From Lacipirellula parvula (GTDB taxonomy: Bacteria; Planctomycetota; Planctomycetia; Pirellulales; Lacipirellulaceae): 64,000 nucleotides of DNA. The stretch lies in NCBI RefSeq assembly GCF_009177095.1, contig NZ_AP021861.1, positions 4,260,501 through 4,324,500 of the forward strand, read 5' to 3'. A program made the position numbers and the translations under genes. Below the pieces are notes generated by a model that was not told the origin of the DNA, ran no database searches, and saw only the letters and a list, made by a program, of their open reading frames with translations. This document shows positions 1 through 64,000 of the stretch, in pieces. Numbering within the stretch: position 1 is the first letter of the stretch; every line of letters begins with the position of its first letter.

Positions 1-671
1 ACGGTAATTGCATCGAACGGCTTCACGATCTTGCGTTGGTATCGCAGCACCTCTGGTGACACTCGGGCAAGATTACCTGCATGACGCGCTTGATTGATCA
101 GTCTCAGAAGGTTTAACAATTGCTGCCGCACAGGGGCGTACGGCTCGTAAGGTAGACAGAAAAGTTCCCTCGCAAGTGTCTCAGCGGAACGTTTGCACGC
201 GTTCTCTTTGAAATAGGCCTTAAGTTCTGCGTACCGTTCACGATCAACCTGTACCCTGGAATGCCATCCAGAATCCGGTTCCGCCGGAGCATCCGCTTCC
301 TTTCTCAGGAAGCCACCCGGCTTGTAACTTATCGAGTGGCCAGCGAACTTGATCGGAACTTTTCTGACATCTCGTATTGTCGCTGCCTCCTCCGCAAAGA
401 AGTGATGCTTGCCGTGCGTTGCGAGTAGGAGAAAGAATCTCTCGTACCTCAAGTACTGAAGGTTTGCGAACCCTGCCGCCTTACGCCGCCACCGGCTCTG
501 GCGTGACATCGAGATTCCGTACTTAACAAGAAGCTTCTCGTCCAGCGTTCTTGGATCTTTACCCTCGGGCAACCACCCCGACACGTAGAACCAATACCCG
601 TGCGGCAAGTAATTACTTGCCAACTGCTGAATAAATCCTTCGACTGAAGTTGCTGCGTACCTGTACTGCAT
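1..671 (-). CDS. Hypothetical protein, C-terminus beyond the left edge
   Basis: An open frame starts at the ATG at 669-671 and stays open for about 223 codons to the window edge, so the gene is partial. It begins MQYRYAATSVEGFIQQLAS and continues with a basic stretch (SRQSRWRRKAAGF) and a PYEPYAPVRQQ segment. I recognise no reverse transcriptase, nuclease or DNA-binding motif. The protein is moderately basic and has no signal peptide or membrane segment. Its start lies about 20 bases after the terminator-like hairpin that ends the large structured RNA upstream on the same strand, so the two may form one unit. Composition is protein-like throughout and no competing frame is as long. Function unknown. 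Confidence 0.75.
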   Translation of the reverse strand, partial: MQYRYAATSVEGFIQQLASNYLPHGYWFYVSGWLPEGKDPRTLDEKLLVKYGISMSRQSRWRRKAAGFANLQYLRYERFFLLLATHGKHHFFAEEAATIRDVRKVPIKFAGHSISYKPGGFLRKEADAPAEPDSGWHSRVQVDRERYAELKAYFKENACKRSAETLARELFCLPYEPYAPVRQQLLNLLRLINQARHAGNLARVSPEVLRYQRKIVKPFDAIT

Positions 672-692
672 ACGATCACATGCTTCTCTACG

Positions 693-727
693 AATTAAAA
701 ATGAGGGCTAGTTAACGGCCAGCCCTC
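693..727 (-). terminator. Terminator-like hairpin ending the large RNA
   Basis: The minus strand reads GAGGGCT, an 11-nt loop, AGCCCTC, then a U-rich ATTTTTAATT tail. This is a 7-bp stem typical of intrinsic termination. It sits between the structured RNA and the start codon at 671, so the RNA could be a discrete transcript or the hairpin could attenuate the downstream gene. Confidence 0.55.
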
Positions 728-2046
728 GATGCCAAAATCTTTCAGTGAAACAGCTGCGAAAGAAGCTCGGGTGGAGTTCTTTCACGGAAGTTTGAATAAG
801 CACTTCCGATTGCAGCTGTCGCGTAACGCCAGCAAAAGCCCGCAGACTTGAGTTCTCTGCGAGAACCTCCTTTCTCGGCGCCCATTCGGGGCGGCCGAAC
901 TGTATTCCAAGTTCGACCGCCCCAATTTATAGGCGTACCGCAAGAACTAACCTTCGGTGGCACTCGTCGTGCTGAACATACACGTCGACTGTCCACCGCC
1001 AATTGCTGCCACAGGACGCTCCTTCTCCCGAAGAAGCCTCGTGAAGCCGCTATACCTCCGACCACGGAAAACAGCAGCCGCAGGCTGTCCGCATGGGACC
1101 GCCTTAAGCCACCTTGATCTTCTGTCTGGCACCATGCCAGTCAGCCCTTTCGTCGTCGCTAATGTGCCCGGCACCACCCGTATGCACGCGAGCGGGCTTC
1201 GACTGCCTTGCCGAAGACACCGTCCGAAACAGACGAGGCTCCCGCCTCGACCGCTTTCGGCTTTCTACTCAGGCCACACTCCCTCACTACGGCGTTTCAA
1301 TCACCTGACTGATCAAGGCCAGGCACCGGGAACCACCCCGGCAGCCGCAGCGATTCCTGCGTTAGTCATGCACTTCGATTCTCAAGTCACGTGGCTATCG
1401 GGTGTTATCCCGAGGGCTCACTTAGCTCTATGGCCGGGCTTCCGCCACGGCATAGTTTCCGTAGTCCGACGACTACGATTTCAGGGGGCAGAACACAGAA
1501 GCTCCTCCCTTACCCATGAGCTAAGGCTCTTCGCCGTCAGCGATTCCCGATCGGGAATTTGTCTGACCTATTCGGCGACGTCTCTTGAGACTCTGACCGG
1601 TAAGCCCTCTCGGGCCTTTCATGGTAGAGCTATTCACCGTGGGTTTTTTCGACCCATCGCCGGACGCGATCAAACGTCCGATCCCGTTTATTGCTAAACG
1701 AGAGCTCCCCACACCGGCGCATGTTGAACGAACCCTTTCAGGTCACGAACCCCATGGGCGGATTTGCGGTTCATAAGACCGCTCACCAGCTTTGAAACAT
1801 GACAGCTCCAACGGGACTTTCCCGTCGGAACAATTTCCGCATCGCCCTCATTCCGAAGACTACGCTATTGGATAGAACGCTGAGATTACTCCACTGCGAT
1901 ACAAAGGCAGTGGGATTAATTCAGTGAGCCTCCATCGAACGAAGCGAGCGTGTCTCCACGCACTTCGCTCTACTGGCGAAGCGTTTGACAGGCGGTTAAC
2001 CCTGTCCCCTTAGCGAGCTGGTAGGCTCGTTTACCGGGTACGCTTC
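693..2046 (-). ncRNA. Large structured non-coding RNA candidate, about 1.35 kb
   Basis: No convincing protein is encoded here. The region is packed with hairpins: 852-866, 888-923 (13 bp), 1126-1140, 1428-1455, 1460-1477 (7 bp), 1543-1558, 1685-1700, 1808-1828, 1891-1913 and 1940-1967. A three-way-junction shape is closed by GAAGCGT/ACGCTTC (1978-1984 with 2040-2046). Strand comes from wobble pairs: the stems at 888-923 and 1808-1828 are complete with G-U pairs only as minus-strand RNA and have C-A mismatches on the plus strand. The hairpin at 1685-1700 presents a GCAA (GNRA) tetraloop only on the minus strand. The minus-strand 3' end is a hairpin with a U-rich tail. I could not match it to rRNA, RNase P, tmRNA or a group II domain V. 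The 5' boundary is inferred from the first closed stem. Confidence 0.6.
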
Positions 2047-2335
2047 CCAAACAGAAGATCTCAAGTCAAAGCGTTTGCATCGTTGACGATCGCGGGACCT
2101 ATCCACCGTCCCACATGGGGCGAGTCTAGCGCAGTTCAAAACGCTACTGAATCTTTAGGTGAGGCGAGATGGAGGTTTTCAGAGCCCTCGTCGACTCAGA
2201 ACTCTCATACATCATCTCCTCCGCCATCTAATTGGCTCCCTCGCACCATGCGACTGCCTCAATAGTTCACCCAACTTTACAATGCGGTTCCGGCATGCTA
2301 CTCGACCGAAGTTCATTTTAACTCCAAAGATCGAC

Positions 2336-3658
2336 ATGCCATTTAGTTCACCTTTTGGGCCATGGCGACCCGCCGCTAGGGTCAACTATGCGTGCTTCAG
2401 CTGGACTGGCCCTAAAAAGCACTTCGATTCTCCAGCAAGAGAGCGCCTATTTTGGTTGTGCAGGATTCGCTGGGGCGCATTTGCCGGTCATTTCCTGTTC
2501 ATCGCCGTTGCATTTTACATTCTGAATCTCTCTTTGAGATTGACTCCGTTCATTCTCGTCCAGGCCGCACTCGCTTTGACGAATCTCGGACTCCATCTCT
2601 CACTTCGCCACCATATTGCACATCTAGAACGGCTAAGCGCCTGCATCCTGACTCTCGATGTCTTGTTGCTAACTGTTCTGCTTACGTCATACGGGGGCTA
2701 TGCGAATCCCTTCAGCATGATGTACTTGGTGCACGTGGTCTTAGCCTCGCTACTTCTTGGAAACGTCGGTACGTGGGGCATTGCGACCCTCTCCGGTATC
2801 TCGTACGGAAGTCTCTTTATGTGGTATCTCCCCCTCCCTGGGATGCATATGCATCACGCCGAGAGTTCGACCACCTTTGATCTTCATCTTCATGGCATGC
2901 TCGTAGCATTCATACTGATCGCGTGCCTCATCGCTGGATTTATTTCGCGCATGCGCCGCTCAGTCGAACAGAGTGAAAGAGAACTCACCGCGATGCGAAG
3001 CAACGAGGAGCGGTTAATCGCACTGACGCAGCTAGCAGCAGGCGTTGCACACGAGCTTGGCACGCCGCTGGGGTCCGCCATGATAGTTGCATCCGAATTG
3101 AGAGCTTCAATTGATCAGATGAGCAGCCGTGATGTCGCCGACGAACTCGACATCATGTTGACAGAGTTAACACGTTGTCGAACTATTTTAGGCAGAATGC
3201 GTGCTGAGTCAGGCACTCTCGCCTCTCAGTCCAATACGGATTGCACAGTCGAAGACCTTTTGAAATCCGCCAAAGCCCTCTTTCCCACTCGTCCAATTTC
3301 GCTATCTAGCCCAGACCGCACCGCCATTGTCTCAATCCCTTTCGATTCCGTCTTACGGTCGCTATCAGCTTTGATCTCAAACGCCATAGATGCGACAAGT
3401 TCCGGAGGTCGAGTCTCGCTCACAGTTTTCGCACGACCGAGATGGATGGAGATCCTGGTTGCCGACGATGGTCCGGGAATGGACCACTTAACTCTGAAGC
3501 GCGCCGGAGAACCGTTCTTCACCACCAAAGACCCAGGACGTGGTACCGGACTGGGACTTTTCCTATGCCGAATGTTTGCTACCCGTGCGGGAGGGAATCT
3601 TCAGCTTTCCTCGAAACCAGGTCACGGCACGGTCGCGATCCTAACTATTCCGCAATAG
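2336..3658 (+). CDS. regB: RegB/PrrB-type redox sensor histidine kinase
   Basis: Membrane histidine kinase. About six hydrophobic segments fill the N-terminal 200 residues and include GGYANPF, matching the quinone-site motif GGxxNPF of RegB. The H-box is HELGTPLG. It is followed by LTRCRTILGRM, which resembles the RegB redox box with its reactive Cys. The N and G boxes (NAIDAT, DDGPGM, GRGTGLGL) complete the ATPase domain at the C-terminus. In the known family it autophosphorylates in response to quinone redox state and passes phosphate to RegA, the next gene, 3 bp away. The frame is open from 2159; I chose the ATG at 2336 because it leaves a normal short cytoplasmic tail before TM1. The ATG at 2282 is possible. 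Confidence 0.85.
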   Translation: MPFSSPFGPWRPAARVNYACFSWTGPKKHFDSPARERLFWLCRIRWGAFAGHFLFIAVAFYILNLSLRLTPFILVQAALALTNLGLHLSLRHHIAHLERLSACILTLDVLLLTVLLTSYGGYANPFSMMYLVHVVLASLLLGNVGTWGIATLSGISYGSLFMWYLPLPGMHMHHAESSTTFDLHLHGMLVAFILIACLIAGFISRMRRSVEQSERELTAMRSNEERLIALTQLAAGVAHELGTPLGSAMIVASELRASIDQMSSRDVADELDIMLTELTRCRTILGRMRAESGTLASQSNTDCTVEDLLKSAKALFPTRPISLSSPDRTAIVSIPFDSVLRSLSALISNAIDATSSGGRVSLTVFARPRWMEILVADDGPGMDHLTLKRAGEPFFTTKDPGRGTGLGLFLCRMFATRAGGNLQLSSKPGHGTVAILTIPQ

Positions 3659-3661
3659 TCT

Positions 3662-4198
3662 ATGGAACACCGGAAACAATTCGACCTGCTGATCGTTGAT
3701 GACGATGATCCATTCCGCGAACTAATGATTAAAGCATTTACTCGACGGGGACTTTCAGCGATCGGCGCAAATTGCGTAACGCATGCCATCGCTTTGTGTG
3801 ATGACATAATTCCGAGTAAGGCGATTCTCGACCTTCGAATGCCAGGTCCGTCAGGACTTGTGCTTGTCGAGTTCCTAAAGAACAAGTTCCCAGAAATTCA
3901 GATCGTGATCCTTACGGCATTTGGAAGCATCGTGTCGACTGAAGCCGCCATTAAGCAGGGAGCTTCTGCCTATCTCATAAAACCGTGCAATATATCTGAC
4001 GTATTGGCCGCGTTTGAGCCATCCTCTCAACAAAGCGATGTCCCGGTTGACTTTCCATCAATCGCACAAGTTGAGTGGGATTACATACAGCGTGTACTCC
4101 GCGACTGCGGCGGTAACGTGACTCGAACTGCGCAAGTCTTGAATCTCGACCGAAGATCGCTCCAGCGACGGCTCGCTAACCCACCGAATCTAAAGTGA
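3662..4198 (+). CDS. regA: RegA/PrrA-type response regulator
   Basis: Response regulator of 178 residues. The receiver has the acidic pocket DDDD (residues 13-16), phosphoacceptor Asp57 in LDLRMPG, a T/A switch in ILTAFGS and Lys in IKPC. The C-terminal 45 residues form a Fis-type helix-turn-helix (NVTRTAQVLNLDRRSLQRRL), the arrangement of RegA/ActR/PrrA. It directly follows the RegB-like kinase with a 3-bp gap, so the two are one operon. In the known family, phosphorylated RegA controls respiratory and redox genes. Targets here are unknown. A small hairpin at 4206-4221 follows the stop. Confidence 0.88.
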   Translation: MEHRKQFDLLIVDDDDPFRELMIKAFTRRGLSAIGANCVTHAIALCDDIIPSKAILDLRMPGPSGLVLVEFLKNKFPEIQIVILTAFGSIVSTEAAIKQGASAYLIKPCNISDVLAAFEPSSQQSDVPVDFPSIAQVEWDYIQRVLRDCGGNVTRTAQVLNLDRRSLQRRLANPPNLK

Positions 4199-4300
4199 AC
4201 CATCGCGGCATTTTTGCCGCATTGATTACTGTGCCTCACTTTGCTTGATTACAAGCTGCTAAGGTTTTCATCTTGTTCTCTTGCGTAAAGGAGGTGTTAC

Positions 4301-4615
4301 GTGTGTCCGATGTGTTGGGCAACAGCGTTGGCGACTTTCGCGTGTTTTTTCGGCATTTCTCTTGTGTTGGTGGCTGGGAGCGATCTGTTCGTCCTTGTCA
4401 TCGCGGGTGTGCTATCCGGCACCGCACTGCTTCACAAATTAGAAGAGACAGTGTGGTTGCCGTGGTGGTGGTACGTCGTAGTCGCTTCGATACTGACGCT
4501 ACGCGTCCTGTATATCGGCTTTGTTCACAGGGATCGTCTGCTCGTTGTACATGCCTGGAATAAAGCTAAGGCGGTTTCGAGATCACGTTGCAAGACAGTA
4601 CCGATTAAGCAGTGA
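4301..4615 (+). CDS. Small membrane protein with N-terminal CPMC
   Basis: Predicted 104-residue protein beginning MCPMCW from a GTG start at 4301, preceded by a strong AAAGGAGGT ribosome site 5-6 bases upstream; that site decides the start over the longer overlapping frame. It contains about three hydrophobic segments, a WLPWWWYVVV stretch, and a basic C-terminal tail. The N-terminal CxxC could bind metal or be redox active, which is inference. It follows the RegB/RegA operon in the same direction but about 100 bp away. Family not recognised. Confidence 0.6.
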   Translation: MCPMCWATALATFACFFGISLVLVAGSDLFVLVIAGVLSGTALLHKLEETVWLPWWWYVVVASILTLRVLYIGFVHRDRLLVVHAWNKAKAVSRSRCKTVPIKQ

Positions 4616-4766
4616 GCGTTCTACAAAAGGTTCTGACCCTCCTATTCAGGGTTTGTCTCCCCCACTTCGAATGATAGGATTCGAAGTACTTTTATCTGGT
4701 CCATCGGGGCCGGACATATATGCACCCGTAAATGAGGTGAATCACAATATTAAGGAGCAATGACAT

Positions 4767-5378
4767 ATGTGCGTAGATAACAAGGGATATCCATGGGAAC
4801 GACCAGCGACAGAGGCTGACGCAGCGACAATCGGGGAACATTTTCCGAACATCGATTTCGCGGAGTTGTTGGCGGTTATGTCCCAGGACATGGCGAAGCC
4901 CCTCACAACCGACCTTGTCCTGATTGGAGCGATGCTTTCTTCCTGCTCCGATGATCTCGGAATGTGCTATGTGCCATTCACCGGCCTGGAAGCAGGGAGC
5001 AAGAATATGGTTAAGCTGCCTGTAATGGATCAGGTTGTTGATTGGTTCGAGAATTCTGCACTCGGCACTGACATGTGGCACCATGCATCCGACTGGTGCG
5101 AGAAACGGCATGGTGGCCGATTTCATTTCTGTATGAATTGTGGATGCGGATTTGTCTCTCTTGAAGCGCACCAGGATTCTCGTTGGAAGTCATGGCAAGT
5201 GCGATTCAACCTAAGCAGAGCATCTGTCTTCGGTGCAACAAGCGTCGTGCGCCGTGATTTGAATTCGATTCTGAACACTGACATTACCGATGCGCAGCTT
5301 GCAATGTGGCATCGCATCCGAACGTGCTTGGAATCGCTTCCGAGCTATCAACACGTGAATTTGGACCGCGCTGCCTAA
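4767..5378 (+). CDS. Hypothetical protein, 203 residues
   Basis: The ATG at 4767 is preceded by TTAAGGAGCAATG, a good ribosome site. The protein is soluble and acidic. It has a Cys-rich middle (CEKRHGGRFHFC then CGCGF, about residues 111-130) that might form a small metal site, and a conserved-looking C-terminal helix ending near HVNLDRAA. No family recognised. It is convergent with the replication initiator that ends at 5486. Confidence 0.6.
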   Translation: MCVDNKGYPWERPATEADAATIGEHFPNIDFAELLAVMSQDMAKPLTTDLVLIGAMLSSCSDDLGMCYVPFTGLEAGSKNMVKLPVMDQVVDWFENSALGTDMWHHASDWCEKRHGGRFHFCMNCGCGFVSLEAHQDSRWKSWQVRFNLSRASVFGATSVVRRDLNSILNTDITDAQLAMWHRIRTCLESLPSYQHVNLDRAA

Positions 5379-5485
5379 GCGGCCCGTGTTTCAAAAAGCT
5401 GGGATCGGTGTAATGCGCCGGTCCCGTCTTCTGACCTTCCTCCAGCCAGCTCCGACCTACCCAACTACGACCCTTGACCCAATAC

Positions 5486-6865
5486 CTAAGACACACACAG
5501 CATTCGATCCAGCTCCTGATCGATAATTGTGTTTCGGTAGCCCGTAGTTAGAGCTTCAGAACCGGATTCAAGCGCCCGCTCCCATCCACTAAGGACAAAT
5601 GAATCAGCGTGCTCGAAGGCAAGCTTCTCGATTGCTGCCTTCTCTGAAACTGATAGTCCCTTCCAATAGGCTCGTCGCGACTCGCGTTTTCTGTCTTCAA
5701 CAGTCAGTTGGATCTCGCGAGGCTTTAAGACTTCCTTCGCTTCTAGTTTCGATGCCGGGCTGACGGAGTAGTCGGCCCTGATCGCTCTCACCAAGTACCC
5801 GCCACCATTTTTGATGGCCAAGCGCTTCTCTTTTGGAAGCTGGTCGAAAGCCGCAATCTGCCTTTCAATCTGACCAGCGGAAAACTCAGTCGCGATTTCC
5901 TCAGCGACTGTTCGCGTAACACCACGCTCAACTAACTTCGCTGCTGATCTACCTAGTCCCTTTTCTTCGGCCACCGCGATTTGCTTTTCACTTTTCTCTG
6001 CGATGACGATCCAATTTCCTGGACCACGTTTCACGAACCGCTCGTGGCGTGACATTGGCTTAATGAAATGGATTCGCTCCAACTCCTGAAATGCGGGTTC
6101 AAGCTTCCGCTTTAGCTGGCCTGTATCGTAGCTCCGGCTGAGGCCTAGATGCTCACAGGCGAACACGCGGATATCAAACTCCCATCGTCGCTTGTGATAG
6201 AAGCGTTTATCGAGAAATCGATAGGCTTGTCGCGCCGCAGCGCCGTCTAACTGGAAATAGACTTCGAGGTTCAACTTCTTGATGTAGTTTGCCGCAAAGC
6301 TCGCGAAGATTGTTCCGTTCCAAGTGAGGGACGAAAGTGGTTGCTCTCCCGCCCCAACCGACTCCCTCCCGCGAAGATCGACCGATTCCAAAATGTGAAA
6401 CGTGCGATTGCGCCAGCTCTTGCCTTTTAGATCCCACCACGCGCGATTGTAGAAAAGCGTGACGCTCGCAAGCACGTTCAGCGAATGTTCGAGCCGCCGA
6501 TACGATTTCCCGCCGTCATCCCATTTCAAAAACTTCACCAGCTCATATCGCGTGAAGTGGACAGTCGGTTCGCGAAACGAATTTCGGCATTTCGTTAGAT
6601 GGATGAGGGCCAGCAGCACATCGTTGTCGCGTGCAGTCGGCAGTCCGAATTGATCTGAGCCTGAGATCGTGAGCTTGCGATTGACTTTCTGCTTCGCTCC
6701 CTCGTCCCAGACCTGGTCTTCAAATGAAAATGTTTTCTGTCCCTGAGGCACTCGATTCGCAATTGCGGCAAGCGGGAACTCGGCAAGGTTCAACTCGTCG
6801 CGACCATCGGTCAGATCGAAATTCCACAGCGGCTTCCAAGTCTCTTCTCTTAGCTGCTCTTCCAT
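5486..6865 (-). CDS. repA: Plasmid replication initiator, RepA-like
   Basis: Predicted 459-residue initiator starting MEEQLREETWKPLWNFDL. The N-terminal part has the features of RPA/RepA initiators: the DELNLAEFPLAAI entry segment, DNDVLLALIHL, TRYELVKFLKWDDGGKSYRRL and a winged-helix region with RAWWDLKGKSW. A second winged helix follows (KRRWEFDIRVFACEHLGLSRSYD), and the C-terminal 170 residues are charged and helical. Such proteins bind iterons and open the plasmid origin. Iterons lie immediately upstream of the start, and parA is divergent on the far side, which is a standard plasmid core. The frame stays open to 6940; I chose the ATG at 6865 because the extra N-terminus looks unlike the family. 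Confidence 0.75.
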   Translation of the reverse strand: MEEQLREETWKPLWNFDLTDGRDELNLAEFPLAAIANRVPQGQKTFSFEDQVWDEGAKQKVNRKLTISGSDQFGLPTARDNDVLLALIHLTKCRNSFREPTVHFTRYELVKFLKWDDGGKSYRRLEHSLNVLASVTLFYNRAWWDLKGKSWRNRTFHILESVDLRGRESVGAGEQPLSSLTWNGTIFASFAANYIKKLNLEVYFQLDGAAARQAYRFLDKRFYHKRRWEFDIRVFACEHLGLSRSYDTGQLKRKLEPAFQELERIHFIKPMSRHERFVKRGPGNWIVIAEKSEKQIAVAEEKGLGRSAAKLVERGVTRTVAEEIATEFSAGQIERQIAAFDQLPKEKRLAIKNGGGYLVRAIRADYSVSPASKLEAKEVLKPREIQLTVEDRKRESRRAYWKGLSVSEKAAIEKLAFEHADSFVLSGWERALESGSEALTTGYRNTIIDQELDRMLCVS

Positions 6866-6990
6866 CCCCTTTCCCGCTTCGTAAATAAAACACCACCAGC
6901 TTGGCCCGTGTTGTTGATCTTTTCTTATAGTTAATAACAAGAGTTACCTCTCGCTAACCTCGCGCTAGTGCTGGCGAATCGCTTCGCTTT

Positions 6991-7171
6991 CCTGTCTCGG
7001 TTCCCGGTACTTTGCAGGATTCCCTGCCTCAGTTCCCGGTAAACTCCTGTCTCACGTCCCGGTGCTTAGCTGCCCCGAAACCCAGTAGTTCTGTCTCAAA
7101 TCCCGGTACCCCGAGATAAGGGCTAGTGACACTCAAGAAATTGATTGAAAAATCTGCCTCAGTTCCCGGTA
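6991..7171 (+). repeat. Iteron array, five copies, probable replication origin
   Basis: Five direct copies of a sequence close to CTGYCTCAGTTCCCGGTA start at about 6991, 7022, 7046, 7090 and 7153. The core TTCCCGGTA varies slightly (ACGTCCCGGTG in the third, AATCCCGGTA in the fourth). They lie between repA and parA, upstream of repA, where initiator-binding iterons are normally found. The rest of the 840-bp intergenic region (6866-7702) holds a terminator and partition-site-like repeats but no convincing gene. Confidence 0.65.
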
Positions 7172-7318
7172 AGCGAATTTGCCTACGGGAATGAGATCGC
7201 TGAACGCTAGATACAAAAAGTCTGTTGACAGGAACAAAGTGGCGGGAATAGAGTTCGTGTGTCACCAACGATTCCTATTCCTGCCCGCTCCTACCAAGGC
7301 GTGCAGCTAGCAAAGAAG

Positions 7319-7342
7319 CCGACTTACCAGGTCGGTTTTTTT
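7319..7342 (+). terminator. Intrinsic terminator in the origin region
   Basis: CCGAC, a 7-nt loop and GTCGG (7319-7335) are followed by seven T residues on the plus strand. No gene ends immediately before it, so it may end a short antisense or regulatory RNA from the origin region. That role is inference. Confidence 0.5.
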
Positions 7343-7511
7343 GCGTCTTCAATCTGATTCACCGGACTCATCACAGCCAGAAGGCAAACGGAAGGTCCGG
7401 CATTTTAACCGTCTTAAAGTTACCTCTCCAATTCAAGATCTGACAAGGATCTTTTTGAGAGATCCGCGATCACTCGCGAGCGAGAATCGCGTCGCTTCGG
7501 CATGATTCTAT

Positions 7512-7682
7512 GTCAGCATGTTTGCAAGTTGGTTTGCTTGATGGCTGGTTTGCTGACAAGGCCGCAAGCGTGTGTGCAGGTCAGTAAGTAAGGCCGCACG
7601 TCAGATGGTCTGCACGTATGCCTGTCCGTAACTAAGCAAGTAATCTTGTTTGCATAAATACTATCTTGTCAGCACGTCTGCA
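7512..7682 (+). repeat. Repeats upstream of parA, possible parS site
   Basis: Three related 14-15-bp motifs, GTCAGCATGTTTGCA (7512), GTCTGCACGTATG (7608) and GTCAGCACGTCTGCA (7668), occur in the 190 bp before parA. Their place next to a parA/parB-like pair suggests a centromere or autoregulatory operator. The assignment rests on position and repetition only. Confidence 0.4.
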
Positions 7683-7702
7683 TGCGGGCTAGCGTTGTCC
7701 GC

Positions 7703-8389
7703 ATGATGATTGTCTTTGCAAACACGAAGGGCGGAGTAGGGAAGTCGACCCTCGCCGTCCACCTCGCCGTCTGGCTTTTCGACCGTGGGGCCAAGGTCGC
7801 ACTTCTCGACGTTGACCGGCAGCTCTCGGCACGGCAGTGGATCGAAGAAGTTGAGCCTCAAATTACAGCGCGCACAGCGGGCACGCCCGAAGATGTCCTC
7901 TCAGAAGCCCAGAGTTTGGCTGAGTCGCACGATTTCGTCATCGCCGATGGTCCGGGTGGTCTGAACGATTCGAGCCGCACACTTCTCATTCTGGCCGATC
8001 TCGCGATCTTTCCGATCTCGCCCTCGATACTCGATTTGCGGTCGGTAGCCGAAGCGACTCAGGCGCTGAAATATGCCCAGTCGATCAACGGTGGAAAAGT
8101 TCAAGGGCGACTCGTCCTGAACCGCATGCGAACGCGGGACAAAATCTCTCGCGAGATGGCAGAAGCGGCGCCGAGCCTCGGGCTCCAAGTGACGAAATCA
8201 CACATCCGCGACCTGCAACCGTACCGCGACGCCGCGCAACAAGGCACGGTCGTGACACGAATGGGGTACAAGGCAAAGGAAGCTGCCGCCGAACTGACGC
8301 AGCTCTTCGTTGAACTAATGACCGACAAACTTGCGTTCCTCGGAACAGAGGAACAGCCGAAAACAGGAAAGGTAGCAGCCAATGAATGA
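7703..8389 (+). CDS. parA: ParA-family partition ATPase
   Basis: Predicted 228-residue P-loop ATPase starting MMIVFANTKGGVGKST. The deviant Walker A motif KGGVGKST marks the ParA/MinD superfamily. DVDRQLSARQW is the Walker A' region and VIADGPGG is Walker B. Its short length without an N-terminal helix-turn-helix fits type Ib plasmid ParA. It separates plasmid copies together with a centromere-binding partner, here probably the overlapping next gene. ATG codons exist at 7682 and 7703; the second starts directly at the conserved beta strand. Confidence 0.85.
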   Translation: MMIVFANTKGGVGKSTLAVHLAVWLFDRGAKVALLDVDRQLSARQWIEEVEPQITARTAGTPEDVLSEAQSLAESHDFVIADGPGGLNDSSRTLLILADLAIFPISPSILDLRSVAEATQALKYAQSINGGKVQGRLVLNRMRTRDKISREMAEAAPSLGLQVTKSHIRDLQPYRDAAQQGTVVTRMGYKAKEAAAELTQLFVELMTDKLAFLGTEEQPKTGKVAANE

Positions 8390-8804
8390 TCGACGTTCCA
8401 TGGGAAGCGCTCTTAAGATGACGCCCGAAGTTAGTAAGCTCGGCCCTGAAGCGCTCGCCTTCATCAAAAGCGGCGTTCCTGCGAAGGAGCCCAATCCTCC
8501 CGTTCATACCGTTGAGCTGAAGACTGAGACGGTCACCGCACCAGCTCCAGTGGATACTGCTGCTGAAGTAGTCCCAGAATCAAAAGAGCCGAAGGCCAAG
8601 AGAACGCAGAAGGTTCAGGCCCCTCAGTACCTCACCAACCGCATTACGGTCTCCATTACCACCCGACTGGAACAGCGCACCGCCGACGCCTTGCGTCGTG
8701 CCCACCTGGAACAGAAACTCAAGAATGTCCGGCCCGCCACCCAGCAGGAGATCATGGAACTCGCCGTTCAGGGTTGGCTAAAGGACAACGGTTACCTCGA
8801 TTAG
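8382..8804 (+). CDS. Small ParB-like partition protein
   Basis: 140 residues, overlapping the parA stop by 8 bp. The first 85 residues are low-complexity and Pro/Lys-rich (KEPKAKRTQKVQ). The C-terminal 50 residues (RITVSITTRLEQRTADALRRA...) look like a ribbon-helix-helix or related DNA-binding domain. Its position directly after a short ParA is where small centromere-binding proteins occur. DNA binding and partition function are inferred from context. Confidence 0.6.
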   Translation: MNDRRSMGSALKMTPEVSKLGPEALAFIKSGVPAKEPNPPVHTVELKTETVTAPAPVDTAAEVVPESKEPKAKRTQKVQAPQYLTNRITVSITTRLEQRTADALRRAHLEQKLKNVRPATQQEIMELAVQGWLKDNGYLD

Positions 8805-8888
8805 CCCTTGTAAGTGCAGCAAGTCAGCCGCCCTCCAGGGAATCATTCTTTGGCTGCGGTTTTTCTTAGTCCGTGCTATAATTTAGAC

Positions 8889-9149
8889 ATGCTACAGATT
8901 CCACTACCTCCAGCGACCGAAGAGATGCTTCGGGAACGGGCGAAGGCCAACGGCGAAGACGTTTCGGCGTACGCTGCCCGCTTGCTTCACGACGCCTTAA
9001 GTGCGCCGTCTGTGGATGAACTCCTTGCGCCATTTCGCAAGCAGGTTGAAGAAAGCGGAATGTCTGACGGAGATCTCGACCAACTGGGCGAGGAACTCCG
9101 AACTGACGTGTGGCAGGAGCAGCAAGCCAGGAAAGCCAAAAGCGCGTGA
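8889..9149 (+). CDS. Antitoxin of a PIN toxin-antitoxin pair
   Basis: Predicted 86-residue protein starting MLQIPLPPATEEMLRERA at the ATG at 8889. Its N-terminal half, including GEDVSAYAARLLHDAL, resembles short ribbon-helix-helix antitoxins. The C-terminal half is acidic and helical, as expected for a toxin-wrapping tail. The stop overlaps the toxin GTG start (GTGA), so the two are translationally coupled. The TAATTTAGAC stretch before the start may be part of a promoter. It sits in the plasmid core and could stabilise it. Confidence 0.65.
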   Translation: MLQIPLPPATEEMLRERAKANGEDVSAYAARLLHDALSAPSVDELLAPFRKQVEESGMSDGDLDQLGEELRTDVWQEQQARKAKSA

Positions 9150-9616
9150 GTACGCTTGCCGTCTATGACTGCATGCTCTTTCTGCGAGCGGCAGCCCGCC
9201 CTCGTCTCGCACGGCCCCTTTTCGATTTAGTTTATCAGGGTGACGTGACGCTCTGTCTCGGACCAGAAACGCTGGCCGAGATTCGCGACGTTCTTACCCG
9301 ACCAAAACTTCTCGCGAAGTTCCCAGCCCTGACCCCTGAAGCAGTTGATGCCTTTCTCGCTCGCCATCTTCGCATGGCGACTTGGATTAACAACGTGCCG
9401 GAGCACTACGTTCTTGCCCGCGATCCCAAAGACAGCAAGTACATTAACCTCGCTGTTGCCGCTAACGCTCCCTTCCTCGTCACTGACGATCAGGATCTGC
9501 TGGAGTTGATGGACTCTTCATCGGTGGTGGGAACGGAGTTTCGCAACCGCTTTCCAAGCCTTCGGATTGTCAGCGCTGCTGAGTTTGAGGGAATTGCAAC
9601 GCCTCCTTCTCCTTAA
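9146..9616 (+). CDS. PIN-domain toxin, putative ribonuclease
   Basis: Predicted 156-residue protein starting at a GTG that overlaps the antitoxin stop. It has PIN-fold features: an N-terminal strand with Asp (LAVYD), a Glu in GPETLAEIRDVL, and the C-terminal acidic pair region DPKDSKYINLAVAANAPFLVTDDQDLL. This matches the PIN group annotated as putative toxin component. Such enzymes are Mg-dependent RNases held inactive by the cognate antitoxin. An ATG at 9110 is in frame, but it would overlap the antitoxin by 40 bp. Confidence 0.75.
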   Translation: MSTLAVYDCMLFLRAAARPRLARPLFDLVYQGDVTLCLGPETLAEIRDVLTRPKLLAKFPALTPEAVDAFLARHLRMATWINNVPEHYVLARDPKDSKYINLAVAANAPFLVTDDQDLLELMDSSSVVGTEFRNRFPSLRIVSAAEFEGIATPPSP

Positions 9617-9845
9617 GGCCCGCCATCGCGGCGATCCTGTCTTCGGCTGCACTCTTGCCGCCTCCCCGCTCGCGTCTCCAGCGGACGATTCCCGGACGCT
9701 GCCGGGAAGTTACGGCAATAGTAGTGCTGATCCTGCGCGGCAATGATGCATTCAGCCGCCATATCACCGCCCAAACTTTTTTTTGAGTAGCGATTTCGAC
9801 GGTGGCACTATGACCAAACCTTTTGATGTTTAGGAGGTCCTCGCC

Positions 9846-10193
9846 ATGAATGAATCGAAGCAAGAACTAAAGTCCGACGCGAAGAAAAAGAGCGCAGCAG
9901 CGGAACCTGAGACTGCCGAGCCAGTCCACATGATTAGAGAAGGCGCCGTCGCGGCATCGATCTGGCAGCGTCAATCGCTGTCAGGTTACGCCTACTATGA
10001 CTTCTCGCTTTCCCGCTCCTGGAAAAGCATGAGCAGCAGCAAGACAGGCTACTCACGGAACTTCTTCTCTCGTAATCGTGAAGAAGTGCAGCTGGTCGTT
10101 GAGAAAGCGTGCGACTGGATCTCCCAGCGCGAACGCCAGGATGAAGCGTCTGAACCCGCTGCATCAAGTGACGCGAACAGCGCCGCACTCTGA
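9846..10193 (+). CDS. Small cassette protein A, copy 1
   Basis: 115 residues with TTTAGGAGGTCCTCGCC, a strong ribosome site, before the ATG. A Lys/Ala-rich head is followed by a compact domain with VHMIREG, AASIWQRQ, YYDFSLSRSW, NFFSRN and VEKACDWI. The same pattern (VHEIRLGRIKAAIW ... FGRDDLHLVMKVADLAHTWI) occurs in the gene at 11493, so the two are paralogues flanking the DUF932 gene. I do not recognise the family. The near-identical copy at 42437 differs by only three residues. Confidence 0.65.
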   Translation: MNESKQELKSDAKKKSAAAEPETAEPVHMIREGAVAASIWQRQSLSGYAYYDFSLSRSWKSMSSSKTGYSRNFFSRNREEVQLVVEKACDWISQRERQDEASEPAASSDANSAAL

Positions 10194-10400
10194 TCCGTTT
10201 GTTATTGATCCGTCCCGATTTGCTCTTTGTAGTTACGTGGTGAGTAGAAGCCTAATCACCGAGCTCTCATGGAAGGAACGCAAGCGCGCTTCCTGCATGA
10301 GAGACCGGTGGTGCAACAAAGGTTTCAATCGTGGTTGTGTATCTAGGGAATAGCACCGTGCTATTCCGACTCAATCGCCACTTCTACAAGGAGCTTTTCC

Positions 10401-11432
10401 ATGGAAAAGCAAAACCTGACTCGTGCTTCGCAGGAACTGTTCCGGCGAAGTCCAGACGAGTCGTTCGAATCCCTCGGAGCCCTTTCAACTTATTGCAGCG
10501 CGAAGCGTGAGCAATCAGTTGACGTCTGGCATCCGCCAAGTCAGATCACGCCGGAACTTGTCGGCGAAGACTTCGGCGTCAGGCTCGGCTCCGACGGAGC
10601 GTTTCTCCTAAATGACTGGAGCTTTTCGCAGCTCTGTAAGTGCGCCGCAGTCGGTAAAGAGACCATCAATCGTCTCTCTCCCCACACGGCGGCTTCGGCA
10701 TTGAAAGAAACGTTGCCGCGCAGCAACAAGCCGCTTCAGTTCTATCACAGGGATCAGGTAATTCGATCGATTCACGGAACGGGATACACCCGGCTCCATG
10801 ATTCGGACGTGGTTGCCATGCTGCAAGAGTTCGCAGTCGACTTCCAGCCACCCCAGGTCGGGATGAATGGAGCGACGGGCCTCTACGCAGGAGAGCAGGA
10901 TCTATTCTGCTTTCTGATTGATCCCCAAGGCTGGACTGAAATCGAAGGCGAAGCTTTCGCTCCCGGATTCTTCATCTGGAATTCGGAGGTCGGCAAGCGT
11001 TCGATCGGCATCGAGACGTTCTGGTTCCAGGCAGTGTGTCAGAACCACATCGTCTGGGACGCGACAGAGGTCGTTGAGTTCACCCGCAAGCATACCTCAA
11101 GCGTTCACTCAGCACTCACTGAGATGAAACGAATCATTGAGGCACTTGTCGCGAAGCGCGACGAGCGGCGTGCGGGATTCATCGAAGTCATTGGCAGAGC
11201 AATGCGCACGAAGCTCGGCGATGACGCCGACGAAGTGCTAAAGACGCTGACGAAAAACGGCATTGGCCGTAGCGTTGCAAAGCAAGCGATGGCAATTGCC
11301 GAGCAGCAGGGTCGTTTCACGATCTTCGCTCTCGTCGACGCCCTCACTCGCATGTCGGGTGAGATCGTTAACGCCGGTGACCGTACCGACGCTGACGAAA
11401 GGGCAGGGGCTCTTCTGGCCTTAGCCCAATAG
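10401..11432 (+). CDS. DUF932 phage/plasmid-like protein, copy 1
   Basis: 343 residues with an AAGGAG ribosome site. The sequence (LLNDWSFSQLCKCAAVGKETINRL, YRAIHGTGYTRLHD-like RSIHGTGYTRLHDSDVV, GEAFAPGFFIWNSEVGKRSIGIETFWFQAVCQNHIVWD) matches DUF932, known from phages and plasmids with no settled biochemical function. The second half is helical (EMKRIIEALVAKRDERR). Flanked by paralogous small proteins A and B. Its copy at 42991 differs at about six residues, including S17T and one V to I. Confidence 0.8.
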   Translation: MEKQNLTRASQELFRRSPDESFESLGALSTYCSAKREQSVDVWHPPSQITPELVGEDFGVRLGSDGAFLLNDWSFSQLCKCAAVGKETINRLSPHTAASALKETLPRSNKPLQFYHRDQVIRSIHGTGYTRLHDSDVVAMLQEFAVDFQPPQVGMNGATGLYAGEQDLFCFLIDPQGWTEIEGEAFAPGFFIWNSEVGKRSIGIETFWFQAVCQNHIVWDATEVVEFTRKHTSSVHSALTEMKRIIEALVAKRDERRAGFIEVIGRAMRTKLGDDADEVLKTLTKNGIGRSVAKQAMAIAEQQGRFTIFALVDALTRMSGEIVNAGDRTDADERAGALLALAQ

Positions 11433-11492
11433 CTTCGAAGTTTCTCTTTCCAATTGGTTTTTCATCAGTTCTCACAAATAAGGAAGTCATCA

Positions 11493-11768
11493 ATGGCTAC
11501 TTCTTCGCAACAACAATCCGAGAAGGCTCGCCCCGTCCACGAAATTCGTCTTGGACGCATTAAGGCCGCCATCTGGGAAAATGAAGTCAGTACCGGCATT
11601 CGTCACAACGTCACCTTCCAAAGAATCTACAAGGACGGAACGCAGTGGCGACAAAGCGACAGCTTCGGCCGCGACGACTTGCATCTCGTGATGAAGGTCG
11701 CTGATCTCGCCCACACTTGGATCTACGAGCAGGGACAAGACAGCGGCGCGAATGATCGAGCAGCGTAG
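11493..11768 (+). CDS. Small cassette protein B, copy 1
   Basis: 91 residues starting MATSSQQQSEKARPVHEIRLG, with an AAGGAAG ribosome site. It shares its domain with cassette protein A: an xIRxGxxxAAIW strand-turn, a middle with aromatic and basic residues (TFQRIYKDGTQWR), an FGRDDL turn and a final helix ending HTWI. The pair may be nucleic-acid-binding partners of the DUF932 protein, but no motif proves this. Confidence 0.6.
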   Translation: MATSSQQQSEKARPVHEIRLGRIKAAIWENEVSTGIRHNVTFQRIYKDGTQWRQSDSFGRDDLHLVMKVADLAHTWIYEQGQDSGANDRAA

Positions 11769-11833
11769 AAATTGAGAGGTTCTTACCGATGCATTGCACC
11801 ACCGGCCCTCTCTTTTCTTTCTAGAGGCATCGT

Positions 11834-11953
11834 ATGCAACATGACCTTCTCTTAAACAGTCTGCGTCACCAGAAACGAAAACGCATGACAAAGCTCCTGC
11901 GGATCGTTATCGCGGCGACTCCATTGGCTGCTCTCTGGCTTCTCGGCAAGTGA
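11834..11953 (+). CDS. 39-residue membrane peptide, copy 1
   Basis: Predicted peptide starting MQHDLLLNSLRHQKRKRMTK, a basic head followed by one hydrophobic segment (IVIAATPLAALWLL) and the end GK. The second cassette has the same frame at 44420-44539 with the same length. Changes there include HQKRKR to HRQRKR, L to V, PLA to PFV and G to S, and no stop or frameshift arises. That conservation is the reason for calling it. Function unknown. Confidence 0.5.
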   Translation: MQHDLLLNSLRHQKRKRMTKLLRIVIAATPLAALWLLGK

Positions 11954-12151
11954 AGCCATTCACATCCGACACCACGCCATATTTCTGAGGCCGACTACTC
12001 GGCGGGCACGTTCACGACAGCAGCGAAGTCTCGCAATCGTCGTTTTTGAACGTGGGAAGCTCTCCGGCTGGAGAGGCTGTGTCTTCTGACATTGGACGGT
12101 CTTTGAAAGCGGGCAATTGCTTCACACAACATCAACGCGGTAATTCACTCG

Positions 12152-12433
12152 ATGACAATTAACTACTGGTACTCTGTCTGTATCGATTGCAATGCGAAGT
12201 GGTTCGCCCAATCTACGATGGCAGCGTGTCCGCGCTGCGAAATCGAGCATCAGTCGAATGAGTGCATTCATCCGCCGTGGCAGAATTCAAATTCCAAGAA
12301 CCCCTCAGACTCCGACCAACAAAGGCAGGGTGGGGAGGCTGAAAGAGTGATTGCTGAGGAGAACGCCTTCATCGCCCTATCATCATCGGGGCCAAGGGCC
12401 TCGCGGCCTCAGCGGGGCGAGCCCCGACGATGA
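12152..12433 (+). CDS. Small zinc-ribbon-like protein, copy 1
   Basis: 93 residues with CIDC at about residues 10-13 and CPRC at about 26-29, a four-Cys arrangement typical of a zinc ribbon. The C-terminal third reads into the hairpin repeat element (GPRASRPQRGEPRR), so the true functional protein may be only the first 60 residues. The second copy at 44738 keeps the four Cys and the frame. Role unknown. Confidence 0.5.
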   Translation: MTINYWYSVCIDCNAKWFAQSTMAACPRCEIEHQSNECIHPPWQNSNSKNPSDSDQQRQGGEAERVIAEENAFIALSSSGPRASRPQRGEPRR

Positions 12434-12450
12434 TAGGACGACGAAGGCAG
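12299..12450 (+). repeat. Hairpin repeat element, copy 1
   Basis: About 150 bp beginning CCCCTCAGACTCCGACC and ending in a long stem-loop. The left arm is 12365-12392 and the right arm 12421-12448, 28 bp each with three mismatches. A 28-bp loop contains GGCCTCGCGGCC. Similar elements occur at 44887 and 54067. It looks like a non-autonomous MITE or REP-like element. No transposase is attached. Confidence 0.65.
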
Positions 12451-12561
12451 GTAGAGATGCAGGTGAAGACGCTTCGCTTAGCAGTTGCAGCCAGCGACTC
12501 CCACCGCTTCGATCACGGAATGGCCGAATCAGTTGCGGCGGCCAGACGATTGAGCAACATT

Positions 12562-13497
12562 TCATTCGTTACCATTCACAGCCAGACGTCGAAATCGCCA
12601 CAAGCCGCATAAATTCAGCCCCAGAAGAACGAGTGTAGACGGTTCAGGAATGGGCGATACCGAAGTTGTGGTGACCCTTCCGAAGTTCTCTTTCCACAAG
12701 GTGAGGTCATCCGCATCTATTACGCCGTTCAACGAGCCATCGGCCTCAAGTTCGGTCGTGGAATGAAGGGTGCGTTGCCAGAGGAGAAAGTCGCCTCCAT
12801 CGACAACGTCATTGTTGTCATAGTCCCCGGGGAGCTTCGCCGCAGCATTGATTTCTTTTGCAGCGATCTGGAAGTCCTCAACCGACAGGTTGTAATTCAA
12901 GGCAATTAAGAACGGCTCTGACGATCCATAGCTCGGCGACGTTAGCCGGGCGAATAAACCGTAAGCACCAAACTTCGCCGCTGGGGCATCGTCCAACAAA
13001 TACAGAATCGGATGTTGGTGCGTCCCTAGGTCAGTGGATAGTGGCTGCAACACTTGCATCGACGCCCCCGTAGTCGGTGCATCGAATTGCGTTAGTACGA
13101 CGTTTCCCAACAGCCGCTGAGAGGCCATTTCAAGAGTTGGGTTACTCGGAGCGATATCAAGCTGCTGCGATTCCTTATCCCAAAACCACATCCACCGCAG
13201 CGGTCCGTTCGGGAGGGTGAAATCCGGTCTCGCAATGACCTCGATATTCAGCTGGCTCTCTGCTTCCATTCCATTCACATCGTACCCCGGCAGCGTAGAA
13301 CCGAGAGTGAAGCCCGGCGCAACATCCAGGTAGGCATCCTCGTGGTCATCGAAAGCCATGCTGACGAAACCACCGGGCGTACTAAGACCGCCGCTAACAA
13401 CGAGTCGACCATTCGTGACATTGACATGTATCGGGTTCCCGTGGCCGTAACAGATTCCTGCCGCCAGCGCGAAAACCATCGCGAGCGTGTATTTCAT
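12562..13497 (-). CDS. PEP-CTERM protein with dockerin-like segment
   Basis: 311-residue secreted protein with TAGGAGGTTAACT before its ATG. An N-terminal signal peptide is followed directly by GHGNPIHVNV. A calcium-loop-like stretch resembling a type I dockerin lies near residue 230 (GDYDNNDVVDGGDF, then GVIDADDLTLW). The end is a PEP-CTERM sorting signal: IPEPSTLVLL, a membrane span and RRLAVNGNE. PEP-CTERM proteins are thought to be processed by exosortase for export or surface anchoring. The GHGxP start is shared with the protein at 14207, and both flank a DUF1559 gene in one operon. Confidence 0.75.
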   Translation of the reverse strand: MKYTLAMVFALAAGICYGHGNPIHVNVTNGRLVVSGGLSTPGGFVSMAFDDHEDAYLDVAPGFTLGSTLPGYDVNGMEAESQLNIEVIARPDFTLPNGPLRWMWFWDKESQQLDIAPSNPTLEMASQRLLGNVVLTQFDAPTTGASMQVLQPLSTDLGTHQHPILYLLDDAPAAKFGAYGLFARLTSPSYGSSEPFLIALNYNLSVEDFQIAAKEINAAAKLPGDYDNNDVVDGGDFLLWQRTLHSTTELEADGSLNGVIDADDLTLWKENFGRVTTTSVSPIPEPSTLVLLGLNLCGLWRFRRLAVNGNE

Positions 13498-13512
13498 AGT
13501 TAACCTCCTAGC

Positions 13513-14193
13513 CTACTGAGGCTTGGAAAAATCAAATCCCTCATCGACCCACTGCTTTATTTGATCGGAGCTTATCGTCTCAACGTGGGCGTCAAGGAAA
13601 AGGTAATTTGAGGCGCTAAAATGTCTCTCTAGATGAATGTCCTGCTCTATTGCCCAGGTCACAAAACCACGCTGGATGTTAAGTGGCGTGAACCAGTTCG
13701 ATGCGTGGGCGTGCTCGACGATTTTCTTAGGGTCGGCTCCCCATTTGTCTGCAATTTCAAATCCAACCATCGTCCGATGGGTGCTTTCGATCTGACGTAG
13801 GAATCGCACTTTGTCGGAGACCTGGTTGGCAGCAATGTCATTAATGATGAAATCATTGGCGACGTAGCTACTACCCTTGATAGCCAGGCGCTCGTCAGCA
13901 ATCGGGTCTTCCGGACAGATCCGAATGGCATCAACACTCTCCATGTATGGAGCAAGGGTATCGACCCAACTAAGCGTCTCGCCGAAGTGGACGTTGTGTG
14001 GAAATTGCCCTTCGTTTGAATCGCAAAAGCCGATGATCGCAAAACCAATCTGTCGTAGTTGGTTCTTGCAAGCGGCAGAGCGCGCGGAAGCCCGCGCGCT
14101 CTGTACCGCCGGTAAGAGCAATGCAACCATCGCGCCGATAATTGCGATAACCACTAATAGTTCGACTAGTGTCATCGCCCTTCGGGCTACGTG
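13513..14193 (-). CDS. DUF1559 type II secretion prepilin-like protein
   Basis: 226 residues from the ATG at 14193. It starts [32 protein letters not shown], a class III prepilin leader with the conserved Glu at position 5 of the mature chain, followed by the long hydrophobic helix. [14 protein letters not shown] is characteristic of the planctomycete DUF1559 family, which is abundant in the phylum and poorly understood. The domain ends in an [10 protein letters not shown] segment. It sits 15 bp upstream of the PEP-CTERM gene at 12562 and 13 bp after the one at 14207. Confidence 0.8.
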
Positions 14194-14206
14194 CATTGGA
14201 TCAGCC

Positions 14207-14989
14207 TTATCGCTTTCGACGCAGCATTGCACAACTGCCCAAAGCAAGAGCCGCAAGGCCCAGGCTCGCAGGCTCAGGGATGGCCGTCATGGCCTGGATG
14301 GCTCCTGCGCCAATTCCCTGTTGCTGCGCAAATGCAAACGTCGCCGCACCGGCTTCCGTGGATGTGACTCCCTTTGGCAGCACGAAATAAAACGGGTCCG
14401 ACTCAGTGAGCGTCTCGTTCGACACTTTGAGGCTGAGAAGGTAAACGCCGTCCGCTAATGTGCTGGTATTCGAGACGCCATCGCCTAGAAACCGGAAACC
14501 CATGCCTGTGTGAGCTTCGTCGCTGGTCACCGTCAAAGGATAGGTGAGCGATGCAAAAGGCCCGCTATCAGTCGTCGTCGCAGTCAGCGGATTTCCGCTC
14601 ACCGTCTTATACAACTGCAATTGCGAATCACCCGTATCGACGAAGCTCGTTCCATTCCACTTCTTCAACCCGTCCACGATGCTCGTCGTGTAGTTCCCTG
14701 TCTTAAACGGATGGGAAGCTGCATCAACGAACCCAACTCCAGGAGCGATGCCGGGACCGGAACCCGTGGTTCCGGGTGGCTGCACAACCCAGATATTGGA
14801 AACGCTCGTCACCGGCAAAACGTAAATCGACGTTGCCGGGCTCACGGGCGTGTAGTCGTCGATCATCACTTGTCGTGTGATGATCTTCCCGCTTTCGGCG
14901 GTGAGTTGAATCTGCGGACCGTGCCCCCAGGCGGGAGCAACGGACGTGGCTAGGGAAGCCAAAGCAATAAGACACCAATTTAGACGCAT
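14207..14989 (-). CDS. PEP-CTERM protein, GHGP start
   Basis: 260 residues from the ATG at 14989. A signal peptide ([16 protein letters not shown]) is followed by [11 protein letters not shown]. The body is beta-rich with a long Gly/Thr-rich region. The end is [24 protein letters not shown], a complete PEP-CTERM signal with Arg-rich tail. First gene of an operon with the DUF1559 gene and the second PEP-CTERM gene. The frame is open to 15019, but MRLNWCLI is the natural signal-peptide start. Confidence 0.75.
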
Positions 14990-15113
14990 TAGACTTATAC
15001 TCCATAGTTGCTGAATCATGCGCGCACGATCTGCGCTAACGCTAGAAGTAGCGTTTCAAAAACACACAAACGTGGGCGCCATCAAAACAATTCGTGACAG
15101 CAAAAGACGAACG

Positions 15114-15761
15114 CTATGCAGCGTCCGGTGGTGGAGTCGCCACGTCATAACTTGGCGATAGGTAGAGATCAGACCGAGTGCCCGGCAACTCGCTAACTTC
15201 GAGAGCGGGAGGACCGAACGCGTAGTGAAGCGGTGGAAGTGCAGGAGGTAACATCCCCACTGATACGCTGATGCCGCGACACTTCAAAGCGGTGACGAGC
15301 AATACGATCTTGCTATCGGATGGCTCACGTTCGGAGCAAGCACCATCGCTACAGCATGCGTTGCGATGTTCGCAGCAAGTCGGTTTCGCTGACAACTCTC
15401 TGCGGGCTGCTGCGACCACAAAAATAGGGACTTTTACCCCGTTTTTCTCGGCCCATTCGATTTTTTGGGTATTCGTGAAGCAACAACAATCACGCCAGCA
15501 AGTTTCAGCGTCCGTGCAGCCACAGGGGCAATTCTGACAGGGGAATGGGTCGCCAGCATGCTGGGTAGAGCCAGTAGGCAGAGGTACGCCGATTGCGCCG
15601 ATAATCATCGCCAATGAGGCGATAGCTGCAATCAATCGATGCTTACGACGCACGGACCACCCCCGAACCCTCGCGATTAGACAGCGAGGCAAGGGTGATA
15701 GTTTACGTTGTGCGGAGAGCAGCGACAACCATTTACTGAGATTTAACCTGTCAGCAACCAC
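15114..15761 (-). CDS. Cys-rich exported protein, possible metal binding
   Basis: 215 residues. A basic N-terminus precedes one hydrophobic segment (LIAAIASLAMIIGAIGV). Then comes a Cys cluster, PCQNCPCGCTDAETCWRDCCCF, given here as key residues at about positions 76-96, and a second cluster, CCEHRNACCSDGAC. The spacing suggests binding of several soft metal ions. It lies upstream of the PEP-CTERM/DUF1559 operon on the same strand, 125 bp away. Metal binding is inferred from composition. No enzyme domain is seen. Confidence 0.6.
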   Translation of the reverse strand: MVADRLNLSKWLSLLSAQRKLSPLPRCLIARVRGWSVRRKHRLIAAIASLAMIIGAIGVPLPTGSTQHAGDPFPCQNCPCGCTDAETCWRDCCCFTNTQKIEWAEKNGVKVPIFVVAAARRELSAKPTCCEHRNACCSDGACSEREPSDSKIVLLVTALKCRGISVSVGMLPPALPPLHYAFGPPALEVSELPGTRSDLYLSPSYDVATPPPDAA

Positions 15762-15844
15762 CGATGCCGGGAGTCGAGGTCACGCACCGTAGGTAGCGCC
15801 GTGGCCATCTGGATTTCCATTCCACTCTCTACCGATCCGGCATC

Positions 15845-16165
15845 ATATGGTGCTTTCTGCCACACAACTATGGAGCCAGAACGGTACGCCTCTCGATACT
15901 CTCTCATGAACGACGCTCAGTTCTCAGCGGACCACGTTTCCTCGTTCGGCTCGGGGTATCACACAGAATCCGCATGCGTGACAATCCACTCGGGCTTGTA
16001 CAAGGATAAGGGCATCCCCAAAAAGGCAAGGCAACTGGATTCCAGCGCCCAACAACACCAACTATCCCGTCATGCGGCTCTACTGTCCGAGAACGGAAGC
16101 TCCTTCAATCCTTCCAGCGGAGGAAGGTTTGTGGAAACCACCCGACATCCTGCTAAGTGGGTAAC
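15845..16165 (+). pseudogene. Remnant of a DUF1254 gene, C-terminal part
   Basis: The plus strand here is a decayed copy of the 3' end of the DUF1254 gene at 54441-55919. Matching pieces include ATGCGGCTCTACTG..CCGA, GAAACCACCCG.CATCCTGC and the CTTCCAGCG segments, in the same order and spacing. Translation gives GAFxxxTM, matching the GAFWSVTM type motif, but the rest is frameshifted and the stop has changed. Only about 110 codons remain. The long plus-strand frame through this region (15801-16358) is therefore not a real gene. Confidence 0.6.
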
Positions 16166-16235
16166 GATTGCTGCGCTACTACTCAGGACGTGCGCACTCA
16201 AGCGAGTTGCGTTTCTCAAGACGGCAAGGTTACGT

Positions 16236-17609
16236 TCACTCGTCAGAATAGCGCCGAGCGACGGCAACCCAGACGTAATATACCGGCACACCGAAAGCGA
16301 TAGTGAGCAGGGAAATGGACGAGATAACTGGACGTTCGTAAATAACGGCTCCAGTTAGCAGCGTGGTCCCCACTAGAAAGACCGCCGGTACAAGAGGATA
16401 ACCAGGCGTCTTGAATGGCCGTGGAAGATCAGGCCTTCTGCGGCGTAATACGTACACCGCATTCACTGTTAGCATTGAAAATGCCGCCAGGCCTACGCCT
16501 GAATAGAGTAAGATCCACTCGAACGAAGTGGTCCAGAGTAGTATCAGCGACCAGGCGCCCTGCAATACGGTAGCGATCACTGGAGTACCACGAGTCGAGA
16601 TTTTACCTGCCCCTGCGGGGAAATGCCCCGCACAGGCCATCGCATAGATGACTCGTGGGCCCGTTAGAATGTAGGCGCTCACGGAAGCAAGCAGCGTCAG
16701 CCCAATCGCCACTGATAACCAATCGGCGATCCGCTGACCATACAACCGTTCTGCCGCAATCTGTGCGATCGGTGCGATCGCGTCGATGTTGTCTGGCGTG
16801 CCGACGATCGCTCGAACGTCGACGGCCGAAAGTGCCAATCCATACGTCGTGTTCAACATGAGGTAGAGGACGATCACTAAGCCTGTGCCTATCAAGATCG
16901 CGCGAGGCATCTGCTCCTGCGGCCGGTCGACCTCACCGGCTACGTACGCCGCAGCGTTCCAGCCAGTATAGGCGTAAGAAATGTAGACCAATGACGACGC
17001 CATCGTGATTAATACACTTGGCGTCAGTGGCGGTCGGTCGACGAGATTTTCCCATCCGCCCCGACCTGCCACCAGTCCGGCAATCGCCATCGCGACGAGT
17101 ATCGCGATTTTCACGGCGGTCATCGCGCCCTGCGTCAGCATTGCCGAACTACGGCCTCGGCAGTGCACTAGCCCTAGACTGATGATCATCACCGAGGCGA
17201 CCGCCTGTTGAGGAACTCCCGTCGCGTTGTCTAATCCTAGAGGGGCGAGTAGGTACTCGGCCGCTGCCCACGCCGACGCGGCGATCGGACCGCCGAAGCC
17301 AATCAGGAAGGACACCCAACCCGAGAGAAACGCCGCCAAAGGGCCATACGCCTCGTAAAGGAACACATAATCACCGCCGGTGCGCGGCAAAGAGGCGGAT
17401 AGTTCGCAAAGCGTCAGTGCTCCGCACATCGCCAGCACCCCGCCGATTACCCATAGGGCTAGCATTAGTTGATTGCTGCCGACGAAGTAAACCGTGAGTC
17501 CCGATGTCGTCATCACTCCTGTGCCGATGGTGCTTGAGACGACAATGAAGATTGTCGTCATGAGGCCGAACTGCGGACCAGATTGCGGCGATTCTCTTAG
17601 AGACCCCAT
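16236..17609 (-). CDS. Amino acid permease, APC superfamily
   Basis: 457-residue integral membrane protein with about 12 hydrophobic segments. The first has the APC substrate-site signature SSTIGTGVM (family form GIGSGIF). Further family features are ELSASLPRTGGDYVFLYEAYGP, YAYTGWNAAAYVAGEV and the RRRRPDLPRPFKTPGYPLVP loop before the last helices, typical of the LAT/APC branch. It probably imports or exchanges amino acids by proton or amino-acid coupling. Substrate cannot be read. The gene stands alone between the methyltransferase at 17681 and the decayed DUF1254 fragment. Confidence 0.85.
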   Translation of the reverse strand: MGSLRESPQSGPQFGLMTTIFIVVSSTIGTGVMTTSGLTVYFVGSNQLMLALWVIGGVLAMCGALTLCELSASLPRTGGDYVFLYEAYGPLAAFLSGWVSFLIGFGGPIAASAWAAAEYLLAPLGLDNATGVPQQAVASVMIISLGLVHCRGRSSAMLTQGAMTAVKIAILVAMAIAGLVAGRGGWENLVDRPPLTPSVLITMASSLVYISYAYTGWNAAAYVAGEVDRPQEQMPRAILIGTGLVIVLYLMLNTTYGLALSAVDVRAIVGTPDNIDAIAPIAQIAAERLYGQRIADWLSVAIGLTLLASVSAYILTGPRVIYAMACAGHFPAGAGKISTRGTPVIATVLQGAWSLILLWTTSFEWILLYSGVGLAAFSMLTVNAVYVLRRRRPDLPRPFKTPGYPLVPAVFLVGTTLLTGAVIYERPVISSISLLTIAFGVPVYYVWVAVARRYSDE

Positions 17610-17680
17610 TACGATTACGGATTCCTTCGCGCATCTTCTTTATCCGAACCCAGCAACTCAGCCAGGTTTTGAATACGCCG

Positions 17681-18418
17681 CTAATTCTTGGTGCCAACGA
17701 CGATGTAATGCCGTGGCATTGATTCGCGAATGGTTTTGACTTCAAAGCCAGCCTCTTCGAGTTGCTTGGTCACTTGGTCCGGCGTGATCCGCATCGCTTT
17801 CGGCGGCCCGACTTCCGCGTCGACGGCATAATCCACCACCACAAACCTTCCGCCCTGCTTCAGGCCGTCGTACACCTTCTTGGCGTATGCCTCTCGACCG
17901 TCGAGGTGATGCCAAGTGTCGAGAGTCAACACTGCGTCCATGGATGCGGCGTCCAACTCCGGATCGTTCGCGTCCACTTTGCGAGGCACAATATTCGCCG
18001 GACCTAGTTCAGCTTTTCGTTCGGCCAGATACTTGACCATCTCCGGCGACGAATCGATGGCTACGACTGTTCCATCTTGCCCTACTGCCTTACTCAAGGG
18101 AGCCACCATGTAGCCCGTCCCCGCGCCGATGTCGGCGACGGCGTCGCCGGGCTTCAAGGCTAGGGCTTTGACGATCGTGTTCGGCTGTTGCCACTTGTCA
18201 CGTTCTGGATCGTTCCACTTCTTCTGCATTTCAGCAGGATCTGCAAAAGGGTGTCGATGTTGGTGATGGTTATGCATACGATGTTCCTCCTGTTGAGCTT
18301 CTTGTTGAGCGGTCGTCTTCCCGTTGGTCTCAGCCGCAGCGACTTCCTTCCATTCACTGACCCATGCGATGCTGACTGCAATTGCAAGCACGACCACAGG
18401 GTTGGAACTGATATTCAT
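17681..18418 (-). CDS. Exported class I SAM-dependent methyltransferase
   Basis: 245 residues. An N-terminal hydrophobic signal (VVVLAIAVSIAWV) precedes a His-rich stretch (HRMHNHHQHRH). A methyltransferase fold follows, with motif I VADIGAGTGYM, acidic residue VAIDSSPEM, motif IV LTLDTWHHL and a post-motif FVVVDYA. The HPFADPAEMQKKWNDPERDKWQQP entry segment recurs in periplasmic methyltransferases of this kind. Substrate unknown; the His-rich segment may bind metal. Secretion is inferred from the signal. Confidence 0.75.
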   Translation of the reverse strand: MNISSNPVVVLAIAVSIAWVSEWKEVAAAETNGKTTAQQEAQQEEHRMHNHHQHRHPFADPAEMQKKWNDPERDKWQQPNTIVKALALKPGDAVADIGAGTGYMVAPLSKAVGQDGTVVAIDSSPEMVKYLAERKAELGPANIVPRKVDANDPELDAASMDAVLTLDTWHHLDGREAYAKKVYDGLKQGGRFVVVDYAVDAEVGPPKAMRITPDQVTKQLEEAGFEVKTIRESMPRHYIVVGTKN

Positions 18419-18484
18419 AACTACGTCTCCTAGTACGAGTTGTTAGCTGCCCACGCGCAACCAGTTCGCGCGTATTGTAATTCT

Positions 18485-19204
18485 TCACGTCGATTCCATG
18501 GGCGCATTGGGCGCGTAGGCCACCCACCCGCGAAAGGCGAATCCGGCGTAGAACAAGCTGACGTTTGTGAATCCCGTATCACGCAAGATGGCTTCATCCT
18601 GTTCTGGTGAGAGAACGGTCAAATACAATTCGAGTGCGGTCCGAGCCCTCTGCGCGTCGGCGACGCTGAGGCCGGAAGACATGGCGAACGCGGCGAAACG
18701 CGACGCCCAAATCGACCGCTGAGTTGCACCCTCTGGAATGCTGAAGTGAACCACCACAAAGGGTGCGCCAGGTTTCAGTCGGCGAAACACCTCGGCCGCC
18801 ATTTCCCGCCGCTCTTCAATTGATGCAAAATGCATGGTCAAAAGACAGGTCGCCGCGTCGTACGGTCCTTCGGGCGCGACGTTGATGAAGCCATGGTGAA
18901 GTTGAACTCGTGATGGGCACGATTCGAGGTATTTCTTAGCGAGATCTAGCATTTCCATGGATGGGTCGATCCCATCGATCACCCAGCTAGGAGACGCTTG
19001 TGCGAACGTCTTCAGCTCCAGTCCTCCTCCCGCCCCCACGATGAGCACACTACCTTTTTCGGGAACTCGTTCGGCAAGCAGGAGCGCCGCCATCCGGTGC
19101 ATGTCGGCAAAGCCTGGCACTAGGCGCGGTGGTCCTTCTGCGTAGCGGGCGACGGCTTCCGGATCCGAGAAAGCAGCAGAAGGCTTTTGCAACTCAGGTG
19201 GCAT
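18485..19204 (-). CDS. SAM-dependent methyltransferase
   Basis: 239 residues from the ATG at 19204 (MPPELQKPSAAFSDPEAV). Motif I is SVLIVGAGGGLELKTFA and the acidic second motif is VIDGIDPSMEML. Further motifs are YDAATCLLTMHFASI and GAPFVVVHFS. The overall shape resembles small cytosolic methyltransferases often found with Rrf2 or TetR regulators. It overlaps the 3' end of the Rrf2 gene by 11 bp, so the two are an operon under the Rrf2 promoter. Substrate not readable. Confidence 0.75.
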   Translation of the reverse strand: MPPELQKPSAAFSDPEAVARYAEGPPRLVPGFADMHRMAALLLAERVPEKGSVLIVGAGGGLELKTFAQASPSWVIDGIDPSMEMLDLAKKYLESCPSRVQLHHGFINVAPEGPYDAATCLLTMHFASIEERREMAAEVFRRLKPGAPFVVVHFSIPEGATQRSIWASRFAAFAMSSGLSVADAQRARTALELYLTVLSPEQDEAILRDTGFTNVSLFYAGFAFRGWVAYAPNAPMEST

Positions 19205-19661
19205 GAGCGTCCTTGCGAACACCACGATGTTTGCCGCGCGCCTTCATTCGCGATTGAACGTCCGCTTTCAGCATGGAGAGCGTCACTTCACCGAAGCGAT
19301 TGAGAAGCATTTCCTCTGCATCGTTAAATGCTGGTTGCAGCGCAGCGTTTACAGCCTCCTCGACGAGGCAGCCAGGTTCTTCGGTGCGATTGCCAATGGC
19401 GAGAAGTGAGGGACTGCCTAACGCGCTGTAAATGTCTCGCAAGGTCACCTTCGACAGGTCGCAAACCAGCGTCCAACCGCCGCCATGGCCTTTTTCCGAC
19501 TGCACATATCCCTGCCTCCGAAGCCCAGCCATGATGCGCCTAATGACCACTGGGTTGGTCGCCATCATCTTGGAAAGCTCCTCAGATGTGACACGCTCCG
19601 CCCGATCCGCCATATGCAGCAAGATGTGAAGTACGCCCGATAAACGACTGTCTCGTTTCAT
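19194..19661 (-). CDS. Rrf2-family transcriptional regulator
   Basis: 155 residues from the ATG at 19661 (MKRDSRLSGVLHILLHMADR). Winged-helix regulator with the Rrf2 core: TSEELSKMMATNPVVIRRIMAGLRRQGYVQSEKGHGGGWTL is its recognition region (about residues 27-67). The three Cys that hold an Fe-S cluster in IscR/NsrR are not present as a group; only one (EEPGCLVEEAV) stands in the usual place. It therefore belongs to the YwnA-like branch without a full cluster site. It probably represses itself and the methyltransferase through the palindrome at its start codon. Confidence 0.8.
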   Translation of the reverse strand: MKRDSRLSGVLHILLHMADRAERVTSEELSKMMATNPVVIRRIMAGLRRQGYVQSEKGHGGGWTLVCDLSKVTLRDIYSALGSPSLLAIGNRTEEPGCLVEEAVNAALQPAFNDAEEMLLNRFGEVTLSMLKADVQSRMKARGKHRGVRKDAHAT

Positions 19662-19681
19662 GTAACTTATGATATTACATG
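19659..19681. promoter_or_regulatory. Palindromic operator over the Rrf2 start codon
   Basis: CATGTAA, nine bases, TTACATG is a perfect 7-bp inverted repeat whose left arm contains the Rrf2 start codon. Its position and AT-rich character fit an autoregulatory Rrf2 operator. Binding is inferred. Confidence 0.55.
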
Positions 19682-19924
19682 AGTGTGGGGGCGTCAAGCC
19701 CGTGAGTCGAGTACGCGATAGGGGCGCTCTTGAAGCAGCATTCCGCGTTGGGCATTAGAGCCCTTGGCTCGACCAATGATATCGCTGCACTCTCACCGCT
19801 CATCTGGCGAGAGATCGCCTAACGACTTCTGATCGGCCCGAAGGGATTAGGAATTCGCCTGATCGCTAGGTGCACCTTCCTGAAGGATCGCTCACGCAAT
19901 CGGCTGGCTACGCACCTCTTAGAA

Positions 19925-19945
19925 TCTGACGCAAATCTGACGCAG
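19925..19945. repeat. Tandem TCTGACGCA repeat, possible integrase arm site
   Basis: TCTGACGCAAA followed by TCTGACGCAG. The identical 21-bp sequence occurs at 34665-34685, near the other copy of the attachment repeat. Such short direct repeats near att sites resemble arm-type binding sites of tyrosine integrases. The rest of 19,700-20,076 holds nothing else I recognise. Confidence 0.4.
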
Positions 19946-20076
19946 ATCTGCCCGTTCACCTTCCAGATACCACCCGGGTTGGATCGGTGCGAAGTGTGAC
20001 GAAAGGACCGAGATTTCGCGTGCCATCCGAGTAGTGTCCAGGCATCTTTCGGACACTTCGTAACATCTTTTCTCGG

Positions 20077-20131
20077 ACTCAAAATCCAGTGCCCGCAAGG
20101 GCGTGCCGGTTCAAGTCCGGCCTCCGGTACT
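20077..20131 (+). repeat. Left attachment repeat, 3' part of tRNA-Leu(CAA)
   Basis: 55 bp identical to 34547-34601. It begins at the anticodon loop (ACTCAAAATCCAG) and runs through the variable arm and T-arm (GGTTCAAGTCC) to the acceptor end CCTCCGGTACT. The 5' half of a tRNA is not present on its left, so the intact gene lies elsewhere and this is an att-site fragment. Confidence 0.75.
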
Positions 20132-20247
20132 ACTCAAATTTGCCTTATTTTCCAGGGTTTTCAAGCTAGTTCGGATCGAATCGGTTGTGCTGCCGGCGAT
20201 GACATACACGCCTGGTACCACGCCTCCTACCCGACCTAGACTTGAAC

Positions 20248-21219
20248 ATGGCTAAGGCAAAACCCCAGAAGCCGTACGCGGCTTACCCTCTCTACGCGCA
20301 CTCTCGCGGATCATGGGCCGCTCGAATTGGCGGCAAGGTCCGCTACTTCGGTCCGTGGCGCGACCCCAAAGCCGCGCTCGACAAGTATCTGGCGTACATG
20401 AACGGCTCGACCGTCGTCGACCGGAAAACTGTCGGTAGCCTGACCGATGCCTTCCTCGCCGACAAACAGGCCCAACTGGCGACCGGCGACATCACCCCGG
20501 TCACCTTCGCCGAATACAAGCGGACCTGCGAAGTAATCGAAGCCCACTACGGGCGAGGCCGTTCGGCCGATTCGCTGGAGTTTAACAGCCTGCGAATCGC
20601 GCTAGCCAAGGGAAAGAAGATAAAGACGCTTGGGCCGGTGACGCTCAAGCGCCGGCTGGTCATCGCGCGGATGATCTTCCCGAACGCCGGCAAACCACTG
20701 AAGTCCCCCGCGCAACGTGTCTTACGAGCTGCGAAGGAAGCTGCGGGCGTTCGCCTTTACGAAGCGGCCGATCTTCGCAAGCTGGTCGCCACGGCCGACG
20801 ACAGCTTCAAGTGGATTCTGCTGCTTGGAATCAATTGTGCATTCGGACCGAAAGACTGCTCGCTCTTCCCCGGTCCTGATGGCGAATGGCACAACTTCGC
20901 CCGACCGAAGACGGGTATCTCGCGCCGGTGCTGGCTCTGGCCGGAGACCGTCGAAGCCCTGAAGCATCAAAGCGTTGGCTGGAATCGACACAACGTCGCC
21001 CACACGTTCGTGGACCTTTGCGGGCAATGCGAGGTCACCAACCACGGCTTCTACTCACTTCGCCGAACGTTCGTCACGGTCGCAGAAGGCTCGCAAGCGG
21101 TCATTGACCGCATCTGCGGCTGGTCGCGGAATGACATGGCGACCCAGTACCGCCAGAAGACGTTCGACGACAAGCTACGGGCGTGCTCGGAAGGCGTTCG
21201 CGCGTGGTACTTGGCGTGA
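20248..21219 (+). CDS. int: Tyrosine recombinase integrase
   Basis: 323 residues from the ATG at 20248. An N-terminal AP2-like strand region (SWAARIGGKVRYFGPWRDPKAAL) binds arm sites in related integrases. The core-binding helices follow, then a catalytic domain with GFYSLRRTFVTVA (HxxR box, with Tyr for His) and the nucleophile in MATQYRQK. The first catalytic Arg is not obvious: the usual NTGLRxxE region reads NCAFGPKDCS. It lies 117 bp inside the left att repeat and probably integrates and excises the element. An in-frame TTG at 20242 is the alternative start. Confidence 0.85.
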   Translation: MAKAKPQKPYAAYPLYAHSRGSWAARIGGKVRYFGPWRDPKAALDKYLAYMNGSTVVDRKTVGSLTDAFLADKQAQLATGDITPVTFAEYKRTCEVIEAHYGRGRSADSLEFNSLRIALAKGKKIKTLGPVTLKRRLVIARMIFPNAGKPLKSPAQRVLRAAKEAAGVRLYEAADLRKLVATADDSFKWILLLGINCAFGPKDCSLFPGPDGEWHNFARPKTGISRRCWLWPETVEALKHQSVGWNRHNVAHTFVDLCGQCEVTNHGFYSLRRTFVTVAEGSQAVIDRICGWSRNDMATQYRQKTFDDKLRACSEGVRAWYLA

Positions 21220-21600
21220 GGTTAGGAAGTCGTCGAGATCGGCCGGCTTCACCATGTAGCGTGGGCGCTGTCCCGTTGCGAGGTTCGACGCCTTCAGGAA
21301 GCCGGTTTTGATCCATTCGATGACCGTCTCTGGCGCTGAGCCAGTCAGCTCAGCAACTTCCGGCGGTGACAACAGCGGTTCCGGCCCTGGCTCTGGCTTC
21401 TCAGCCGTCGCCGCGATTGCCATCGCGAGATACTTCCGTACTTCGATCGGCTGAGCGGCTGGCGTCCATTCCCTTACAAGTTCCGGGTGGCCATGCTTCG
21501 CCGCCCATTCGCTGACCTCGTTGGCGATGCCGGCGGCGACGGTCTCGGCGCACCGGTCGTCAACGTCGTCGAGCTGGGTTAAAAGCTTTTGGAAGTTCAT
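21175..21600 (-). CDS. Excisionase-like helix-turn-helix protein
   Basis: 141 residues. The C-terminal 60 residues (LLSPPEVAELTGSAPETVIEWIKTGFLKASN) form a MerR/excisionase-type helix-turn-helix (HTH_17 style), ending FLTSRQVPRA. The N-terminal part is helical. The gene is convergent with the integrase and overlaps its 3' end by 45 bp. It starts 4 bp inside the stop of the sigma-like gene (ATGA). Recombination directionality factor is the likely role. Confidence 0.6.
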   Translation of the reverse strand: MNFQKLLTQLDDVDDRCAETVAAGIANEVSEWAAKHGHPELVREWTPAAQPIEVRKYLAMAIAATAEKPEPGPEPLLSPPEVAELTGSAPETVIEWIKTGFLKASNLATGQRPRYMVKPADLDDFLTSRQVPRANAFRARP

Positions 21601-21863
21601 GCCGCTCTCCCGCGCACTTCATTCGCGGTCAACCGACTAACGAGCCACGTTATCCAGGCCCCAAGCTCGGCCTTCGCCGGGTCGAACTGATTGGCAAATT
21701 GAAAGATGCGGGTGAACACCCGGTCGGCGACAGCCTCCGCGGCGGCTTGATCCAGCTTGCGAGCGGCGGCGCGAACCACCCGAGGCCGGTGGCGATCGAT
21801 GATGGCGGCCTTGGCGGATTCGTCGCCAGCGGCGACGGCGAACATCAATTCGGTGTCTGACAT
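21597..21863 (-). CDS. Sigma-70 region 2-like short protein
   Basis: 88 residues from the ATG at 21863 (MSDTELMFAVAAGDESA). The opening resembles sigma-70 region 2 of ECF factors (GDESAKAAIIDRHRPRVVRAAARKL) and the middle keeps the helical repeat (VADRVFTRIFQFANQFD, GAWITWLVSRLTAN). Region 4 is missing, so it cannot act as a complete sigma factor. It may be a regulator or anti-sigma-like decoy. Upstream, TGTCAACG is directly repeated at about 21924 and 21935, perhaps an operator. Confidence 0.5.
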   Translation of the reverse strand: MSDTELMFAVAAGDESAKAAIIDRHRPRVVRAAARKLDQAAAEAVADRVFTRIFQFANQFDPAKAELGAWITWLVSRLTANEVRGRAA

Positions 21864-22109
21864 AGATGAGGTCTCCGGGTGAAAAGTGGACACTACCTCC
21901 ATTCTGCTCGGTATCTGGAGCTGTCAACGTTTGTGTCAACGGTTACGCGGTGTTGCATAACCTCTAACGTCCCGGCACGATCGGGCGAAACGTTACGACA
22001 CGCCGTGGCAAATTGGGCAAGGTATCGCGAGAATCCTCCGACTTTTTGAAACCCGGGATTGACATCCACATTAAACCGAGAGATAAACACGCACTGACAA
22101 CCCTAGTCC

Positions 22110-22300
22110 TTCACGCACAGGTAGTTGTCACCTGTTGCCTTGCTCGGCCGCTTGGAGCTGAGAAGGCCTGAAACGGTGTCTAGTACACCGGCGACCGTTC
22201 CTGGCACGTCCGGGATAGTCTCGTTGCGCAGCGACCAGCCTGCTGGTGTTGCACGGCAGCGAGATGCAAGTGGTTTCTGAGAGGAGATTCTATCCGCGTG
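22110..22300 (+). ncRNA. Candidate retron msr-msd RNA
   Basis: The 480 bp between the sigma-like gene and the retron-like operon hold no strong gene. A long hairpin at 22220-22263 has 18 pairs (CTCGTTGC/GCAGCGAG outer, GCAGC.ACCAG/CTGGTGTTGC inner). It is complete only as plus-strand RNA, where two pairs are G-U; on the minus strand they are A-C mismatches. Smaller stems lie at about 22121-22137 (CAGGT/ACCTG) and 22172-22188 (CGGTGT/ACACCG). Position upstream of the reverse transcriptase on the same strand fits a retron RNA. I could not find the expected a1/a2 closing repeat. Confidence 0.4.
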
Positions 22301-22343
22301 GGTAGCGTCGAGTCTCATGTTTTAATCAGTGGGGGATGCCGCG

Positions 22344-22595
22344 ATGCATAATCGCATTGACGGGTTGTCAACGGAGGAAGCGCTTGCGCTGCAACATCGA
22401 ATAGATCGCATCGTTGCGTTCTGGGGGTGGTTGCGGGTGGGCGATGATCCCGGCCAAACATCTTGGGAAGAATTGGATTCGTTGGAGCGCGAGGTGACGG
22501 AATGCCTGCAAAGTGGGACGCCGGCCGACATCAGTCGGGCGGAGTCGTTGACGGCGCAAGCGAGTTTCCTAATGACCGGGCAGTACAACCTCTAA
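22344..22595 (+). CDS. Small protein of the retron-like operon
   Basis: 83 residues from the ATG at 22344, eight bases after GGGGGAT. It has MHNRIDGLSTEEALALQHRID, a WGWLRVGDDP turn and a helical end. No motif recognised. It is the first gene before the XRE regulator and the reverse transcriptase, 33 bp from the next. From memory, some retron classes have just such a small accessory gene next to an HTH gene. Function unknown. Confidence 0.55.
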   Translation: MHNRIDGLSTEEALALQHRIDRIVAFWGWLRVGDDPGQTSWEELDSLEREVTECLQSGTPADISRAESLTAQASFLMTGQYNL

Positions 22596-22628
22596 ACTTC
22601 CCAAAACCATCTATTAAAGGCTGAAGCC

Positions 22629-22949
22629 TTGGACATATATCTCGGCCAGACTGCAAGAAAACTTCGCGATTCGTTGGGGTTAACTCAACGCGCGGCGGCC
22701 GACGCTCTGGACATTTCGTTCGTCCATCTGTGCAACATCGAGAAAAATCGAGCAGCGCCGTCACAGGCCTTGATCGATAAGTACCGCGAGCTTTGGGGCG
22801 TCGATCTGTACGTTCTCGCTTGGTGCTCAATGGGCGACAACGAGAAACTGCCGCAGGCAGTGAGGAAGTCGGCGGGTGAACTGGCGAAGGGATGGCAGCA
22901 GCACGTTGACTCGCTGATTAAGCAGCAACGATCGAAGGCCCATGGTTGA
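22629..22949 (+). CDS. XRE-family regulator of the retron-like operon
   Basis: 106 residues from a TTG start. The N-terminal half is a Cro/C1-type helix-turn-helix (LRDSLGLTQRAAADALDISFVHLCNIEKNRAAPSQ split across residues 10-45). The C-terminal half is a helical tail. The stop overlaps the start of the reverse transcriptase (TGATG), so expression is coupled. It may repress the operon or be the toxin or antitoxin part of the system, as in HTH-containing retron classes. Confidence 0.75.
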   Translation: MDIYLGQTARKLRDSLGLTQRAAADALDISFVHLCNIEKNRAAPSQALIDKYRELWGVDLYVLAWCSMGDNEKLPQAVRKSAGELAKGWQQHVDSLIKQQRSKAHG

Positions 22950-23944
22950 TGCTCAAGATACGACAGGTTAAGCATCTGGCCAGCGCGCTCAGCACGACGC
23001 CGGCTGAGATGGCTGCGGTGCTGAAATCTCCGGCCGACTTTTATGAAGAGTTAGAGCTGAGAGACCCCTCTCGGCCGGATAAACCACGCATCGTGGTGAA
23101 CGTGACCGGCGCGCTTCGGGCGCTCCAATCAAAACTCTACCGCCGCATTCTTTTGCCGAAGCTATCGCAATCAGCCCATAGTCACGGTGGTGTCAGCGGC
23201 CGTAGCATCAAGACCAACGTTGAACCCCACTTGGGTTCCAAGTTCGTGTTCAAGACGGACATCGCAAACTTTTATCCGAGCATTCACTTCAGGCGGGTCT
23301 ACAAGCTGTTCGTCGAAGACTTCGAGTGCTCCCCCGACGTTGCGAGCGTATGCACGAAGATTTCCACTTATCGGCACCACCTTGCGCTCGGCTTGATTTG
23401 CAGCCCCATGCTCGCAGATCAAGTGCTGAGGCGCGTCGATCGGCGGATCGGCGGTGCCTGCGCGGGTCTAGGACTTGTCTACACTCGCTACGTCGACGAC
23501 GTTGCTATCTCCGGTCCATTCAACATCGAGACAAGCGGACTTCCCCGTCTAGTTGAAGACATCTTGGCGAAAGATGGGTTCAAGGCGAACGCCGACAAGC
23601 ACCTGTTCGGGAGTTTGGCCGAGGACCTGTCAATCACGAGTCTCCGTGAGGTTCGGGGACATTTAGATGTTCGTCGCGAATACTTAGACGAGCTTGAACG
23701 GCAGATTGATGATGCCGCGAGCTTAGCTCGCGATGGTGAATTCATCGGTCCGTACTTCACATCGGAGCAAATTCTCGGCAGGGTTCGCTTTGTTTGCTGG
23801 GTGAATCCCGGCCGCCGCCGAAGTCTGATAAGTCGCTTCCGCACAGTGAAGTGGAAGAAGGCGAGGAAAGTCGCCAAGAGACGTGGTTACGAAGTCACCC
23901 GAAAGACGCTGACAAAACTTCCGCGAAGGGAAGAGCCAAGCTAA
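22949..23944 (+). CDS. Retron-type reverse transcriptase
   Basis: 331 residues, the usual retron RT length, with no maturase or endonuclease domain. Motifs run in order: HGGVSGRSIKTNVEPHLGSK contains TNVEPH, a form of the retron-specific NAxxH; FKTDIANFYPSI is motif A with catalytic Asp. GLICSPMLADQVLRRVDRRI matches the retron SPxLxNxxxxxxD region, and YTRYVDDVAISG is the YxDD active site. The C-terminal LSITSLREVRGHLDVRREYLDELERQI matches the retron VTG region in diverged form. It synthesises DNA from a structured RNA in known retrons and is usually an antiphage system. The TTG at 22946 is an alternative start. Confidence 0.85.
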   Translation: MLKIRQVKHLASALSTTPAEMAAVLKSPADFYEELELRDPSRPDKPRIVVNVTGALRALQSKLYRRILLPKLSQSAHSHGGVSGRSIKTNVEPHLGSKFVFKTDIANFYPSIHFRRVYKLFVEDFECSPDVASVCTKISTYRHHLALGLICSPMLADQVLRRVDRRIGGACAGLGLVYTRYVDDVAISGPFNIETSGLPRLVEDILAKDGFKANADKHLFGSLAEDLSITSLREVRGHLDVRREYLDELERQIDDAASLARDGEFIGPYFTSEQILGRVRFVCWVNPGRRRSLISRFRTVKWKKARKVAKRRGYEVTRKTLTKLPRREEPS

Positions 23945-24375
23945 TGGCCAAGTACCTCCGCTACACGCTGGCTGCTCTGTGCCTCGCGGCAAGCGTGGGG
24001 TGTCTGGGGCTCTGGTGGCGGAACCACTCGCGTCACGATCAGTTCTTAGGACCAAATCACCTAAGTCCGTCTAGTTCAATCTATGTAGAATTTGGGGAGG
24101 GCATGGCCATCGTCGCGATTGTGAACAGCCCTGCGACGCAAGCCCCGACTTTCCAACGGACGAGATTTCGACTTTTCCCATCTCCGCTGAGATCAGCGAA
24201 CACGCATAGATTTGGCGCGAGTGACAACGAGATTTACTTCCCCCTCTGGTATCCGGCCCTAGTCTTCGCGCTCGCTGGCGTCGGCATCCTGCGAATTGGA
24301 CGCTTCACGATTCGCTCGGCGTTGGTGGGGATGACGATCGTGGCGGTGCTGTTGGGGATGGTCGTTGTTTTATAG
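23944..24375 (+). CDS. Membrane protein coupled to the reverse transcriptase
   Basis: 143 residues. Its ATG overlaps the last base of the RT stop codon (TAATG), so translation is coupled. It has an N-terminal span (YTLAALCLAASVGCLGLWW), a middle soluble part and two C-terminal spans (YPALVFALAGVGILRI and IRSALVGMTIVAVLLGMVVVL). The last resembles a hydrophobic tail common in planctomycete membrane proteins. Because of the coupling it could be the membrane-acting effector of a retron defence system, as two-span proteins are in some retrons. That role is inferred. Confidence 0.65.
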   Translation: MAKYLRYTLAALCLAASVGCLGLWWRNHSRHDQFLGPNHLSPSSSIYVEFGEGMAIVAIVNSPATQAPTFQRTRFRLFPSPLRSANTHRFGASDNEIYFPLWYPALVFALAGVGILRIGRFTIRSALVGMTIVAVLLGMVVVL

Positions 24376-24379
24376 CATG

Positions 24380-24423
24380 GCTAGCTAGCATGTCAGGCTA
24401 GCTAGCTTGACAAGCTAGCTAGC
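24380..24423 (+). repeat. Three tandem 17-bp units with GCTAGCTAGC
   Basis: Units begin at 24380, 24397 and 24414. Each starts with the palindrome GCTAGCTAGC and is followed by a variable seven bases; the third is cut short after the palindrome and a few bases. The exact 17-bp spacing places the sites on nearly the same face of the helix. They lie just after the membrane protein gene and before the second recombinase. A protein-binding array is likely. Confidence 0.6.
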
Positions 24424-24507
24424 TGTACCACATAAGAGCAAAAACTCTTCTTTAGCTGGCGACGCGGCAAACCCCACCGCCAAACCTAAAGCCAGTGGAT
24501 AGGGCTG

Positions 24508-24549
24508 AAAATCCCGTGCCAAAAAGTGCCCGTTTCACCGCGGGATTTT
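24508..24549. repeat. Inverted repeat AAAATCCCG / CGGGATTTT
   Basis: Perfect 9-bp inverted repeat separated by 24 bp, 50 bp from the 3' end of the second recombinase gene. It could be a recombination core, an operator or a terminator. The rest of 24,424-24,598 shows no gene. Confidence 0.4.
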
Positions 24550-24598
24550 GACCCCGCCCGGCTCCGCCTCGCTCGGCTCGCCGCTCGATTCACGTCGC

Positions 24599-25171
24599 TC
24601 ACACTCTGCTGCTGATCACGTCGATCACCGCCGTGGGGTGTAGATGCTTGACATATCGCTCAGTCGTGGCAACGTGAGCGTGGCCTAGCTGCCCTCCGAT
24701 GATGTTCATCGGGACGCCTTCGTTGACCAGCTCAAAGGCGTGCGTGTGACGTAGACCGTGGGGATGTACCCGCTTGGCGATCCCAACCGCAGCGGCTAGC
24801 CGCTTCATCAGGGCACGCACGTAGGCCGTCTTCACCGGCTCGCCGCGTAGGGTGCAGAACAGCTCCGCCTTAGCGCTAAGCCCCAGCGCCTTCCGCTCCG
24901 CCAGCCACAAGTCGAGCAGCGCCCGCGCGACTGTATCGAGGCCCACCACGCGGGCAACGTCGCCCTTGCCGTGGAGAATGCGAAGCGAGTTCGTCTCCAA
25001 GTCGCACGGCCGCAGGGCTAGGGCCTCTGACACTCGGAGGCCGCTCCGCCAGAGGATTCCGATCAACGCCCGGTTCCGGGTTCCCGTTGCCCCGCGGGAG
25101 CAGGCTTGGAGCAATCGCTCGACCTCGGAGCGGCTCAGCGGCTCGACGGGGTATTTCGTCCCCTTTTTCAT
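24599..25171 (-). CDS. Second tyrosine recombinase, XerD-like catalytic domain
   Basis: 190 residues from the ATG at 25171 (MKKGTKYPVEPLSRSEVERLL). Essentially only the catalytic domain is present: catalytic Arg in SGLRVSEALAL, Lys in GKGDVARVV, HGLRHTHA (HxxR), GHAHVATTERYVKH with the nucleophile Tyr. The N-terminal core-binding domain of XerC/D is missing. Catalytic residues are complete, unlike those of the integrase at 20248. It may resolve multimers of the element or invert a segment. The frame extends to 25369, but the extra N-terminus is not protein-like. Confidence 0.8.
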   Translation of the reverse strand: MKKGTKYPVEPLSRSEVERLLQACSRGATGTRNRALIGILWRSGLRVSEALALRPCDLETNSLRILHGKGDVARVVGLDTVARALLDLWLAERKALGLSAKAELFCTLRGEPVKTAYVRALMKRLAAAVGIAKRVHPHGLRHTHAFELVNEGVPMNIIGGQLGHAHVATTERYVKHLHPTAVIDVISSRV

Positions 25172-25267
25172 CCCAGTATCACCTTTAGATGAGAAGTGTA
25201 ACTCTATTCCAAGTCTAACCTCTGGTTGTGAGGGCGGACGGGTGATTCGCGCAAGAATGATACTCTT

Positions 25268-25708
25268 TTGGAGATTTCCGTGTCTAATTGTGAGGGCAAC
25301 CAACCGAGCCATCGCGTCTGGGAATTCAAGGGCGACGGCCGCACCTGGATCGCATGGGCGGTCGGCCACGACCCACCCGAACCCACACCCGGCTCAGCCG
25401 CCTCGCGGGCGTTCGACTCGCTGACGCCGTGCAACGAGCTGGCCCCGAGTTCGATGCTCGACAAGGCCGCGGCGATCGCCTTGGCGAGGCTGATCAAGGG
25501 CATTCGACGCGGTCAGGGCTTGGAGGTCTTGGCCGGCCGGGCGTTTGGCGGAAGCGGCCCGATCCGACCGGCCGGCGGCTGCCGAAGCCTCAGGGCCTTG
25601 GCTCGAATGCTCGGCTGTTCGAGGCGGCAGGCGTCCAAATATGCCGGCTTTGACGATTATGACGGTCGCAGCGGTCGTAGTGGGTCTGATTATGACGATC
25701 GCCCCTAA
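25268..25708 (+). CDS. Hypothetical protein, divergent from the recombinase
   Basis: 146 residues from a TTG start, or from the GTG four codons later. A central segment (LRALARMLGCSRRQASKYAGF) has helix-turn-helix character near the C-terminus. The tail is Asp/Arg/Gly-rich. No family recognised. The following 281 bases (25709-25989) contain no gene I can support. Confidence 0.45.
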   Translation: MEISVSNCEGNQPSHRVWEFKGDGRTWIAWAVGHDPPEPTPGSAASRAFDSLTPCNELAPSSMLDKAAAIALARLIKGIRRGQGLEVLAGRAFGGSGPIRPAGGCRSLRALARMLGCSRRQASKYAGFDDYDGRSGRSGSDYDDRP

Positions 25709-25989
25709 AATTGGCCCGGCCTGAACAAATCCGTCAACCGCGCGTGAGACAGTACGCGGCTAGTAGCCTCAGGAAGGCCTCTGGCAGGCCCGTACGTACG
25801 TTCCGATAGCGAACGCGACTCAGGGAGGGGTGTTTTGCTACAGGCCATGCAAAACAGGATTACTCTCAATTCTTTTCCCATTTCGTGCAGCCAACTTGGG
25901 TTTTCAATCGCAATAAATGCGCCCCTGCTCTCCCGTGTGCGCCGTATTAACGGTGTCCCGAAACTAATTGCACCTAGAGAACTACATGA

Positions 25990-26706
25990 ATGCTGACCCT
26001 AGATGATCCCTGGACTGTCTACAGAAGCTATCGCGACTGCCCATGTCGATCGAATCGCCGCGCCCTCGTTGAGTCGATTGCCAGCAAGTGGCTGCCGGCG
26101 ACCGCGGGCAAGTTCCTAGCCAAGACGGGTTCGCTCGCGACGCCGGATCGATTCGAGGAACTGCTCGCGGCATCAATCCTGGCCGTCGTCGAGGGCGTCG
26201 ACAAGCTCACGAGAGCCTATGACGAGGTCCGCCATTTAAGGGCTGACGTTAATACGCTCGCCACGAAAGCAATGATCACGGCCGACGACGACGCGCGGCC
26301 AAGCGGTCTTGGGCCGACTGCGGCCGCGAAATACCAGCGGCGTCGCCGAGGGACCGAGGAAGCTAGGTCGACCGATCCTAAGGCGGTCAGCATCGATCCC
26401 GGCAATGAACCGCGCGATCGATCGCGCGGGAAGTCGAACGAGGAGTACGACTTTGCGCAGTGGGTTGAGGTCACTGCCGACGAGCAGGTCGAAAGTTGGA
26501 AGGAATGGGAAGCATTGGCGTATTTATCCCACCCCTTGTTCGCGACGGGCAAGCGAGGGCGGCCGAATATCGCCGCGATCGCACGACATCTGGGAACGAA
26601 CCCGGACACGCTCCGCGACCGCCTTAAGCGGCTCGGCCAGCGAGTCGCCGCGGCGTGCAACGATCCCGACCACCGAGAAATCTTGGAAAAGTTGCTGGAA
26701 TTCTGA
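25990..26706 (+). CDS. Helix-turn-helix protein of unknown family
   Basis: 238 residues starting MLTLDDPWTVYRSYRDCP. The middle is charged and disordered (RRRRGTEEARSTDPK, RDRSRGKSNEEYD). The C-terminal 70 residues end in a helix-turn-helix pattern (RGRPNIAAIARHLGTNPDTLRDRLKRL). This may be a sigma-like or replication regulator of the element, but no catalytic motif is visible. The gene is 338 bp upstream of the helicase gene. Confidence 0.5.
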   Translation: MLTLDDPWTVYRSYRDCPCRSNRRALVESIASKWLPATAGKFLAKTGSLATPDRFEELLAASILAVVEGVDKLTRAYDEVRHLRADVNTLATKAMITADDDARPSGLGPTAAAKYQRRRRGTEEARSTDPKAVSIDPGNEPRDRSRGKSNEEYDFAQWVEVTADEQVESWKEWEALAYLSHPLFATGKRGRPNIAAIARHLGTNPDTLRDRLKRLGQRVAAACNDPDHREILEKLLEF

Positions 26707-26802
26707 CCGTGTTTTGCATGGTTGTCAGAAGGAAGGTAGTAGGAGAGGTTCCGTCTCCTATGCCGCATGGCAGCACTCACCGCGTCAAACAGCCAAACAG
26801 TT

Positions 26803-26890
26803 ATGCGCGCGCCTATATATAGTGCGCGCATCTAAGTTAGTAGCTAAGCAGGGTTGTTCGGAAGAGAGGGGACTAACGTCTCCCCTCTCT
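26803..26890. other. Two strong palindromes, candidate replication origin
   Basis: ATGCGCGC, 13 AT-rich bases containing CTATATATAG, GCGCGCAT (26803-26831) is followed by AGAGAGGGGA, eight bases, TCCCCTCTCT (26863-26890). Both are perfect inverted repeats. They lie in the 338-bp gap directly before the RepA-type helicase. Double hairpins in this place resemble single-strand initiation sites or origins of small replicons. Confidence 0.45.
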
Positions 26891-27044
26891 CCCTCCCTCG
26901 CGTTGCTCACCACCCGGCTAAGCGACTACCTGACCGAAAACGCTCCGAAGTTCCCGCCGCGCGCAAACAACTGCGCGCCCATCCGATCGGCCTCGCATCT
27001 TGGCCGATCGGACCTTATCAACCGAAGGTGCAAAAGGTCTATCA

Positions 27045-28382
27045 GTGAACTACGAAACGCTGGCCGCCCGCATTATCGAGGCGGCCGCAGCTAAGAACAT
27101 CGACGCCAAAGTTACCCAGCAAGTCGGCGTAGACCGCGTCATTAGCCTTTCCCGCTGTCCATGCGAAACCTACGGCGACTCTGACCACTGCGAGCTGTCC
27201 CAGCCGTCAATTACCCTGCTGGGCGGCCAAATCACTTACACCTGCGGCCACCCCCGGTGCTCCCACCGTCCTATTGAGGAAGTCGCCGACAAGCTCGGCG
27301 TGACGCTCCCCTTTCGGGGGAAGACCCTGACAGTCTTCGATATCGATGAGCTGGCGGAAGTGTTCAAAGAGGACAGACCTACCTACATCGAAGGTCTGCT
27401 CCGCCGCGAGGACGTGATGAACGTCGTGGGTCCATCGAAAGCGAGGAAGACTCTGTTCGCGACGCAGCTCGCGCTGACGCTCGCCATGGGCGGCAAGTTC
27501 CTGGGCAAGTACCAGACCTACTATCCCGGCGCGCCGGTGCTCTATCTCGACTATGAATTGTGCGGCGACTCGATCCGCCGTCGCGTTCTTCAGCAATGCG
27601 ACGCCCTGGAAGGGTTCGAGAAACAGCATCGGAAGCGGGTGAAGTTCGCCAAAATGCGGGGGAAGCAACACATGAAGCTCGACGAGCTTTGCAAGTGGCT
27701 CGCGTCGCTCCCGCCGAAGACTTACAGCGTCATCGTCGTCGACGCGCTTTACAAATGCTACCCAGACGGGATGGACGAAAACAGCAACTCGCACATGACA
27801 ACGCTATACAACATGCTGGCCATTGCGGCCGACGTGCATCAGGCCGCAATCATCGTGATTCATCACTTCTCAAAGGGGAAGCCGCTCAATAGCCGCATCG
27901 CTGACCTTGGAGCTGGAGCCGGTTCGCAGTCGCGTTCGGCCGACGCTCACGTTGTACTGAAGGAACACTCACGCAAAGACACAATCGAAATGCACGGTAT
28001 CGTCCGCGACTTCGCGCCGCTTAATCCGATCCTGCTGCAATGCGATTGGCCATTGTGGGTCTACCTCCCCGGCGACGTAGACGCGGAGTCAATCAATATC
28101 GAGTTGGCCGCCATTGCGAACGATCTTGTTGCCACGGCCGACGAGCCGCAACCGAAAGCCAAGTTCGTCACCCTCCAAACGAATCGTAAAGATGAATACT
28201 TCGGGGAACCGTTGTCGTCGCGCCGCGCGAAAGCGCTCATCGAGAAGGCAATCGCCGAAAAATGGATCACCGAGGACACGAAGCATCGGCCCCATACCGT
28301 CTGGCTGACGCCAGAGCAACGCGCAAAGGTCAACCAAACCTTGCTCAACGTCGCGAACACACTGATTGCGGAGGCCGCCTAA
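27045..28382 (+). CDS. RepA-type AAA ATPase/helicase with N-terminal zinc motif
   Basis: 445 residues. The N-terminus has a CPC..C...C..C metal-binding pattern (CPCETYGDSDHCELS, CGHPRCSH) resembling primase zinc ribbons. Then follows an AAA_25/RepA domain with Walker A GPSKARKT, PVLYLDYEL, Walker B VIVVDALYK and sensor VIHHFSKG. The C-terminal 100 residues look like a winged helix (SRRAKALIEKAIAEKWITED). Hexameric RepA helicases unwind plasmid and phage origins; the palindromes upstream support this. A TTG at 27000 is the alternative start. The GTG at 27045 begins the natural helix. Confidence 0.75.
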   Translation: MNYETLAARIIEAAAAKNIDAKVTQQVGVDRVISLSRCPCETYGDSDHCELSQPSITLLGGQITYTCGHPRCSHRPIEEVADKLGVTLPFRGKTLTVFDIDELAEVFKEDRPTYIEGLLRREDVMNVVGPSKARKTLFATQLALTLAMGGKFLGKYQTYYPGAPVLYLDYELCGDSIRRRVLQQCDALEGFEKQHRKRVKFAKMRGKQHMKLDELCKWLASLPPKTYSVIVVDALYKCYPDGMDENSNSHMTTLYNMLAIAADVHQAAIIVIHHFSKGKPLNSRIADLGAGAGSQSRSADAHVVLKEHSRKDTIEMHGIVRDFAPLNPILLQCDWPLWVYLPGDVDAESINIELAAIANDLVATADEPQPKAKFVTLQTNRKDEYFGEPLSSRRAKALIEKAIAEKWITEDTKHRPHTVWLTPEQRAKVNQTLLNVANTLIAEAA

Positions 28383-28383
28383 C

Positions 28384-28827
28384 ATGCGATGGAAGAGAAC
28401 CACGCCGTTCCCGAACTTCACTGCCGTCGCGGCCGCAATCCCAAACTTCATCGCGCCGCCAATCCGTGACCGTTCAGTGCGGGTCGGCCTCACGCGCACC
28501 GGCATCCGTTGCTATCTGCGATCGGACGCCGATGTACCAGGGTGGAAATTTGGCTGGACGGATCAAGCCGGGGTGATGGGCAAGGGTCGAGCGCCTATCT
28601 GGGTGCTCGACATTGTTCCCGACTTCGAGGAAATCCACGAAGGCCTTCGACTCTGGCGCGTACCAGACGCAATCGAATCTGGCCATCGGTTTGGCTACAT
28701 GCTCGACGCCAACGGCGTCTGGGTCCACGTCGCGCCGACTGCTGCTGAAGCTTACTTAGAGTCGCAGGGGATTGCCCGACCCCACGACTACCTTAAATCA
28801 ATTCGGGCGACTTACGAGGCCGCATGA
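28384..28827 (+). CDS. Hypothetical protein, 147 residues
   Basis: Starts one base after the helicase stop (TAACATG). A basic, Pro-rich N-terminus is followed by a compact middle (WKFGWTDQAGVMGKG, DIVPDFEEI) and a C-terminal GHRFGYMLDANGVWVHVAPTAAEAYLESQGI. No motif recognised. It is the first of a chain of small genes joined by 4-bp overlaps. Confidence 0.55.
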   Translation: MRWKRTTPFPNFTAVAAAIPNFIAPPIRDRSVRVGLTRTGIRCYLRSDADVPGWKFGWTDQAGVMGKGRAPIWVLDIVPDFEEIHEGLRLWRVPDAIESGHRFGYMLDANGVWVHVAPTAAEAYLESQGIARPHDYLKSIRATYEAA

Positions 28828-29108
28828 TGGCAAAGTACGCATTTAACATCAACGAGTTTCAGTGCGTTCAATACTTCGGGCGCGTCGTCGGCGAGACGAA
28901 CGACACCCTCACCGTGAACGCCTACGACGCAATCAGCTTACTGATGATCGGTTTCTTAGATGAAACCGGCGAGGCTCATACCATTGCGAAGGAAAGCGCT
29001 CGCGTCTTCAGCAACCGGAAGGCGGCGATGAAAGCATTCGGCGAAACGATGACAGCCTACTATCGTCGCACTGGAACCGGACCATGTCACCCACGAAGGG
29101 CAGCATGA
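28824..29108 (+). CDS. Hypothetical protein, 94 residues
   Basis: Starts at ATGA overlapping the previous stop. Mixed alpha/beta sequence (CVQYFGRVVGETNDTLTVNAYDAISLLMIGF) with no recognised motif. The next gene begins inside its stop codon. Part of the small-gene operon of the element. Confidence 0.5.
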   Translation: MMAKYAFNINEFQCVQYFGRVVGETNDTLTVNAYDAISLLMIGFLDETGEAHTIAKESARVFSNRKAAMKAFGETMTAYYRRTGTGPCHPRRAA

Positions 29109-29296
29109 CAATTCACTTTTTCCCACTCACACAACGCTTCGAGATCACCGCTGAGAGAACATGGTCGGGCCTCACCAAGGCCGATGCCAAACTCTTGTTG
29201 CTCGGATTCAATCTCGGCCGCGCGAAGATAGCCGAGTTGCTCGCCTTATCGACCGCGCTGGGTTACTTCTGCGGCCGTCCACTCACAATTTCGTAA
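29105..29296 (+). CDS. Hypothetical protein, 63 residues
   Basis: ATGA overlap with the previous gene. Begins MTIHFFPLTQRFEITAE and ends in a helix (KADAKLLLLGFNLGRAKIAELLAL). The 308 bases that follow (29297-29604) have no gene but contain a strong hairpin at 29398-29433. Confidence 0.45.
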   Translation: MTIHFFPLTQRFEITAERTWSGLTKADAKLLLLGFNLGRAKIAELLALSTALGYFCGRPLTIS

Positions 29297-29397
29297 ACGC
29301 GACTGTTCGCAGTCGCGGGCCGCCGTCTTCGCGCCTAGTCTTCTCGAAGATGACGGCCACAATTCACCCGCTCCGCGCGTAAGCTAGCGCGCGAGCC

Positions 29398-29433
29398 GGC
29401 GGCGAGTACCAGGGTGACAAGGTACTCGTCGCC
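29398..29433 (+). other. Strong hairpin in a gene-free gap
   Basis: GGCGGCGAGTACC, ten bases, GGTACTCGTCGCC. The 13-bp stem is complete with one G-U pair on the plus strand. No U-tract follows, so it is not a typical terminator. It may be a structured leader of the genes beginning at 29605. Confidence 0.4.
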
Positions 29434-29604
29434 AAATATACGCTCGCCCTTCCAAGGGCTGAGCGCTCGCCAGTCGCGTGTACGCAAGAAACGGGGCGCG
29501 CGGCTGGCAACTTACTTCGCTCCCGCGCAAGCGGTCGAGCGCCGGTCCACGTGGGGACGGGGTCTCTACGTGGGCCGGCCTTCTCTTACACCACAAGGAT
29601 TCCC

Positions 29605-29787
29605 ATGCCCTACGAAAAGCCAACACTCCAACAAATTCAAGACGCCGTCGAGGCGTCCGCGTGCCTCCGCAAGTTCCAGCCGGTGCTGGCGAACATCATC
29701 GCGACGGTCTCGCTCTACGAATCTCCGCCCATCGGCCAATTGATTGACCTCTGGCGGCTTAGAAAAAGTGAGTGGTTCTACTCATGA
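29605..29787 (+). CDS. Small protein, 60 residues
   Basis: Starts MPYEKPTLQQIQDAV after an AAGGAT ribosome site and ends RKSEWFYS. Mostly helical, with a mild hydrophobic stretch (VLANIIATVSLY). Its stop overlaps the next start. No family recognised. Confidence 0.5.
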   Translation: MPYEKPTLQQIQDAVEASACLRKFQPVLANIIATVSLYESPPIGQLIDLWRLRKSEWFYS

Positions 29788-30149
29788 GCAAACCATGGCA
29801 CGCGCTTAGAGGTTCGGCGAGAGTCGCCGCGAAGGCAATCGACTCGCAGAAAAACAAACTCGACGATGCAGGCACTGCCACTTATGCGCGCCTATGTCGT
29901 GCTTATGGAATCGCCTACAGCGATCTCGTCGCCGCCCGAATCGAGGACGGCAAACTCGTCCTCTCTTGCGGCGCGGTCGAGCTTCCAATGTCCTTGAATC
30001 TAGTCGACAGGAAGTGGCTTGCACTCTGTCACAAACAACTTCTCAAACCAGAGGAACCAAAATGCCCATCGACCCCCGTGTCGCCGTCGTGCGAACCCAA
30101 GACGCCATCGTCGCCCTCGGAATGCGATTCAGCAACGAAGAAGACCTGA
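29784..30149 (+). CDS. Hypothetical protein, 121 residues
   Basis: ATGA overlap with the previous gene; starts MSKPWHALRGSARVAAKAI. A compact domain (TYARLCRAYGIAYSDLVAARIEDG) is followed by a Pro/Ser-rich tail that overlaps the next gene by 88 bp. The tail overlap suggests the functional part ends near residue 90. No family recognised. Confidence 0.45.
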   Translation: MSKPWHALRGSARVAAKAIDSQKNKLDDAGTATYARLCRAYGIAYSDLVAARIEDGKLVLSCGAVELPMSLNLVDRKWLALCHKQLLKPEEPKCPSTPVSPSCEPKTPSSPSECDSATKKT

Positions 30150-30907
30150 TGCAAGAGGTCCGACGCAGAGACGCTGCTGCCGGCAGCTATAAGCTGAATC
30201 CAGTCGACTTATATGCTGGCGTCCCCCGAGGACGTTTTCGAGACGATCGCTCAGAGTATGAGAGAGTCAGCCAGAATGCCTGGTCGCCGGTGTTCGACAC
30301 GTCGGATAACGACGGAGATAGCAACCCCTGGCGAAGGGACGACATTGGTCAGATCAAGGCGGCTGCGGGCCTCTCGACTGACGCCGAATCACGCCGAGCT
30401 TTTTTCAAGCGAAGCGAGCGCGAAGTCGACGAGAAGGAAGAGCGTGAAGCCTTTCTGGCAGCCGACAAGGCTAGTCCCGAGCGAGCTGCGGCGATTGAGT
30501 ATGCGACAAATCACTGGCGATCAGTGGCTTTCGATATCAACCAACCGCTCTCGGCGGTTATTCTCAGCGAGCAGATGCTAGCGCAGGCGTCTACAAACGG
30601 CGCGAGCTTGACCGCGCTCAAAGAGATGAGCGTCAAAGCCGTCGAGCAACAGAAAACGATCCTCGCCGAGAGACGAGATAGGGCTTCACTCGCCCGGTTG
30701 GCTGCTCAACAAGCGTTCAACGCTGCGGGCGTCGAGCCTACGAGCTTCGGTGGTACACCCGGCATTTCACCTGGTGACACTGTCACCAAGATGCGAAGCG
30801 CCGACGGTGTTGTCTCTTTTGACGTGGTTAGTGCTGAAGGCGTTCTTCGCGCGTCGTATACCCCCGAAACCGTGCCGGCCGCCATCCAGGCAGCCGCGGA
30901 CCAATAA
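30062..30907 (+). CDS. Hypothetical protein, 281 residues, long helical middle
   Basis: Starts MPIDPRVAVVRTQDAIVALG. The first 100 residues are mixed; residues about 110-220 are highly charged and helical (FKRSEREVDEKEEREAFLA, QQKTILAERRDRASLARLAA) and probably coiled. The C-terminus is beta-like (GVVSFDVVSAEGVLRASYTPE). The shape would suit a structural or scaffold protein of a small phage or satellite, which is speculative. No motif proves function. Confidence 0.5.
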   Translation: MPIDPRVAVVRTQDAIVALGMRFSNEEDLMQEVRRRDAAAGSYKLNPVDLYAGVPRGRFRDDRSEYERVSQNAWSPVFDTSDNDGDSNPWRRDDIGQIKAAAGLSTDAESRRAFFKRSEREVDEKEEREAFLAADKASPERAAAIEYATNHWRSVAFDINQPLSAVILSEQMLAQASTNGASLTALKEMSVKAVEQQKTILAERRDRASLARLAAQQAFNAAGVEPTSFGGTPGISPGDTVTKMRSADGVVSFDVVSAEGVLRASYTPETVPAAIQAAADQ

Positions 30908-30923
30908 ACAAGGAACAAAATCA

Positions 30924-31172
30924 ATGAGCTACACAGACAAAGAACTGTCGCCGCAAAGCACCTTAAGCACCACTTTCCGTTGTCCCATTTCAGGCCGTGC
31001 TTTCCATGCCCGCTGGGATGATGAGATCGACGCTATGCAAGCCGCTCAACTCGCATTTACCAAAGCGTTGATTGTCCAGCAAAACAAGCACGAACCAATC
31101 GGCGATCGTGAACTGACGCTCGCCGAACGGTCCGCCTACTACCACCACCGTATGTTCCCTAGCGCTCGCTAG
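30924..31172 (+). CDS. Hypothetical protein, 82 residues
   Basis: Starts MSYTDKELSPQSTLSTTF with an AAGGAAC ribosome site. Contains FRCPISGRAFHARWDDEID and ends AYYHHRMFPSAR. The single Cys and lack of a pair argue against a zinc finger. No family recognised. Confidence 0.45.
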   Translation: MSYTDKELSPQSTLSTTFRCPISGRAFHARWDDEIDAMQAAQLAFTKALIVQQNKHEPIGDRELTLAERSAYYHHRMFPSAR

Positions 31173-31235
31173 GCCAGCAAGGCTAGACCGGCAACTTCGC
31201 CGACTAGCGTTCACTCTTTTTAGGAGATTCCTGTC

Positions 31236-31466
31236 TTGAATCCATTCTCAGCGGCCTTAGCAGGCCTGTCCCCCGGCAGCGCAGAAACGAAGGGCATGCT
31301 CTGGGCATATCTGCGATCCCGCGAAGCATCGTACAGCAGCGGTTATACGGCCGCGGCGGGCAACCCATTCGACTGGGTTTGCGCAGATGCAAAAGCGCTC
31401 ATGGGCGACTCATGGGCTACGACGTACATCCTCCAGCAATTCGGCCACCAGCGAGTCTACAAGTGA
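31236..31466 (+). CDS. Hypothetical protein, 76 residues
   Basis: TTG start preceded by TTTTAGGAGATT, a strong ribosome site that decides this start. Begins MNPFSAALAGLSPGSAETKGM and ends GHQRVYK. Its stop lies inside the GTGA start of the next gene. Confidence 0.5.
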   Translation: MNPFSAALAGLSPGSAETKGMLWAYLRSREASYSSGYTAAAGNPFDWVCADAKALMGDSWATTYILQQFGHQRVYK

Positions 31467-31693
31467 TTTACAACCAGACATTCGTCAAAACCATCCATCT
31501 CGAAAAGCCCGTGTTTATCGAGCAGATCACAGGCGTCGAGTACCCAAGTCGAGCAGCGGCTGAAGCCGCTTGCCACGCCATCATGTTCGACCTTAATTGC
31601 TCAATCCCCGGCGACGCTACCACTCACGTCCGCGTGACTCGCACGTTGGCGGCTTGGCAGGAGCTGTGCCAGCTCAGGATGGCGCAAGCATGA
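31463..31693 (+). CDS. Hypothetical protein, 76 residues
   Basis: GTG start overlapping the previous stop (GTGA). Begins MIYNQTFVKTIHLEKPVF and has a VEYPSRAAAEAACHAIM helix. Ends next to an ATGA overlap with the following gene. No family recognised. Confidence 0.45.
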   Translation: MIYNQTFVKTIHLEKPVFIEQITGVEYPSRAAAEAACHAIMFDLNCSIPGDATTHVRVTRTLAAWQELCQLRMAQA

Positions 31694-31854
31694 GCAACCC
31701 CCTCATCCCAGTGAAAATATCCCGCTTCATTGGCGAATCCTTCCTGATCGGCGACATCGAGGTCGTTATTAAAAACGTTCGGGGCAAGCGTGTACTTATG
31801 ACAGTCTTTGTCCCGCCAGAGGTTCGCGTCGTGAAGCCGGAGAAGAAATCTTGA
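31690..31854 (+). CDS. Small protein, 54 residues
   Basis: ATGA overlap. Beta-like sequence MSNPLIPVKISRFIGESFL then VVIKNVRGKRVLMTVFVPP, with a basic end. May be a small structural or DNA-binding protein. The next gene starts at a TTG inside its stop. Confidence 0.45.
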   Translation: MSNPLIPVKISRFIGESFLIGDIEVVIKNVRGKRVLMTVFVPPEVRVVKPEKKS

Positions 31855-32540
31855 TCATCACATTTCGGCACAGCGGGGAAGACCTCTATAGCGCCGCCGT
31901 AGCGGGTGGCCTTATCTGCTACCGATTGCCAAAATCGGCAGCGGCCGCTGCTATCTGCGAAAAAGTCGAAGGCATCAGTCTAGCTCGCGCGACAGCGATG
32001 TTGGAGAAGCCAGCATCGTCGGCTGAGTGGCGGGCAACGTGGGCTTGCGCTATTAGCGCCGACTTAGACGGACTCAACAGAGAAGTAGCCGACATTGGCG
32101 ACCAGCAACGGGCCTATCAGCTCGCTGTGAGGATTGAGCAAGTAATGACGATGCTCGCGCAGGTTCACCAGGAGCTGGCCGAAGAGAATAAGCTCGCAGC
32201 CGAAGCGAACGAACTTGAAAGCAAGCGCGTTGGCATCGCTGCCGCCGAAGCCAAACGAAACGCTCAGCAGCTAGTCGTTGCCAAACAAGCAGCTGCCGCG
32301 CGGAAAGACGCCACGAAATGGCTTGACCTGCGCGTTGTTCGCGATGGCGATGAGATCGTCGTTTGGCGAGACGTGCGGGAGTTCTCGCATGTCGAAGGCC
32401 CAAACCACGTTCAGCAGTTTCGCAACTATAGCGTCAAAGTCGCTAGCTACCCCTCCTCTGAAGCCCCGCCCGAAGTGCTTGCCAGAATCGGCATGCCTGT
32501 CACGCGGTCGAAAGTAAACATCCCCTATTGGGCGCAATGA
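31851..32540 (+). CDS. Coiled-coil protein, 229 residues
   Basis: TTG start overlapping the previous stop. A globular N-terminus (about residues 1-75) leads into a long Ala/Glu/Lys-rich helix (residues about 85-160, with QVHQELAEENKLAAEANELESKR) and a beta-rich C-terminus (WLDLRVVRDGDEIVVWRDV). A stalk-like coiled coil followed by a sheet domain fits a virion or fibre subunit, which is inference. It overlaps the next start by 4 bp. Confidence 0.5.
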   Translation: MIITFRHSGEDLYSAAVAGGLICYRLPKSAAAAAICEKVEGISLARATAMLEKPASSAEWRATWACAISADLDGLNREVADIGDQQRAYQLAVRIEQVMTMLAQVHQELAEENKLAAEANELESKRVGIAAAEAKRNAQQLVVAKQAAAARKDATKWLDLRVVRDGDEIVVWRDVREFSHVEGPNHVQQFRNYSVKVASYPSSEAPPEVLARIGMPVTRSKVNIPYWAQ

Positions 32541-33331
32541 GAAAAAAACGATTCAGATACGTTGGCGAGTATCGAGAGGGCATGAAGTTAGAGGTAGGTG
32601 ACATCTATCGCGACGCGAGCGGTGTGGGGTTCGTCGTGACCACTGACCGAATCCAACCGGTTGCCGCCACCCCCGATGAATCCGACACCCCAAAAAATGG
32701 CAAAGACGGCGTCGATGGCCGTGACGGGAAAGATGGTCGCGACGGCAGCCCCGGCGAAGTGAAGGCGTGGAATCACCGGGGGGAATACAAGCGGCAACAG
32801 TACAGCGAAGGCGACGTTTGCGAAAGCGCCGGCTCGTCATTTCTATGTATTGCGCCGACGAAATCGGAACCTCCAAGTCGCGCATGGAAACTTCTCGCCG
32901 CCAAAGGTGAGGACGGCGCTATCTATCACACCAGCTCGCACCACACCAGGACTGAAACAGTCATTGGCGGGCCTGAGAAGATCACGGCCATTTGCGACAG
33001 CGATACGCCGAAGGGCGCAGTCCTCTACGTTTCTAGTGGCGGACATGTTGACTTGGCGTGCGCCAACGGCCGTCCGCAGACTCGCGCAATCGGCATTGCC
33101 ACGGCGGCCGCCAGTGCGGGTCAGCCCGTTGAGTACATCACCGTTGGCCCGGTGTCGTGCGAAACGTGGTCACTTACGCCGGGCATCGTTCACTACTTGG
33201 ACCCTGCCATCCCCGGCGGAATAACCGCCGTCTATCCGACAACAGTGGGCCAGTTCGTTGTAGTTTTGGGCGTGGCAACAACGACTACTTCCCTAAACCT
33301 CTCCATTCACTACCATTTGGAACAATCATGA
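32537..33331 (+). CDS. Collagen-like, carbohydrate-binding-like spike protein
   Basis: 264 residues from the ATG at 32537. A collagen-type stretch (NGKDGVDGRDGKDGRDGSPGEV, residues about 56-77) is followed by a chitin-binding-like module: WNHRGEYKRQQYSEGDVCESAGSSFLCI and a Trp in RAWKLLA. The C-terminal 120 residues are beta-rich (GAVLYVSSGGHVDLACANGR). Collagen repeats plus a sugar-binding module are typical of phage receptor-binding or capsid-decorating proteins. This is the best evidence that the element builds, or decorates, a particle. Confidence 0.6.
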   Translation: MRKKRFRYVGEYREGMKLEVGDIYRDASGVGFVVTTDRIQPVAATPDESDTPKNGKDGVDGRDGKDGRDGSPGEVKAWNHRGEYKRQQYSEGDVCESAGSSFLCIAPTKSEPPSRAWKLLAAKGEDGAIYHTSSHHTRTETVIGGPEKITAICDSDTPKGAVLYVSSGGHVDLACANGRPQTRAIGIATAAASAGQPVEYITVGPVSCETWSLTPGIVHYLDPAIPGGITAVYPTTVGQFVVVLGVATTTTSLNLSIHYHLEQS

Positions 33332-33513
33332 CCATCGACGAACAATTTGCGCGGATGGGTCCGGCGCAAAAGAACTTAACATTGGCCCTAAGCCAATATT
33401 TCAAAGCACTGAGCGCGGAAAGAGACGCAATCCTGATTGAACGACTTAAGAAGCGATTCACCACCGATCCCGCGGTAATCAAGAAGCTACTGGAGCTGTT
33501 GCGTGGAGAGTAG
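33328..33513 (+). CDS. Small helical protein, 61 residues
   Basis: ATGA overlap with the spike gene. Begins MTIDEQFARMGPAQKNL, helical throughout, ends LLELLRGE. Overlaps the next gene by 11 bp. Might be a chaperone or small structural subunit; no motif. Confidence 0.45.
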   Translation: MTIDEQFARMGPAQKNLTLALSQYFKALSAERDAILIERLKKRFTTDPAVIKKLLELLRGE

Positions 33514-33847
33514 CCCCCTCACTCCAGACGAATTTTCGTTAGTGGAGGAAATCCGTCTCTTACGCCGTTTGATCGAAGAGGCTACGTCACCAAATCTCAA
33601 GATGAGCTTGACGCTCGCGCTCGCAAAGTGCCTCTCGCAAGAAGCGGAAAGAACCATCAAGTCTAATGAGATGCTCAGCGCCGGAGCGGTCCACCTATAT
33701 GTGGACAAATGTATGGAGACGATCGCTCGCGTTCTTCAGGATCAATTGCCGGAAGAGCAGATGTTCCTAATCGTCGATCTCATCTCAGAAGGGCTAGCCG
33801 CGCTGACACCGAGGAACACGGCCGCTGACTTAAAGCTGCTAAAGTAG
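33503..33847 (+). CDS. Helical protein, 114 residues
   Basis: GTG start. Helical and Leu-rich (EEIRLLRRLIEEATSPNLKMSLTLALAKCL) with a C-terminal DLISEGLAALTPRNTAADL. Last plus-strand gene of the operon; it overlaps the minus-strand membrane gene by 9 bp. No family recognised. Confidence 0.45.
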   Translation: MESSPLTPDEFSLVEEIRLLRRLIEEATSPNLKMSLTLALAKCLSQEAERTIKSNEMLSAGAVHLYVDKCMETIARVLQDQLPEEQMFLIVDLISEGLAALTPRNTAADLKLLK

Positions 33848-33964
33848 GATCGCGAGCAGCGCGAAGAACAGAATGGCAGCGACCTGCCAGAAGCAGCCCT
33901 GATTGGGCGGCGGCGGTGGCGGCGGGTCTATGACCGTGGTGTAGAGCGTCGTGATGTCGTCCAT
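33839..33964 (-). CDS. 41-residue Pro-rich single-span membrane peptide
   Basis: Predicted MDDITTLYTTVIDPPPPPP followed by NQGCFWQV and one hydrophobic helix (AAILFFALLAILL). The acidic head, Pro run and single span are protein-like. It lies alone near the right end of the element. Short holins, spanin-like or inhibitory peptides can look like this; function unknown. Confidence 0.4.
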   Translation of the reverse strand: MDDITTLYTTVIDPPPPPPPNQGCFWQVAAILFFALLAILL

Positions 33965-34040
33965 TGCAGCTCAGCATCTAATCAGATATGATTGCCCGCG
34001 GTGACGGGGAATGTGTAAACTTCGCCCCCAGAACCAAACC

Positions 34041-34070
34041 AAAAGGCCCGGCATCACTGCCGGGCCTTTT
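34041..34070. terminator. Bidirectional intrinsic terminator
   Basis: AAAAGGCCCGGCA, four bases, TGCCGGGCCTTTT: a perfect 13-bp stem with A and T tracts on both sides. It separates the genes at 33839 and 34076 and can serve either strand. Confidence 0.75.
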
Positions 34071-34075
34071 GTCGT

Positions 34076-34375
34076 TTAGCGAGCATAAGGGTTGAACCCG
34101 CCGCCGTAGTAGATCACCGGCCGCTCGCGGCGGGCGGAGACGACGACAATCACCTTCGGGCCGCAGTACGTTGGCCGAGCGGGCGGCGGCACCTGCTGGA
34201 ACATCCTAGGAGCTGCTTGCGCGGTCGACGCCATCAACAGCAGGCAGGCCATCGTGCGAAGGATGCGGACCCGCGGCCGGATCACTTCGAGGCGAGCGAT
34301 GGCTCGAAGTTCGTGGCGACGTGCTTCGAGGAGTTCACGGATGCGGGCGACAAGTTGTGCTTTGCGTTCGTTCAT
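34076..34375 (-). CDS. Small exported protein at the right end of the element
   Basis: 99 residues from the ATG at 34375, preceded by a second ATG three codons upstream. A basic helical head (MNERKAQLVARIRELLEARRHELRAI) precedes one hydrophobic segment with a possible cleavage site (LLLMASTAQAAPRM) and a Pro- and Tyr-rich end (YYGGGFNPYAR). Membrane or exported; no family recognised. It lies between the terminator and the right att repeat. Confidence 0.45.
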   Translation of the reverse strand: MNERKAQLVARIRELLEARRHELRAIARLEVIRPRVRILRTMACLLLMASTAQAAPRMFQQVPPPARPTYCGPKVIVVVSARRERPVIYYGGGFNPYAR

Positions 34376-34546
34376 GGGTGTCATCTCCGAAGAAAAGAGC
34401 AGGGCAGTGGATTTCGTATCGGAGTCCAGTTACGATGATTGCCATACACGCCTGACACGCCGATTCGACCGTTTCACGACGGTTCAGACCGGTTTGAAAG
34501 ACTGAAAATCTCGGCAAAAAGCGTACTGTGTAGGACTTGAGTCACC

Positions 34547-34601
34547 ACTCAAAATCCAGTGCCCGCAAGGGCGTGCCGGTTCAAGTCCGGCCTCCGGTAC
34601 T
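34547..34601 (+). repeat. Right attachment repeat, 3' part of tRNA-Leu(CAA)
   Basis: 55 bp identical to 20077-20131. On its left is CTTGAGTCACC rather than a tRNA 5' half. Just to its right lies the start of another integrase, so this repeat may be shared by two tandem elements. Confidence 0.75.
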
Positions 34602-34664
34602 CCGTTGGTGAAAAGGACTTGGAGCAATATCGCTTCAAGTCCTTTTCTCATTTCTAATACGAGT

Positions 34665-34685
34665 TCTGACGCAAATCTGACGCAG
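34665..34685. repeat. Tandem TCTGACGCA repeat, second copy
   Basis: TCTGACGCAAA then TCTGACGCAG, identical to 19925-19945. It lies 64 bp to the right of the att repeat and 88 bp before the truncated integrase, consistent with an integrase arm site. Confidence 0.4.
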
Positions 34686-34772
34686 CCCGGTTCTATCCGG
34701 ACGATGCGGCGATAGTCTCTGATGATGCCGCCCCATAGCATTGGCCAACACCAATCTAGGGGATAGCTCAAC

Positions 34773-35167
34773 GTGGCATGGCTCGAATTCGATGACGCAG
34801 CAGAGCGCTACCGCATCCGTTTTCGTTTCGACGGACGGCAATACAAGCGATCGCTCAAGACCGCCGACGGCAGAGAAGCCAGAGCCATGCTTGGGCGGAT
34901 CGAAGAGACGATCCTTCTTATCGAGCGGGGGAGAATCACTCTTCCTGAGAACGCCGATCCGGCAACCTTTATTCTGTCAGACGGCAAGCGAACGGGGGAA
35001 AAGCCTGAGCGTGACGCGCTTACCCTCAAGTCGCTATTCACCACCTACACGGACGAACTTCCCAAAGGCGTGAAGGAAGAATCAACTCTCCAGGGCGAGG
35101 GGATTCACATCAAGCACCTGCTGAAACATTTACGGAGCAGCGCGACTGTTCAAAACCTGACCGTGTC
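34773..35167 (+). pseudogene. Truncated integrase of a second element
   Basis: GTG start. About 131 residues of an integrase N-terminus (MAWLEFDDAAERYRIRFRFDGRQYKRSLKTADGREA is its arm-binding, AP2-like part, and TLKSLFTTYTDELPKG the start of the core-binding part). It is cut at 35167 by the IS3 element. The catalytic domain is missing, and the sequence to the right of the insertion does not continue it. Remnant of an element that used the same tRNA-Leu site. Confidence 0.7.
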
Positions 35168-35196
35168 TGACCTGCCCCCGGTTAGTGAACCAATCG

Positions 35197-36039
35197 TTAA
35201 GTTAGAGTTGGCGTTGCCCCAACGCCAGCCTGCTTCGCTTGCTGAGGCGTAGCCGAAGCAAGCGAAGCAGGCTGAATCGCTTCCGGCGCCGGAGCCCGGT
35301 AGCCCAACGAACTGTGCGGTCGGACGGCGTTGAAGTGCCGGCGCCAGCGCTCGATGAGAACCTTGGCCTCCAGCAGCGTATCGAACTGCTCTCGCGCGAG
35401 CAGCTCGTCGCGCAGCTTGCCGTTGAAGCTTTCAACGTAGCCGTTCTCCCAAGGGCTGCCCGGCTCGATGAACAGCGTCTTAACGCCGACCCGAGCCAGC
35501 CACTCGCGCACCTTCGTCGCCGTGAACTCGGCGCCGTTGTCGCTGCGGATGTAGGTCGGCACGCCGCGACGGACGAACAGGTCGCTCAAGCGCTCCAGCA
35601 CGTCCTCGCTCTTGAGGCTTCGGGCCACGTCGATCGCCAAGCACTCGCGGGTATGCTCGTCGATTAGGGTGAGCATCCGAATCGCCCGGCCGTCGCTCGT
35701 GCGATCGGCGACGAAGTCGTAGCTCCAGACGTGATCTTTGTAGGATGGGCGCAGCCGCACGCACGAGCCGTCGGCGAGCCACAGTCGCCTCCGTTTTGGT
35801 TGCTTCTGCGGCACTTTCAGGCCCTCCTGACGCCAAAGACGCTCGACGCGTTTGTGATTGACCGTCCAGCCGTCGCGCCGCAACAAGGCAGTCACCCGGC
35901 GATAGCCGTAGCGGCCGTAGTCGCTTGCCAGTTCCACGATCCGCTTGAGTAACCGCGGCTCGTCGCTGGGAACGCGCTGCTTCCGCCGCTGTGTGCTGCG
36001 ATGTTGGCTCAGCACCTGGCAAGCCCGACGCTCCGACAC
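35197..36039 (-). CDS. IS3 transposase OrfB, DDE integrase core
   Basis: 280 residues by ATG/GTG count, though the natural product is the OrfAB fusion. HTH_21-type SERRACQVLSQHRSTQRR and GRYGYRRVTALLRRDGWTVNHKRVERLWRQEGL come first, then the rve domain: DFVADRTSDGR with first Asp, DNGAEFTA with second Asp, and FIEPGSPWENGYVESFNGKLRDELL with catalytic Glu. Complete triad, so probably active. Frame -1 relative to OrfA. Confidence 0.9.
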   Translation of the reverse strand: MSERRACQVLSQHRSTQRRKQRVPSDEPRLLKRIVELASDYGRYGYRRVTALLRRDGWTVNHKRVERLWRQEGLKVPQKQPKRRRLWLADGSCVRLRPSYKDHVWSYDFVADRTSDGRAIRMLTLIDEHTRECLAIDVARSLKSEDVLERLSDLFVRRGVPTYIRSDNGAEFTATKVREWLARVGVKTLFIEPGSPWENGYVESFNGKLRDELLAREQFDTLLEAKVLIERWRRHFNAVRPHSSLGYRAPAPEAIQPASLASATPQQAKQAGVGATPTLT

Positions 36040-36098
36040 TCGGGCGCGTCCGAGAGAATCTCGAACGTACTCGACCGCACAGCGTCGTTTCGTCGGGC

Positions 36099-36380
36099 TC
36101 AGAAGTTTCCCGACGCGGCTTCCTTCAAGATCGCCTTATCAAGCTCCGCGTCGGCGAGCAATCGCTTCAGTCGAGCGTTCTCTTTCTCAAGCTCTTTGAG
36201 ACGCTTCGCTTGGTCCATCCGCAAGCCGCCGTACTCCTTCTTCCAGCGGTAGTACGTCTGCTCCGTCACGCCGATCTGCTTACAGACTTCGGGAATCTTC
36301 TTCCCACGAGCCAGTTCGACTTCCGCCTCGCGCAGCTTCGAAATGATCTCTTCCGGCTTGAACTTCGTTCCTCGCGGCAT
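36099..36380 (-). CDS. IS3 OrfA, HTH protein
   Basis: 93 residues. HTH_Tnp_1-type protein: MPRGTKFKPEEIISKLREAEVELARG, then ICKQIGVTEQTYYRWKKEYGG and a leucine zipper (LKELEKENARLKRLLADAELD). The sequence GGGAAAC (36105-36111 on the minus strand) near its end is a classic -1 slippery heptamer. Slippage there joins OrfA to OrfB. Confidence 0.9.
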   Translation of the reverse strand: MPRGTKFKPEEIISKLREAEVELARGKKIPEVCKQIGVTEQTYYRWKKEYGGLRMDQAKRLKELEKENARLKRLLADAELDKAILKEAASGNF

Positions 36381-36625
36381 CGGAATGCTCTCCTTCGACT
36401 TCGCCCACAGCCTAGATTCTCTCCAAGCGTGGGCTCTTTTGAAGGGGGCACGTCACTGTAACGGGAGTTACGATGCATTCATCGGCTGAGGATGTCGGAA
36501 CTCTTCGAAGCGATATACCAATGTCTGAGGGAACGTGCGCAGCTGGTCACGCGATCCTGATGCACGTACTCATCGGTAATGTTGAAGAACGAAGCGATCA
36601 CATTAGCGCTACGAGACAACCAAGC

Positions 36626-38134
36626 CTACGGCGCCGCGCCAGCGGTCGGAGCGTCTTGAGGTTGCTTTAATCGCACCAGGAGCCATTGCTCCGTTTGATC
36701 TTTACCGATGTGAAGCAAACATGGCGCTTCTTCCTTCGTGAGGTTATACAGTCCTGTCTCAATCACGCTCGTTTTGTTGTCGCCGACAGTGAAGGCCACA
36801 CGCTGCGTCTTCTTGTCGATGGAACCTTGGACTACTTGATTCTGCTTCGTCGCTGAATCTGTGTAGTTGCCTCGGATTACGCCCTCCTTGTTGACGGCCA
36901 GCTGGATGCTGATGTCGGAAGTCGTCTGATCGGGCTTCGTGAAAGCGAACACGCCCAACGGCAACCAGTCACTGTCTGGAGAGGCGGGTACCGCAGCGCC
37001 TGCCGCGGCAATCTGATCGGCCTGATCGTAGTACTGTTCGGACGTCCCAGCGTCATCGCCGTTGACATAGACGTTGCCGTCTTCGTAGGTGACGTTGTTG
37101 CCGTAGTCGTAGTACACGGGCGGTTCGTCCGAGTAACCGCAGTAGGCCGACGCGGAGTTCCATGTGCACGCGTTCCATGCAGCGCCCGCAGCCCAACCGG
37201 CGGCTAGCCAAGCTCCTGGATACTGCGCGTACCAACCTCGACCGTAGACTCCCCAGTGCGAGTAATTTGTTCTTACCGCAGCGCCAGCAACGTATCGACC
37301 TGATGGCGAAACGCGGGCAAATCCCGCCGCAGCGCCGCGTGGTCCCGCCGTCACTCCACGAACTGCGGCGCCGCCTTCTGGACCGCGAACGCCGCCAACG
37401 GCACCGACTTGGCCACCCGGGCCGACGCCAACCGCGCGGCCAGCGGCAGCGCCACCGGCTCCCTTAACTCCGCCCGCTGCCGCGACGCCCCCTTCAGATC
37501 CAACGCCAACGGCGCGACCGGCCGTGTTTCCGCCAGGTCCGGTTACGGCAATTCCCGCCGCTTGGCCGCCGCGAGGGCCTTCCGCCGTCCCCGTGTTCAC
37601 GTCGAAGTTTCCGCCGCCTCCCGATTGCAGCTGACCGGCAGAACGGTTGGAGCTGGCGCTTAGTCCATGCATTCCTTCGTCCGACGGAAGCCCCAGAAAG
37701 CTACTGAGTTGATTTCGGCTGGGCGCCGAGTATCGATTGCCTGCGGCTCCGGCTCCGTTGAACTCTCGGCCACCTGCACCTGCCACTCCGCGTTGACCTG
37801 GCGATCCAATATTGGCAGCCCCCCGATTTAGTTGGCCTGCGCCCGACGGACTGGCGAGTCGGCCCGGCGAAGGCATCTGTCCCCCGCCAAAATTAGATCC
37901 ACCTGGTCTGCCGCCCCCGTAACCGCCACCGCCCCCGCCGTAACCTCCGCCACCGTACCCGCCGCCGCTAGGCCGCGCTCCGCCGGAGAACCCGCCGCCT
38001 CCGCCGCGACTCATGCCTCCTCCGCCTCCCCCTCGACCACCACCCCCGCCGCCAAAGCCACGACCCCAGGTAAGGTCGGTAGGGAGCAAGGAAAGCGCAA
38101 TGCAAACGAGGGTCATCACAAATCGAGAGGTCAT
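36626..38134 (-). CDS. Glycine-rich secreted protein
   Basis: 502 residues from the ATG at 38134. Signal peptide (LVCIALSLLPTDLTWG), then a Gly/Ser/Arg-rich region about 60 residues long with many GGGG runs. An Ala/Gly-rich repeat region follows (GRAVGVGPGGQVGAVGG-type units, residues about 185-280). The globular C-terminus begins near WGVYGRGWYAQYPGAWLAAGWAAG and ends in a beta domain (SIQLAVNKEGVIRGNYTDSATKQ). Planctomycetes often keep such proteins beside sulfatases. Surface role is inferred. Confidence 0.65.
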   Translation of the reverse strand: MTSRFVMTLVCIALSLLPTDLTWGRGFGGGGGGRGGGGGGMSRGGGGGFSGGARPSGGGYGGGGYGGGGGGYGGGRPGGSNFGGGQMPSPGRLASPSGAGQLNRGAANIGSPGQRGVAGAGGREFNGAGAAGNRYSAPSRNQLSSFLGLPSDEGMHGLSASSNRSAGQLQSGGGGNFDVNTGTAEGPRGGQAAGIAVTGPGGNTAGRAVGVGSEGGVAAAGGVKGAGGAAAGRAVGVGPGGQVGAVGGVRGPEGGAAVRGVTAGPRGAAAGFARVSPSGRYVAGAAVRTNYSHWGVYGRGWYAQYPGAWLAAGWAAGAAWNACTWNSASAYCGYSDEPPVYYDYGNNVTYEDGNVYVNGDDAGTSEQYYDQADQIAAAGAAVPASPDSDWLPLGVFAFTKPDQTTSDISIQLAVNKEGVIRGNYTDSATKQNQVVQGSIDKKTQRVAFTVGDNKTSVIETGLYNLTKEEAPCLLHIGKDQTEQWLLVRLKQPQDAPTAGAAP

Positions 38135-38176
38135 AGCACGATCCCTAGGTAACTTGTGGGGCACTTGGCAGGCGGT

Positions 38177-39115
38177 TTACTTCGCAAGCTGGCGTCGCAT
38201 GATCACTTCGTCGCTATCAGGAAGCTGCGTGCCGTCGAGTGACCGATTCACCGATTGCCAAACGTAGGCATTATCGTCGAGGCGATGGAGGCGATTGACG
38301 GCAGTCGTCGCCGCTCCATCGAGAGTCACGCCAGTGATTGACGCTTGCCATCCGCCCTCGGTAGGCGTCCAGATTCCGACGGCGAAGGAGCCATCTGCGC
38401 TAAAGCTCCATGACTGAACATGGCCCGCTTGAGCATTCCAGCCGATGATTTGGACGCCGCTTGTCTCGACTCCGTCGGCGGCCTTCGTCGTATACCTTCT
38501 CTCCACAAAGCTCTTCTCGCCAATCCATTTGCAAACTGACTCTGTCGTGACGCCCTGCTCCTCGGCAGTCCAAGTTCCGATGAGCCACTCAAGATCTGCG
38601 ATGTGCTCATGAGCGGTTCCGCCGTCGGCCTGTGCGTCACGCACGGACGCCATGAGCCAACGCCCATCGACTTTGACGTGGACGACCGAATAGGCACTGG
38701 CGGTCGATTCACCCGCCGGGGGGAGCGTCAAGACGGCGTGCCCGTCTTCGATGGCGGCATCAGGACTTACTGATCGCACCGAGTCGACTTCGAGTGCGAT
38801 TGCGGCTCCCGGATTGGCTTTGAAGAAATCGGCGTAGCGTTTTTCGATGGCTTCCTGGCCAGCGTACTCGGCGCCAGATTCATCTATGTACTCGCCACTC
38901 GCCGTCCAAAGCCCCGCAATCGCCTTCGCATCTCCACGGTTGAATGCTTCGGCAAACGCGATAGCTGTTTTCTGGATAGCCGCCGTGTTTTCATCGGCGG
39001 CCTCGGCGCTCTTCGCACCCTCGCCGTTCGACTTGGGTTGCTGAGCTTGAGCCAACGGCAAAACAGCTGAGAACGCGAGAACCAACGCGGCCGTGGCCAC
39101 GGTCCGGAGTTTCAT
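38177..39115 (-). CDS. SnoaL-like/DUF4440 exported protein
   Basis: 312 residues. Signal peptide ending AQA. Residues about 45-150 form a SnoaL-like (NTF2) fold (IQKTAIAFAEAFNRGDAKAIAGLWTASGEYIDESG, HVKVDGRWLMASVRD), as in the SgcJ/EcaC family. A second domain of about 140 residues starts LEWLIGTWTAEEQGV, a lipocalin-like or beta-barrel module. No catalytic assignment. It lies downstream of the arylsulfatase on the same strand, 370 bp away. That gap (39116-39485) shows only a hairpin near the sulfatase stop. Confidence 0.65.
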   Translation of the reverse strand: MKLRTVATAALVLAFSAVLPLAQAQQPKSNGEGAKSAEAADENTAAIQKTAIAFAEAFNRGDAKAIAGLWTASGEYIDESGAEYAGQEAIEKRYADFFKANPGAAIALEVDSVRSVSPDAAIEDGHAVLTLPPAGESTASAYSVVHVKVDGRWLMASVRDAQADGGTAHEHIADLEWLIGTWTAEEQGVTTESVCKWIGEKSFVERRYTTKAADGVETSGVQIIGWNAQAGHVQSWSFSADGSFAVGIWTPTEGGWQASITGVTLDGAATTAVNRLHRLDDNAYVWQSVNRSLDGTQLPDSDEVIMRRQLAK

Positions 39116-39430
39116 AGAAGTGCCTGGGAGAAGAGCGAGCGGATAATCGTGGTCGACTTCGACTGATCGATTTCAGAAATCTAAGAGCTTGTCAGATTCA
39201 AGCTGTGTTCACCCTAGCCGAGGGCCGCATGGAATACAATAAACCGCCCATTCAGCCCCAGGTGCGCGATGCGTGAGCTTCCCGAGTAAAGACCCTCGCA
39301 AAAGGTGATTGAAGGCCAACATCTTCAACGTTTTACGCAGCGAAACCCGACGTGGTTACTTGCAGTCGTCTCGTGGATTTATCACTCTTGCTGTTGGATG
39401 GGCGAAGGCAATGAGTTCCCTGGTAGCATC

Positions 39431-39458
39431 GCGGGCCGCCTCGTAGGAGACGGCCCGC
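39431..39458 (-). terminator. Hairpin after the arylsulfatase gene
   Basis: GCGGGCCG / CGGCCCGC, 8 bp, about 28 bp beyond the stop codon. There is no U-tract, so it may stabilise the mRNA end or act with Rho. Confidence 0.35.
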
Positions 39459-39485
39459 GTGCTTCTCGACCGAGTTTGCCGTCGC

Positions 39486-42005
39486 TTACTCGCGGCCAGC
39501 GGCGGCTTTCTTCATGCCCTCTTCAAGAGTTTTGATGTCATTAGGCGAAAGTTGTGGGCGGTCCACGTTCAGCGTCAACTTGTGAAGCTTGCCGGTGAAC
39601 GCGAACGGCGGCTGATAATCCGCATCGTTCACGCCAGTTAGCGTGTCGGAGCCAATGTCGAAGCTCTCGTCCCACTGGAGAATCATCGGTAGCGTCTTCT
39701 CCATGCGCTTCGTCGCGACCACCTTGCCATCCACCTTCAGTGTGCCGATGCCGGGTTGGCCGAGTCCGCTGAAGCTGTTGTAGACAAGCGTGCCAACGCC
39801 GATCCCCTCGTATTTGAAGTCGAACTCGACCGTGTGCTTGCCGGGCGCGAGCGCGTCAGGGCCTTCCCACTTGAGGCGTTCGAGGTCGAGCAAGTTCCAG
39901 AGGAATACCGGTTTCCCCTTAAGCAGGTAGAAGCCATAACCCGCAAAGCGCCCGCCCGAGGTCAGCAACATCCCTTCGGCGCCGCCAGCCGGTACCTCGA
40001 CGTCGGCGGAGATAGTGTAGCTGGTATTCAGCAGCACCGGCGAATCGCCCTGAGGCAGACCTACCATCGGGCGCGTATAGACGAACTCAGAGCGCCCGGC
40101 GGTGATGTTCGGCCGTGGCGCGATAATGCGCGCTGCCACTGACGCATCCAGCGGGAATACCTGATATTTCTTCGCCTCGGCGAGGAACTTGGCTTTGAGT
40201 TCTTTGACTTTGTCCGGGTATTTTGCCGCTAAGTCCTCCGACTGGGTGAAGTCCTTGTCCAGGTTGTAAAGTTGAAACTCTTGGTTATTGAGCGGGTCCG
40301 GGTTGGCCGCGCCAAACGCTTCCCATGGCGCCCGATCGACCTTCGTACTCATGAACCAGCCGTCGTCATACAACGCATACTGGCCCATCATTTCGAAATA
40401 CTGGGTCTTGTGTTGCGATGGAGCCTTGGCGTTGGCCGCGTCGAAGGTGTAGAGGAAGCTCGTCCCCTCGATCGGCTTTTGCTTGATGCCGTCAACCACA
40501 TCGGGCGCGGTGATTCCTGCGGCCTCAAGGATCGTCGGCGCCACGTCGATGACGTGCATGAACTGAGTGCGGAGGCCGCCCTTGTCCTTGATGCGCGCCG
40601 GCCACGACACGACCATGTTCTGGTTGACGCCGCCAAGTTGCGATGCATTCTGCTTGAACCAGGAGAACGGCGCATCGAACATCCAGGACCAGCCGGCCGA
40701 CATATGATTGTAGGTCTGCTCGGTGCCCCACACGTCATACCACTTCATTTGCACTTCGACCGCCATGTCGCTGACGCCGTTGAACCACGCGACTTCGTTC
40801 GGCGTGCCCATCGGGCCGCCCTCAGCGCTCGTGCCGTTGTCGCCATTGATGTAGATAATGAGCGTGTTGTCGAGCTTGCCCAAGTCCTCGAAGGCCTGGA
40901 CCACGCGTCCGATTTCGTGGTCGTTGTAGGCGACGTAGGCGGCGAAGACTTCGACTTGCTTGAGGTAGAGTTTCTGCTCCGCGGCCGTCAGTTGGTCCCA
41001 CTCCTTGAGCACGTCCTTCGGCCAAGGCGGCAGCACGGAGTCCTGCGGGATCACGCCCAGGCGCTTCTGGTTCTCGAAGATGCGTTCACGCACCTTGTTC
41101 CAGCCTTCGTCGAACAGCTTCATCTTGGTGATCTTGTCCACCCATTCCTTCGTCGGATGGTGCGGAGCATGCGAGGCGCCCGGCGCGTATTTGATGAAGA
41201 CCGGTTTGCTTGGATCGATCTGATGCATTCGCGTCATCCAGTCGATCGCTTCGTCCGCCATGCCGGTGATCAAGTTCCAGTCTTTCTTGCCCTTAAACGG
41301 ATAAATTTGAGTCGTATTCCGGAAAAGGTTTGGCTGCCACTGGTTGGCGTCGCCGCCGACGAACCCGTAGAAGTACTCGAAGCCCATGCCAGTCGGCCAC
41401 TGGGTGAATGGGCCGGACTGGCTCGCCTGAAAAGCAGGCGTGTTGTGGTTTTTGCCGAACCACGACGTGTTGTAACCGTTCTCGAGCAGGATGCGGCCGA
41501 TCGTGGCGTTGTCGACGCCAATGACGCTGTCGTAACCAGGGAAGCCCGTGGACTGCTCAGAGACCACGCCAAAACCGACCGAGTGATGGTTGCGGCCGGT
41601 GATCAGTGCGGCTCGCGTCGGCGAGCAGAGCGCCGTGGAGCACATGCGGTTGTACCGCAGCCCCTCCTTGGCCAAACGGTCCATCGTGGGCGTCGGAATC
41701 ACGCCGCCGAACGTGCTGGGCACACCGAAGCCGGCATCATCGGTGATGATCAGCAGCACATTGGGCGCGTCCTTCGGCGGCGCCACGCGTGGCGCCCACC
41801 AGGGCGTCGATTGCAAAGCGTCGTCCTTGATCACTCCGCCAAACTTGGGCGCTGGCGGCGGAAGCTGTTGGCCGTCAATGGTGGTCGTGGCACCCGGCGC
41901 GCCGAGCGTGCCGCTTGTTTCAATCGCTGCCTTCTCGCCGCGACTCAATTCCGAAAGCCCGCAAAATGCGGCCAAGAAAGCGGCCGCCCAAGATAGTTGA
42001 CGCAT
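39486..42005 (-). CDS. Arylsulfatase, secreted, 839 residues
   Basis: Signal peptide, then the sulfatase fold. Metal Asp pair in LLIITDDAGFG, then the formylglycine site C127 in LCSPTRAALITGR (CxPxR, with Cys the modified residue), KN in WFGKNHNTPAF and DNG in INGDNGTSAEGG. The C-terminal 200 residues form a beta-sandwich (AGRSEFVYTRPMVGLPQ, FKYEGIGVGTLVYN) found in the long arylsulfatase class. It hydrolyses sulfate esters after conversion of the Cys by a maturase encoded elsewhere. The frame is open to 42071. Substrate unknown. Confidence 0.88.
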   Translation of the reverse strand: MRQLSWAAAFLAAFCGLSELSRGEKAAIETSGTLGAPGATTTIDGQQLPPPAPKFGGVIKDDALQSTPWWAPRVAPPKDAPNVLLIITDDAGFGVPSTFGGVIPTPTMDRLAKEGLRYNRMCSTALCSPTRAALITGRNHHSVGFGVVSEQSTGFPGYDSVIGVDNATIGRILLENGYNTSWFGKNHNTPAFQASQSGPFTQWPTGMGFEYFYGFVGGDANQWQPNLFRNTTQIYPFKGKKDWNLITGMADEAIDWMTRMHQIDPSKPVFIKYAPGASHAPHHPTKEWVDKITKMKLFDEGWNKVRERIFENQKRLGVIPQDSVLPPWPKDVLKEWDQLTAAEQKLYLKQVEVFAAYVAYNDHEIGRVVQAFEDLGKLDNTLIIYINGDNGTSAEGGPMGTPNEVAWFNGVSDMAVEVQMKWYDVWGTEQTYNHMSAGWSWMFDAPFSWFKQNASQLGGVNQNMVVSWPARIKDKGGLRTQFMHVIDVAPTILEAAGITAPDVVDGIKQKPIEGTSFLYTFDAANAKAPSQHKTQYFEMMGQYALYDDGWFMSTKVDRAPWEAFGAANPDPLNNQEFQLYNLDKDFTQSEDLAAKYPDKVKELKAKFLAEAKKYQVFPLDASVAARIIAPRPNITAGRSEFVYTRPMVGLPQGDSPVLLNTSYTISADVEVPAGGAEGMLLTSGGRFAGYGFYLLKGKPVFLWNLLDLERLKWEGPDALAPGKHTVEFDFKYEGIGVGTLVYNSFSGLGQPGIGTLKVDGKVVATKRMEKTLPMILQWDESFDIGSDTLTGVNDADYQPPFAFTGKLHKLTLNVDRPQLSPNDIKTLEEGMKKAAAGRE

Positions 42006-42436
42006 CGCCGTTGCCCCGTCAGGAAATGAGAGTCGTACGCTGAGATAAAACGCCGCGACTGCAAGTTCCACATTGCCAAGACGTATTGTACTGAATCAAG
42101 GCCCGGGCAAAACCAAATTGCGCGAGACCCCGCGGCACGGGTTGAAATACTGCCAAATGCGAAAGACATGCCGAAGATCGGGAACTTGTCTGGGGAATGT
42201 GGGCTAATGCCTGCGTTCGTGGCGGTCCTCTCGTTGGCCGCACTCTCGCCGCCGCCTCGCTTGCATCTCAAGCGGACGATTTCTGGACGCTGCCGGGAAG
42301 TTGCGGCAATAGTAGTGCAGATCCTGCGCAGCAATGATGCGTTCAGCCGCCATATCACCGCCCAAATATTTATTTGAGTAGCGAATTCGACGGTGGCACT
42401 ATGACCAAACCTTTTGATGTTTAGGAGGTCCTCGCC

Positions 42437-42784
42437 ATGAATGAATCGAAGCAAGAACTAAAGTCCGACGCGAAGAAAAAGAGCGCAGCAGCGGAACCAG
42501 AGACTGCCGAGCCAGTCCACACGATCAGAGAAGGAGCCGTCGCGGCATCGATCTGGCAGCGTCAATCGCTGTCAGGTTATGCCTACTATGACTTCTCTCT
42601 GTCCCGCTCCTGGAAAAGCATGAGCAGCAGCAAGACAGGCTACTCCCGAAACTTCTTCTCTCGCAATCGTGAAGAAGTGCAGCTGGTCGTTGAGAAGGCG
42701 TGCGACTGGATCTCCCAGCGCGAACGCCAGAATGAAGCGTCTGAACCCGCTGCATCAAGTGACGCGAATAACGCCGCACTCTGA
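42437..42784 (+). CDS. Small cassette protein A, copy 2
   Basis: 115 residues, almost identical to the gene at 9846. The visible changes are HMIRE to HTIRE, RQDEAS to RQNEAS and ANSAAL to ANNAAL. It has the same TTTAGGAGGTCCTCGCC ribosome site. The conservation of frame with mainly silent changes shows the protein is under selection. Function unknown. Confidence 0.65.
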   Translation: MNESKQELKSDAKKKSAAAEPETAEPVHTIREGAVAASIWQRQSLSGYAYYDFSLSRSWKSMSSSKTGYSRNFFSRNREEVQLVVEKACDWISQRERQNEASEPAASSDANNAAL

Positions 42785-42990
42785 TCCGTTTGTTTTGATC
42801 CGTCCCGATTTGCTCTTTGTAGTTACGTGGTGAGTAGAAGCCTAATCACCGAGCTCTCATGGAAGGAACGCGAGTGCGCTTCCTGCATGAGAGACCGGTG
42901 GTGCAACAAAGGTTTCAATCGTGGTTGTGTATCTAAGGAACAGCACTGTGCTGTTCCGACTCAATCGCCACTTCTACAAGGAGCTTTTCC

Positions 42991-44022
42991 ATGGAAAAGC
43001 AAAACTTGACTCGTGCTTCGCAGGAACTGTTCCAGCGAACTCCAGACGAGTCGTTCGAGTCCCTCAGAGCCCTTTCAACTTATTGCCGCGCGAAGCGTGA
43101 GCAATCAGTTGACGTCTGGCATCCTCCAAGTCAGATCACGCCGGAACTTATCGGCGAAGACTTTGGCGTCAGGCTCGGCTCCGACGGAGCGTTTCTTCTC
43201 AATGACTGGAGCTTTTCGCAGCTCTGTAAGTGCGCCGCAGTCGGTAAAGAGACGATCAACCGTCTCTCTCCCCACACGGCGGCTTCGGCATTAAAAGAAA
43301 CGTTGCCACGCAGCAACAAGCCGCTTCAGTTCTATCACAGAGATCAGGTAATCCGGTCGATTCACGGAACGGGCTACACCCGGCTCCATGATTCGGACGT
43401 TGTTGCCATGCTGCAAGAGTTCGCAGTCGACTTCCAGCCACCCCAGGTCGGGATGAATGGAGCGACGGGCCTCTACGCAGGGGAGCAGGACCTATTCTGC
43501 TTTCTGATCGATCCGCAAGGCTGGACTGAAATCGAAGGCGAAGCTTTCGCCCCCGGATTCTTCATCTGGAATTCGGAGGTCGGCAAGCGTTCGATCGGCA
43601 TCGAGACGTTCTGGTTCCAGGCAGTGTGTCAGAACCACATCGTCTGGGACGCGACAGAGGTCGTTGAGTTCACCCGCAAGCATACCTCAAGCGTTCACTC
43701 AGCACTCACTGAGATGAAACGCATCATTGAGGCACTTGTCGCGAAGCGCGACGAGCGGCGTGCGGGATTCATCGAGGTGATTGGCAGAGCAATGCGCACC
43801 AAACTCGGCGATGACGCCGACGAAGTGCTAAAGACGCTGACGAAAAACGGCATTGGCCGTAGCGTCGCGAAGCAAGCGATGGCGATTGCCGAGCAGCAGG
43901 GTCGTTTCACGATCTTCGCTCTCGTCGACGCCCTCACTCGGCTGTCGGGTGAGATCGTTAACGCCGGTGACCGCACCGACGCTGACGAAAGGGCAGGGGC
44001 CCTTTTAGCTTTAGCCCAATAG
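42991..44022 (+). CDS. DUF932 phage/plasmid-like protein, copy 2
   Basis: 343 residues, differing from the copy at 10401 at a handful of sites near the start (LFRRSPD to LFQRTPD, SLGAL to SLRAL, YCSAK to YCRAK, PELVG to PELIG) and LTRMSGE to LTRLSGE near the end. Many synonymous changes show both copies stay functional. See the first copy for domain details. Confidence 0.8.
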   Translation: MEKQNLTRASQELFQRTPDESFESLRALSTYCRAKREQSVDVWHPPSQITPELIGEDFGVRLGSDGAFLLNDWSFSQLCKCAAVGKETINRLSPHTAASALKETLPRSNKPLQFYHRDQVIRSIHGTGYTRLHDSDVVAMLQEFAVDFQPPQVGMNGATGLYAGEQDLFCFLIDPQGWTEIEGEAFAPGFFIWNSEVGKRSIGIETFWFQAVCQNHIVWDATEVVEFTRKHTSSVHSALTEMKRIIEALVAKRDERRAGFIEVIGRAMRTKLGDDADEVLKTLTKNGIGRSVAKQAMAIAEQQGRFTIFALVDALTRLSGEIVNAGDRTDADERAGALLALAQ

Positions 44023-44079
44023 CTTCGGAGTTTCTCTTTCCAGGTTTTCCATCAGTTCTCACAAATAAGGAAGTCATCA

Positions 44080-44355
44080 ATGGCTACTTCTTCGCAACAA
44101 CAATCCGAGAAGGCTCGCCCTGTCCACGAAATTCGTCTTGGACGCATTAAGGCCGCCATCTGGGAAAATGAAGTCAGTACCGGCATTCGTCACAATGTCA
44201 CCTTCCAAAGAATCTTCAAGGACGGAACGCAGTGGCGACAAAGCGACAGCTTCGGCCGCGACGACTTGCATCTCGTGATGAAGGTCGCTGATCTCGCCCA
44301 CACTTGGATCTACGAGCAAGGGCAAGACAGCGGCGCGAATGATCGAGCAGCGTAG
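44080..44355 (+). CDS. Small cassette protein B, copy 2
   Basis: 91 residues, identical to the gene at 11493 except RIYKDG to RIFKDG. Same AAGGAAG ribosome site. Paralogous to protein A. Confidence 0.6.
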   Translation: MATSSQQQSEKARPVHEIRLGRIKAAIWENEVSTGIRHNVTFQRIFKDGTQWRQSDSFGRDDLHLVMKVADLAHTWIYEQGQDSGANDRAA

Positions 44356-44419
44356 AAATTGAGAGGTTCTTACCGATGCTTTGCACCACCGGCCCTCTCT
44401 TTTTTTCTAGAGGCATCGT

Positions 44420-44539
44420 ATGCAACATGACCTTCTCTTAAACAGTCTGCGTCACCGCCAGCGAAAACGCATGACCAAGCTCGTGCGGATCGTGATCGCG
44501 GCGACTCCATTTGTTGCTCTCTGGCTTCTGAGCAAGTGA
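44420..44539 (+). CDS. 39-residue membrane peptide, copy 2
   Basis: MQHDLLLNSLRHRQRKRMTK head and one span (IVIAATPFVALWLL) ending SK. Same length and frame as 11834-11953. The changes are conservative, which supports a real peptide. Confidence 0.5.
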   Translation: MQHDLLLNSLRHRQRKRMTKLVRIVIAATPFVALWLLSK

Positions 44540-44737
44540 TGCCAATCGCATCCGACACCACGCCATATTTCTGAAGCCGACTACTCGGCGGGCACGTTCG
44601 CGACAGCAGTGAAGTCTCGCCGCTATCGTTTTCGAACGTGGGAAGCTCTCCGCTGGAGAGGCTGTGTTTTCTTAGAGCAAGATAGGCTTTGAAAGCGGGC
44701 AATTGCTTCACTCAACATCAACCCAGTAAATCACTCA

Positions 44738-45019
44738 ATGACAATTAGCTACTGGTACTTTGTCTGTATCGATTGCAATGCGAAGTGGTTCAGTCTATCT
44801 ACGATGGCCGTGTGTCCGCGCTGCGGAGTCGAGCATCATTCGAATGAGTGTGCTGAACCGCCGTGGCACAGTTCACATTCCAAGAACCCCTCAGAATCCG
44901 ACCAACAAAGGCAGGGTGGGGAGGATGAAAACGGGACTGTCGCGGAGAACGCCTTCGTCGCCCTAACATCATCGGGGCCAAGGGCCTCGCGGCCTCAGCG
45001 GGGCGAGCCCCGACGATGA
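44738..45019 (+). CDS. Small zinc-ribbon-like protein, copy 2
   Basis: 93 residues with CIDC and CPRC conserved. Several changes relative to 12152 fall outside the Cys pairs (FAQSTMAA to FSLSTMAV). The C-terminus again runs into the hairpin repeat. Function unknown. Confidence 0.5.
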   Translation: MTISYWYFVCIDCNAKWFSLSTMAVCPRCGVEHHSNECAEPPWHSSHSKNPSESDQQRQGGEDENGTVAENAFVALTSSGPRASRPQRGEPRR

Positions 45020-45036
45020 CAGGACGACGAAGGCAG
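44887..45036 (+). repeat. Hairpin repeat element, copy 2
   Basis: Same design as the element at 12299. Arms are 44951-44978 and 45007-45034, 28 bp with a few mismatches. The 365 bases that follow up to the sulfatase start at 45401 contain no gene I can support. Confidence 0.6.
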
Positions 45037-45400
45037 GCAATGATTAGAGCAGACGCTAAGATTTAGGTCGTCCTACAATCACATTCGAACTTTCCGATTT
45101 GGCGGGCAGTCTTTTGGGACGCGTCCCTGGGCATAGGGACAAGTGCTTCCGCGTTTTATGCTGATGGTGCCGGATAGTCAGCGGAGGTACCGTCCGACAA
45201 AGGTTTCGTTAAAGTCAATCTAGCGATTGACCCTCCACTCGCAGCGAATTTGCGGAAAATTGGCCACTTGTAGCATCACGAATTTGGCGAAGGTAGAATC
45301 TGGGCGACGGTGCTCACCGCCGCCCTGCTGGATTGGGCTACGCTTCAGTTGGGGCTTTCTAGTCTCGGCCGACGATTCTTTTTTCCCGGAGGCATCACTG

Positions 45401-47098
45401 ATGCAACGCTGGCTCTTCACATTGTCCGCGGCATGGTTGCTGCTGGCGCAGACGGCACTCGCTCAAGAGGGCAAGAAGCCGAACATCCTCTTCATCATGG
45501 GCGACGACATCGGCTGGATGCAGCCGAGCTGTTATCACCGCGGGTTGATGGTCGGCGAAACGCCGAACATCGATCGCCTCGCCCGCGAAGGGGGGATGTT
45601 CATGACCTATTACGCGGAGTCGAGTTGCACGGCGGGCCGCTGTGCGTTCGTTACTGGCATGCATCCCTATCGCGCGGGCATGGTCCTGCCGCAGTTGCCG
45701 GGCGCGATTTCGTATCTGCGCCCCGGCACGCCTTGCATTGCCAAGTTCCTGTATGACCTCGGCTACAGCACAGGCGAGTTTGGTAAGAATCACCTCGGCG
45801 ATCATCCCGATTCGCTGCCGACGGCGCACGGCTTCCAGGAGTTCTGGGGCTACCTCTATCACTTGGATGCGATGCAGCAAGTGAGCTTCCCGGACATCAA
45901 TAGCAGCCCGGATAAGCAGGCCGTTGTGCCGCCCATGAAGATGATCCCAATTCCTGGCATTCCGCCGCATCCAGGTGAAATCGACCCGAAAGACGGCGTC
46001 TGTATGGCGGCCCCACGACCGGTGCTCTGGATGAAGTCGTCCGACGGGACGGCAAAGAATCAAAAAGGGACCGACGAAGGTCCGCTCACCCTGGAACGCT
46101 CCAAGACGGTCGACGAGGAGATCTCATCTCACGTCATCGACTGGCTTGATCGCAACGACCCCGAAAAGACCCAAAAGCCCTTCTTTTGCTATTACAATCC
46201 CGCCCGCATGCACGTCACCACCGTGCTGTCGAAAAAGTATGAAGACATGATCGGCACCGTCGGCGGCAAAGACTGGGGCGCCAATGAAGCCGGCATGAAG
46301 CAGATGGACGACAACATCGGCTACGTCCTCAAGAAGCTCGAAGACATGGGCGAACTCGACAACACCATCGTCGTGTTCACCACCGACAACGGCGCCGAGG
46401 TTCAGACCTTCCCGGACGGGGGCGTCACGCCGTTCAAAGCCGGGAAGTTGAGTACGTGGGAAGGCGGCATGCGCGCTCCGTGCGTCATTCGCTGGCCTGG
46501 GGTCGTCAAGCCAGGCACGATCTTCAAGGAGATGTTTTCGTCGCTAGACTGGCTGCCCACGTTGGTAGAACTAGCTGGCGGCCCCAAAGGGGAGGAACTG
46601 AACAAGCAGATCATGGAGGGCAAGTACGAAGGCATCGTGAAGACCAAGCTCGATGGCTTTAACCAGATCGACTATCTCACCGGAAAGGCTGAAAAATCGA
46701 ATCGCGACACCTTCTTCTACTACCAGGGCCGCCTCCCTTCGGCCGTACGCTACAAGAACTGGAAGTTCTACTACACCATGATGGGGTCCATGGGCACCGA
46801 TGCTCTCAACGCCCCCGTGACGTATCACTGGACGCAACTCCAGAACATCATGCGTGATCCGTTCGAGAACAACGTTGGGGCCGAGCAGAAAGGCGCGTTC
46901 TCAGTAGCAGGAGCCTTAGCTTCTCCAAGCACCGCGTATATTTATGACTGGAACCTCCTGCCCATCGGCCAGCTCCTTTGGGAAAAGGAACTCATGTCCT
47001 ATGTCGACTTCCCGCCCCTCCAGATGGCGGCGAGCTATAACCTCGAACAGGTCCTCCAGCAGGTGCGTGAGATGGGAGCGAAGCACCCAAGCGAGTAA
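45401..47098 (+). CDS. Arylsulfatase, secreted, 565 residues
   Basis: Starts MQRWLFTLSAAWLLLAQTALAQ, a signal peptide, with CCCGGAGG before the ATG. Metal Asp pair in FIMGDDIGWM. The modification site is Cys76 in CTAGRCAFVTG, a CxAxR variant of the usual CxPxR. KN in FGKNHLGDHP and TDNGAEVQTFPDGG follow. C-terminal domain is short. It belongs to a different subclass from the enzyme at 39486. Substrate unknown. A strong terminator separates it from the HAD gene. Confidence 0.88.
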   Translation: MQRWLFTLSAAWLLLAQTALAQEGKKPNILFIMGDDIGWMQPSCYHRGLMVGETPNIDRLAREGGMFMTYYAESSCTAGRCAFVTGMHPYRAGMVLPQLPGAISYLRPGTPCIAKFLYDLGYSTGEFGKNHLGDHPDSLPTAHGFQEFWGYLYHLDAMQQVSFPDINSSPDKQAVVPPMKMIPIPGIPPHPGEIDPKDGVCMAAPRPVLWMKSSDGTAKNQKGTDEGPLTLERSKTVDEEISSHVIDWLDRNDPEKTQKPFFCYYNPARMHVTTVLSKKYEDMIGTVGGKDWGANEAGMKQMDDNIGYVLKKLEDMGELDNTIVVFTTDNGAEVQTFPDGGVTPFKAGKLSTWEGGMRAPCVIRWPGVVKPGTIFKEMFSSLDWLPTLVELAGGPKGEELNKQIMEGKYEGIVKTKLDGFNQIDYLTGKAEKSNRDTFFYYQGRLPSAVRYKNWKFYYTMMGSMGTDALNAPVTYHWTQLQNIMRDPFENNVGAEQKGAFSVAGALASPSTAYIYDWNLLPIGQLLWEKELMSYVDFPPLQMAASYNLEQVLQQVREMGAKHPSE

Positions 47099-47122
47099 TC
47101 GACGGGTGAGCGAGACGAACGC

Positions 47123-47156
47123 GGCGGGCGGTCCTTCGAGGCCGCCCGCCTTTTTT
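47123..47156 (+). terminator. Intrinsic terminator after arylsulfatase
   Basis: GGCGGGCGG, ten bases, CCGCCCGCC followed by six T residues. Perfect 9-bp stem, 25 bp after the stop codon. Confidence 0.8.
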
Positions 47157-47185
47157 CTGCCCAAATAACCTCAGAAGAGGCAATC

Positions 47186-48205
47186 ATGTCGCAACAGAAG
47201 AAGCCCGCCATCGCGACGCTGGCCATCCTGTGGATTCTTTGCGGCGCCAATGTTACTCAAGCGCAAGACGCGCTTCCCTCATGGAACGACGGCGCCGCCA
47301 AGCAGGCGATCGTCGCCTTCGTGACGTCCACGACGACCGAAGGCAAGGCCGATTTCGTCCCCCCTGCCGAACGGATCGCCACCTTCGATCAAGACGGCAC
47401 GCTGTGGGTCGAGCACCCCATGTACTCGTTCGTGATGTACGCGCTCGATCGCGTCCATACAGTCGCCAAAGAGCGGCCCGAACTGGCGCAGGTCGAACCC
47501 TTCAAGACGGTTCTCTCCGGCGACCGGGCCGCCATGGCCAAGCTGACGCTCCCTGATCTCGAAAAGATCATCGCCGTCACCTACACGGGAATGACGGTCG
47601 AAGATTTCGCCGACGAACTTTCTCGCTGGCTGGCCGAAGCGCGCGATCCCCGCTGGAAACGGCCCTACACCGAACTAACGTATCAACCGATGCAGGAGTT
47701 GCTGAAGTACCTCCGCGACCACGGCTACAAGACCTACATCGTCACCGGCGGCGGGCAGGACTTCGTGCGAGTCTATTCCGAGCGAGTGTACGGCATTCCG
47801 CCTGAACAAGTCGTCGGCACCGCGGGCGAGACTAAGTTCACCTACGCAGCAAATGGAAAGCCGGAACTCGTCAAGGAGCCAAAACTCCTGCTGAACGACA
47901 ACGGCGTCGGCAAACCGGAAGGCATTCAGCTCGTCATCGGCCGCCGCCCACGCGCTGCGTTCGGCAACTCGACGGGCGATCAGCAAATGCTCGAGTACGC
48001 AACGGCCGGTGAAGGCGCGCAGTTGGCGATGCTCGTCCTGCACGACGATGCAAAGCGCGAATACGCCTACGGCCCCGCCACTGGCCTTCCCGACACGAAG
48101 GTCGGCGCGTTCACTCAGGCGCTATACGACGAAGCGACTGCCAAGAGCTGGACCGTCGTCAGCATGAAGAACGACTGGCGGAAGATATTTACGTTCGACG
48201 AATAA
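47186..48205 (+). CDS. Exported HAD-family phosphatase
   Basis: 339 residues. Signal peptide (LAILWILCGANVTQAQ). HAD motifs: I FDQDGTLW (nucleophile and acid/base Asp), II YIVTGGGQDF, III Lys in GKPEGIQ and IV FGNSTGDQQM. The layout resembles phosphoserine-phosphatase-like HADs that accompany arylsulfatases in many bacteria. It would act in the periplasm. Substrate unknown. Confidence 0.8.
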   Translation: MSQQKKPAIATLAILWILCGANVTQAQDALPSWNDGAAKQAIVAFVTSTTTEGKADFVPPAERIATFDQDGTLWVEHPMYSFVMYALDRVHTVAKERPELAQVEPFKTVLSGDRAAMAKLTLPDLEKIIAVTYTGMTVEDFADELSRWLAEARDPRWKRPYTELTYQPMQELLKYLRDHGYKTYIVTGGGQDFVRVYSERVYGIPPEQVVGTAGETKFTYAANGKPELVKEPKLLLNDNGVGKPEGIQLVIGRRPRAAFGNSTGDQQMLEYATAGEGAQLAMLVLHDDAKREYAYGPATGLPDTKVGAFTQALYDEATAKSWTVVSMKNDWRKIFTFDE

Positions 48206-48236
48206 CGCCTTCTAACACGGGGCGGCGAGACGTGCG

Positions 48237-49172
48237 TCAAGCTTCGGGAACGAGTAGCGTCAGCCCTAGAAAGAGGGTCCAACCCGAATTGCTTTCATCA
48301 CGGGCAAAGTTGTACTGCGGATTGACGAAGAGTTGCAGCTTCTGTCCCCACACGTCGACAATCTTGTCGAGTTCGATTCCCAATGGCAGTTGGCTCCAGC
48401 GATCGCTGCCCCAGTCGTAGCGAAACTCGCTTTCGCCAATTCCAACGCTCCACGCATCGTCAAACTTGTACGCCAGAATCGGCTGGATTCGCGATTGTGA
48501 GGCGTCGTCATTGAGAAAGTTCTGCGACAACACGCCAACAGTCCAGTGACGATTCTTCGTCACGGCAGCGGCAGCTGGTCCGGCTTGTAGGGAATCGTCG
48601 TTGGCGTCGGTAAGTAATCGAAACGAAGGACCGACGCCCCAGCGGCCCCAGCTTTCTTGAACCACGAGCAGGTCGAAAATTTCCACGTCACCGATCCCTG
48701 CGCCATCATCGCTTTGCACGTCATAAGGCACGGTGACTCGTAATATATTGATCGTCCCCCACGCTTGAAACGGAATCGTTGGACGAAACTGGACCGATTG
48801 CGAATCGCCGTCTCCAGTGCTCGTCGGCCAACTCCAATTCTGCCGCATCCTCAGGTCCATCAGCCACGAAGTCGGATCAGTGACGCGGTCGATGAGTCGT
48901 TCGCCGCGGCGTCTGGCGATCTCCTCGTGAATCCCAGAGGAGAAAGTCTCATCGACGGCGGGCATCCCAGTCTCGTCTTCCGAGACGATTCTTGGAGGCG
49001 TCCAGTTTCCGTCGCGCACCGCCGAATCGAGCGACATATCTTCAGCCAACCGCTCGTCGGTTAGCAGAAGAGTTTCCGCCGCTACGCAGTCAGCGCGCGA
49101 CACGACTAACGCCGTAGCGAAAAGCAGAATTGCTGTGAGAAAACGCAGCGGATGGATTCGAAGCTTCCTCAT
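48237..49172 (-). CDS. Outer-membrane beta-barrel protein
   Basis: 311 residues. Signal peptide, a charged 60-residue linker, then alternating strands ending in aromatic residues (MRQNWSWPTS, WGTINILRVTVPYDV, WTLFLGLTLLVPEA). The shape fits an outer-membrane barrel of the phenol-degradation meta-pathway-like class. No specific substrate. Convergent with the HAD gene. Confidence 0.6.
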   Translation of the reverse strand: MRKLRIHPLRFLTAILLFATALVVSRADCVAAETLLLTDERLAEDMSLDSAVRDGNWTPPRIVSEDETGMPAVDETFSSGIHEEIARRRGERLIDRVTDPTSWLMDLRMRQNWSWPTSTGDGDSQSVQFRPTIPFQAWGTINILRVTVPYDVQSDDGAGIGDVEIFDLLVVQESWGRWGVGPSFRLLTDANDDSLQAGPAAAAVTKNRHWTVGVLSQNFLNDDASQSRIQPILAYKFDDAWSVGIGESEFRYDWGSDRWSQLPLGIELDKIVDVWGQKLQLFVNPQYNFARDESNSGWTLFLGLTLLVPEA

Positions 49173-49211
49173 CGTCGCCTTGACATCACGGGGGTAGTCG
49201 TAACGACCGTG

Positions 49212-50465
49212 CTATTCTGCGACACACGCCCCGCGCCCGAAGCGCCAAGTAATTCCCATCCCGGCCCAGTAACTCTCTAGATTGACCGCGGTGTTAGCGC
49301 CGAGCTGTTCTGAGGCCGGGAACATGCCGCCAGCCATCACGTCGAAGTCGACGCCGGGCAGCACATCGCTGAACCCGACCCCTCCCGAAATGCGGTGCTC
49401 GCCGACGACTGCGAGTTGCGCCTGTAAATACTTCACAGCCGGGACGCCGCCGGGGACGGGGATACCGGCCACCGAAGTGCCTGTCGAGGAATCAATCGGA
49501 TTCTGCGCCAGCGCGTATCCCGCGCGAAGCTTGCAGCGTTTGGTGAGCTGATACTGCGAGCCGAGTTGCAGCACCCACTGATCGCGATAAACGTCGCGGA
49601 ATAAATCCGCGTCATCCCAGTTCATGTACAAGACGTCTGCGGCGAGCAACAGATCGCCGCCCATCAAGCTCGAATTCGCAATTCCCAAGCCAACGTTTCT
49701 TGGCAACTCAAGTTCCACGTCCCGCGACGCTTCAAATTGGCCATTGAGAAGCTCCAGGCGTACGGCGTCCTCAAAGCGAAAGTGCTGCCGAGTTTGATAG
49801 TACGCTCCGAGCGTGGTGGCGTCGCTGATGGCATAGCTCATCCCAAGGCTCGCTCGCAGGCCGTATGCGTTAGTCATCGCCCCGTCGCCCACGAATGGCC
49901 CATCAAGGTAGCCCGAGCCCACGAAGATGGTGGAGCCTAGGGAAAGCCGATCGGTCAACTGAACGGCCGCCGAAGGAGCGAATTCCAAGATGCTCAGGTA
50001 CATTGAGGTCCCGTTGCTCGCGGGGACCTGCCGGAAATCGGTTCCCGCTCCTGCCGCGCCAACTAGCGCCATACCGAGCGTCACTGGGAGGCCGTAAGCC
50101 GTGAGTTCTTGAGTGACGCCAACGTTCGGCACCGCGGTACCTGGAGTTTGTGATTTCGCCGCAAAGGGGGTAACGCCAGGTAGAGGTACGTTTCCGGTTT
50201 GATCAATGTCGAACGTCGCTTCGGCCCAAGCGCTGCCAACAGTGAAATTCGTGCCCCGATATTGGGTAAGCGTCGCCGCATTGCCGTTAATGCCGGAGAT
50301 GAAATCTTGCGGCCGCGCAACGCTCGTGCCACCCATAGCGCCCGACGCGGGCATCAACGTGTTCCTCAGGTCGACGCCGTATGACTGTGCATGAGCGGAA
50401 TCGAATGGGGTCAGAGCGATGAGCCAGCAGAGCACGAGTGACGGGAAGAATTGGCGAGTTCGCAT
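49212..50465 (-). CDS. OmpP1/FadL-like outer-membrane transporter
   Basis: 417 residues from the ATG at 50465. Signal peptide ending SAHAQ, then SYGVDLRNTLMPASGAMGGTSVARPQD. The GMGGT-like turn, NAATL and the later SLGMSYAISDATTLGAYYQTR region are typical of FadL/TodX barrels that import hydrophobic compounds. It lies next to another barrel gene (48237), 40 bp away and on the same strand. Substrate unknown. The frame is open to 50507. Confidence 0.75.
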   Translation of the reverse strand: MRTRQFFPSLVLCWLIALTPFDSAHAQSYGVDLRNTLMPASGAMGGTSVARPQDFISGINGNAATLTQYRGTNFTVGSAWAEATFDIDQTGNVPLPGVTPFAAKSQTPGTAVPNVGVTQELTAYGLPVTLGMALVGAAGAGTDFRQVPASNGTSMYLSILEFAPSAAVQLTDRLSLGSTIFVGSGYLDGPFVGDGAMTNAYGLRASLGMSYAISDATTLGAYYQTRQHFRFEDAVRLELLNGQFEASRDVELELPRNVGLGIANSSLMGGDLLLAADVLYMNWDDADLFRDVYRDQWVLQLGSQYQLTKRCKLRAGYALAQNPIDSSTGTSVAGIPVPGGVPAVKYLQAQLAVVGEHRISGGVGFSDVLPGVDFDVMAGGMFPASEQLGANTAVNLESYWAGMGITWRFGRGACVAE

Positions 50466-50691
50466 GGCATCCCACTCAAGTCGACGACGGCCGTGACGCG
50501 GGAGCAATCAATGAGTTGCTCACTTGCATTCACCTTCGACTTCGTGGCGACTACTAGCACGCGGCAAAAACTGTATCGACAGGAACTTCCGGCATAATCG
50601 GGACTGTCGCGTTTGATACAACCGCTACAGGCCGACCTTGGCTTGGCAAATCATCGCGAGGCAGAGCCACGGACTACCGCCGCCGCTTCCC

Positions 50692-51729
50692 CTATATCCG
50701 TTCAGGTACCACAGCCACTCCCGGAAGCCGCCCGGACAACAGATGGGCAATCGGCCGCGTTGTGCTGAAATGCGCGAGAACTATGCGAAGCATGGCGACA
50801 ATTGGCACGGCAAGGATCATCCCGACGACTCCCCACAGCAGTCCCCAGAACGCGAGTGCAAGGAGCACTGTTACTGGATGTAGGTCAAGTCCGCTGCCCA
50901 TCAATTTTGGCGTCACCAAATTGCCGATCGTCATATGTATAAAGCCGGGGATCGCGATAACTGCGAATATCGTCCAAGGGTCGTGAAACTGAGTCACCGC
51001 TACCGGCAACGGCAGGGCGGTGGCGATAATCGGGCCTATGCTCGGGATATAGGTCAGCATGAAGACGAGCAACGCAAACACCCATGCCATGTGTAGTCCG
51101 AACGCCCAAAGCACCGATCCGACAAGCAAACTCGTTATCGCTGAGATCGTAGTCATCGTCGTCACGTAGCTGCGAATAGTGGTTTCTATCTCTGCGTACA
51201 TTCCCGTGTGCCGCGTATTGGAATTTCGCCCAATCAGCAAGAACACGACAAAGAACGTAATCAACACCCCGTGCGAAATGACATCTTTCGCTGTGCCAGC
51301 CGTTTCCGTAATTAACCCCGGCAGGTAACCCTCTAACTCAGAGGCAATCCGAGCTTCGTCGACGGCAATATGCCTTGCATGAAGTTGGGCGAAGATCCGC
51401 GCCGTAAGGTCGGCTACTTGTGAACTGTATTCGTCGGCGGATTGGACCATTGACTGCACCGCTGCAATCAGGCCGACGCCCATCAATGCGAGAAATGCCA
51501 GGACAACCAAGAGAGTCGTCAGCACCGCGAACCATTTGGGAAGTCGCCATCGGTTGACTTGATAGTCTACGACCGGCGCTACGACCGCCGTGATAAAGAT
51601 GGCCAAGACAAAGGGGACCATCACGGCGCGAGTATAAGCCAATGCAATAGCTAACATTCCGGTCGCGAGAATCATCATCGAGCCAACGACTAGCCAGATC
51701 TGTTCGTTGCGAACTTCGGCGTTTTTCAT
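50692..51729 (-). CDS. AI-2E family permease
   Basis: 345 residues from the ATG at 51729. Six or more spans, with IFITAVVAPVVDYQVNRWRLPKWFAV, VFMLTYIPSIGPIIATALPLPVA (the family PxxG region) and a C-terminal PKLMGSGLDLHPVTVLLALAFWGLLWGVVGMILAVPIVAML. Closest in style to PerM/YhhT. Some members export the signal AI-2 or act as Na+/H+ antiporters; the substrate here cannot be read. Confidence 0.85.
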   Translation of the reverse strand: MKNAEVRNEQIWLVVGSMMILATGMLAIALAYTRAVMVPFVLAIFITAVVAPVVDYQVNRWRLPKWFAVLTTLLVVLAFLALMGVGLIAAVQSMVQSADEYSSQVADLTARIFAQLHARHIAVDEARIASELEGYLPGLITETAGTAKDVISHGVLITFFVVFLLIGRNSNTRHTGMYAEIETTIRSYVTTMTTISAITSLLVGSVLWAFGLHMAWVFALLVFMLTYIPSIGPIIATALPLPVAVTQFHDPWTIFAVIAIPGFIHMTIGNLVTPKLMGSGLDLHPVTVLLALAFWGLLWGVVGMILAVPIVAMLRIVLAHFSTTRPIAHLLSGRLPGVAVVPERI

Positions 51730-51901
51730 GATTGAGAGCCTTGTTGCCACGAAGAGTGATCCGAAATTGGAAACAGAAACTGCCAACGAGGAAGAATCGC
51801 CGATTCGCCGCCGCTGCGAGCGCCTGTTCGGTAAACAGTTTTCTCGGTAAACGACCTGAAGCGATATAGACCTTCAACCGCGCAGTGACCAGAATTAGAC
51901 G

Positions 51902-53224
51902 GTGAGCACTGCATCAAGAATACCTCAGTGGCGTTTCTTTACCACGCGATACACGCCTGATTCGACGCTCAGCACATTTTTATCGCGAGCCCAGACTCAG
52001 GAGAACGCTAACGCCCATATCACTGTTAGCGTGCTTGACGCTGCCGAAAGTGCAAGATACTTCGGCGTATCGCTGGCACGGCGAGGCATCCAGCCCGTCC
52101 ATATCCGCATCTCCAATCGATCACAGTCGCTGCTTCGTTTGCGTCTCGTTCGAATTGATCCTAACTACTACACGCCGCTTGAAGCGGCTGCGCGGAATCA
52201 CTTTTCGTTTGTTAAACGATTGTCTGCCTTCGGGCTCATAGGTTGGATTTTCCTTCCGCTGCTCGTGCTGATTCCACTGAAGCTGATCACCGCATATCGC
52301 GCAAATCGGCGAATGGATCAATTCTTCAGTGAGCATGCTTTCCACATGCGACCAATCCCGCCCGGTGGCGTCTCGGAAGGCTTCGTGTTCACCTCGATCG
52401 ATGCGGGAATGAAGGTGGTTCCAATCTCGCTTCATTCGGAAAGTGACTTACTAGGGGTTGCGGGTAAATCTGATGAGGCAGATGACGCAACCAACGAATT
52501 TGTTTTTTCAATTCCGGTGCCTGGTATTTCCGTTGATTTTCTAAGACGCGACTTCAGCGATTTGATCAGTCCCGGCTCAAGTGTAACCTGCGACGTTGTT
52601 GCGTTAAGCGCGCATTTGACGGAAATGCCCGCTGCAACATCGAACGCCGACCGGACCCGAACGGGCGATCCCCTAAACCTGGTCGTTATTGGTGACTTTG
52701 ACACCATGCTCAGAGCATTCGTCGCGAGGTGGGATGAGAGTGAAGTGATTACTCTGGCCACCTGCTGGAAGACGGCCCGATCTTTCTTGCTCAGTAGTCA
52801 CTATCGCTATTCTCCCGTCAGCGCTCTCTATCTCTTTGGGAGAAGTCAAGACATTGCATTGCAGCGGAGTCGTAAGTCAATCAATGAACGACTTCATTTG
52901 CGACTCTGGCTCACTCCGCTGCTGTTCGAAGGCGAGAACGTTTGGCTAGGTCAAGTCAGCCGGGATATTGGCGTTCGCTTCACCTACAAGACTTGGAACT
53001 TGACGACACATCGAGTTGACCCCGATGTCGACGAGGCGCGGGACTATGTCATTGAAGACCTGACTCAGGCAGGCCGGGTCGACGCCACGAGCTACGTTGA
53101 TGGCGTAGGCAGTTGCTCAAGTACGGTGCCGCGGCGAAACTTGACCGGAGATCCGTACTTCACCGACGGCAAAAGAGCCGTCATTTTACTTTCGAAACAG
53201 CGAAATCAGCAGGACGCCATTTAA
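51902..53224 (+). CDS. LssY C-terminal-like protein
   Basis: 440 residues from a GTG start. One hydrophobic segment (LIGWIFLPLLVLIPLKLI) near residue 125. The second half (DPLNLVVIGDFDTMLRAFVARWDES, YRYSPVSALYLFGRSQDIALQRSRKSINERLHLRLW, VWLGQVSRDIGVRF) is the LssY C-terminal domain. That domain occurs with PAP2 phosphatases in other bacteria, but here it stands alone. Role unsettled. Confidence 0.7.
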   Translation: MSTASRIPQWRFFTTRYTPDSTLSTFLSRAQTQENANAHITVSVLDAAESARYFGVSLARRGIQPVHIRISNRSQSLLRLRLVRIDPNYYTPLEAAARNHFSFVKRLSAFGLIGWIFLPLLVLIPLKLITAYRANRRMDQFFSEHAFHMRPIPPGGVSEGFVFTSIDAGMKVVPISLHSESDLLGVAGKSDEADDATNEFVFSIPVPGISVDFLRRDFSDLISPGSSVTCDVVALSAHLTEMPAATSNADRTRTGDPLNLVVIGDFDTMLRAFVARWDESEVITLATCWKTARSFLLSSHYRYSPVSALYLFGRSQDIALQRSRKSINERLHLRLWLTPLLFEGENVWLGQVSRDIGVRFTYKTWNLTTHRVDPDVDEARDYVIEDLTQAGRVDATSYVDGVGSCSSTVPRRNLTGDPYFTDGKRAVILLSKQRNQQDAI

Positions 53225-53243
53225 GGCTGAAGGCGTCGAATTG

Positions 53244-53936
53244 ATGCAAAATGAGCTACCGCGCCATGAGGGACGCCGACGGCTTTCCGCAGCACGCTTA
53301 CTCGGTGCCATTGTCGGGCTCTTTATTGTCATGCCGCTCGTCGACAGATGGCGATTCGGACGTTTCGTCGAGTCAGCAGCCTTCACAGTCGTCCTGCTTG
53401 CAGCAGTAGCTGCGGTAGGTAGTCAACGGAAGACTCTCTTACTCGCAGCGACAATGGCAATTCCCGCACTTGTCGGCCGTTGGCTGAGTCATGTGTGGTC
53501 AGACCCCCTGGTGTTGCAGCTCGGTCTCGCAGCGGCAATCGTGTTTGTCGCCTTCATCATTTGGAACTTGCTGCGATTTGTAATGTCTTCGCCCGTGGTG
53601 GATTCGGAAGTCTTATGTACCGCTATTTCTTCTTATTTGCTGCTGGCCGTCGCATGGGGTTTCTCCTACGAGCTGGTCTCCAGTTGGGATCCAAGTGAAT
53701 TTGCAATCACTGAGCCTACGCACGGTAATGTTAAGCTCACGAGCTTCACGTCGCTGTATTTTAGCGTTCAGGTACTTACCACTATCACATTTGGTGACAT
53801 CCTCCCCGTATCAAATATCGCGAGGATGATGGCGATCGTTGAAGCGGCTGCGGGAGTATTTTACATGGCCATTCTCATTGCGAGGCTAGTTGGACTTTAC
53901 ATGGGTCAATCGCAGTCGGGGGCAGGTCGACAGTAA
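53244..53936 (+). CDS. Potassium channel-like membrane protein
   Basis: 230 residues from the ATG at 53244. Five hydrophobic stretches, then the pore loop TSLYFSVQVLTTITFGDILP with selectivity filter TITFGD, and a last helix (IVEAAAGVFYMAILIARLV). Filter TxTxFGD matches the Ion_trans_2 class. No cytoplasmic RCK or cyclic-nucleotide domain. It follows the LssY-like gene by 19 bp, so the two may be cotranscribed. Confidence 0.75.
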   Translation: MQNELPRHEGRRRLSAARLLGAIVGLFIVMPLVDRWRFGRFVESAAFTVVLLAAVAAVGSQRKTLLLAATMAIPALVGRWLSHVWSDPLVLQLGLAAAIVFVAFIIWNLLRFVMSSPVVDSEVLCTAISSYLLLAVAWGFSYELVSSWDPSEFAITEPTHGNVKLTSFTSLYFSVQVLTTITFGDILPVSNIARMMAIVEAAAGVFYMAILIARLVGLYMGQSQSGAGRQ

Positions 53937-54066
53937 CGACACGGTGCAAGTTAGGGAAAAATAGCTTTATGTTGTGGCAGTATCCGTCGCCGCAGCTATC
54001 GCGAACTGCCCCGGCTAGTTTCCCGGTACGCAAACAGCCAAGCGTCGGGAAGAATTGTCAGGAAGT

Positions 54067-54225
54067 AGAACCCCTCAGACTCCGACCAACAAAGGCAGGG
54101 TGGTGAGACTGAGAAACTGAGAAAGTGATCGCTGAAGACGCCTTCGTCGTCCTATCATCGTCGGGGCCAAGGGCCTCGGGGCCTCAGCGGGGCGAGCCCC
54201 GACGATGATAGGACGACGAAGGCAG
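54067..54225 (+). repeat. Hairpin repeat element, copy 3
   Basis: Same head (ACCCCTCAGACTCCGACC) and stem-loop as the cassette copies, but outside the duplication. Arms 54140-54167 and 54196-54223 form a perfect 28-bp inverted repeat. The rest of 53,937-54,440 shows no gene I can support. Confidence 0.7.
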
Positions 54226-54440
54226 GCAGAGAATTCAGAGACAAAGAGTGAGTTTCGCTTTCGGTTCCTAGTTTAGACCGAAAAACCCCAGAGTTTCACT
54301 TGCGTGCAGGGATGTGGGTTCTGTGATGATCAAGGACGCGTGTCGAATTGCAAACTGATAGGCTCGATCTGCTAGCGTCCCCCGGGACGACCGCACAGAA
54401 CTCACGAAGCCCCGAGAACTTATAAAAAAGAAGGACAATC

Positions 54441-55919
54441 ATGAAGCGGCAGAATCGAACCATCGCGCACCTTTTACTGGCAAGCACTGTTTCATTTACT
54501 CTTTTCGCGGGCTGCGAGAAAGAAACCGATCCAGTGTCACGCGCCGCCAAGGTCGACGAAAAAGAGGGAATTGCCGTGCCTAGCCTAGAGGAAACGAAGG
54601 CGATCGCCGAAGAGGCGTTTATCTTCGGACTGCCACTCGTGATGAATTACGCGGTGATGCAGGAATTTGCAGTTGATAAGAACTCCGGGCAGTTCAAAGC
54701 GCCGTTCAACCAGATCAAGAATGAACGCCGCGTTGCAACTCCAGAGGATACAGCGGTCATCACCCCCAACAGCGACACCCCTTATTCTATTTGCTGGCTC
54801 GACTTACGCGCTGAGCCGATGGTAATCTCCGTCCCTTCGGTTGAAAAAGAACGCTACTATGCTGTGCAACTAATCGACAGCAACACCTACAACTATGGTT
54901 ACATCGGCAGCCGTGCAACGGGTTCCGAGCCCGGTGACTATCTCGTCGTCGGGCCGGACTGGAAGGGTGAGAAGCCAGCAGGCATCAAGCAAGTATTCTC
55001 ATCGACCACTCCCTTTTCGCTCGCCCTGATTCGCACTCAGCTCTTCAATGCCGGAGACATGCCGGGCGTCGAGAGAGTCCAGGCTGGCTACAAGGTTCAG
55101 CCGCTTTCCGCGTTTCTAGAAACACCTGCCCCCCCCGCTGCACCAACAATCAACTTTGTTCCGGCCACGACGGCAGGGATCAAAGCGAACTTCTACGAAT
55201 ATCTAGATGCCTCGCTAGAGTTCGTACCCGTCATGCCGGTCGATAAAGAGATTCGAACCAAACTGGCGACAATCGGTATCGGTCCAGGCAAGAAATTTAG
55301 TTTCAAAGATCTCTCGGCCGAACATAAGGCCGCAGTCATCCTCGCAATGAAGGAGGGTGATGCGAAAGTTGACAAGTTCTTAAGCACCGGGATGAAGAAC
55401 ATCAACGGCTGGAACGTGGGCGCATTCTTTGGCGATGCCGCTTTCTACAAGGGTGATTGGCTTATGCGGGCTGGCTCGGCCAAGGGCGGGCTTCTCGGAA
55501 ATGATCCAGTCGAAGCCATGTATCCCTACACCCGAGTGGATGCTGCGGGTGAGCCGCTCGATGGCAGTAAACACAACTACACGCTCACGTTCGCCGCAGG
55601 GCAGCTTCCGCCGGTGAATGCTTTCTGGTCCGTGACGATGTATGACGGCAAGAGTCAGTTATTGGTCGCGAACCCGATCAACCGTTACCTCATCAATTCA
55701 CCGATGCTGCCCACGTTGAAAAAGAATGCCGACGGCTCGGTCACTCTTTACATCCAAAAGGACAATCCTGGCGCAGACAAGGAAAGTAACTGGCTTCCAG
55801 CGCCTAATGACACCATCTATCTCGTGATGCGGCTCTACTGGCCGAAAACGGAAGCGCCTTCGATTCTTCCAGCGGGCGAAGGTTCGTGGAAACCACCCGG
55901 CATCCTGCAAGCTAAGTAG
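54441..55919 (+). CDS. DUF1254 lipoprotein
   Basis: 492 residues with GAAGGAC before the ATG. Lipoprotein signal SFTLFAGC with Cys at residue 24. DUF1254 region: EAFIFGLPLVMNYAVMQEFA, NSDTPYSICWLDLRAEPMVISVP, YYAVQLIDSNTYNYGYIGSR. C-terminal DUF1214-like region (YTLTFAAGQLPPVNAFWSVTMYDG, NRYLINSP, DKESNWLPAPND). Common beside arylsulfatase and HAD genes; biochemical function unknown. A decayed copy of its 3' end lies at 15845. Confidence 0.8.
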   Translation: MKRQNRTIAHLLLASTVSFTLFAGCEKETDPVSRAAKVDEKEGIAVPSLEETKAIAEEAFIFGLPLVMNYAVMQEFAVDKNSGQFKAPFNQIKNERRVATPEDTAVITPNSDTPYSICWLDLRAEPMVISVPSVEKERYYAVQLIDSNTYNYGYIGSRATGSEPGDYLVVGPDWKGEKPAGIKQVFSSTTPFSLALIRTQLFNAGDMPGVERVQAGYKVQPLSAFLETPAPPAAPTINFVPATTAGIKANFYEYLDASLEFVPVMPVDKEIRTKLATIGIGPGKKFSFKDLSAEHKAAVILAMKEGDAKVDKFLSTGMKNINGWNVGAFFGDAAFYKGDWLMRAGSAKGGLLGNDPVEAMYPYTRVDAAGEPLDGSKHNYTLTFAAGQLPPVNAFWSVTMYDGKSQLLVANPINRYLINSPMLPTLKKNADGSVTLYIQKDNPGADKESNWLPAPNDTIYLVMRLYWPKTEAPSILPAGEGSWKPPGILQAK

Positions 55920-56260
55920 GGACGCGTGTTGCCGCCACGGCCGACCTCTTCGCAGCGCAATGAGATCTGCTGCTTGTCGCTCTCTAGGTTCGTTTAGCTG
56001 CGTTGCGGCTCAGAGTCGCGCTTCTTCCAGAAGCGTGAGGGGCCGCAGGTCGATCGCTCGGATAAGCGGGATAACGCACTCGAATAAACTACTAGAATGT
56101 CGGTTGTGCTGAAATTGGAGTCCCTGGAGTGCTGCGAATGAACAAAAGAGCGTCGCACAACTGCATGTTATGCGACGCCCTTTAAACCCCTCGCCAGTAG
56201 CCGCGGGCTTCGGAAGCAAGCCTAGGCGTTTGCTCCTGCGATGAAGGGGGAAGACTTAGC

Positions 56261-56560
56261 TTATGTACAATCAGTCGGACGATCGCCGCTCACTCCATTG
56301 CAACAGGTTACTTTTACGCGATTCTCGATCCTTTGAATGCTGGGCAAATCGCCAATCAGTTGCTGCAACAATTGTTTCAAGTAATAAGTCGGTAACACCC
56401 CGTCAATGACGAGGAGATCGTCAACGCAGGTAAACGTAAAGCCATCGACTCGACCCGCAAAGTGAACTGATTTGGACAAGTGTTCGCGTACATTATCTTC
56501 AACCTGGCGCGGCCCAGGCACAGTAGCTTGGCTTGGAGTCGCTCTGTTTGTTTTCACCAT
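56261..56560 (-). CDS. Small BON-like protein
   Basis: 99 residues. The middle (VREHLSKSVHFAGRVDGFTFTCVDDLLVIDGVLPTYYLKQLLQQLI) resembles a single BON domain without signal peptide, ending RIENRVKVTC. BON domains bind membranes or small molecules in stress responses. It opens the stress island. The stretch 55,920-56,260 before it holds nothing I recognise. Confidence 0.6.
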   Translation of the reverse strand: MVKTNRATPSQATVPGPRQVEDNVREHLSKSVHFAGRVDGFTFTCVDDLLVIDGVLPTYYLKQLLQQLIGDLPSIQRIENRVKVTCCNGVSGDRPTDCT

Positions 56561-56782
56561 TACTCCGGTTCAAGTGTTCTGGCGAGCGTGAGCAACTTCC
56601 TCGGGCGACAGACGAAAGCTATGCCCGGGACTATGACACGTCCCTCGATTCCTACTAGTTGACGGGTCTCCTGCCCTAAAAAAGTGCGATTGGAAACCTT
56701 GATAATTGCTGATTTAGTTTTGATCGGCAGGCCACTACGGACTTCCATGCTTGCCCGTAGCCTTTTCCTTGCCGAGCTTCAT

Positions 56783-56911
56783 CTACTCGCCACAGCAGAT
56801 CTCCGAATGCGGGCTGCCTTCCGGACAGGGACAAGCCTTCTCATAGACGAGCTGGGCTCTGCAGTTCTCGCAAACATAACGATCTCCGACTTTTCGTGAC
56901 CTTTTCCTCTC
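56783..56911 (-). pseudogene. Rubredoxin-like zinc protein without a start codon
   Basis: The minus strand encodes KVGDRYVCENCRAQLVYEK, then ACPCPEGSPHSEICCGE and a stop. The CxxC, CPC and CC Cys pattern is that of small rubredoxin-like proteins. Upstream, the frame has ERKRSR after a stop and no ATG, GTG or TTG, so the gene appears broken at its start. The remaining sequence from 56,561 to 57,141 shows no other gene. Confidence 0.5.
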
Positions 56912-57141
56912 TTATTCGCATATAGAGATAAGGCCGTTGGAGAGCGTGTAGCCCTCTGAACGGTATAAGCTATAGACGCCCACAAACTGGCTCGACTGCT
57001 CGTTCACCGATCGCGTTGCGAAGTCCCCGTCGATTTCGCAAACGCGGCAACAAAATCCTTCTGGAATGCGTCTTTGATCTCAGCTGTCTTATCCGCGCCG
57101 CACAGGTAATTCCTTACGGGCTAGCTCCTGACCGGCCCGCG

Positions 57142-57885
57142 TCATCTGACAGCCGCAACGGCATCCTCAACCTTGCGCTGGCAAAAATACCAATCCGTAC
57201 AGCCGGCATCCTCACGGCCACGCCGGTCGGCCTCGGCAACTGTTTTGGGAGGCGGGACCATGACTTTAGCGCCAGGCGTCCAACCTTCGGGGGTGGCGAC
57301 TTTGTGCCGGTCAGTGGTTTGCAATGCCTGCACAAGCCGGAGGATCTCTGCGACGGAGCGTCCGTTCGACATCGGGTAATAGAGCATCGCCCTCACCTTG
57401 CTTTCCGTGTCAATGACGAACACGGCTCGAACCGCAGACGTGTCGCTCGCTCCCGGCTGGACCATGCCGTAGGCGTGGGCAACTTGCATTGTCAAGTCTT
57501 CAATAATCGGGAACGGAATCGCGACGTCAAACTTCTCTTTGATGTTCCGTACCCAGGCAATATGCGAAGACACGCTGTCGATCGAGAGGCCCAGCAGATC
57601 GCATTCGATCGCCTGGAAGCGTGGATGAGCTTTGGCAAATGCGATGAACTCAGTAGTGCAGACCGGCGTAAAATCCGATGGATGGGAGAACAGCACAAGC
57701 CACCTGCCGAGATAATCGGCCAGCTTTGCGCTGCCTTGCGTCGTTACCGCCTGAAAATCCGGAGCCGGTTCATTCAAGCGAGGGAAGCTTGTCGGCTTCG
57801 GATAGGCGGAATCTAAATTGTGCCCATTTGAGGCCGACGATTGCCTGGGAGCGACTCGGTTATTGTCGCAGTTCTGATCGGCCAT
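57142..57885 (-). CDS. 1-Cys-type peroxiredoxin
   Basis: 247 residues. A disordered 35-residue head precedes the thioredoxin fold: NEPAPDFQAVTTQGSAKLADYLG, then catalytic FSHPSDFTPVCTTEFIAF with the peroxidatic Cys. GLSIDSVSSHIAWVRNI, VIDTESKVRAMLYYP and PEGWTPGAKVMVPPP match the Prx6 branch. It reduces peroxides with an external thiol. The plus-strand frame over it is a shadow. It belongs to the stress island. Confidence 0.85.
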   Translation of the reverse strand: MADQNCDNNRVAPRQSSASNGHNLDSAYPKPTSFPRLNEPAPDFQAVTTQGSAKLADYLGRWLVLFSHPSDFTPVCTTEFIAFAKAHPRFQAIECDLLGLSIDSVSSHIAWVRNIKEKFDVAIPFPIIEDLTMQVAHAYGMVQPGASDTSAVRAVFVIDTESKVRAMLYYPMSNGRSVAEILRLVQALQTTDRHKVATPEGWTPGAKVMVPPPKTVAEADRRGREDAGCTDWYFCQRKVEDAVAAVR

Positions 57886-57944
57886 CGGTTGTACCTTTCC
57901 AAGCTTTGGGGATTTGAATATCGCAGCGAGTACTCTGGCAGCGA

Positions 57945-57964
57945 CCCCGAGAGGAATCTCGGGG
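57945..57964. other. Perfect hairpin upstream of peroxiredoxin
   Basis: CCCCGAGA, GGAA, TCTCGGGG: 8 bp with a four-base loop, in the 257-bp gap before peroxiredoxin. No U-tract on either strand. May be a leader structure. Confidence 0.35.
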
Positions 57965-58142
57965 GGATAGTGGTTGGACGGCGTGCAAAGTCCTGTAACA
58001 TGGGAATCAGGAACCGGCCAGTTACTTACTCCAACCTGCGCCCGATTTGAACGACCGGGACCGGCGGCGATACTGATGCCGCTAGCTTCCGGTGAAGTGC
58101 CGGGCGCAGGAAAGAGAAAGATCGCGGGTTACTCTCGTGTGA

Positions 58143-58385
58143 CTAGACTCGAGCCGGATCGGTGACTGCTGCCAGCTTGACGTTGACGTGGTACTCCACG
58201 ATTTTGCCGTCTCGAATCACTGCGGTGCTGTGCAAGACGTCGAGCCCAGTGATGTTTTTGTTGGTTTCAGAGGCCCGTTCGACTGCCTGCCGAGCAGCGT
58301 CGCTCCAACTTACTTTTGATTCGCCAACCATTTCGATCACTTGGATGGTAGCCGGGGCCTTTGCGTTTTTTATCGTAGTAGACAT
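58143..58385 (-). CDS. Dodecin family protein
   Basis: 80 residues. Sequence follows the dodecin pattern: IQVIEMVGESKVSWSDAARQAVERASETNKNITGLDVLHSTAVIRDGKIVEYHVNVKLAA is its one beta-alpha-beta-beta fold (given as residues 17-75). It assembles into a dodecamer that binds flavin or CoA-like ligands in related bacteria. SKVSWSDA is typical. Lies among stress genes; 100 bp from the BON gene. Confidence 0.85.
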   Translation of the reverse strand: MSTTIKNAKAPATIQVIEMVGESKVSWSDAARQAVERASETNKNITGLDVLHSTAVIRDGKIVEYHVNVKLAAVTDPARV

Positions 58386-58488
58386 GATTCATACCTCAAC
58401 AAGGACTGGAAGGTAAACTTACGGGCCAACTGCACACGGGAGCACTACCGAGATTCTTGCGAATGCCGGAAACGCCCCCAGTCGTGGC

Positions 58489-59139
58489 TTAGTAAGAAAC
58501 GGCGAGGTTGTTTTGGACCTCGGTCACGCCGGGAGTGCCCCACGCGGCCGAGCTGGCCTCTCCTCGTTCGTCCCATGAGTTGACCGTGCCGGCAAGCGTT
58601 ACCTTGCCCCCATCGGCAGAGACTTCGATGCGTTCGGCGTCGATCTCGGCGTCACGCTTGAGCGCCTTCTCGATTGCATCCTTGACCGCAGCTGGTTGGA
58701 CGCTCGGCTTGAGGGTGATGTTGTTCGAAACGCCCTTGACCCCAGACTGGTACCGTACGGAATCCTCAGCAGCGGTGCGTTGGAATCCCCAGGTGACCGT
58801 ACCGGTTAACGTCACCCAGCCGTTCTCAACAGTTGCCTGGACGTGGCTCGGCACCCAAACGTGCCACCCGAGAGCCTCCACGACAGATTGGGCAATCTCT
58901 GAATCCTTACGCTTATGGATTCCGCTGAGATTTACTTCCATTTCTTCTACGATTGCCTTGACGCCTTCCACGCGTTGCGTCGCGCGTTCAGCAGCGCGCT
59001 TTTCGGCAAAATGCGGCACGCTGCCGCTGAGCGTCACGACCCCATCCTTGACAGAAACGCTGATGTCGGTCGCGGTCACTGTGGGTTCCCAGCGCAGTTC
59101 TTCAATCACGTCGTACTTCAGCTTTTCATCCTTTGCCAT
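58489..59139 (-). CDS. Protein of three BON domains
   Basis: 216 residues from the ATG at 59139, with three BON repeats at about 10-75, 85-150 and 155-215 (KDGVVTLSGSVPHFAEKRAAE, ENGWVTLTGTVTWGFQRTAAE, DGGKVTLAGTVNSWDERGEAS). Like OsmY but without a signal peptide. It is preceded by a leader RNA with terminator 35 bp before the start codon, so expression is probably controlled there. The frame is open to 59211, across the terminator. Confidence 0.85.
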   Translation of the reverse strand: MAKDEKLKYDVIEELRWEPTVTATDISVSVKDGVVTLSGSVPHFAEKRAAERATQRVEGVKAIVEEMEVNLSGIHKRKDSEIAQSVVEALGWHVWVPSHVQATVENGWVTLTGTVTWGFQRTAAEDSVRYQSGVKGVSNNITLKPSVQPAAVKDAIEKALKRDAEIDAERIEVSADGGKVTLAGTVNSWDERGEASSAAWGTPGVTEVQNNLAVSY

Positions 59140-59167
59140 CTCAACGCCATTCTTCGCCAAAGGCGAT

Positions 59168-59271
59168 AAAAAAAGCCGACGTGATTGAACGCCAAAATGG
59201 CGTGCAATCACGTCGGCTTACTCTGTAACTGGTCGCCCGGCGAACCGGGATACCCTTCACTTGGTCTTCCG
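59168..59271 (-). promoter_or_regulatory. Structured leader with terminator, copy 1
   Basis: From the 5' end on the minus strand: CGGAAGAC (59264-59271), a hairpin CCCGG UUCG CCGGG (59236-59249), then a terminator, 59174-59218. The terminator stem AGCCGACGTGATT/AATCACGTCGGCT has 13 bp and is followed by a run of U. The same elements, in the same order and almost the same spacing, precede the gene at 62592. The hairpin differs in sequence but keeps pairing, which is covariation. Attenuator or riboswitch-like function inferred. Confidence 0.55.
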
Positions 59272-59500
59272 ACGACCTGTATTGTTCTGCTCGACTGGAA
59301 AAGCGTTGCGAATGCGATGCCGAACTAAAATGGCCGATGGCTTCGCATGTTCGCAGCGGCACATTATTGTCGTCGCGTTCGCAAAACGGGCTTCCCACCA
59401 AGAAAATGAAATCTGAATTGCTGCTCACACCGAACTCCGAACGCACATCGAGGGCGCTTTTGATGCGCGTGCTCGGCCTGCGAACCCTCCCGGGCGTGGG

Positions 59501-59899
59501 TCACAGGAAACGCCGTGGTTCGTCGCGCACCGGCTTTTCAATCTGCTCGCGTTCGCCACGAGCGCACTCGATGCAGTAAGCCGTATAAGGCACCGCCTGC
59601 AGGCGTTCTGCGTCAATCTCGTGCCCACACTTTTGACAAATGCCAAACGCTCCCGCCCTGATCCGCTCAATCGCTCCTTCCACCTGCTCAAGCAGCCGCG
59701 ATTCGTTCTGCGAGATCGCAATCTCGCTGTCGAGGCCCTCCACATCTTCATCCGCCGGATGCGTCGGCAGATTCGTAATTCGGCCAGGTTTGAACACGTC
59801 CTCGCGCAGGGCCCTTTCAGACGAATCGATTTCGCGAGTCAAACGCTGACGTAATGCGATCAACTGCACTTCAAAGCCGGCCTGTACTTTCTTCTCCAT
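59501..59899 (-). CDS. DksA/TraR-type zinc-finger protein
   Basis: 132 residues from the ATG at 59899. A helical coiled coil is followed by the four-Cys zinc finger CQKCGHEIDAERLQAVPYTAYCIEC (Cys spacing CxxC then CxxC). The acidic tip DxxDxA that in DksA reaches the RNA polymerase channel is not clear. May modulate transcription under stress. Confidence 0.8.
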   Translation of the reverse strand: MEKKVQAGFEVQLIALRQRLTREIDSSERALREDVFKPGRITNLPTHPADEDVEGLDSEIAISQNESRLLEQVEGAIERIRAGAFGICQKCGHEIDAERLQAVPYTAYCIECARGEREQIEKPVRDEPRRFL

Positions 59900-59999
59900 G
59901 AGACGATTACTCCAGCGTGGTGACGTGCGGCCTGTTCCGATCGTCGATGTCACATTGGCCTTCTATCGGCGCGCGGAACATGTAGTCCAATTGAGTGCC

Positions 60000-60404
60000 T
60001 TACGCGTTAACGGAAGCAGACGCATCAATAACTCGGTATTCGTCAACGACTCGTTCGCGAGCATGTGCAATAGTCGTCTCCAACAACGACAGTACACACG
60101 GTTTGGTAATGACGGCGAAAGCGCCTTCTTCTTTGGCTTTCCACAGAGGGTAGTCGTAACCCGAGAGAATAATCACTTGCAGATTAGGCCGAATTCGCTT
60201 CATCCGTCTCATCAGTTCAATCCCATCCATCCCCGCGAGACTGAGATCAAGTAGGACGACCTGGAACTCTTGCCGACTCAATGCCGCTAAGGCCAGTTGC
60301 GTAGTCGATGCCCCCGCGACTCGATAGCCCCGTCGCTGAAGGAGCTGCGTCATTGCGATCAACAGATCGGGCTCGTCTTCCACGACCAATAGTGAACAGT
60401 ACAT
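60000..60404 (-). CDS. Single-domain response regulator
   Basis: 134 residues from the ATG at 60404. Only a receiver is present: EDEP acidic pair, phosphoacceptor Asp in VLLDLSLAGMDG, switch residue in ILSGYDYP and Lys in ITKPC. There is no output domain, so it acts by protein contact, as CheY or Spo0F do. No histidine kinase is nearby except the RegB-like gene 56 kb away. Confidence 0.85.
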   Translation of the reverse strand: MYCSLLVVEDEPDLLIAMTQLLQRRGYRVAGASTTQLALAALSRQEFQVVLLDLSLAGMDGIELMRRMKRIRPNLQVIILSGYDYPLWKAKEEGAFAVITKPCVLSLLETTIAHARERVVDEYRVIDASASVNA

Positions 60405-60435
60405 TCGATGCTCCCTTCGAAAATCTGCAACGTGA

Positions 60436-60693
60436 CTAAAAGCAGTTGTTGTGCACCTCTTCAACGATCAGTTCCTTGAGTCGATTGATGTTCGCTTGCT
60501 CTTGCGCCTTCATATCGATCCAGAACTGTTTCAATCCCACTCGCCATTCGGCGTCGGCGGCATACTGATCGTACCGCCAAATGGAATCGAGACGACGACT
60601 CAGTTCGTGAATGATGTCGTGGTCGTGGTTGTGGTCTGGGCGACTGCATGACTCTTCCAAATGGATAGGTCGTCGCTCCGTGGCATCTGCCAT
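60436..60693 (-). CDS. Small hypothetical protein, 85 residues
   Basis: Starts MADATERRPIHLEESCSRP. His/Asp-rich stretch (DHNHDHDIIHEL) and a Trp/Tyr middle (RRLDSIWRYDQYAADAEWR), ending ELIVEEVHNNCF. May bind metal. It ends 31 bp before the response regulator start, so the two may be an operon. The upstream frame to 60819 is not protein-like. Confidence 0.5.
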   Translation of the reverse strand: MADATERRPIHLEESCSRPDHNHDHDIIHELSRRLDSIWRYDQYAADAEWRVGLKQFWIDMKAQEQANINRLKELIVEEVHNNCF

Positions 60694-60938
60694 GGCATGG
60701 GCCTCAGCTATTTCCTTGTCCGCGATAGATCGATATCTGTAGACCGACCTGCGTTGCCGCCGACGCCGTGAAATTGACGGCGCCGGGCGACATGCAGACC
60801 GATCGCCGGCAATGCTCATTCTTTGACGACCACTGAACCTTCAGTATTCGTTATGGGGGCTGCCACGCCTTGAGACTTCATAATCGACTCGTGGGCATCG
60901 TTGGCAGTGCCGACTGCCTTTTGCACCGCCGCACTATG

Positions 60939-61376
60939 CTAGGCGACTTTAGCTGGTGCGGGAGTCGCTTTGGCCGCTTCGGCATTCAACTCAGCCGCCT
61001 GTTTAGCAGCTTCGGCTTGCTGGGTGTGAACGATCGCTAGTTTCGCGTCCGCTTCCTTCTTCTCAATCGCCGTCAGCGACGCCTCTAGCTCCTTAAGTTG
61101 CACCGCTGCGGCGTCGAGTTGGCGACGAATCTCAGCTGAATGAATCTGTGCCGACTTTTGATCGATCGCTGTTTGTTGGGTGGCGTGATGCATTGCGTGC
61201 TGGTGTAGCATGCGAGTATGGTCCATCACATGTCGGTGGTTCAGGTAGATCATATGATGCTGCGCTTCCCGATGGCTGCCGGGAGCAATCTGTGACGGCT
61301 TTTGGAGCGGATCGGCGTAACTCCCGCTTGCTAAGACACACACGATGGCTGCTGCTAGGACGATCTGGTAACGCAT
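60939..61376 (-). CDS. Exported helical protein, His-rich
   Basis: 145 residues from the ATG at 61376. Signal peptide ending SGSYA. A His-rich segment (HREAQHHMIYLNHRHVMDHTRMLHQHAMHH, about residues 36-65) is followed by a long coiled coil (QLDAAAVQLKELEASLTAIEKKE) and an Ala/Lys-rich end. May bind metal at the His cluster. Family not recognised. Confidence 0.5.
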   Translation of the reverse strand: MRYQIVLAAAIVCVLASGSYADPLQKPSQIAPGSHREAQHHMIYLNHRHVMDHTRMLHQHAMHHATQQTAIDQKSAQIHSAEIRRQLDAAAVQLKELEASLTAIEKKEADAKLAIVHTQQAEAAKQAAELNAEAAKATPAPAKVA

Positions 61377-61526
61377 TTCAATTCTCTCCATTGAGTCGAT
61401 CGACTTCATGTCGTCGGTATTTTGCGGCGACGCCGCAGTCACAGTGCCGATGTCTAATGTTGAAGTCTGTTTTCGCTTGTCTTAGTTTGTTAGTCGCTAC
61501 TGAGCCGGGGGAAACCCCATGGTGGC

Positions 61527-62051
61527 TTAATTGATAACGGTCGTGCCAATTGCTCGTCCTTGCTGCGGTAAGCTGCGATGGGTCAGATCGGGGACGGGCT
61601 CCCCCAGTGCAGTCGCCAACGCCACTTGATGATCTTGCTCCTGCACCAGAATCTCGCGAATCAGTTCAGCGACGGCGTACTCTCCCAGGGCCTCGCATTG
61701 AACGACGCGCTGCCGATAGCGAACGATCGTTTCGTTCTCATTTTCTAAGTCGAATCGCAGCATCTCGTCGGCCTTAGCGGACGTCTTCACGAGGTTAGGC
61801 ATCGTTTCAGGACTTCCGCCCAGATAATCGATCTGGGCTGCGATCGTCAGTGCGTGCGCAAGCTCTTCAGCAGCGTGTTTTTCCAGTTCTGCAGCAATGG
61901 CCATGTAGGCAGCACCTTTAAGCGTCTGTGAATAGACGACGTACGAAATAATCGCCTGATACTCGCCGGCTAGATCTTCGTTCAGAAGCGCGATTAAGTC
62001 CGTTCGCGTCAGGGGAGAGTCCTCACCCATTTCCAACAGTTGCCTGATCAT
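61527..62051 (-). CDS. bfr: Bacterioferritin-like ferritin
   Basis: 174 residues from the ATG at 62051. Ferritin-like four-helix bundle: LNEDLAGEYQAIISYVVYSQTL, EKHAAEELAHAL (ExxH), DLENENETIVRYRQRV and EILVQEQDHQVAL (ExxxxxH). The EYQAI and E..H residues match ferroxidase ligands. It stores or detoxifies iron. The longer frame upstream to 62567 is not protein-like. Confidence 0.8.
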   Translation of the reverse strand: MIRQLLEMGEDSPLTRTDLIALLNEDLAGEYQAIISYVVYSQTLKGAAYMAIAAELEKHAAEELAHALTIAAQIDYLGGSPETMPNLVKTSAKADEMLRFDLENENETIVRYRQRVVQCEALGEYAVAELIREILVQEQDHQVALATALGEPVPDLTHRSLPQQGRAIGTTVIN

Positions 62052-62118
62052 TGCTCTTTTCCGATTGGACCTAGAATGACTTGGGGCTCGGTACTCTAAT
62101 GCTTTTGTTTGCGTCGTA

Positions 62119-62592
62119 TCATGCCTGAAGTTCAGCATCAGGGCGCAACTCGTGGTCTTCATCTGCAGCGCGACCGAGAGGCTGTTGCGATTCGCTGCCA
62201 TGCTCCGTATCCGCGGTCGTCTGCGAGGCCAGCAGGTAGACTTGCACCATGGCGCCCGATGTGAATGCGTGAACAACGGTACCGGTCGACGTTTCGATCT
62301 CTGCGGCCGACTCTCGAACTTGTCGTCCAGTGATGCGAGCAATCTCGCGTCGCATCTCATCATTGGAACCGCTAAAAAGTCGACGGTGATACTCTTGCAC
62401 CTGCGCCATTCCCTCCGGGCTTCGAACGAGCGCCCGTTCGGCTGGCGAGAGTGCATCAAGTAACGTGACCACGAGCGTATCGTCGCCGAGTACGACCGTG
62501 ACCGCCCTGGGGGCGTGGCCGGTACGCTGCTGCTGCATAGCTTTGGCCAGTTGAGCGATTTGCTCAACAGCCGACGGCGCGGAAGATGGCAC
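62119..62592 (-). CDS. DUF2294-like protein, copy 1
   Basis: 157 residues. ALSPAERALVRSPEGMAQVQEYHRRLF and ITGRQVRESAAEIETSTGTVVHAFTSGAMVQVYLL are similar to the DUF2294 region of the protein at 62978. The N-terminal 20 residues and the acidic tail are unlike it. It follows the conserved leader and terminator at 62637. Function unknown. Confidence 0.6.
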   Translation of the reverse strand: MPSSAPSAVEQIAQLAKAMQQQRTGHAPRAVTVVLGDDTLVVTLLDALSPAERALVRSPEGMAQVQEYHRRLFSGSNDEMRREIARITGRQVRESAAEIETSTGTVVHAFTSGAMVQVYLLASQTTADTEHGSESQQPLGRAADEDHELRPDAELQA

Positions 62593-62636
62593 GGTGGGTG
62601 GTCCTTTGTCGTCGCCGCATCACTGCGGACAACAAC

Positions 62637-62741
62637 GAAAAAAGCCGACGTGCAAAACGCCTTGATGGCGTTCCAACACGTCGGCTTACTTACTAACGAG
62701 CCCTCCAGCGTTGGCTGGACTGCTCCTTATTATGTCTTCCG
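62637..62741 (-). promoter_or_regulatory. Structured leader with terminator, copy 2
   Basis: CGGAAGAC (62734-62741), hairpin CCAGC/GCTGG (62705-62718), then the terminator at 62643-62686 (AGCCGACGTG/CACGTCGGCT outer stem, AACGCC/GGCGTT inner stem, followed by a U run). Spacings between elements (19 and 48 bases) match those of copy 1 (18 and 46). The start codon follows 51 bases after the terminator. Confidence 0.55.
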
Positions 62742-62977
62742 AATGCTTAAGTCATTCAGCTTGCAGATTACTCGCTTTAAGCGATTTCGCTGCACTTGTG
62801 ACTGACTCAGCAGATGAACTGTAGGCTAGCCCCCTGATAATAGATACTCCCTATTTGTTTTACTTCTTCGTAATTTGGCGTTTCGGTTAGGGCGCCTTGG
62901 GATGTAGTCTTCAGCAAGCAGACCGTGCTCAAATTCGCTCAATAGACTCGAATCGGCGGTATGATGGGGGTTGAAAC

Positions 62978-63358
62978 ATGAAGTCGGTCGGCGAGATCGA
63001 AGCAGGAATCTGTGAAGGAGTTTCTCGATTCGAGTTGGAGTACATGGGCCGCGGTCCGAAGGACATTCGCGCTCATCTGCTGGGCGATATGGTTGTTGTT
63101 AGACTCCAAGGAGTGCTCACGGGCGCGGAACAGCATTTAGTTGCGTCCCTTCCGGCCGACAAAGGGCGGGATCTTCTCAAGCAAGTTCGCACCCATTTGA
63201 TCGAGACGGCGCGGCCGCTAATGGAGGCGATGATTGAAGCGGTCACCGAAGTCAAAGTGGTATCTCTCCACCACGATATCAGCACGACAACGGCGGAAGA
63301 GATCCTTGTGTTCACCTTGGCGGCCATCCCCCAGTGTCGTGAGGCGAAAAAGCGATAG
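62978..63358 (+). CDS. DUF2294 protein, copy 2
   Basis: 126 residues with GGGGGTTG before the ATG. Family pattern: GVSRFELEYMGRGPKDIRAHLLGDMVVVRLQGVLTGAEQHLV, then LIETARPLMEAMIEAVTEVKVVSLHHDISTTTAEEILVFTL. DUF2294 has no settled function. Divergent from the gene at 62592; the leader lies between them. Confidence 0.8.
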   Translation: MKSVGEIEAGICEGVSRFELEYMGRGPKDIRAHLLGDMVVVRLQGVLTGAEQHLVASLPADKGRDLLKQVRTHLIETARPLMEAMIEAVTEVKVVSLHHDISTTTAEEILVFTLAAIPQCREAKKR

Positions 63359-63483
63359 CAAATGTGTCTCTCGCCAGCATATTGGGAACGCTAAATGCAA
63401 CGTCGACTTTGAACCACTACGACGTGTGAATCATGCGTGACGTTGATCAGTGTCGCGCAATCTCAGTATTGAGGTTCGTTGGC

Positions 63484-63828
63484 ATGCATCAGTTTCCGGC
63501 AGTTCGCCCCGCCGATCAATTCAACGTCTCCCTGTCCGGCGAAATGGTCGCATGCAGCTGTCGTGAAGACGCCGCGGCGGTGAGAGTAGCAGACGCAATT
63601 CTTTCGGGACACGACAGATCGACGCATCAGCCGATCTATCTAAAACGCCTTGTCCGCCTCCTCCTGAGATATGGCCGTATACGCGCCGCGTGCCTATTAA
63701 GCGGCAGTGTCGTTGGTCTACTTTCTCACTGTCTCGCTTCGTTAGAGGATGATAAAGAGAGCGCCGCCGAGCATCGGCCGTTAAAGGCGCAGATTGTCGA
63801 GTTTCACTTCCATCAATTAAACGATTGA
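63484..63828 (+). CDS. Hypothetical protein at the right end of the window
   Basis: 114 residues from the ATG at 63484 (MHQFPAVRPADQFNVSLSG). There is a basic, partly hydrophobic middle (LKRLVRLLLRYGRIRAACLLSGSVVGLLSHCL). An upstream ATG at 63433 is possible. No family recognised. To the right, a 33-codon minus-strand frame (63855-63956, MHVPTRILNADGADNR) may be a small gene or the end of a frameshifted one, but I cannot support it further. Confidence 0.4.
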   Translation: MHQFPAVRPADQFNVSLSGEMVACSCREDAAAVRVADAILSGHDRSTHQPIYLKRLVRLLLRYGRIRAACLLSGSVVGLLSHCLASLEDDKESAAEHRPLKAQIVEFHFHQLND

Positions 63829-64000
63829 GCGTTGTGAGTTCAGGCCGACTCGCTTCACATCACATCGCGACGCACAATCACGTCAGTCTCGCTGTTCGTA
63901 TCGTGAAATCGGTTGTCGGCTCCATCTGCGTTGAGAATCCGAGTAGGCACGTGCATTGCACGCGTCTATGCCTCGCGATTGTTCGTCTCGCATCGCAACC

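Follow-up and report, generated by a model that had tools for sequence, protein, structure and literature searches.

The question raised by this locus is what kind of RNA is encoded by some 1.3 kb of conserved minus-strand sequence within the stretch of DNA that we analysed (the window, 64,000 nucleotides, contig positions 4260501–4324500; all coordinates below are window positions). The original prediction had placed here, between 693 and 2046, a giant structured RNA transcribed from the minus strand and belonging to an unrecognised class. A blastn match to the ~1.3 kb was found in 29 of 147 genomes (own genome included), with identities of 88% and 80% over ~1.5 kb in the two closest relatives and down to ~59% elsewhere. 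The predicted extent was about right, except at the 5' side: in the best-matched relatives conservation starts at ~2137–2104, upstream of 2046, and the covarying ribozyme core occupies ~2060–1116, followed by a 3' extension (1115–697) with one well-supported hairpin. The sole named DNA match was a plasmid from a planctomycete, and no copy of the RNA was found in phage records.

Folding of the single core sequence (2072–1105) gave −425.1 kcal/mol and a z of −7.9 for the minus strand, against −355.8 and −6.4 for the plus strand (20 shuffles in each case). Out of 36 homologue strings 28 were aligned (leaving out L038, L048, L032, L025, L060, L033, L034 and L057), and the RNAalifold consensus of these 28 homologues contained long covarying helices. 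Smaller sets were taken from the same alignment: 26 rows for the EBS scan (L051 and L029 also dropped), 23 rows for the core alignment A8 (without L051, L029, L054, L026 and L028) and 20 rows for the covariance model R1 (without L046, L024, L027, L051, L054, L026, L028 and L029). The RNAalifold consensus of A8 has 240 pairs; one or more compensatory double changes over the 23 homologues were found in 190 of them, which bears out the idea of a giant structured RNA. In this alignment 94.8% of the cells were paired (maximum of 200 shuffles, 72.6%) and 1274 cells carried double changes (maximum of 200 shuffles, 427), while sliding the partners by 1–3 columns left only 34–40% pairing. The choice of the minus strand was also right: besides its deeper single-sequence fold, the reverse strand of A8 folds worse (−188.8 vs. 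−284.9), with double changes still present in 155 of 192 pairs, as is expected of complementary strands. A coding role of the plus strand (a 246-aa ORF at 957–1694) was considered and rejected on the stop-free lengths in homologues: no frame of the core stays free of stops for more than 196 aa in the focal sequence and 96 aa in L039, the relative with 88% identity, and over the 23 homologues the longest such stretch ranges from 93 to 254 aa.

The identity of the RNA came from a focused Rfam scan, in which the model of group II intron domains 5 and 6 (RF00029) matched 1972–1867 with 45.6 bits, above the gathering score of 40 (E 2.3e-7). A scan of the whole window with fast filters at gathering thresholds had given no match, and a hand-written regular expression for domain 5 (D5) did not match either. 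In a permissive scan of 600–2200 against 4227 Rfam families RF00029 alone reached its threshold, in agreement with the earlier finding of no resemblance to OLE, GOLLD or ROOL. On the other hand, the same reading had reported that there was no domain V and had named strong similarity to an intron model already known as evidence against a new class; the Rfam check contradicts the former and produced the latter. The position of D5 at the 5' end follows from the circular permutation (CP) of the ribozyme, and a reader expecting it near the 3' end would miss it. In canonical introns D1 is at the 5' end and D5–D6 at the 3' end; here D5–D6 precede D1. The RNA is a CP group II ribozyme with the domain order D5-D6-D1-D2-D3 and with D4 apparently present as a stem split between both ends. 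It looks like a group II intron that has been opened within D4, so that the ends of the RNA are at the tip of this stem. In ordinary group II introns D4 is where the protein gene is carried.

Following the minus strand from its 5' side, the core starts with the 5' arm of a closing helix (2047–2060), which forms 14 bp with 1129–1116; in the 28-row alignment all 14 pairs have double changes and 78% of the cells are paired (RNAalifold). Next is the P2 hairpin (2013–2029), the loop of which (ACCA, 2022–2019) has its complement in the loop of D2 (UGGU, 1335–1332). These two near-invariant loops are fully paired in 20 of 23 rows and have one compensatory variant (ACUA:UAGU), which agrees with the P2–D2 pseudoknot published for CP RNAs, though the shuffle test of this contact was weak (143 of 2000 shuffles equalled the real score) because both loops hardly vary. 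Directly 5' of D5, 1972–1977 forms with 1141–1136 a helix resembling the base of D4, 98% paired and with double changes in 5 of its 6 pairs. D5 itself (1937–1970, within the RF00029 match) reads GAGCGAAG-U-GCGUG-GAGA-CACGC-UCG-CUUCGUUC and has the AGC triad, a GAGC...GUUC base, an asymmetric bulge and a GAGA tetraloop (1956–1953), and the GNRA loop that had been noticed on the minus strand alone fits this position. D6 (1867–1934), supported by both covariation and RF00029, has a conserved internal loop and a bulged branch-point adenosine, A1873, which does not vary over 20 rows and is the seventh base back from the 3' splice site (1867|1866).

The two splice sites are in reversed order and enclose a linker (1848–1866) that in the focal copy is 19 nt long (CCAAU|AGCGUAGUCUUCGGAAUGA|GGGCG) and would be released as a 19-nt RNA circle. 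The 5' splice-site motif GGGCGAU (1841–1847, cut at 1848|1847) follows, its GGGCGA being invariant in 20 of 20 rows. A motif search found AU, 15–82 nt and GGGCGA in 31 of the 36 homologue strings. A canonical GUGYG 5' splice site near 1713 had been a candidate and was dropped; GGGCGAUGCGG is conserved at 1847. The 3' end of the linker contains IBS1 (CGGAAUG, 1855–1849), which can form seven pairs, three of them G-U, with UGUUCUG (1495–1489) in a loop of D1 (1489–1496) that we designate EBS1. This loop is the top column for complementarity to the linker 3' end: in the scan of 26 rows the best column was at 1496/1495 in either register, equalled by 3 of 500 and 0 of 500 shuffles, with a mean complementarity over the 26 rows of just 4.0–4.3 of 6 positions.

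The remaining domains are all defined by covariation: D1 at 1365–1803, D2 at 1284–1353 (two hairpins), D3 at 1143–1275 and the 3' arms of the D4-like closing helices at 1116–1141. In the 3' extension a conserved hairpin at 1005–1050 has 19 bp, 91% of its cells paired and double changes in 15 pairs. The hairpin with a U-rich tail that had been predicted at the 3' end is present (727–693) as a terminator-like hairpin with its U-run, and the next gene begins at 671, on the 3' side of the RNA. A conserved attenuator preceding this gene was rejected, since only 11 of 29 homologue loci have a terminator-like site no farther than 150 nt from where the protein starts.

We applied the model R1, trained on 20 relatives, to 21 sources, a part of which were training loci. 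Matches with E <1e-11 were found in 17 of the 21, two more matches were at chance level, and L056, L025, L029 and L051 were the four sources missed. R1 found the CP RNA of the Polaromonas plasmid pPNAP05 (47.8 bits, E 3e-12), and our splice-site rule gives there a 32-nt linker, equal to the circle published in the main text of PMC8637638 (Roth et al. 2021), according to which this RNA was active in tests. Other matches were to a Planococcus plasmid, a Leptolyngbya plasmid, pK2D_1 and a Calothrix plasmid with two copies. The RNA of Thermus pTT8 was matched weakly (16.6 bits, with filters off only), on the strand and side described in the published text. Among 294 genomes drawn from the phylum, R1 matched nine, own genome included.

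According to the main text of PMC8637638, CP group II ("T-large") RNAs have NU and GGGCG splice sites and a linker of 15–86 nt, and five CP RNAs were shown in vitro to back-splice, yielding a circle and a branched RNA. As far as the description there goes, the RNA analysed here is like them in domain order, in the GGGCG and NU/AU sites, the linker, the bulged A and internal loop of D6, EBS1-IBS1, the complementarity of the P2 and D2 loops, residence in plasmids and an adjoining AcpG gene. It differs from that description at several points. The A at the base of D5 is paired with U here (GAGC/GUUC or GCUC) and is apparently not Watson-Crick paired in PMC8637638. The covarying closing helix that splits D4 does not appear in its main-text description, and, unlike the T-large RNAs as published there, the present ones have a conserved 3' extension and an AcpG gene, which in each of the 39 paired loci lies downstream in the same orientation. 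Compared with canonical bacterial group II introns (RF00029), D5–D6, D1–D3 and the splice-site motifs are alike, whereas the order is permuted, the splice sites are internal and reversed and there is no protein gene inside. A search by title and abstract, covering few subscription journals, found no work on natural CP group II RNAs or AcpG besides that of Roth et al., and no publication on group II introns with circular RNA in planctomycetes.

These data bear on three other accounts of the RNA. That it is a new giant noncoding class unrelated to introns, with the D5–D6 match due to chance, would agree with the empty whole-window Rfam scan at gathering thresholds and with a free-standing RNA of ~1.3 kb that has its own terminator-like end. 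However, D5–D6, the AU|GGGCG sites, EBS1-IBS1, the order of D1–D3 and the cross-match to an experimentally tested CP group II RNA (pPNAP05) all speak against it, and we consider its probability negligible; the class is not an unrecognised one. A canonical group II intron ending with D5–D6 at 1867, followed by an unrelated structured RNA, is very improbable too. D5–D6 are indeed canonical in look and GIIM (maturase-domain) proteins occur in 23 of 79 relatives, but this explanation fails because covarying helices tie the part 5' of D5 to the part 3' of D3 (1977–1972 with 1141–1136, 98% paired); in addition, AcpG is found 3' of the RNA in each of the paired loci and GIIM has no match in the own genome. 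The third account, an inactive and degenerate relic of a CP element within an integrated plasmid, is improbable for the focal copy, although remnants do exist: in the third own-genome copy (L038) a deletion fuses the RNA to residue 76 of AcpG, and the genomes G004 and G022 keep AcpG with no R1 match. The focal copy retains D5, the branch-point adenosine, the two splice sites and EBS1-IBS1, together with the covarying helices, next to an AcpG frame that is open over 245 aa. The RNA is best described as a CP group II ribozyme.

The gene following the ribozyme (3–671, minus strand) runs off the window and is complete in L036:6435-7172, where it codes for 245 aa. In the 147 relatives the RNA was present in 36, the protein in 37 and both in 29 (Fisher p 4.7e-17, a value that ignores kinship), that is, 7 of 36 RNA genomes had no protein and 8 of 37 protein genomes had no RNA. 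At the level of loci, 39 of 56 RNAs (weak matches included) had the protein within 5 kb, in 39 of 39 cases downstream on the same strand, and some of the 17 unpaired loci are weak matches or lie at contig ends. Distances between RNAs and between AcpG proteins were correlated (Mantel r 0.80, 0 of 2000 permutations, 20 loci), which is expected for linked genes and is therefore not counted as evidence. Using tblastn, the protein was found on seven plasmid records, four of them from Leptolyngbya boryana. In the four records examined, one per organism, an unannotated gap of 1.3–1.7 kb precedes AcpG, and R1 found a CP RNA in each of these gaps. In the own genome we counted three RNAs, apart from one match at chance level, and three proteins at corresponding positions. 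Near the focal pair there are genes for a plasmid replication initiator RepA (PF10134, 5489–6940, minus strand) and a ParA-type ATPase typical of a plasmid partition context (7682–8386, plus strand). Two of the own-genome RNA copies are ~3–4 kb from RepA genes (the second RepA at ~3 kb from the second copy), and the third copy, truncated, is near an ORF that by eye resembles the C-terminus of RepA. The two untruncated copies differ in EBS1 (GUGUUC and AGACUC).

The main text of PMC8637638 describes AcpG as having no homology to any protein class, reports no role for AcpG or for the ribozyme, and includes some CP RNAs without AcpG. A search of 50 kb of pPNAP05 did not turn up an AcpG. The focal protein had no Pfam or NCBIfam family and no match in PHROGs or PADLOC, and no relative was confirmed in the viral contigs of IMG/VR. 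We used 27 aligned members (A2: 33 sequences minus L054, L028, L027, L038, L030 and L031), a subset of 23 (A4, leaving out further L057–L060) and 22 of the latter (L050 left out) with three Thermus sequences added (A7). The comparison of the focal protein with Thermus AcpG by pairwise BLASTP was not significant (E 0.28), while profile-profile alignment (hhalign) gave 90.9% and E 1.1e-6 over 170 columns. When the A2 profile was run against six-frame ORFs of eight records, six Thermus AcpG ORFs ranked directly after the Planococcus member of A2, with E-values of 1.3e-6, 9e-4, 9.8e-4, 0.0096, 0.012 and, for pTT8, 2.6. We take TTHC007, the AcpG of pTT8, to be the 259-aa ORF at 6164–6943 of NC_006463. 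By these sequence profiles the next-gene protein is a distant relative of Thermus AcpG and is alike also in its association with a CP group II RNA, the Thermus gene being divergent to its RNA, unlike the focal one.

What this protein could be doing beside a group II ribozyme is suggested by its predicted fold. The AlphaFold2 model derived from 23 members has a mean pLDDT of 89.6 and a pTM of 0.80. In the comparison of this model with known structures by VIA, 12 of 998 aligned chains reached Z ≥8, and these first 12 entries are all group II-type reverse transcriptases (RTs) or spliceosome chains; the 50 entries listed (Z 6.7–10.2) are group II-type RTs, DRT RTs and spliceosome or U5 chains. As a reference, models without clear relatives typically peak at 7–8 according to the tool's own note. 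The first entry (8h2h_D, Z 10.2) has an rmsd of 13.9, but eight of the first nine, group II or G2L4 RTs, align over 157–188 residues with rmsd 3.3–4.1 Å and Z 8.1–9.3 (for example 8t2r_D, Z 9.3, 3.4 Å over 175 residues). The spliceosome chains align over ~208 residues with rmsd 5.3 Å, and by length and residue range we take them to be Prp8, one of them (4i43) being so titled. The three top Foldseek entries in the PDB were also a group II intron RT complex, a retron complex and the DRT2 RT, the first with E 3e-3, TM-score 0.28 and rmsd 18.2; no Foldseek entry reached E 0.001 and unrelated proteins come after these three. Sequence comparisons gave no significant result: no RT family was detected in Pfam for the 27 members, nor a sequence match to RVT_1 or GIIM, the two matches of the AcpG profile among PDB sequences did not include an RT, and hhalign against seven group II RTs reached only E 0.41. 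That single match placed YLRYERFFLLL on RT motif 5 (FVRYADDFAVF). The adjacent pair of catalytic aspartates (YADD) is absent at this position from all 27 members.

The modelled fold is thus likened to that of group II intron RTs/maturases and of the RT domain of Prp8. With respect to the former, AcpG is shorter (~220 residues instead of at least 400), has no YADD, is encoded by a separate downstream gene and not inside D4, and has no significant sequence-profile similarity. The RT domain of Prp8 has likewise lost its catalytic aspartates, and ordinary group II introns are served by a splicing protein related to this spliceosomal component. On the basis of the model, AcpG is probably a shortened, catalytically dead maturase. 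A different supplier of maturase activity, the RT encoded at 22946–23941 of the window, was rejected; its best PADLOC scores were to RT_VI and similar models, which we take to be retron types.

The main competitor to this view accepts the CP group II RNA and makes of AcpG some plasmid protein, such as a regulator or a replication accessory factor, that shares with RTs only an alpha/beta arrangement. We regard this as unlikely, though it is the alternative with most in its favour. It would explain why sequence profiles detect no RT, why the Foldseek scores (E 3e-3, TM-score 0.28) are modest and why, in the main text of PMC8637638, some CP RNAs have no AcpG. The model of the Thermus homologue (pLDDT 70.5) has no clear fold either, its best entry being a 60-residue helical bundle, and most of its entries, matching this short bundle, were not read as homology. 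Still, of the four entries in which the alignment exceeds 100 residues, one is a group II maturase (Z 7.1, rmsd 6.1) and the others are viral RNA polymerases (Z 3.3–3.7). A mere alpha/beta resemblance also fits poorly with the 50 VIA entries being RTs or spliceosome chains of Prp8 length, with the matched proteins being precisely those that serve the group II class of RNAs, and with the motif-5 register arising independently from the sequence comparison.

Taken as a whole, the locus most probably represents a back-splicing CP group II ribozyme together with a catalytically dead mini-maturase, AcpG, carried by plasmid-like elements. The domain order, splice-site motifs, covariation, AcpG co-occurrence and similarity of predicted folds are seen here directly, and we infer from them catalysis by the focal copy, binding of the protein to the RNA and a biological use. 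Judging from this anatomy and from the CP RNAs that have been tested, A1873 in D6 would attack the 5' splice site lying downstream (1848|1847), which the pairing of IBS1 with EBS1 would position; the freed 3' end would then attack the upstream 3' splice site (1867|1866), releasing the 19-nt RNA circle and leaving a branched RNA. AcpG, most likely a group II intron RT that was shortened and lost the catalytic aspartates while keeping the palm-thumb fold, would serve as a maturase, folding the ribozyme or holding it, much like Prp8 in the spliceosome. RNA and protein travel together with the plasmid-backbone genes repA and parA. A bolder extension, to which we give little credence, is that AcpG is a free-standing dead RT acting in trans on a permuted ribozyme, a minimal, plasmid-kept counterpart of Prp8 and the spliceosome core, and that the branched product, carrying AcpG and aimed by EBS1, may cut or tag nucleic acids of foreign origin or from sister plasmids. 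It may be speculated that different EBS1-IBS1 pairs would then stop co-resident elements from acting on each other.

The class of RNA was known already, and the link of AcpG at the level of fold to group II maturases and Prp8 would, if true, provide the first testable function for this protein. It would also be a case of a dead RT working as a separate maturase. Prp8 is thought to have taken the same step in the ancestry of the spliceosome. The pairs of RNA and protein are compact and their order does not change over the 39 paired loci, which recommends them for biochemistry and cryo-EM. Finally, the main text of PMC8637638 names Deinococcus-Thermus, Firmicutes and Proteobacteria and has no mention of planctomycetes or cyanobacteria, so the plasmid records described here extend the class to two phyla absent from that text, Planctomycetota (pK2D_1) and Cyanobacteriota (Leptolyngbya and Calothrix).

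Further copies of the circularly permuted (CP) group II RNA were found both in the genome of L. parvula and on a plasmid. The third copy of this genome lies on the plus strand of a separate locus (L038:3900-5400), beside an apparent RepA fragment; its splice sites and D5-D6 are intact, and it carries a deletion, with the RNA joined directly to AcpG at residue 76. One Calothrix plasmid contains two CP group II RNAs (L060:1638-1777 and 3789-3919) that have identical D5 and nearly identical linkers, and one AcpG gene was found in this stretch. AcpG is present in the relatives' genomes G004 (locus L051) and G022 (locus L029), where R1, the covariance model built from 20 relatives, did not find the RNA's 5' half with D5-D6. 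At these two loci the RNA may have decayed earlier than the protein, or the arrangement may be split. The AcpG matches on three contigs of other relatives, G025:C66, G050:C80 (25441-26097) and G041:C509, each have one internal TGA as listed, perhaps simply the terminal stop.

Within the window, the sole RVT_1 match of the genome is located at 22946-23941 (+), and the top-scoring PADLOC models for this reverse transcriptase were RT_VI, RT_III-A and RT_II-A, which we take to be retron types. The window also contains two sulfatase genes, at 39489-42071 (-) and 45227-47095 (+).

Divergent from the CP RNA, a histidine kinase and a Fis-type response regulator (2159-4198, +) start a short way upstream of its conserved part. 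Convergent with acpG are genes for a helix-turn-helix protein and, after it, an IrrE-type peptidase (L036:5086-6430, +). A short way to the left of the window, genes for an AAA ATPase resembling IetA, an E1-like ThiF/JAB protein and an E2/multiubiquitin-like protein are clustered on the minus strand (L036:1007-4968), a candidate ubiquitin-like or defence operon.
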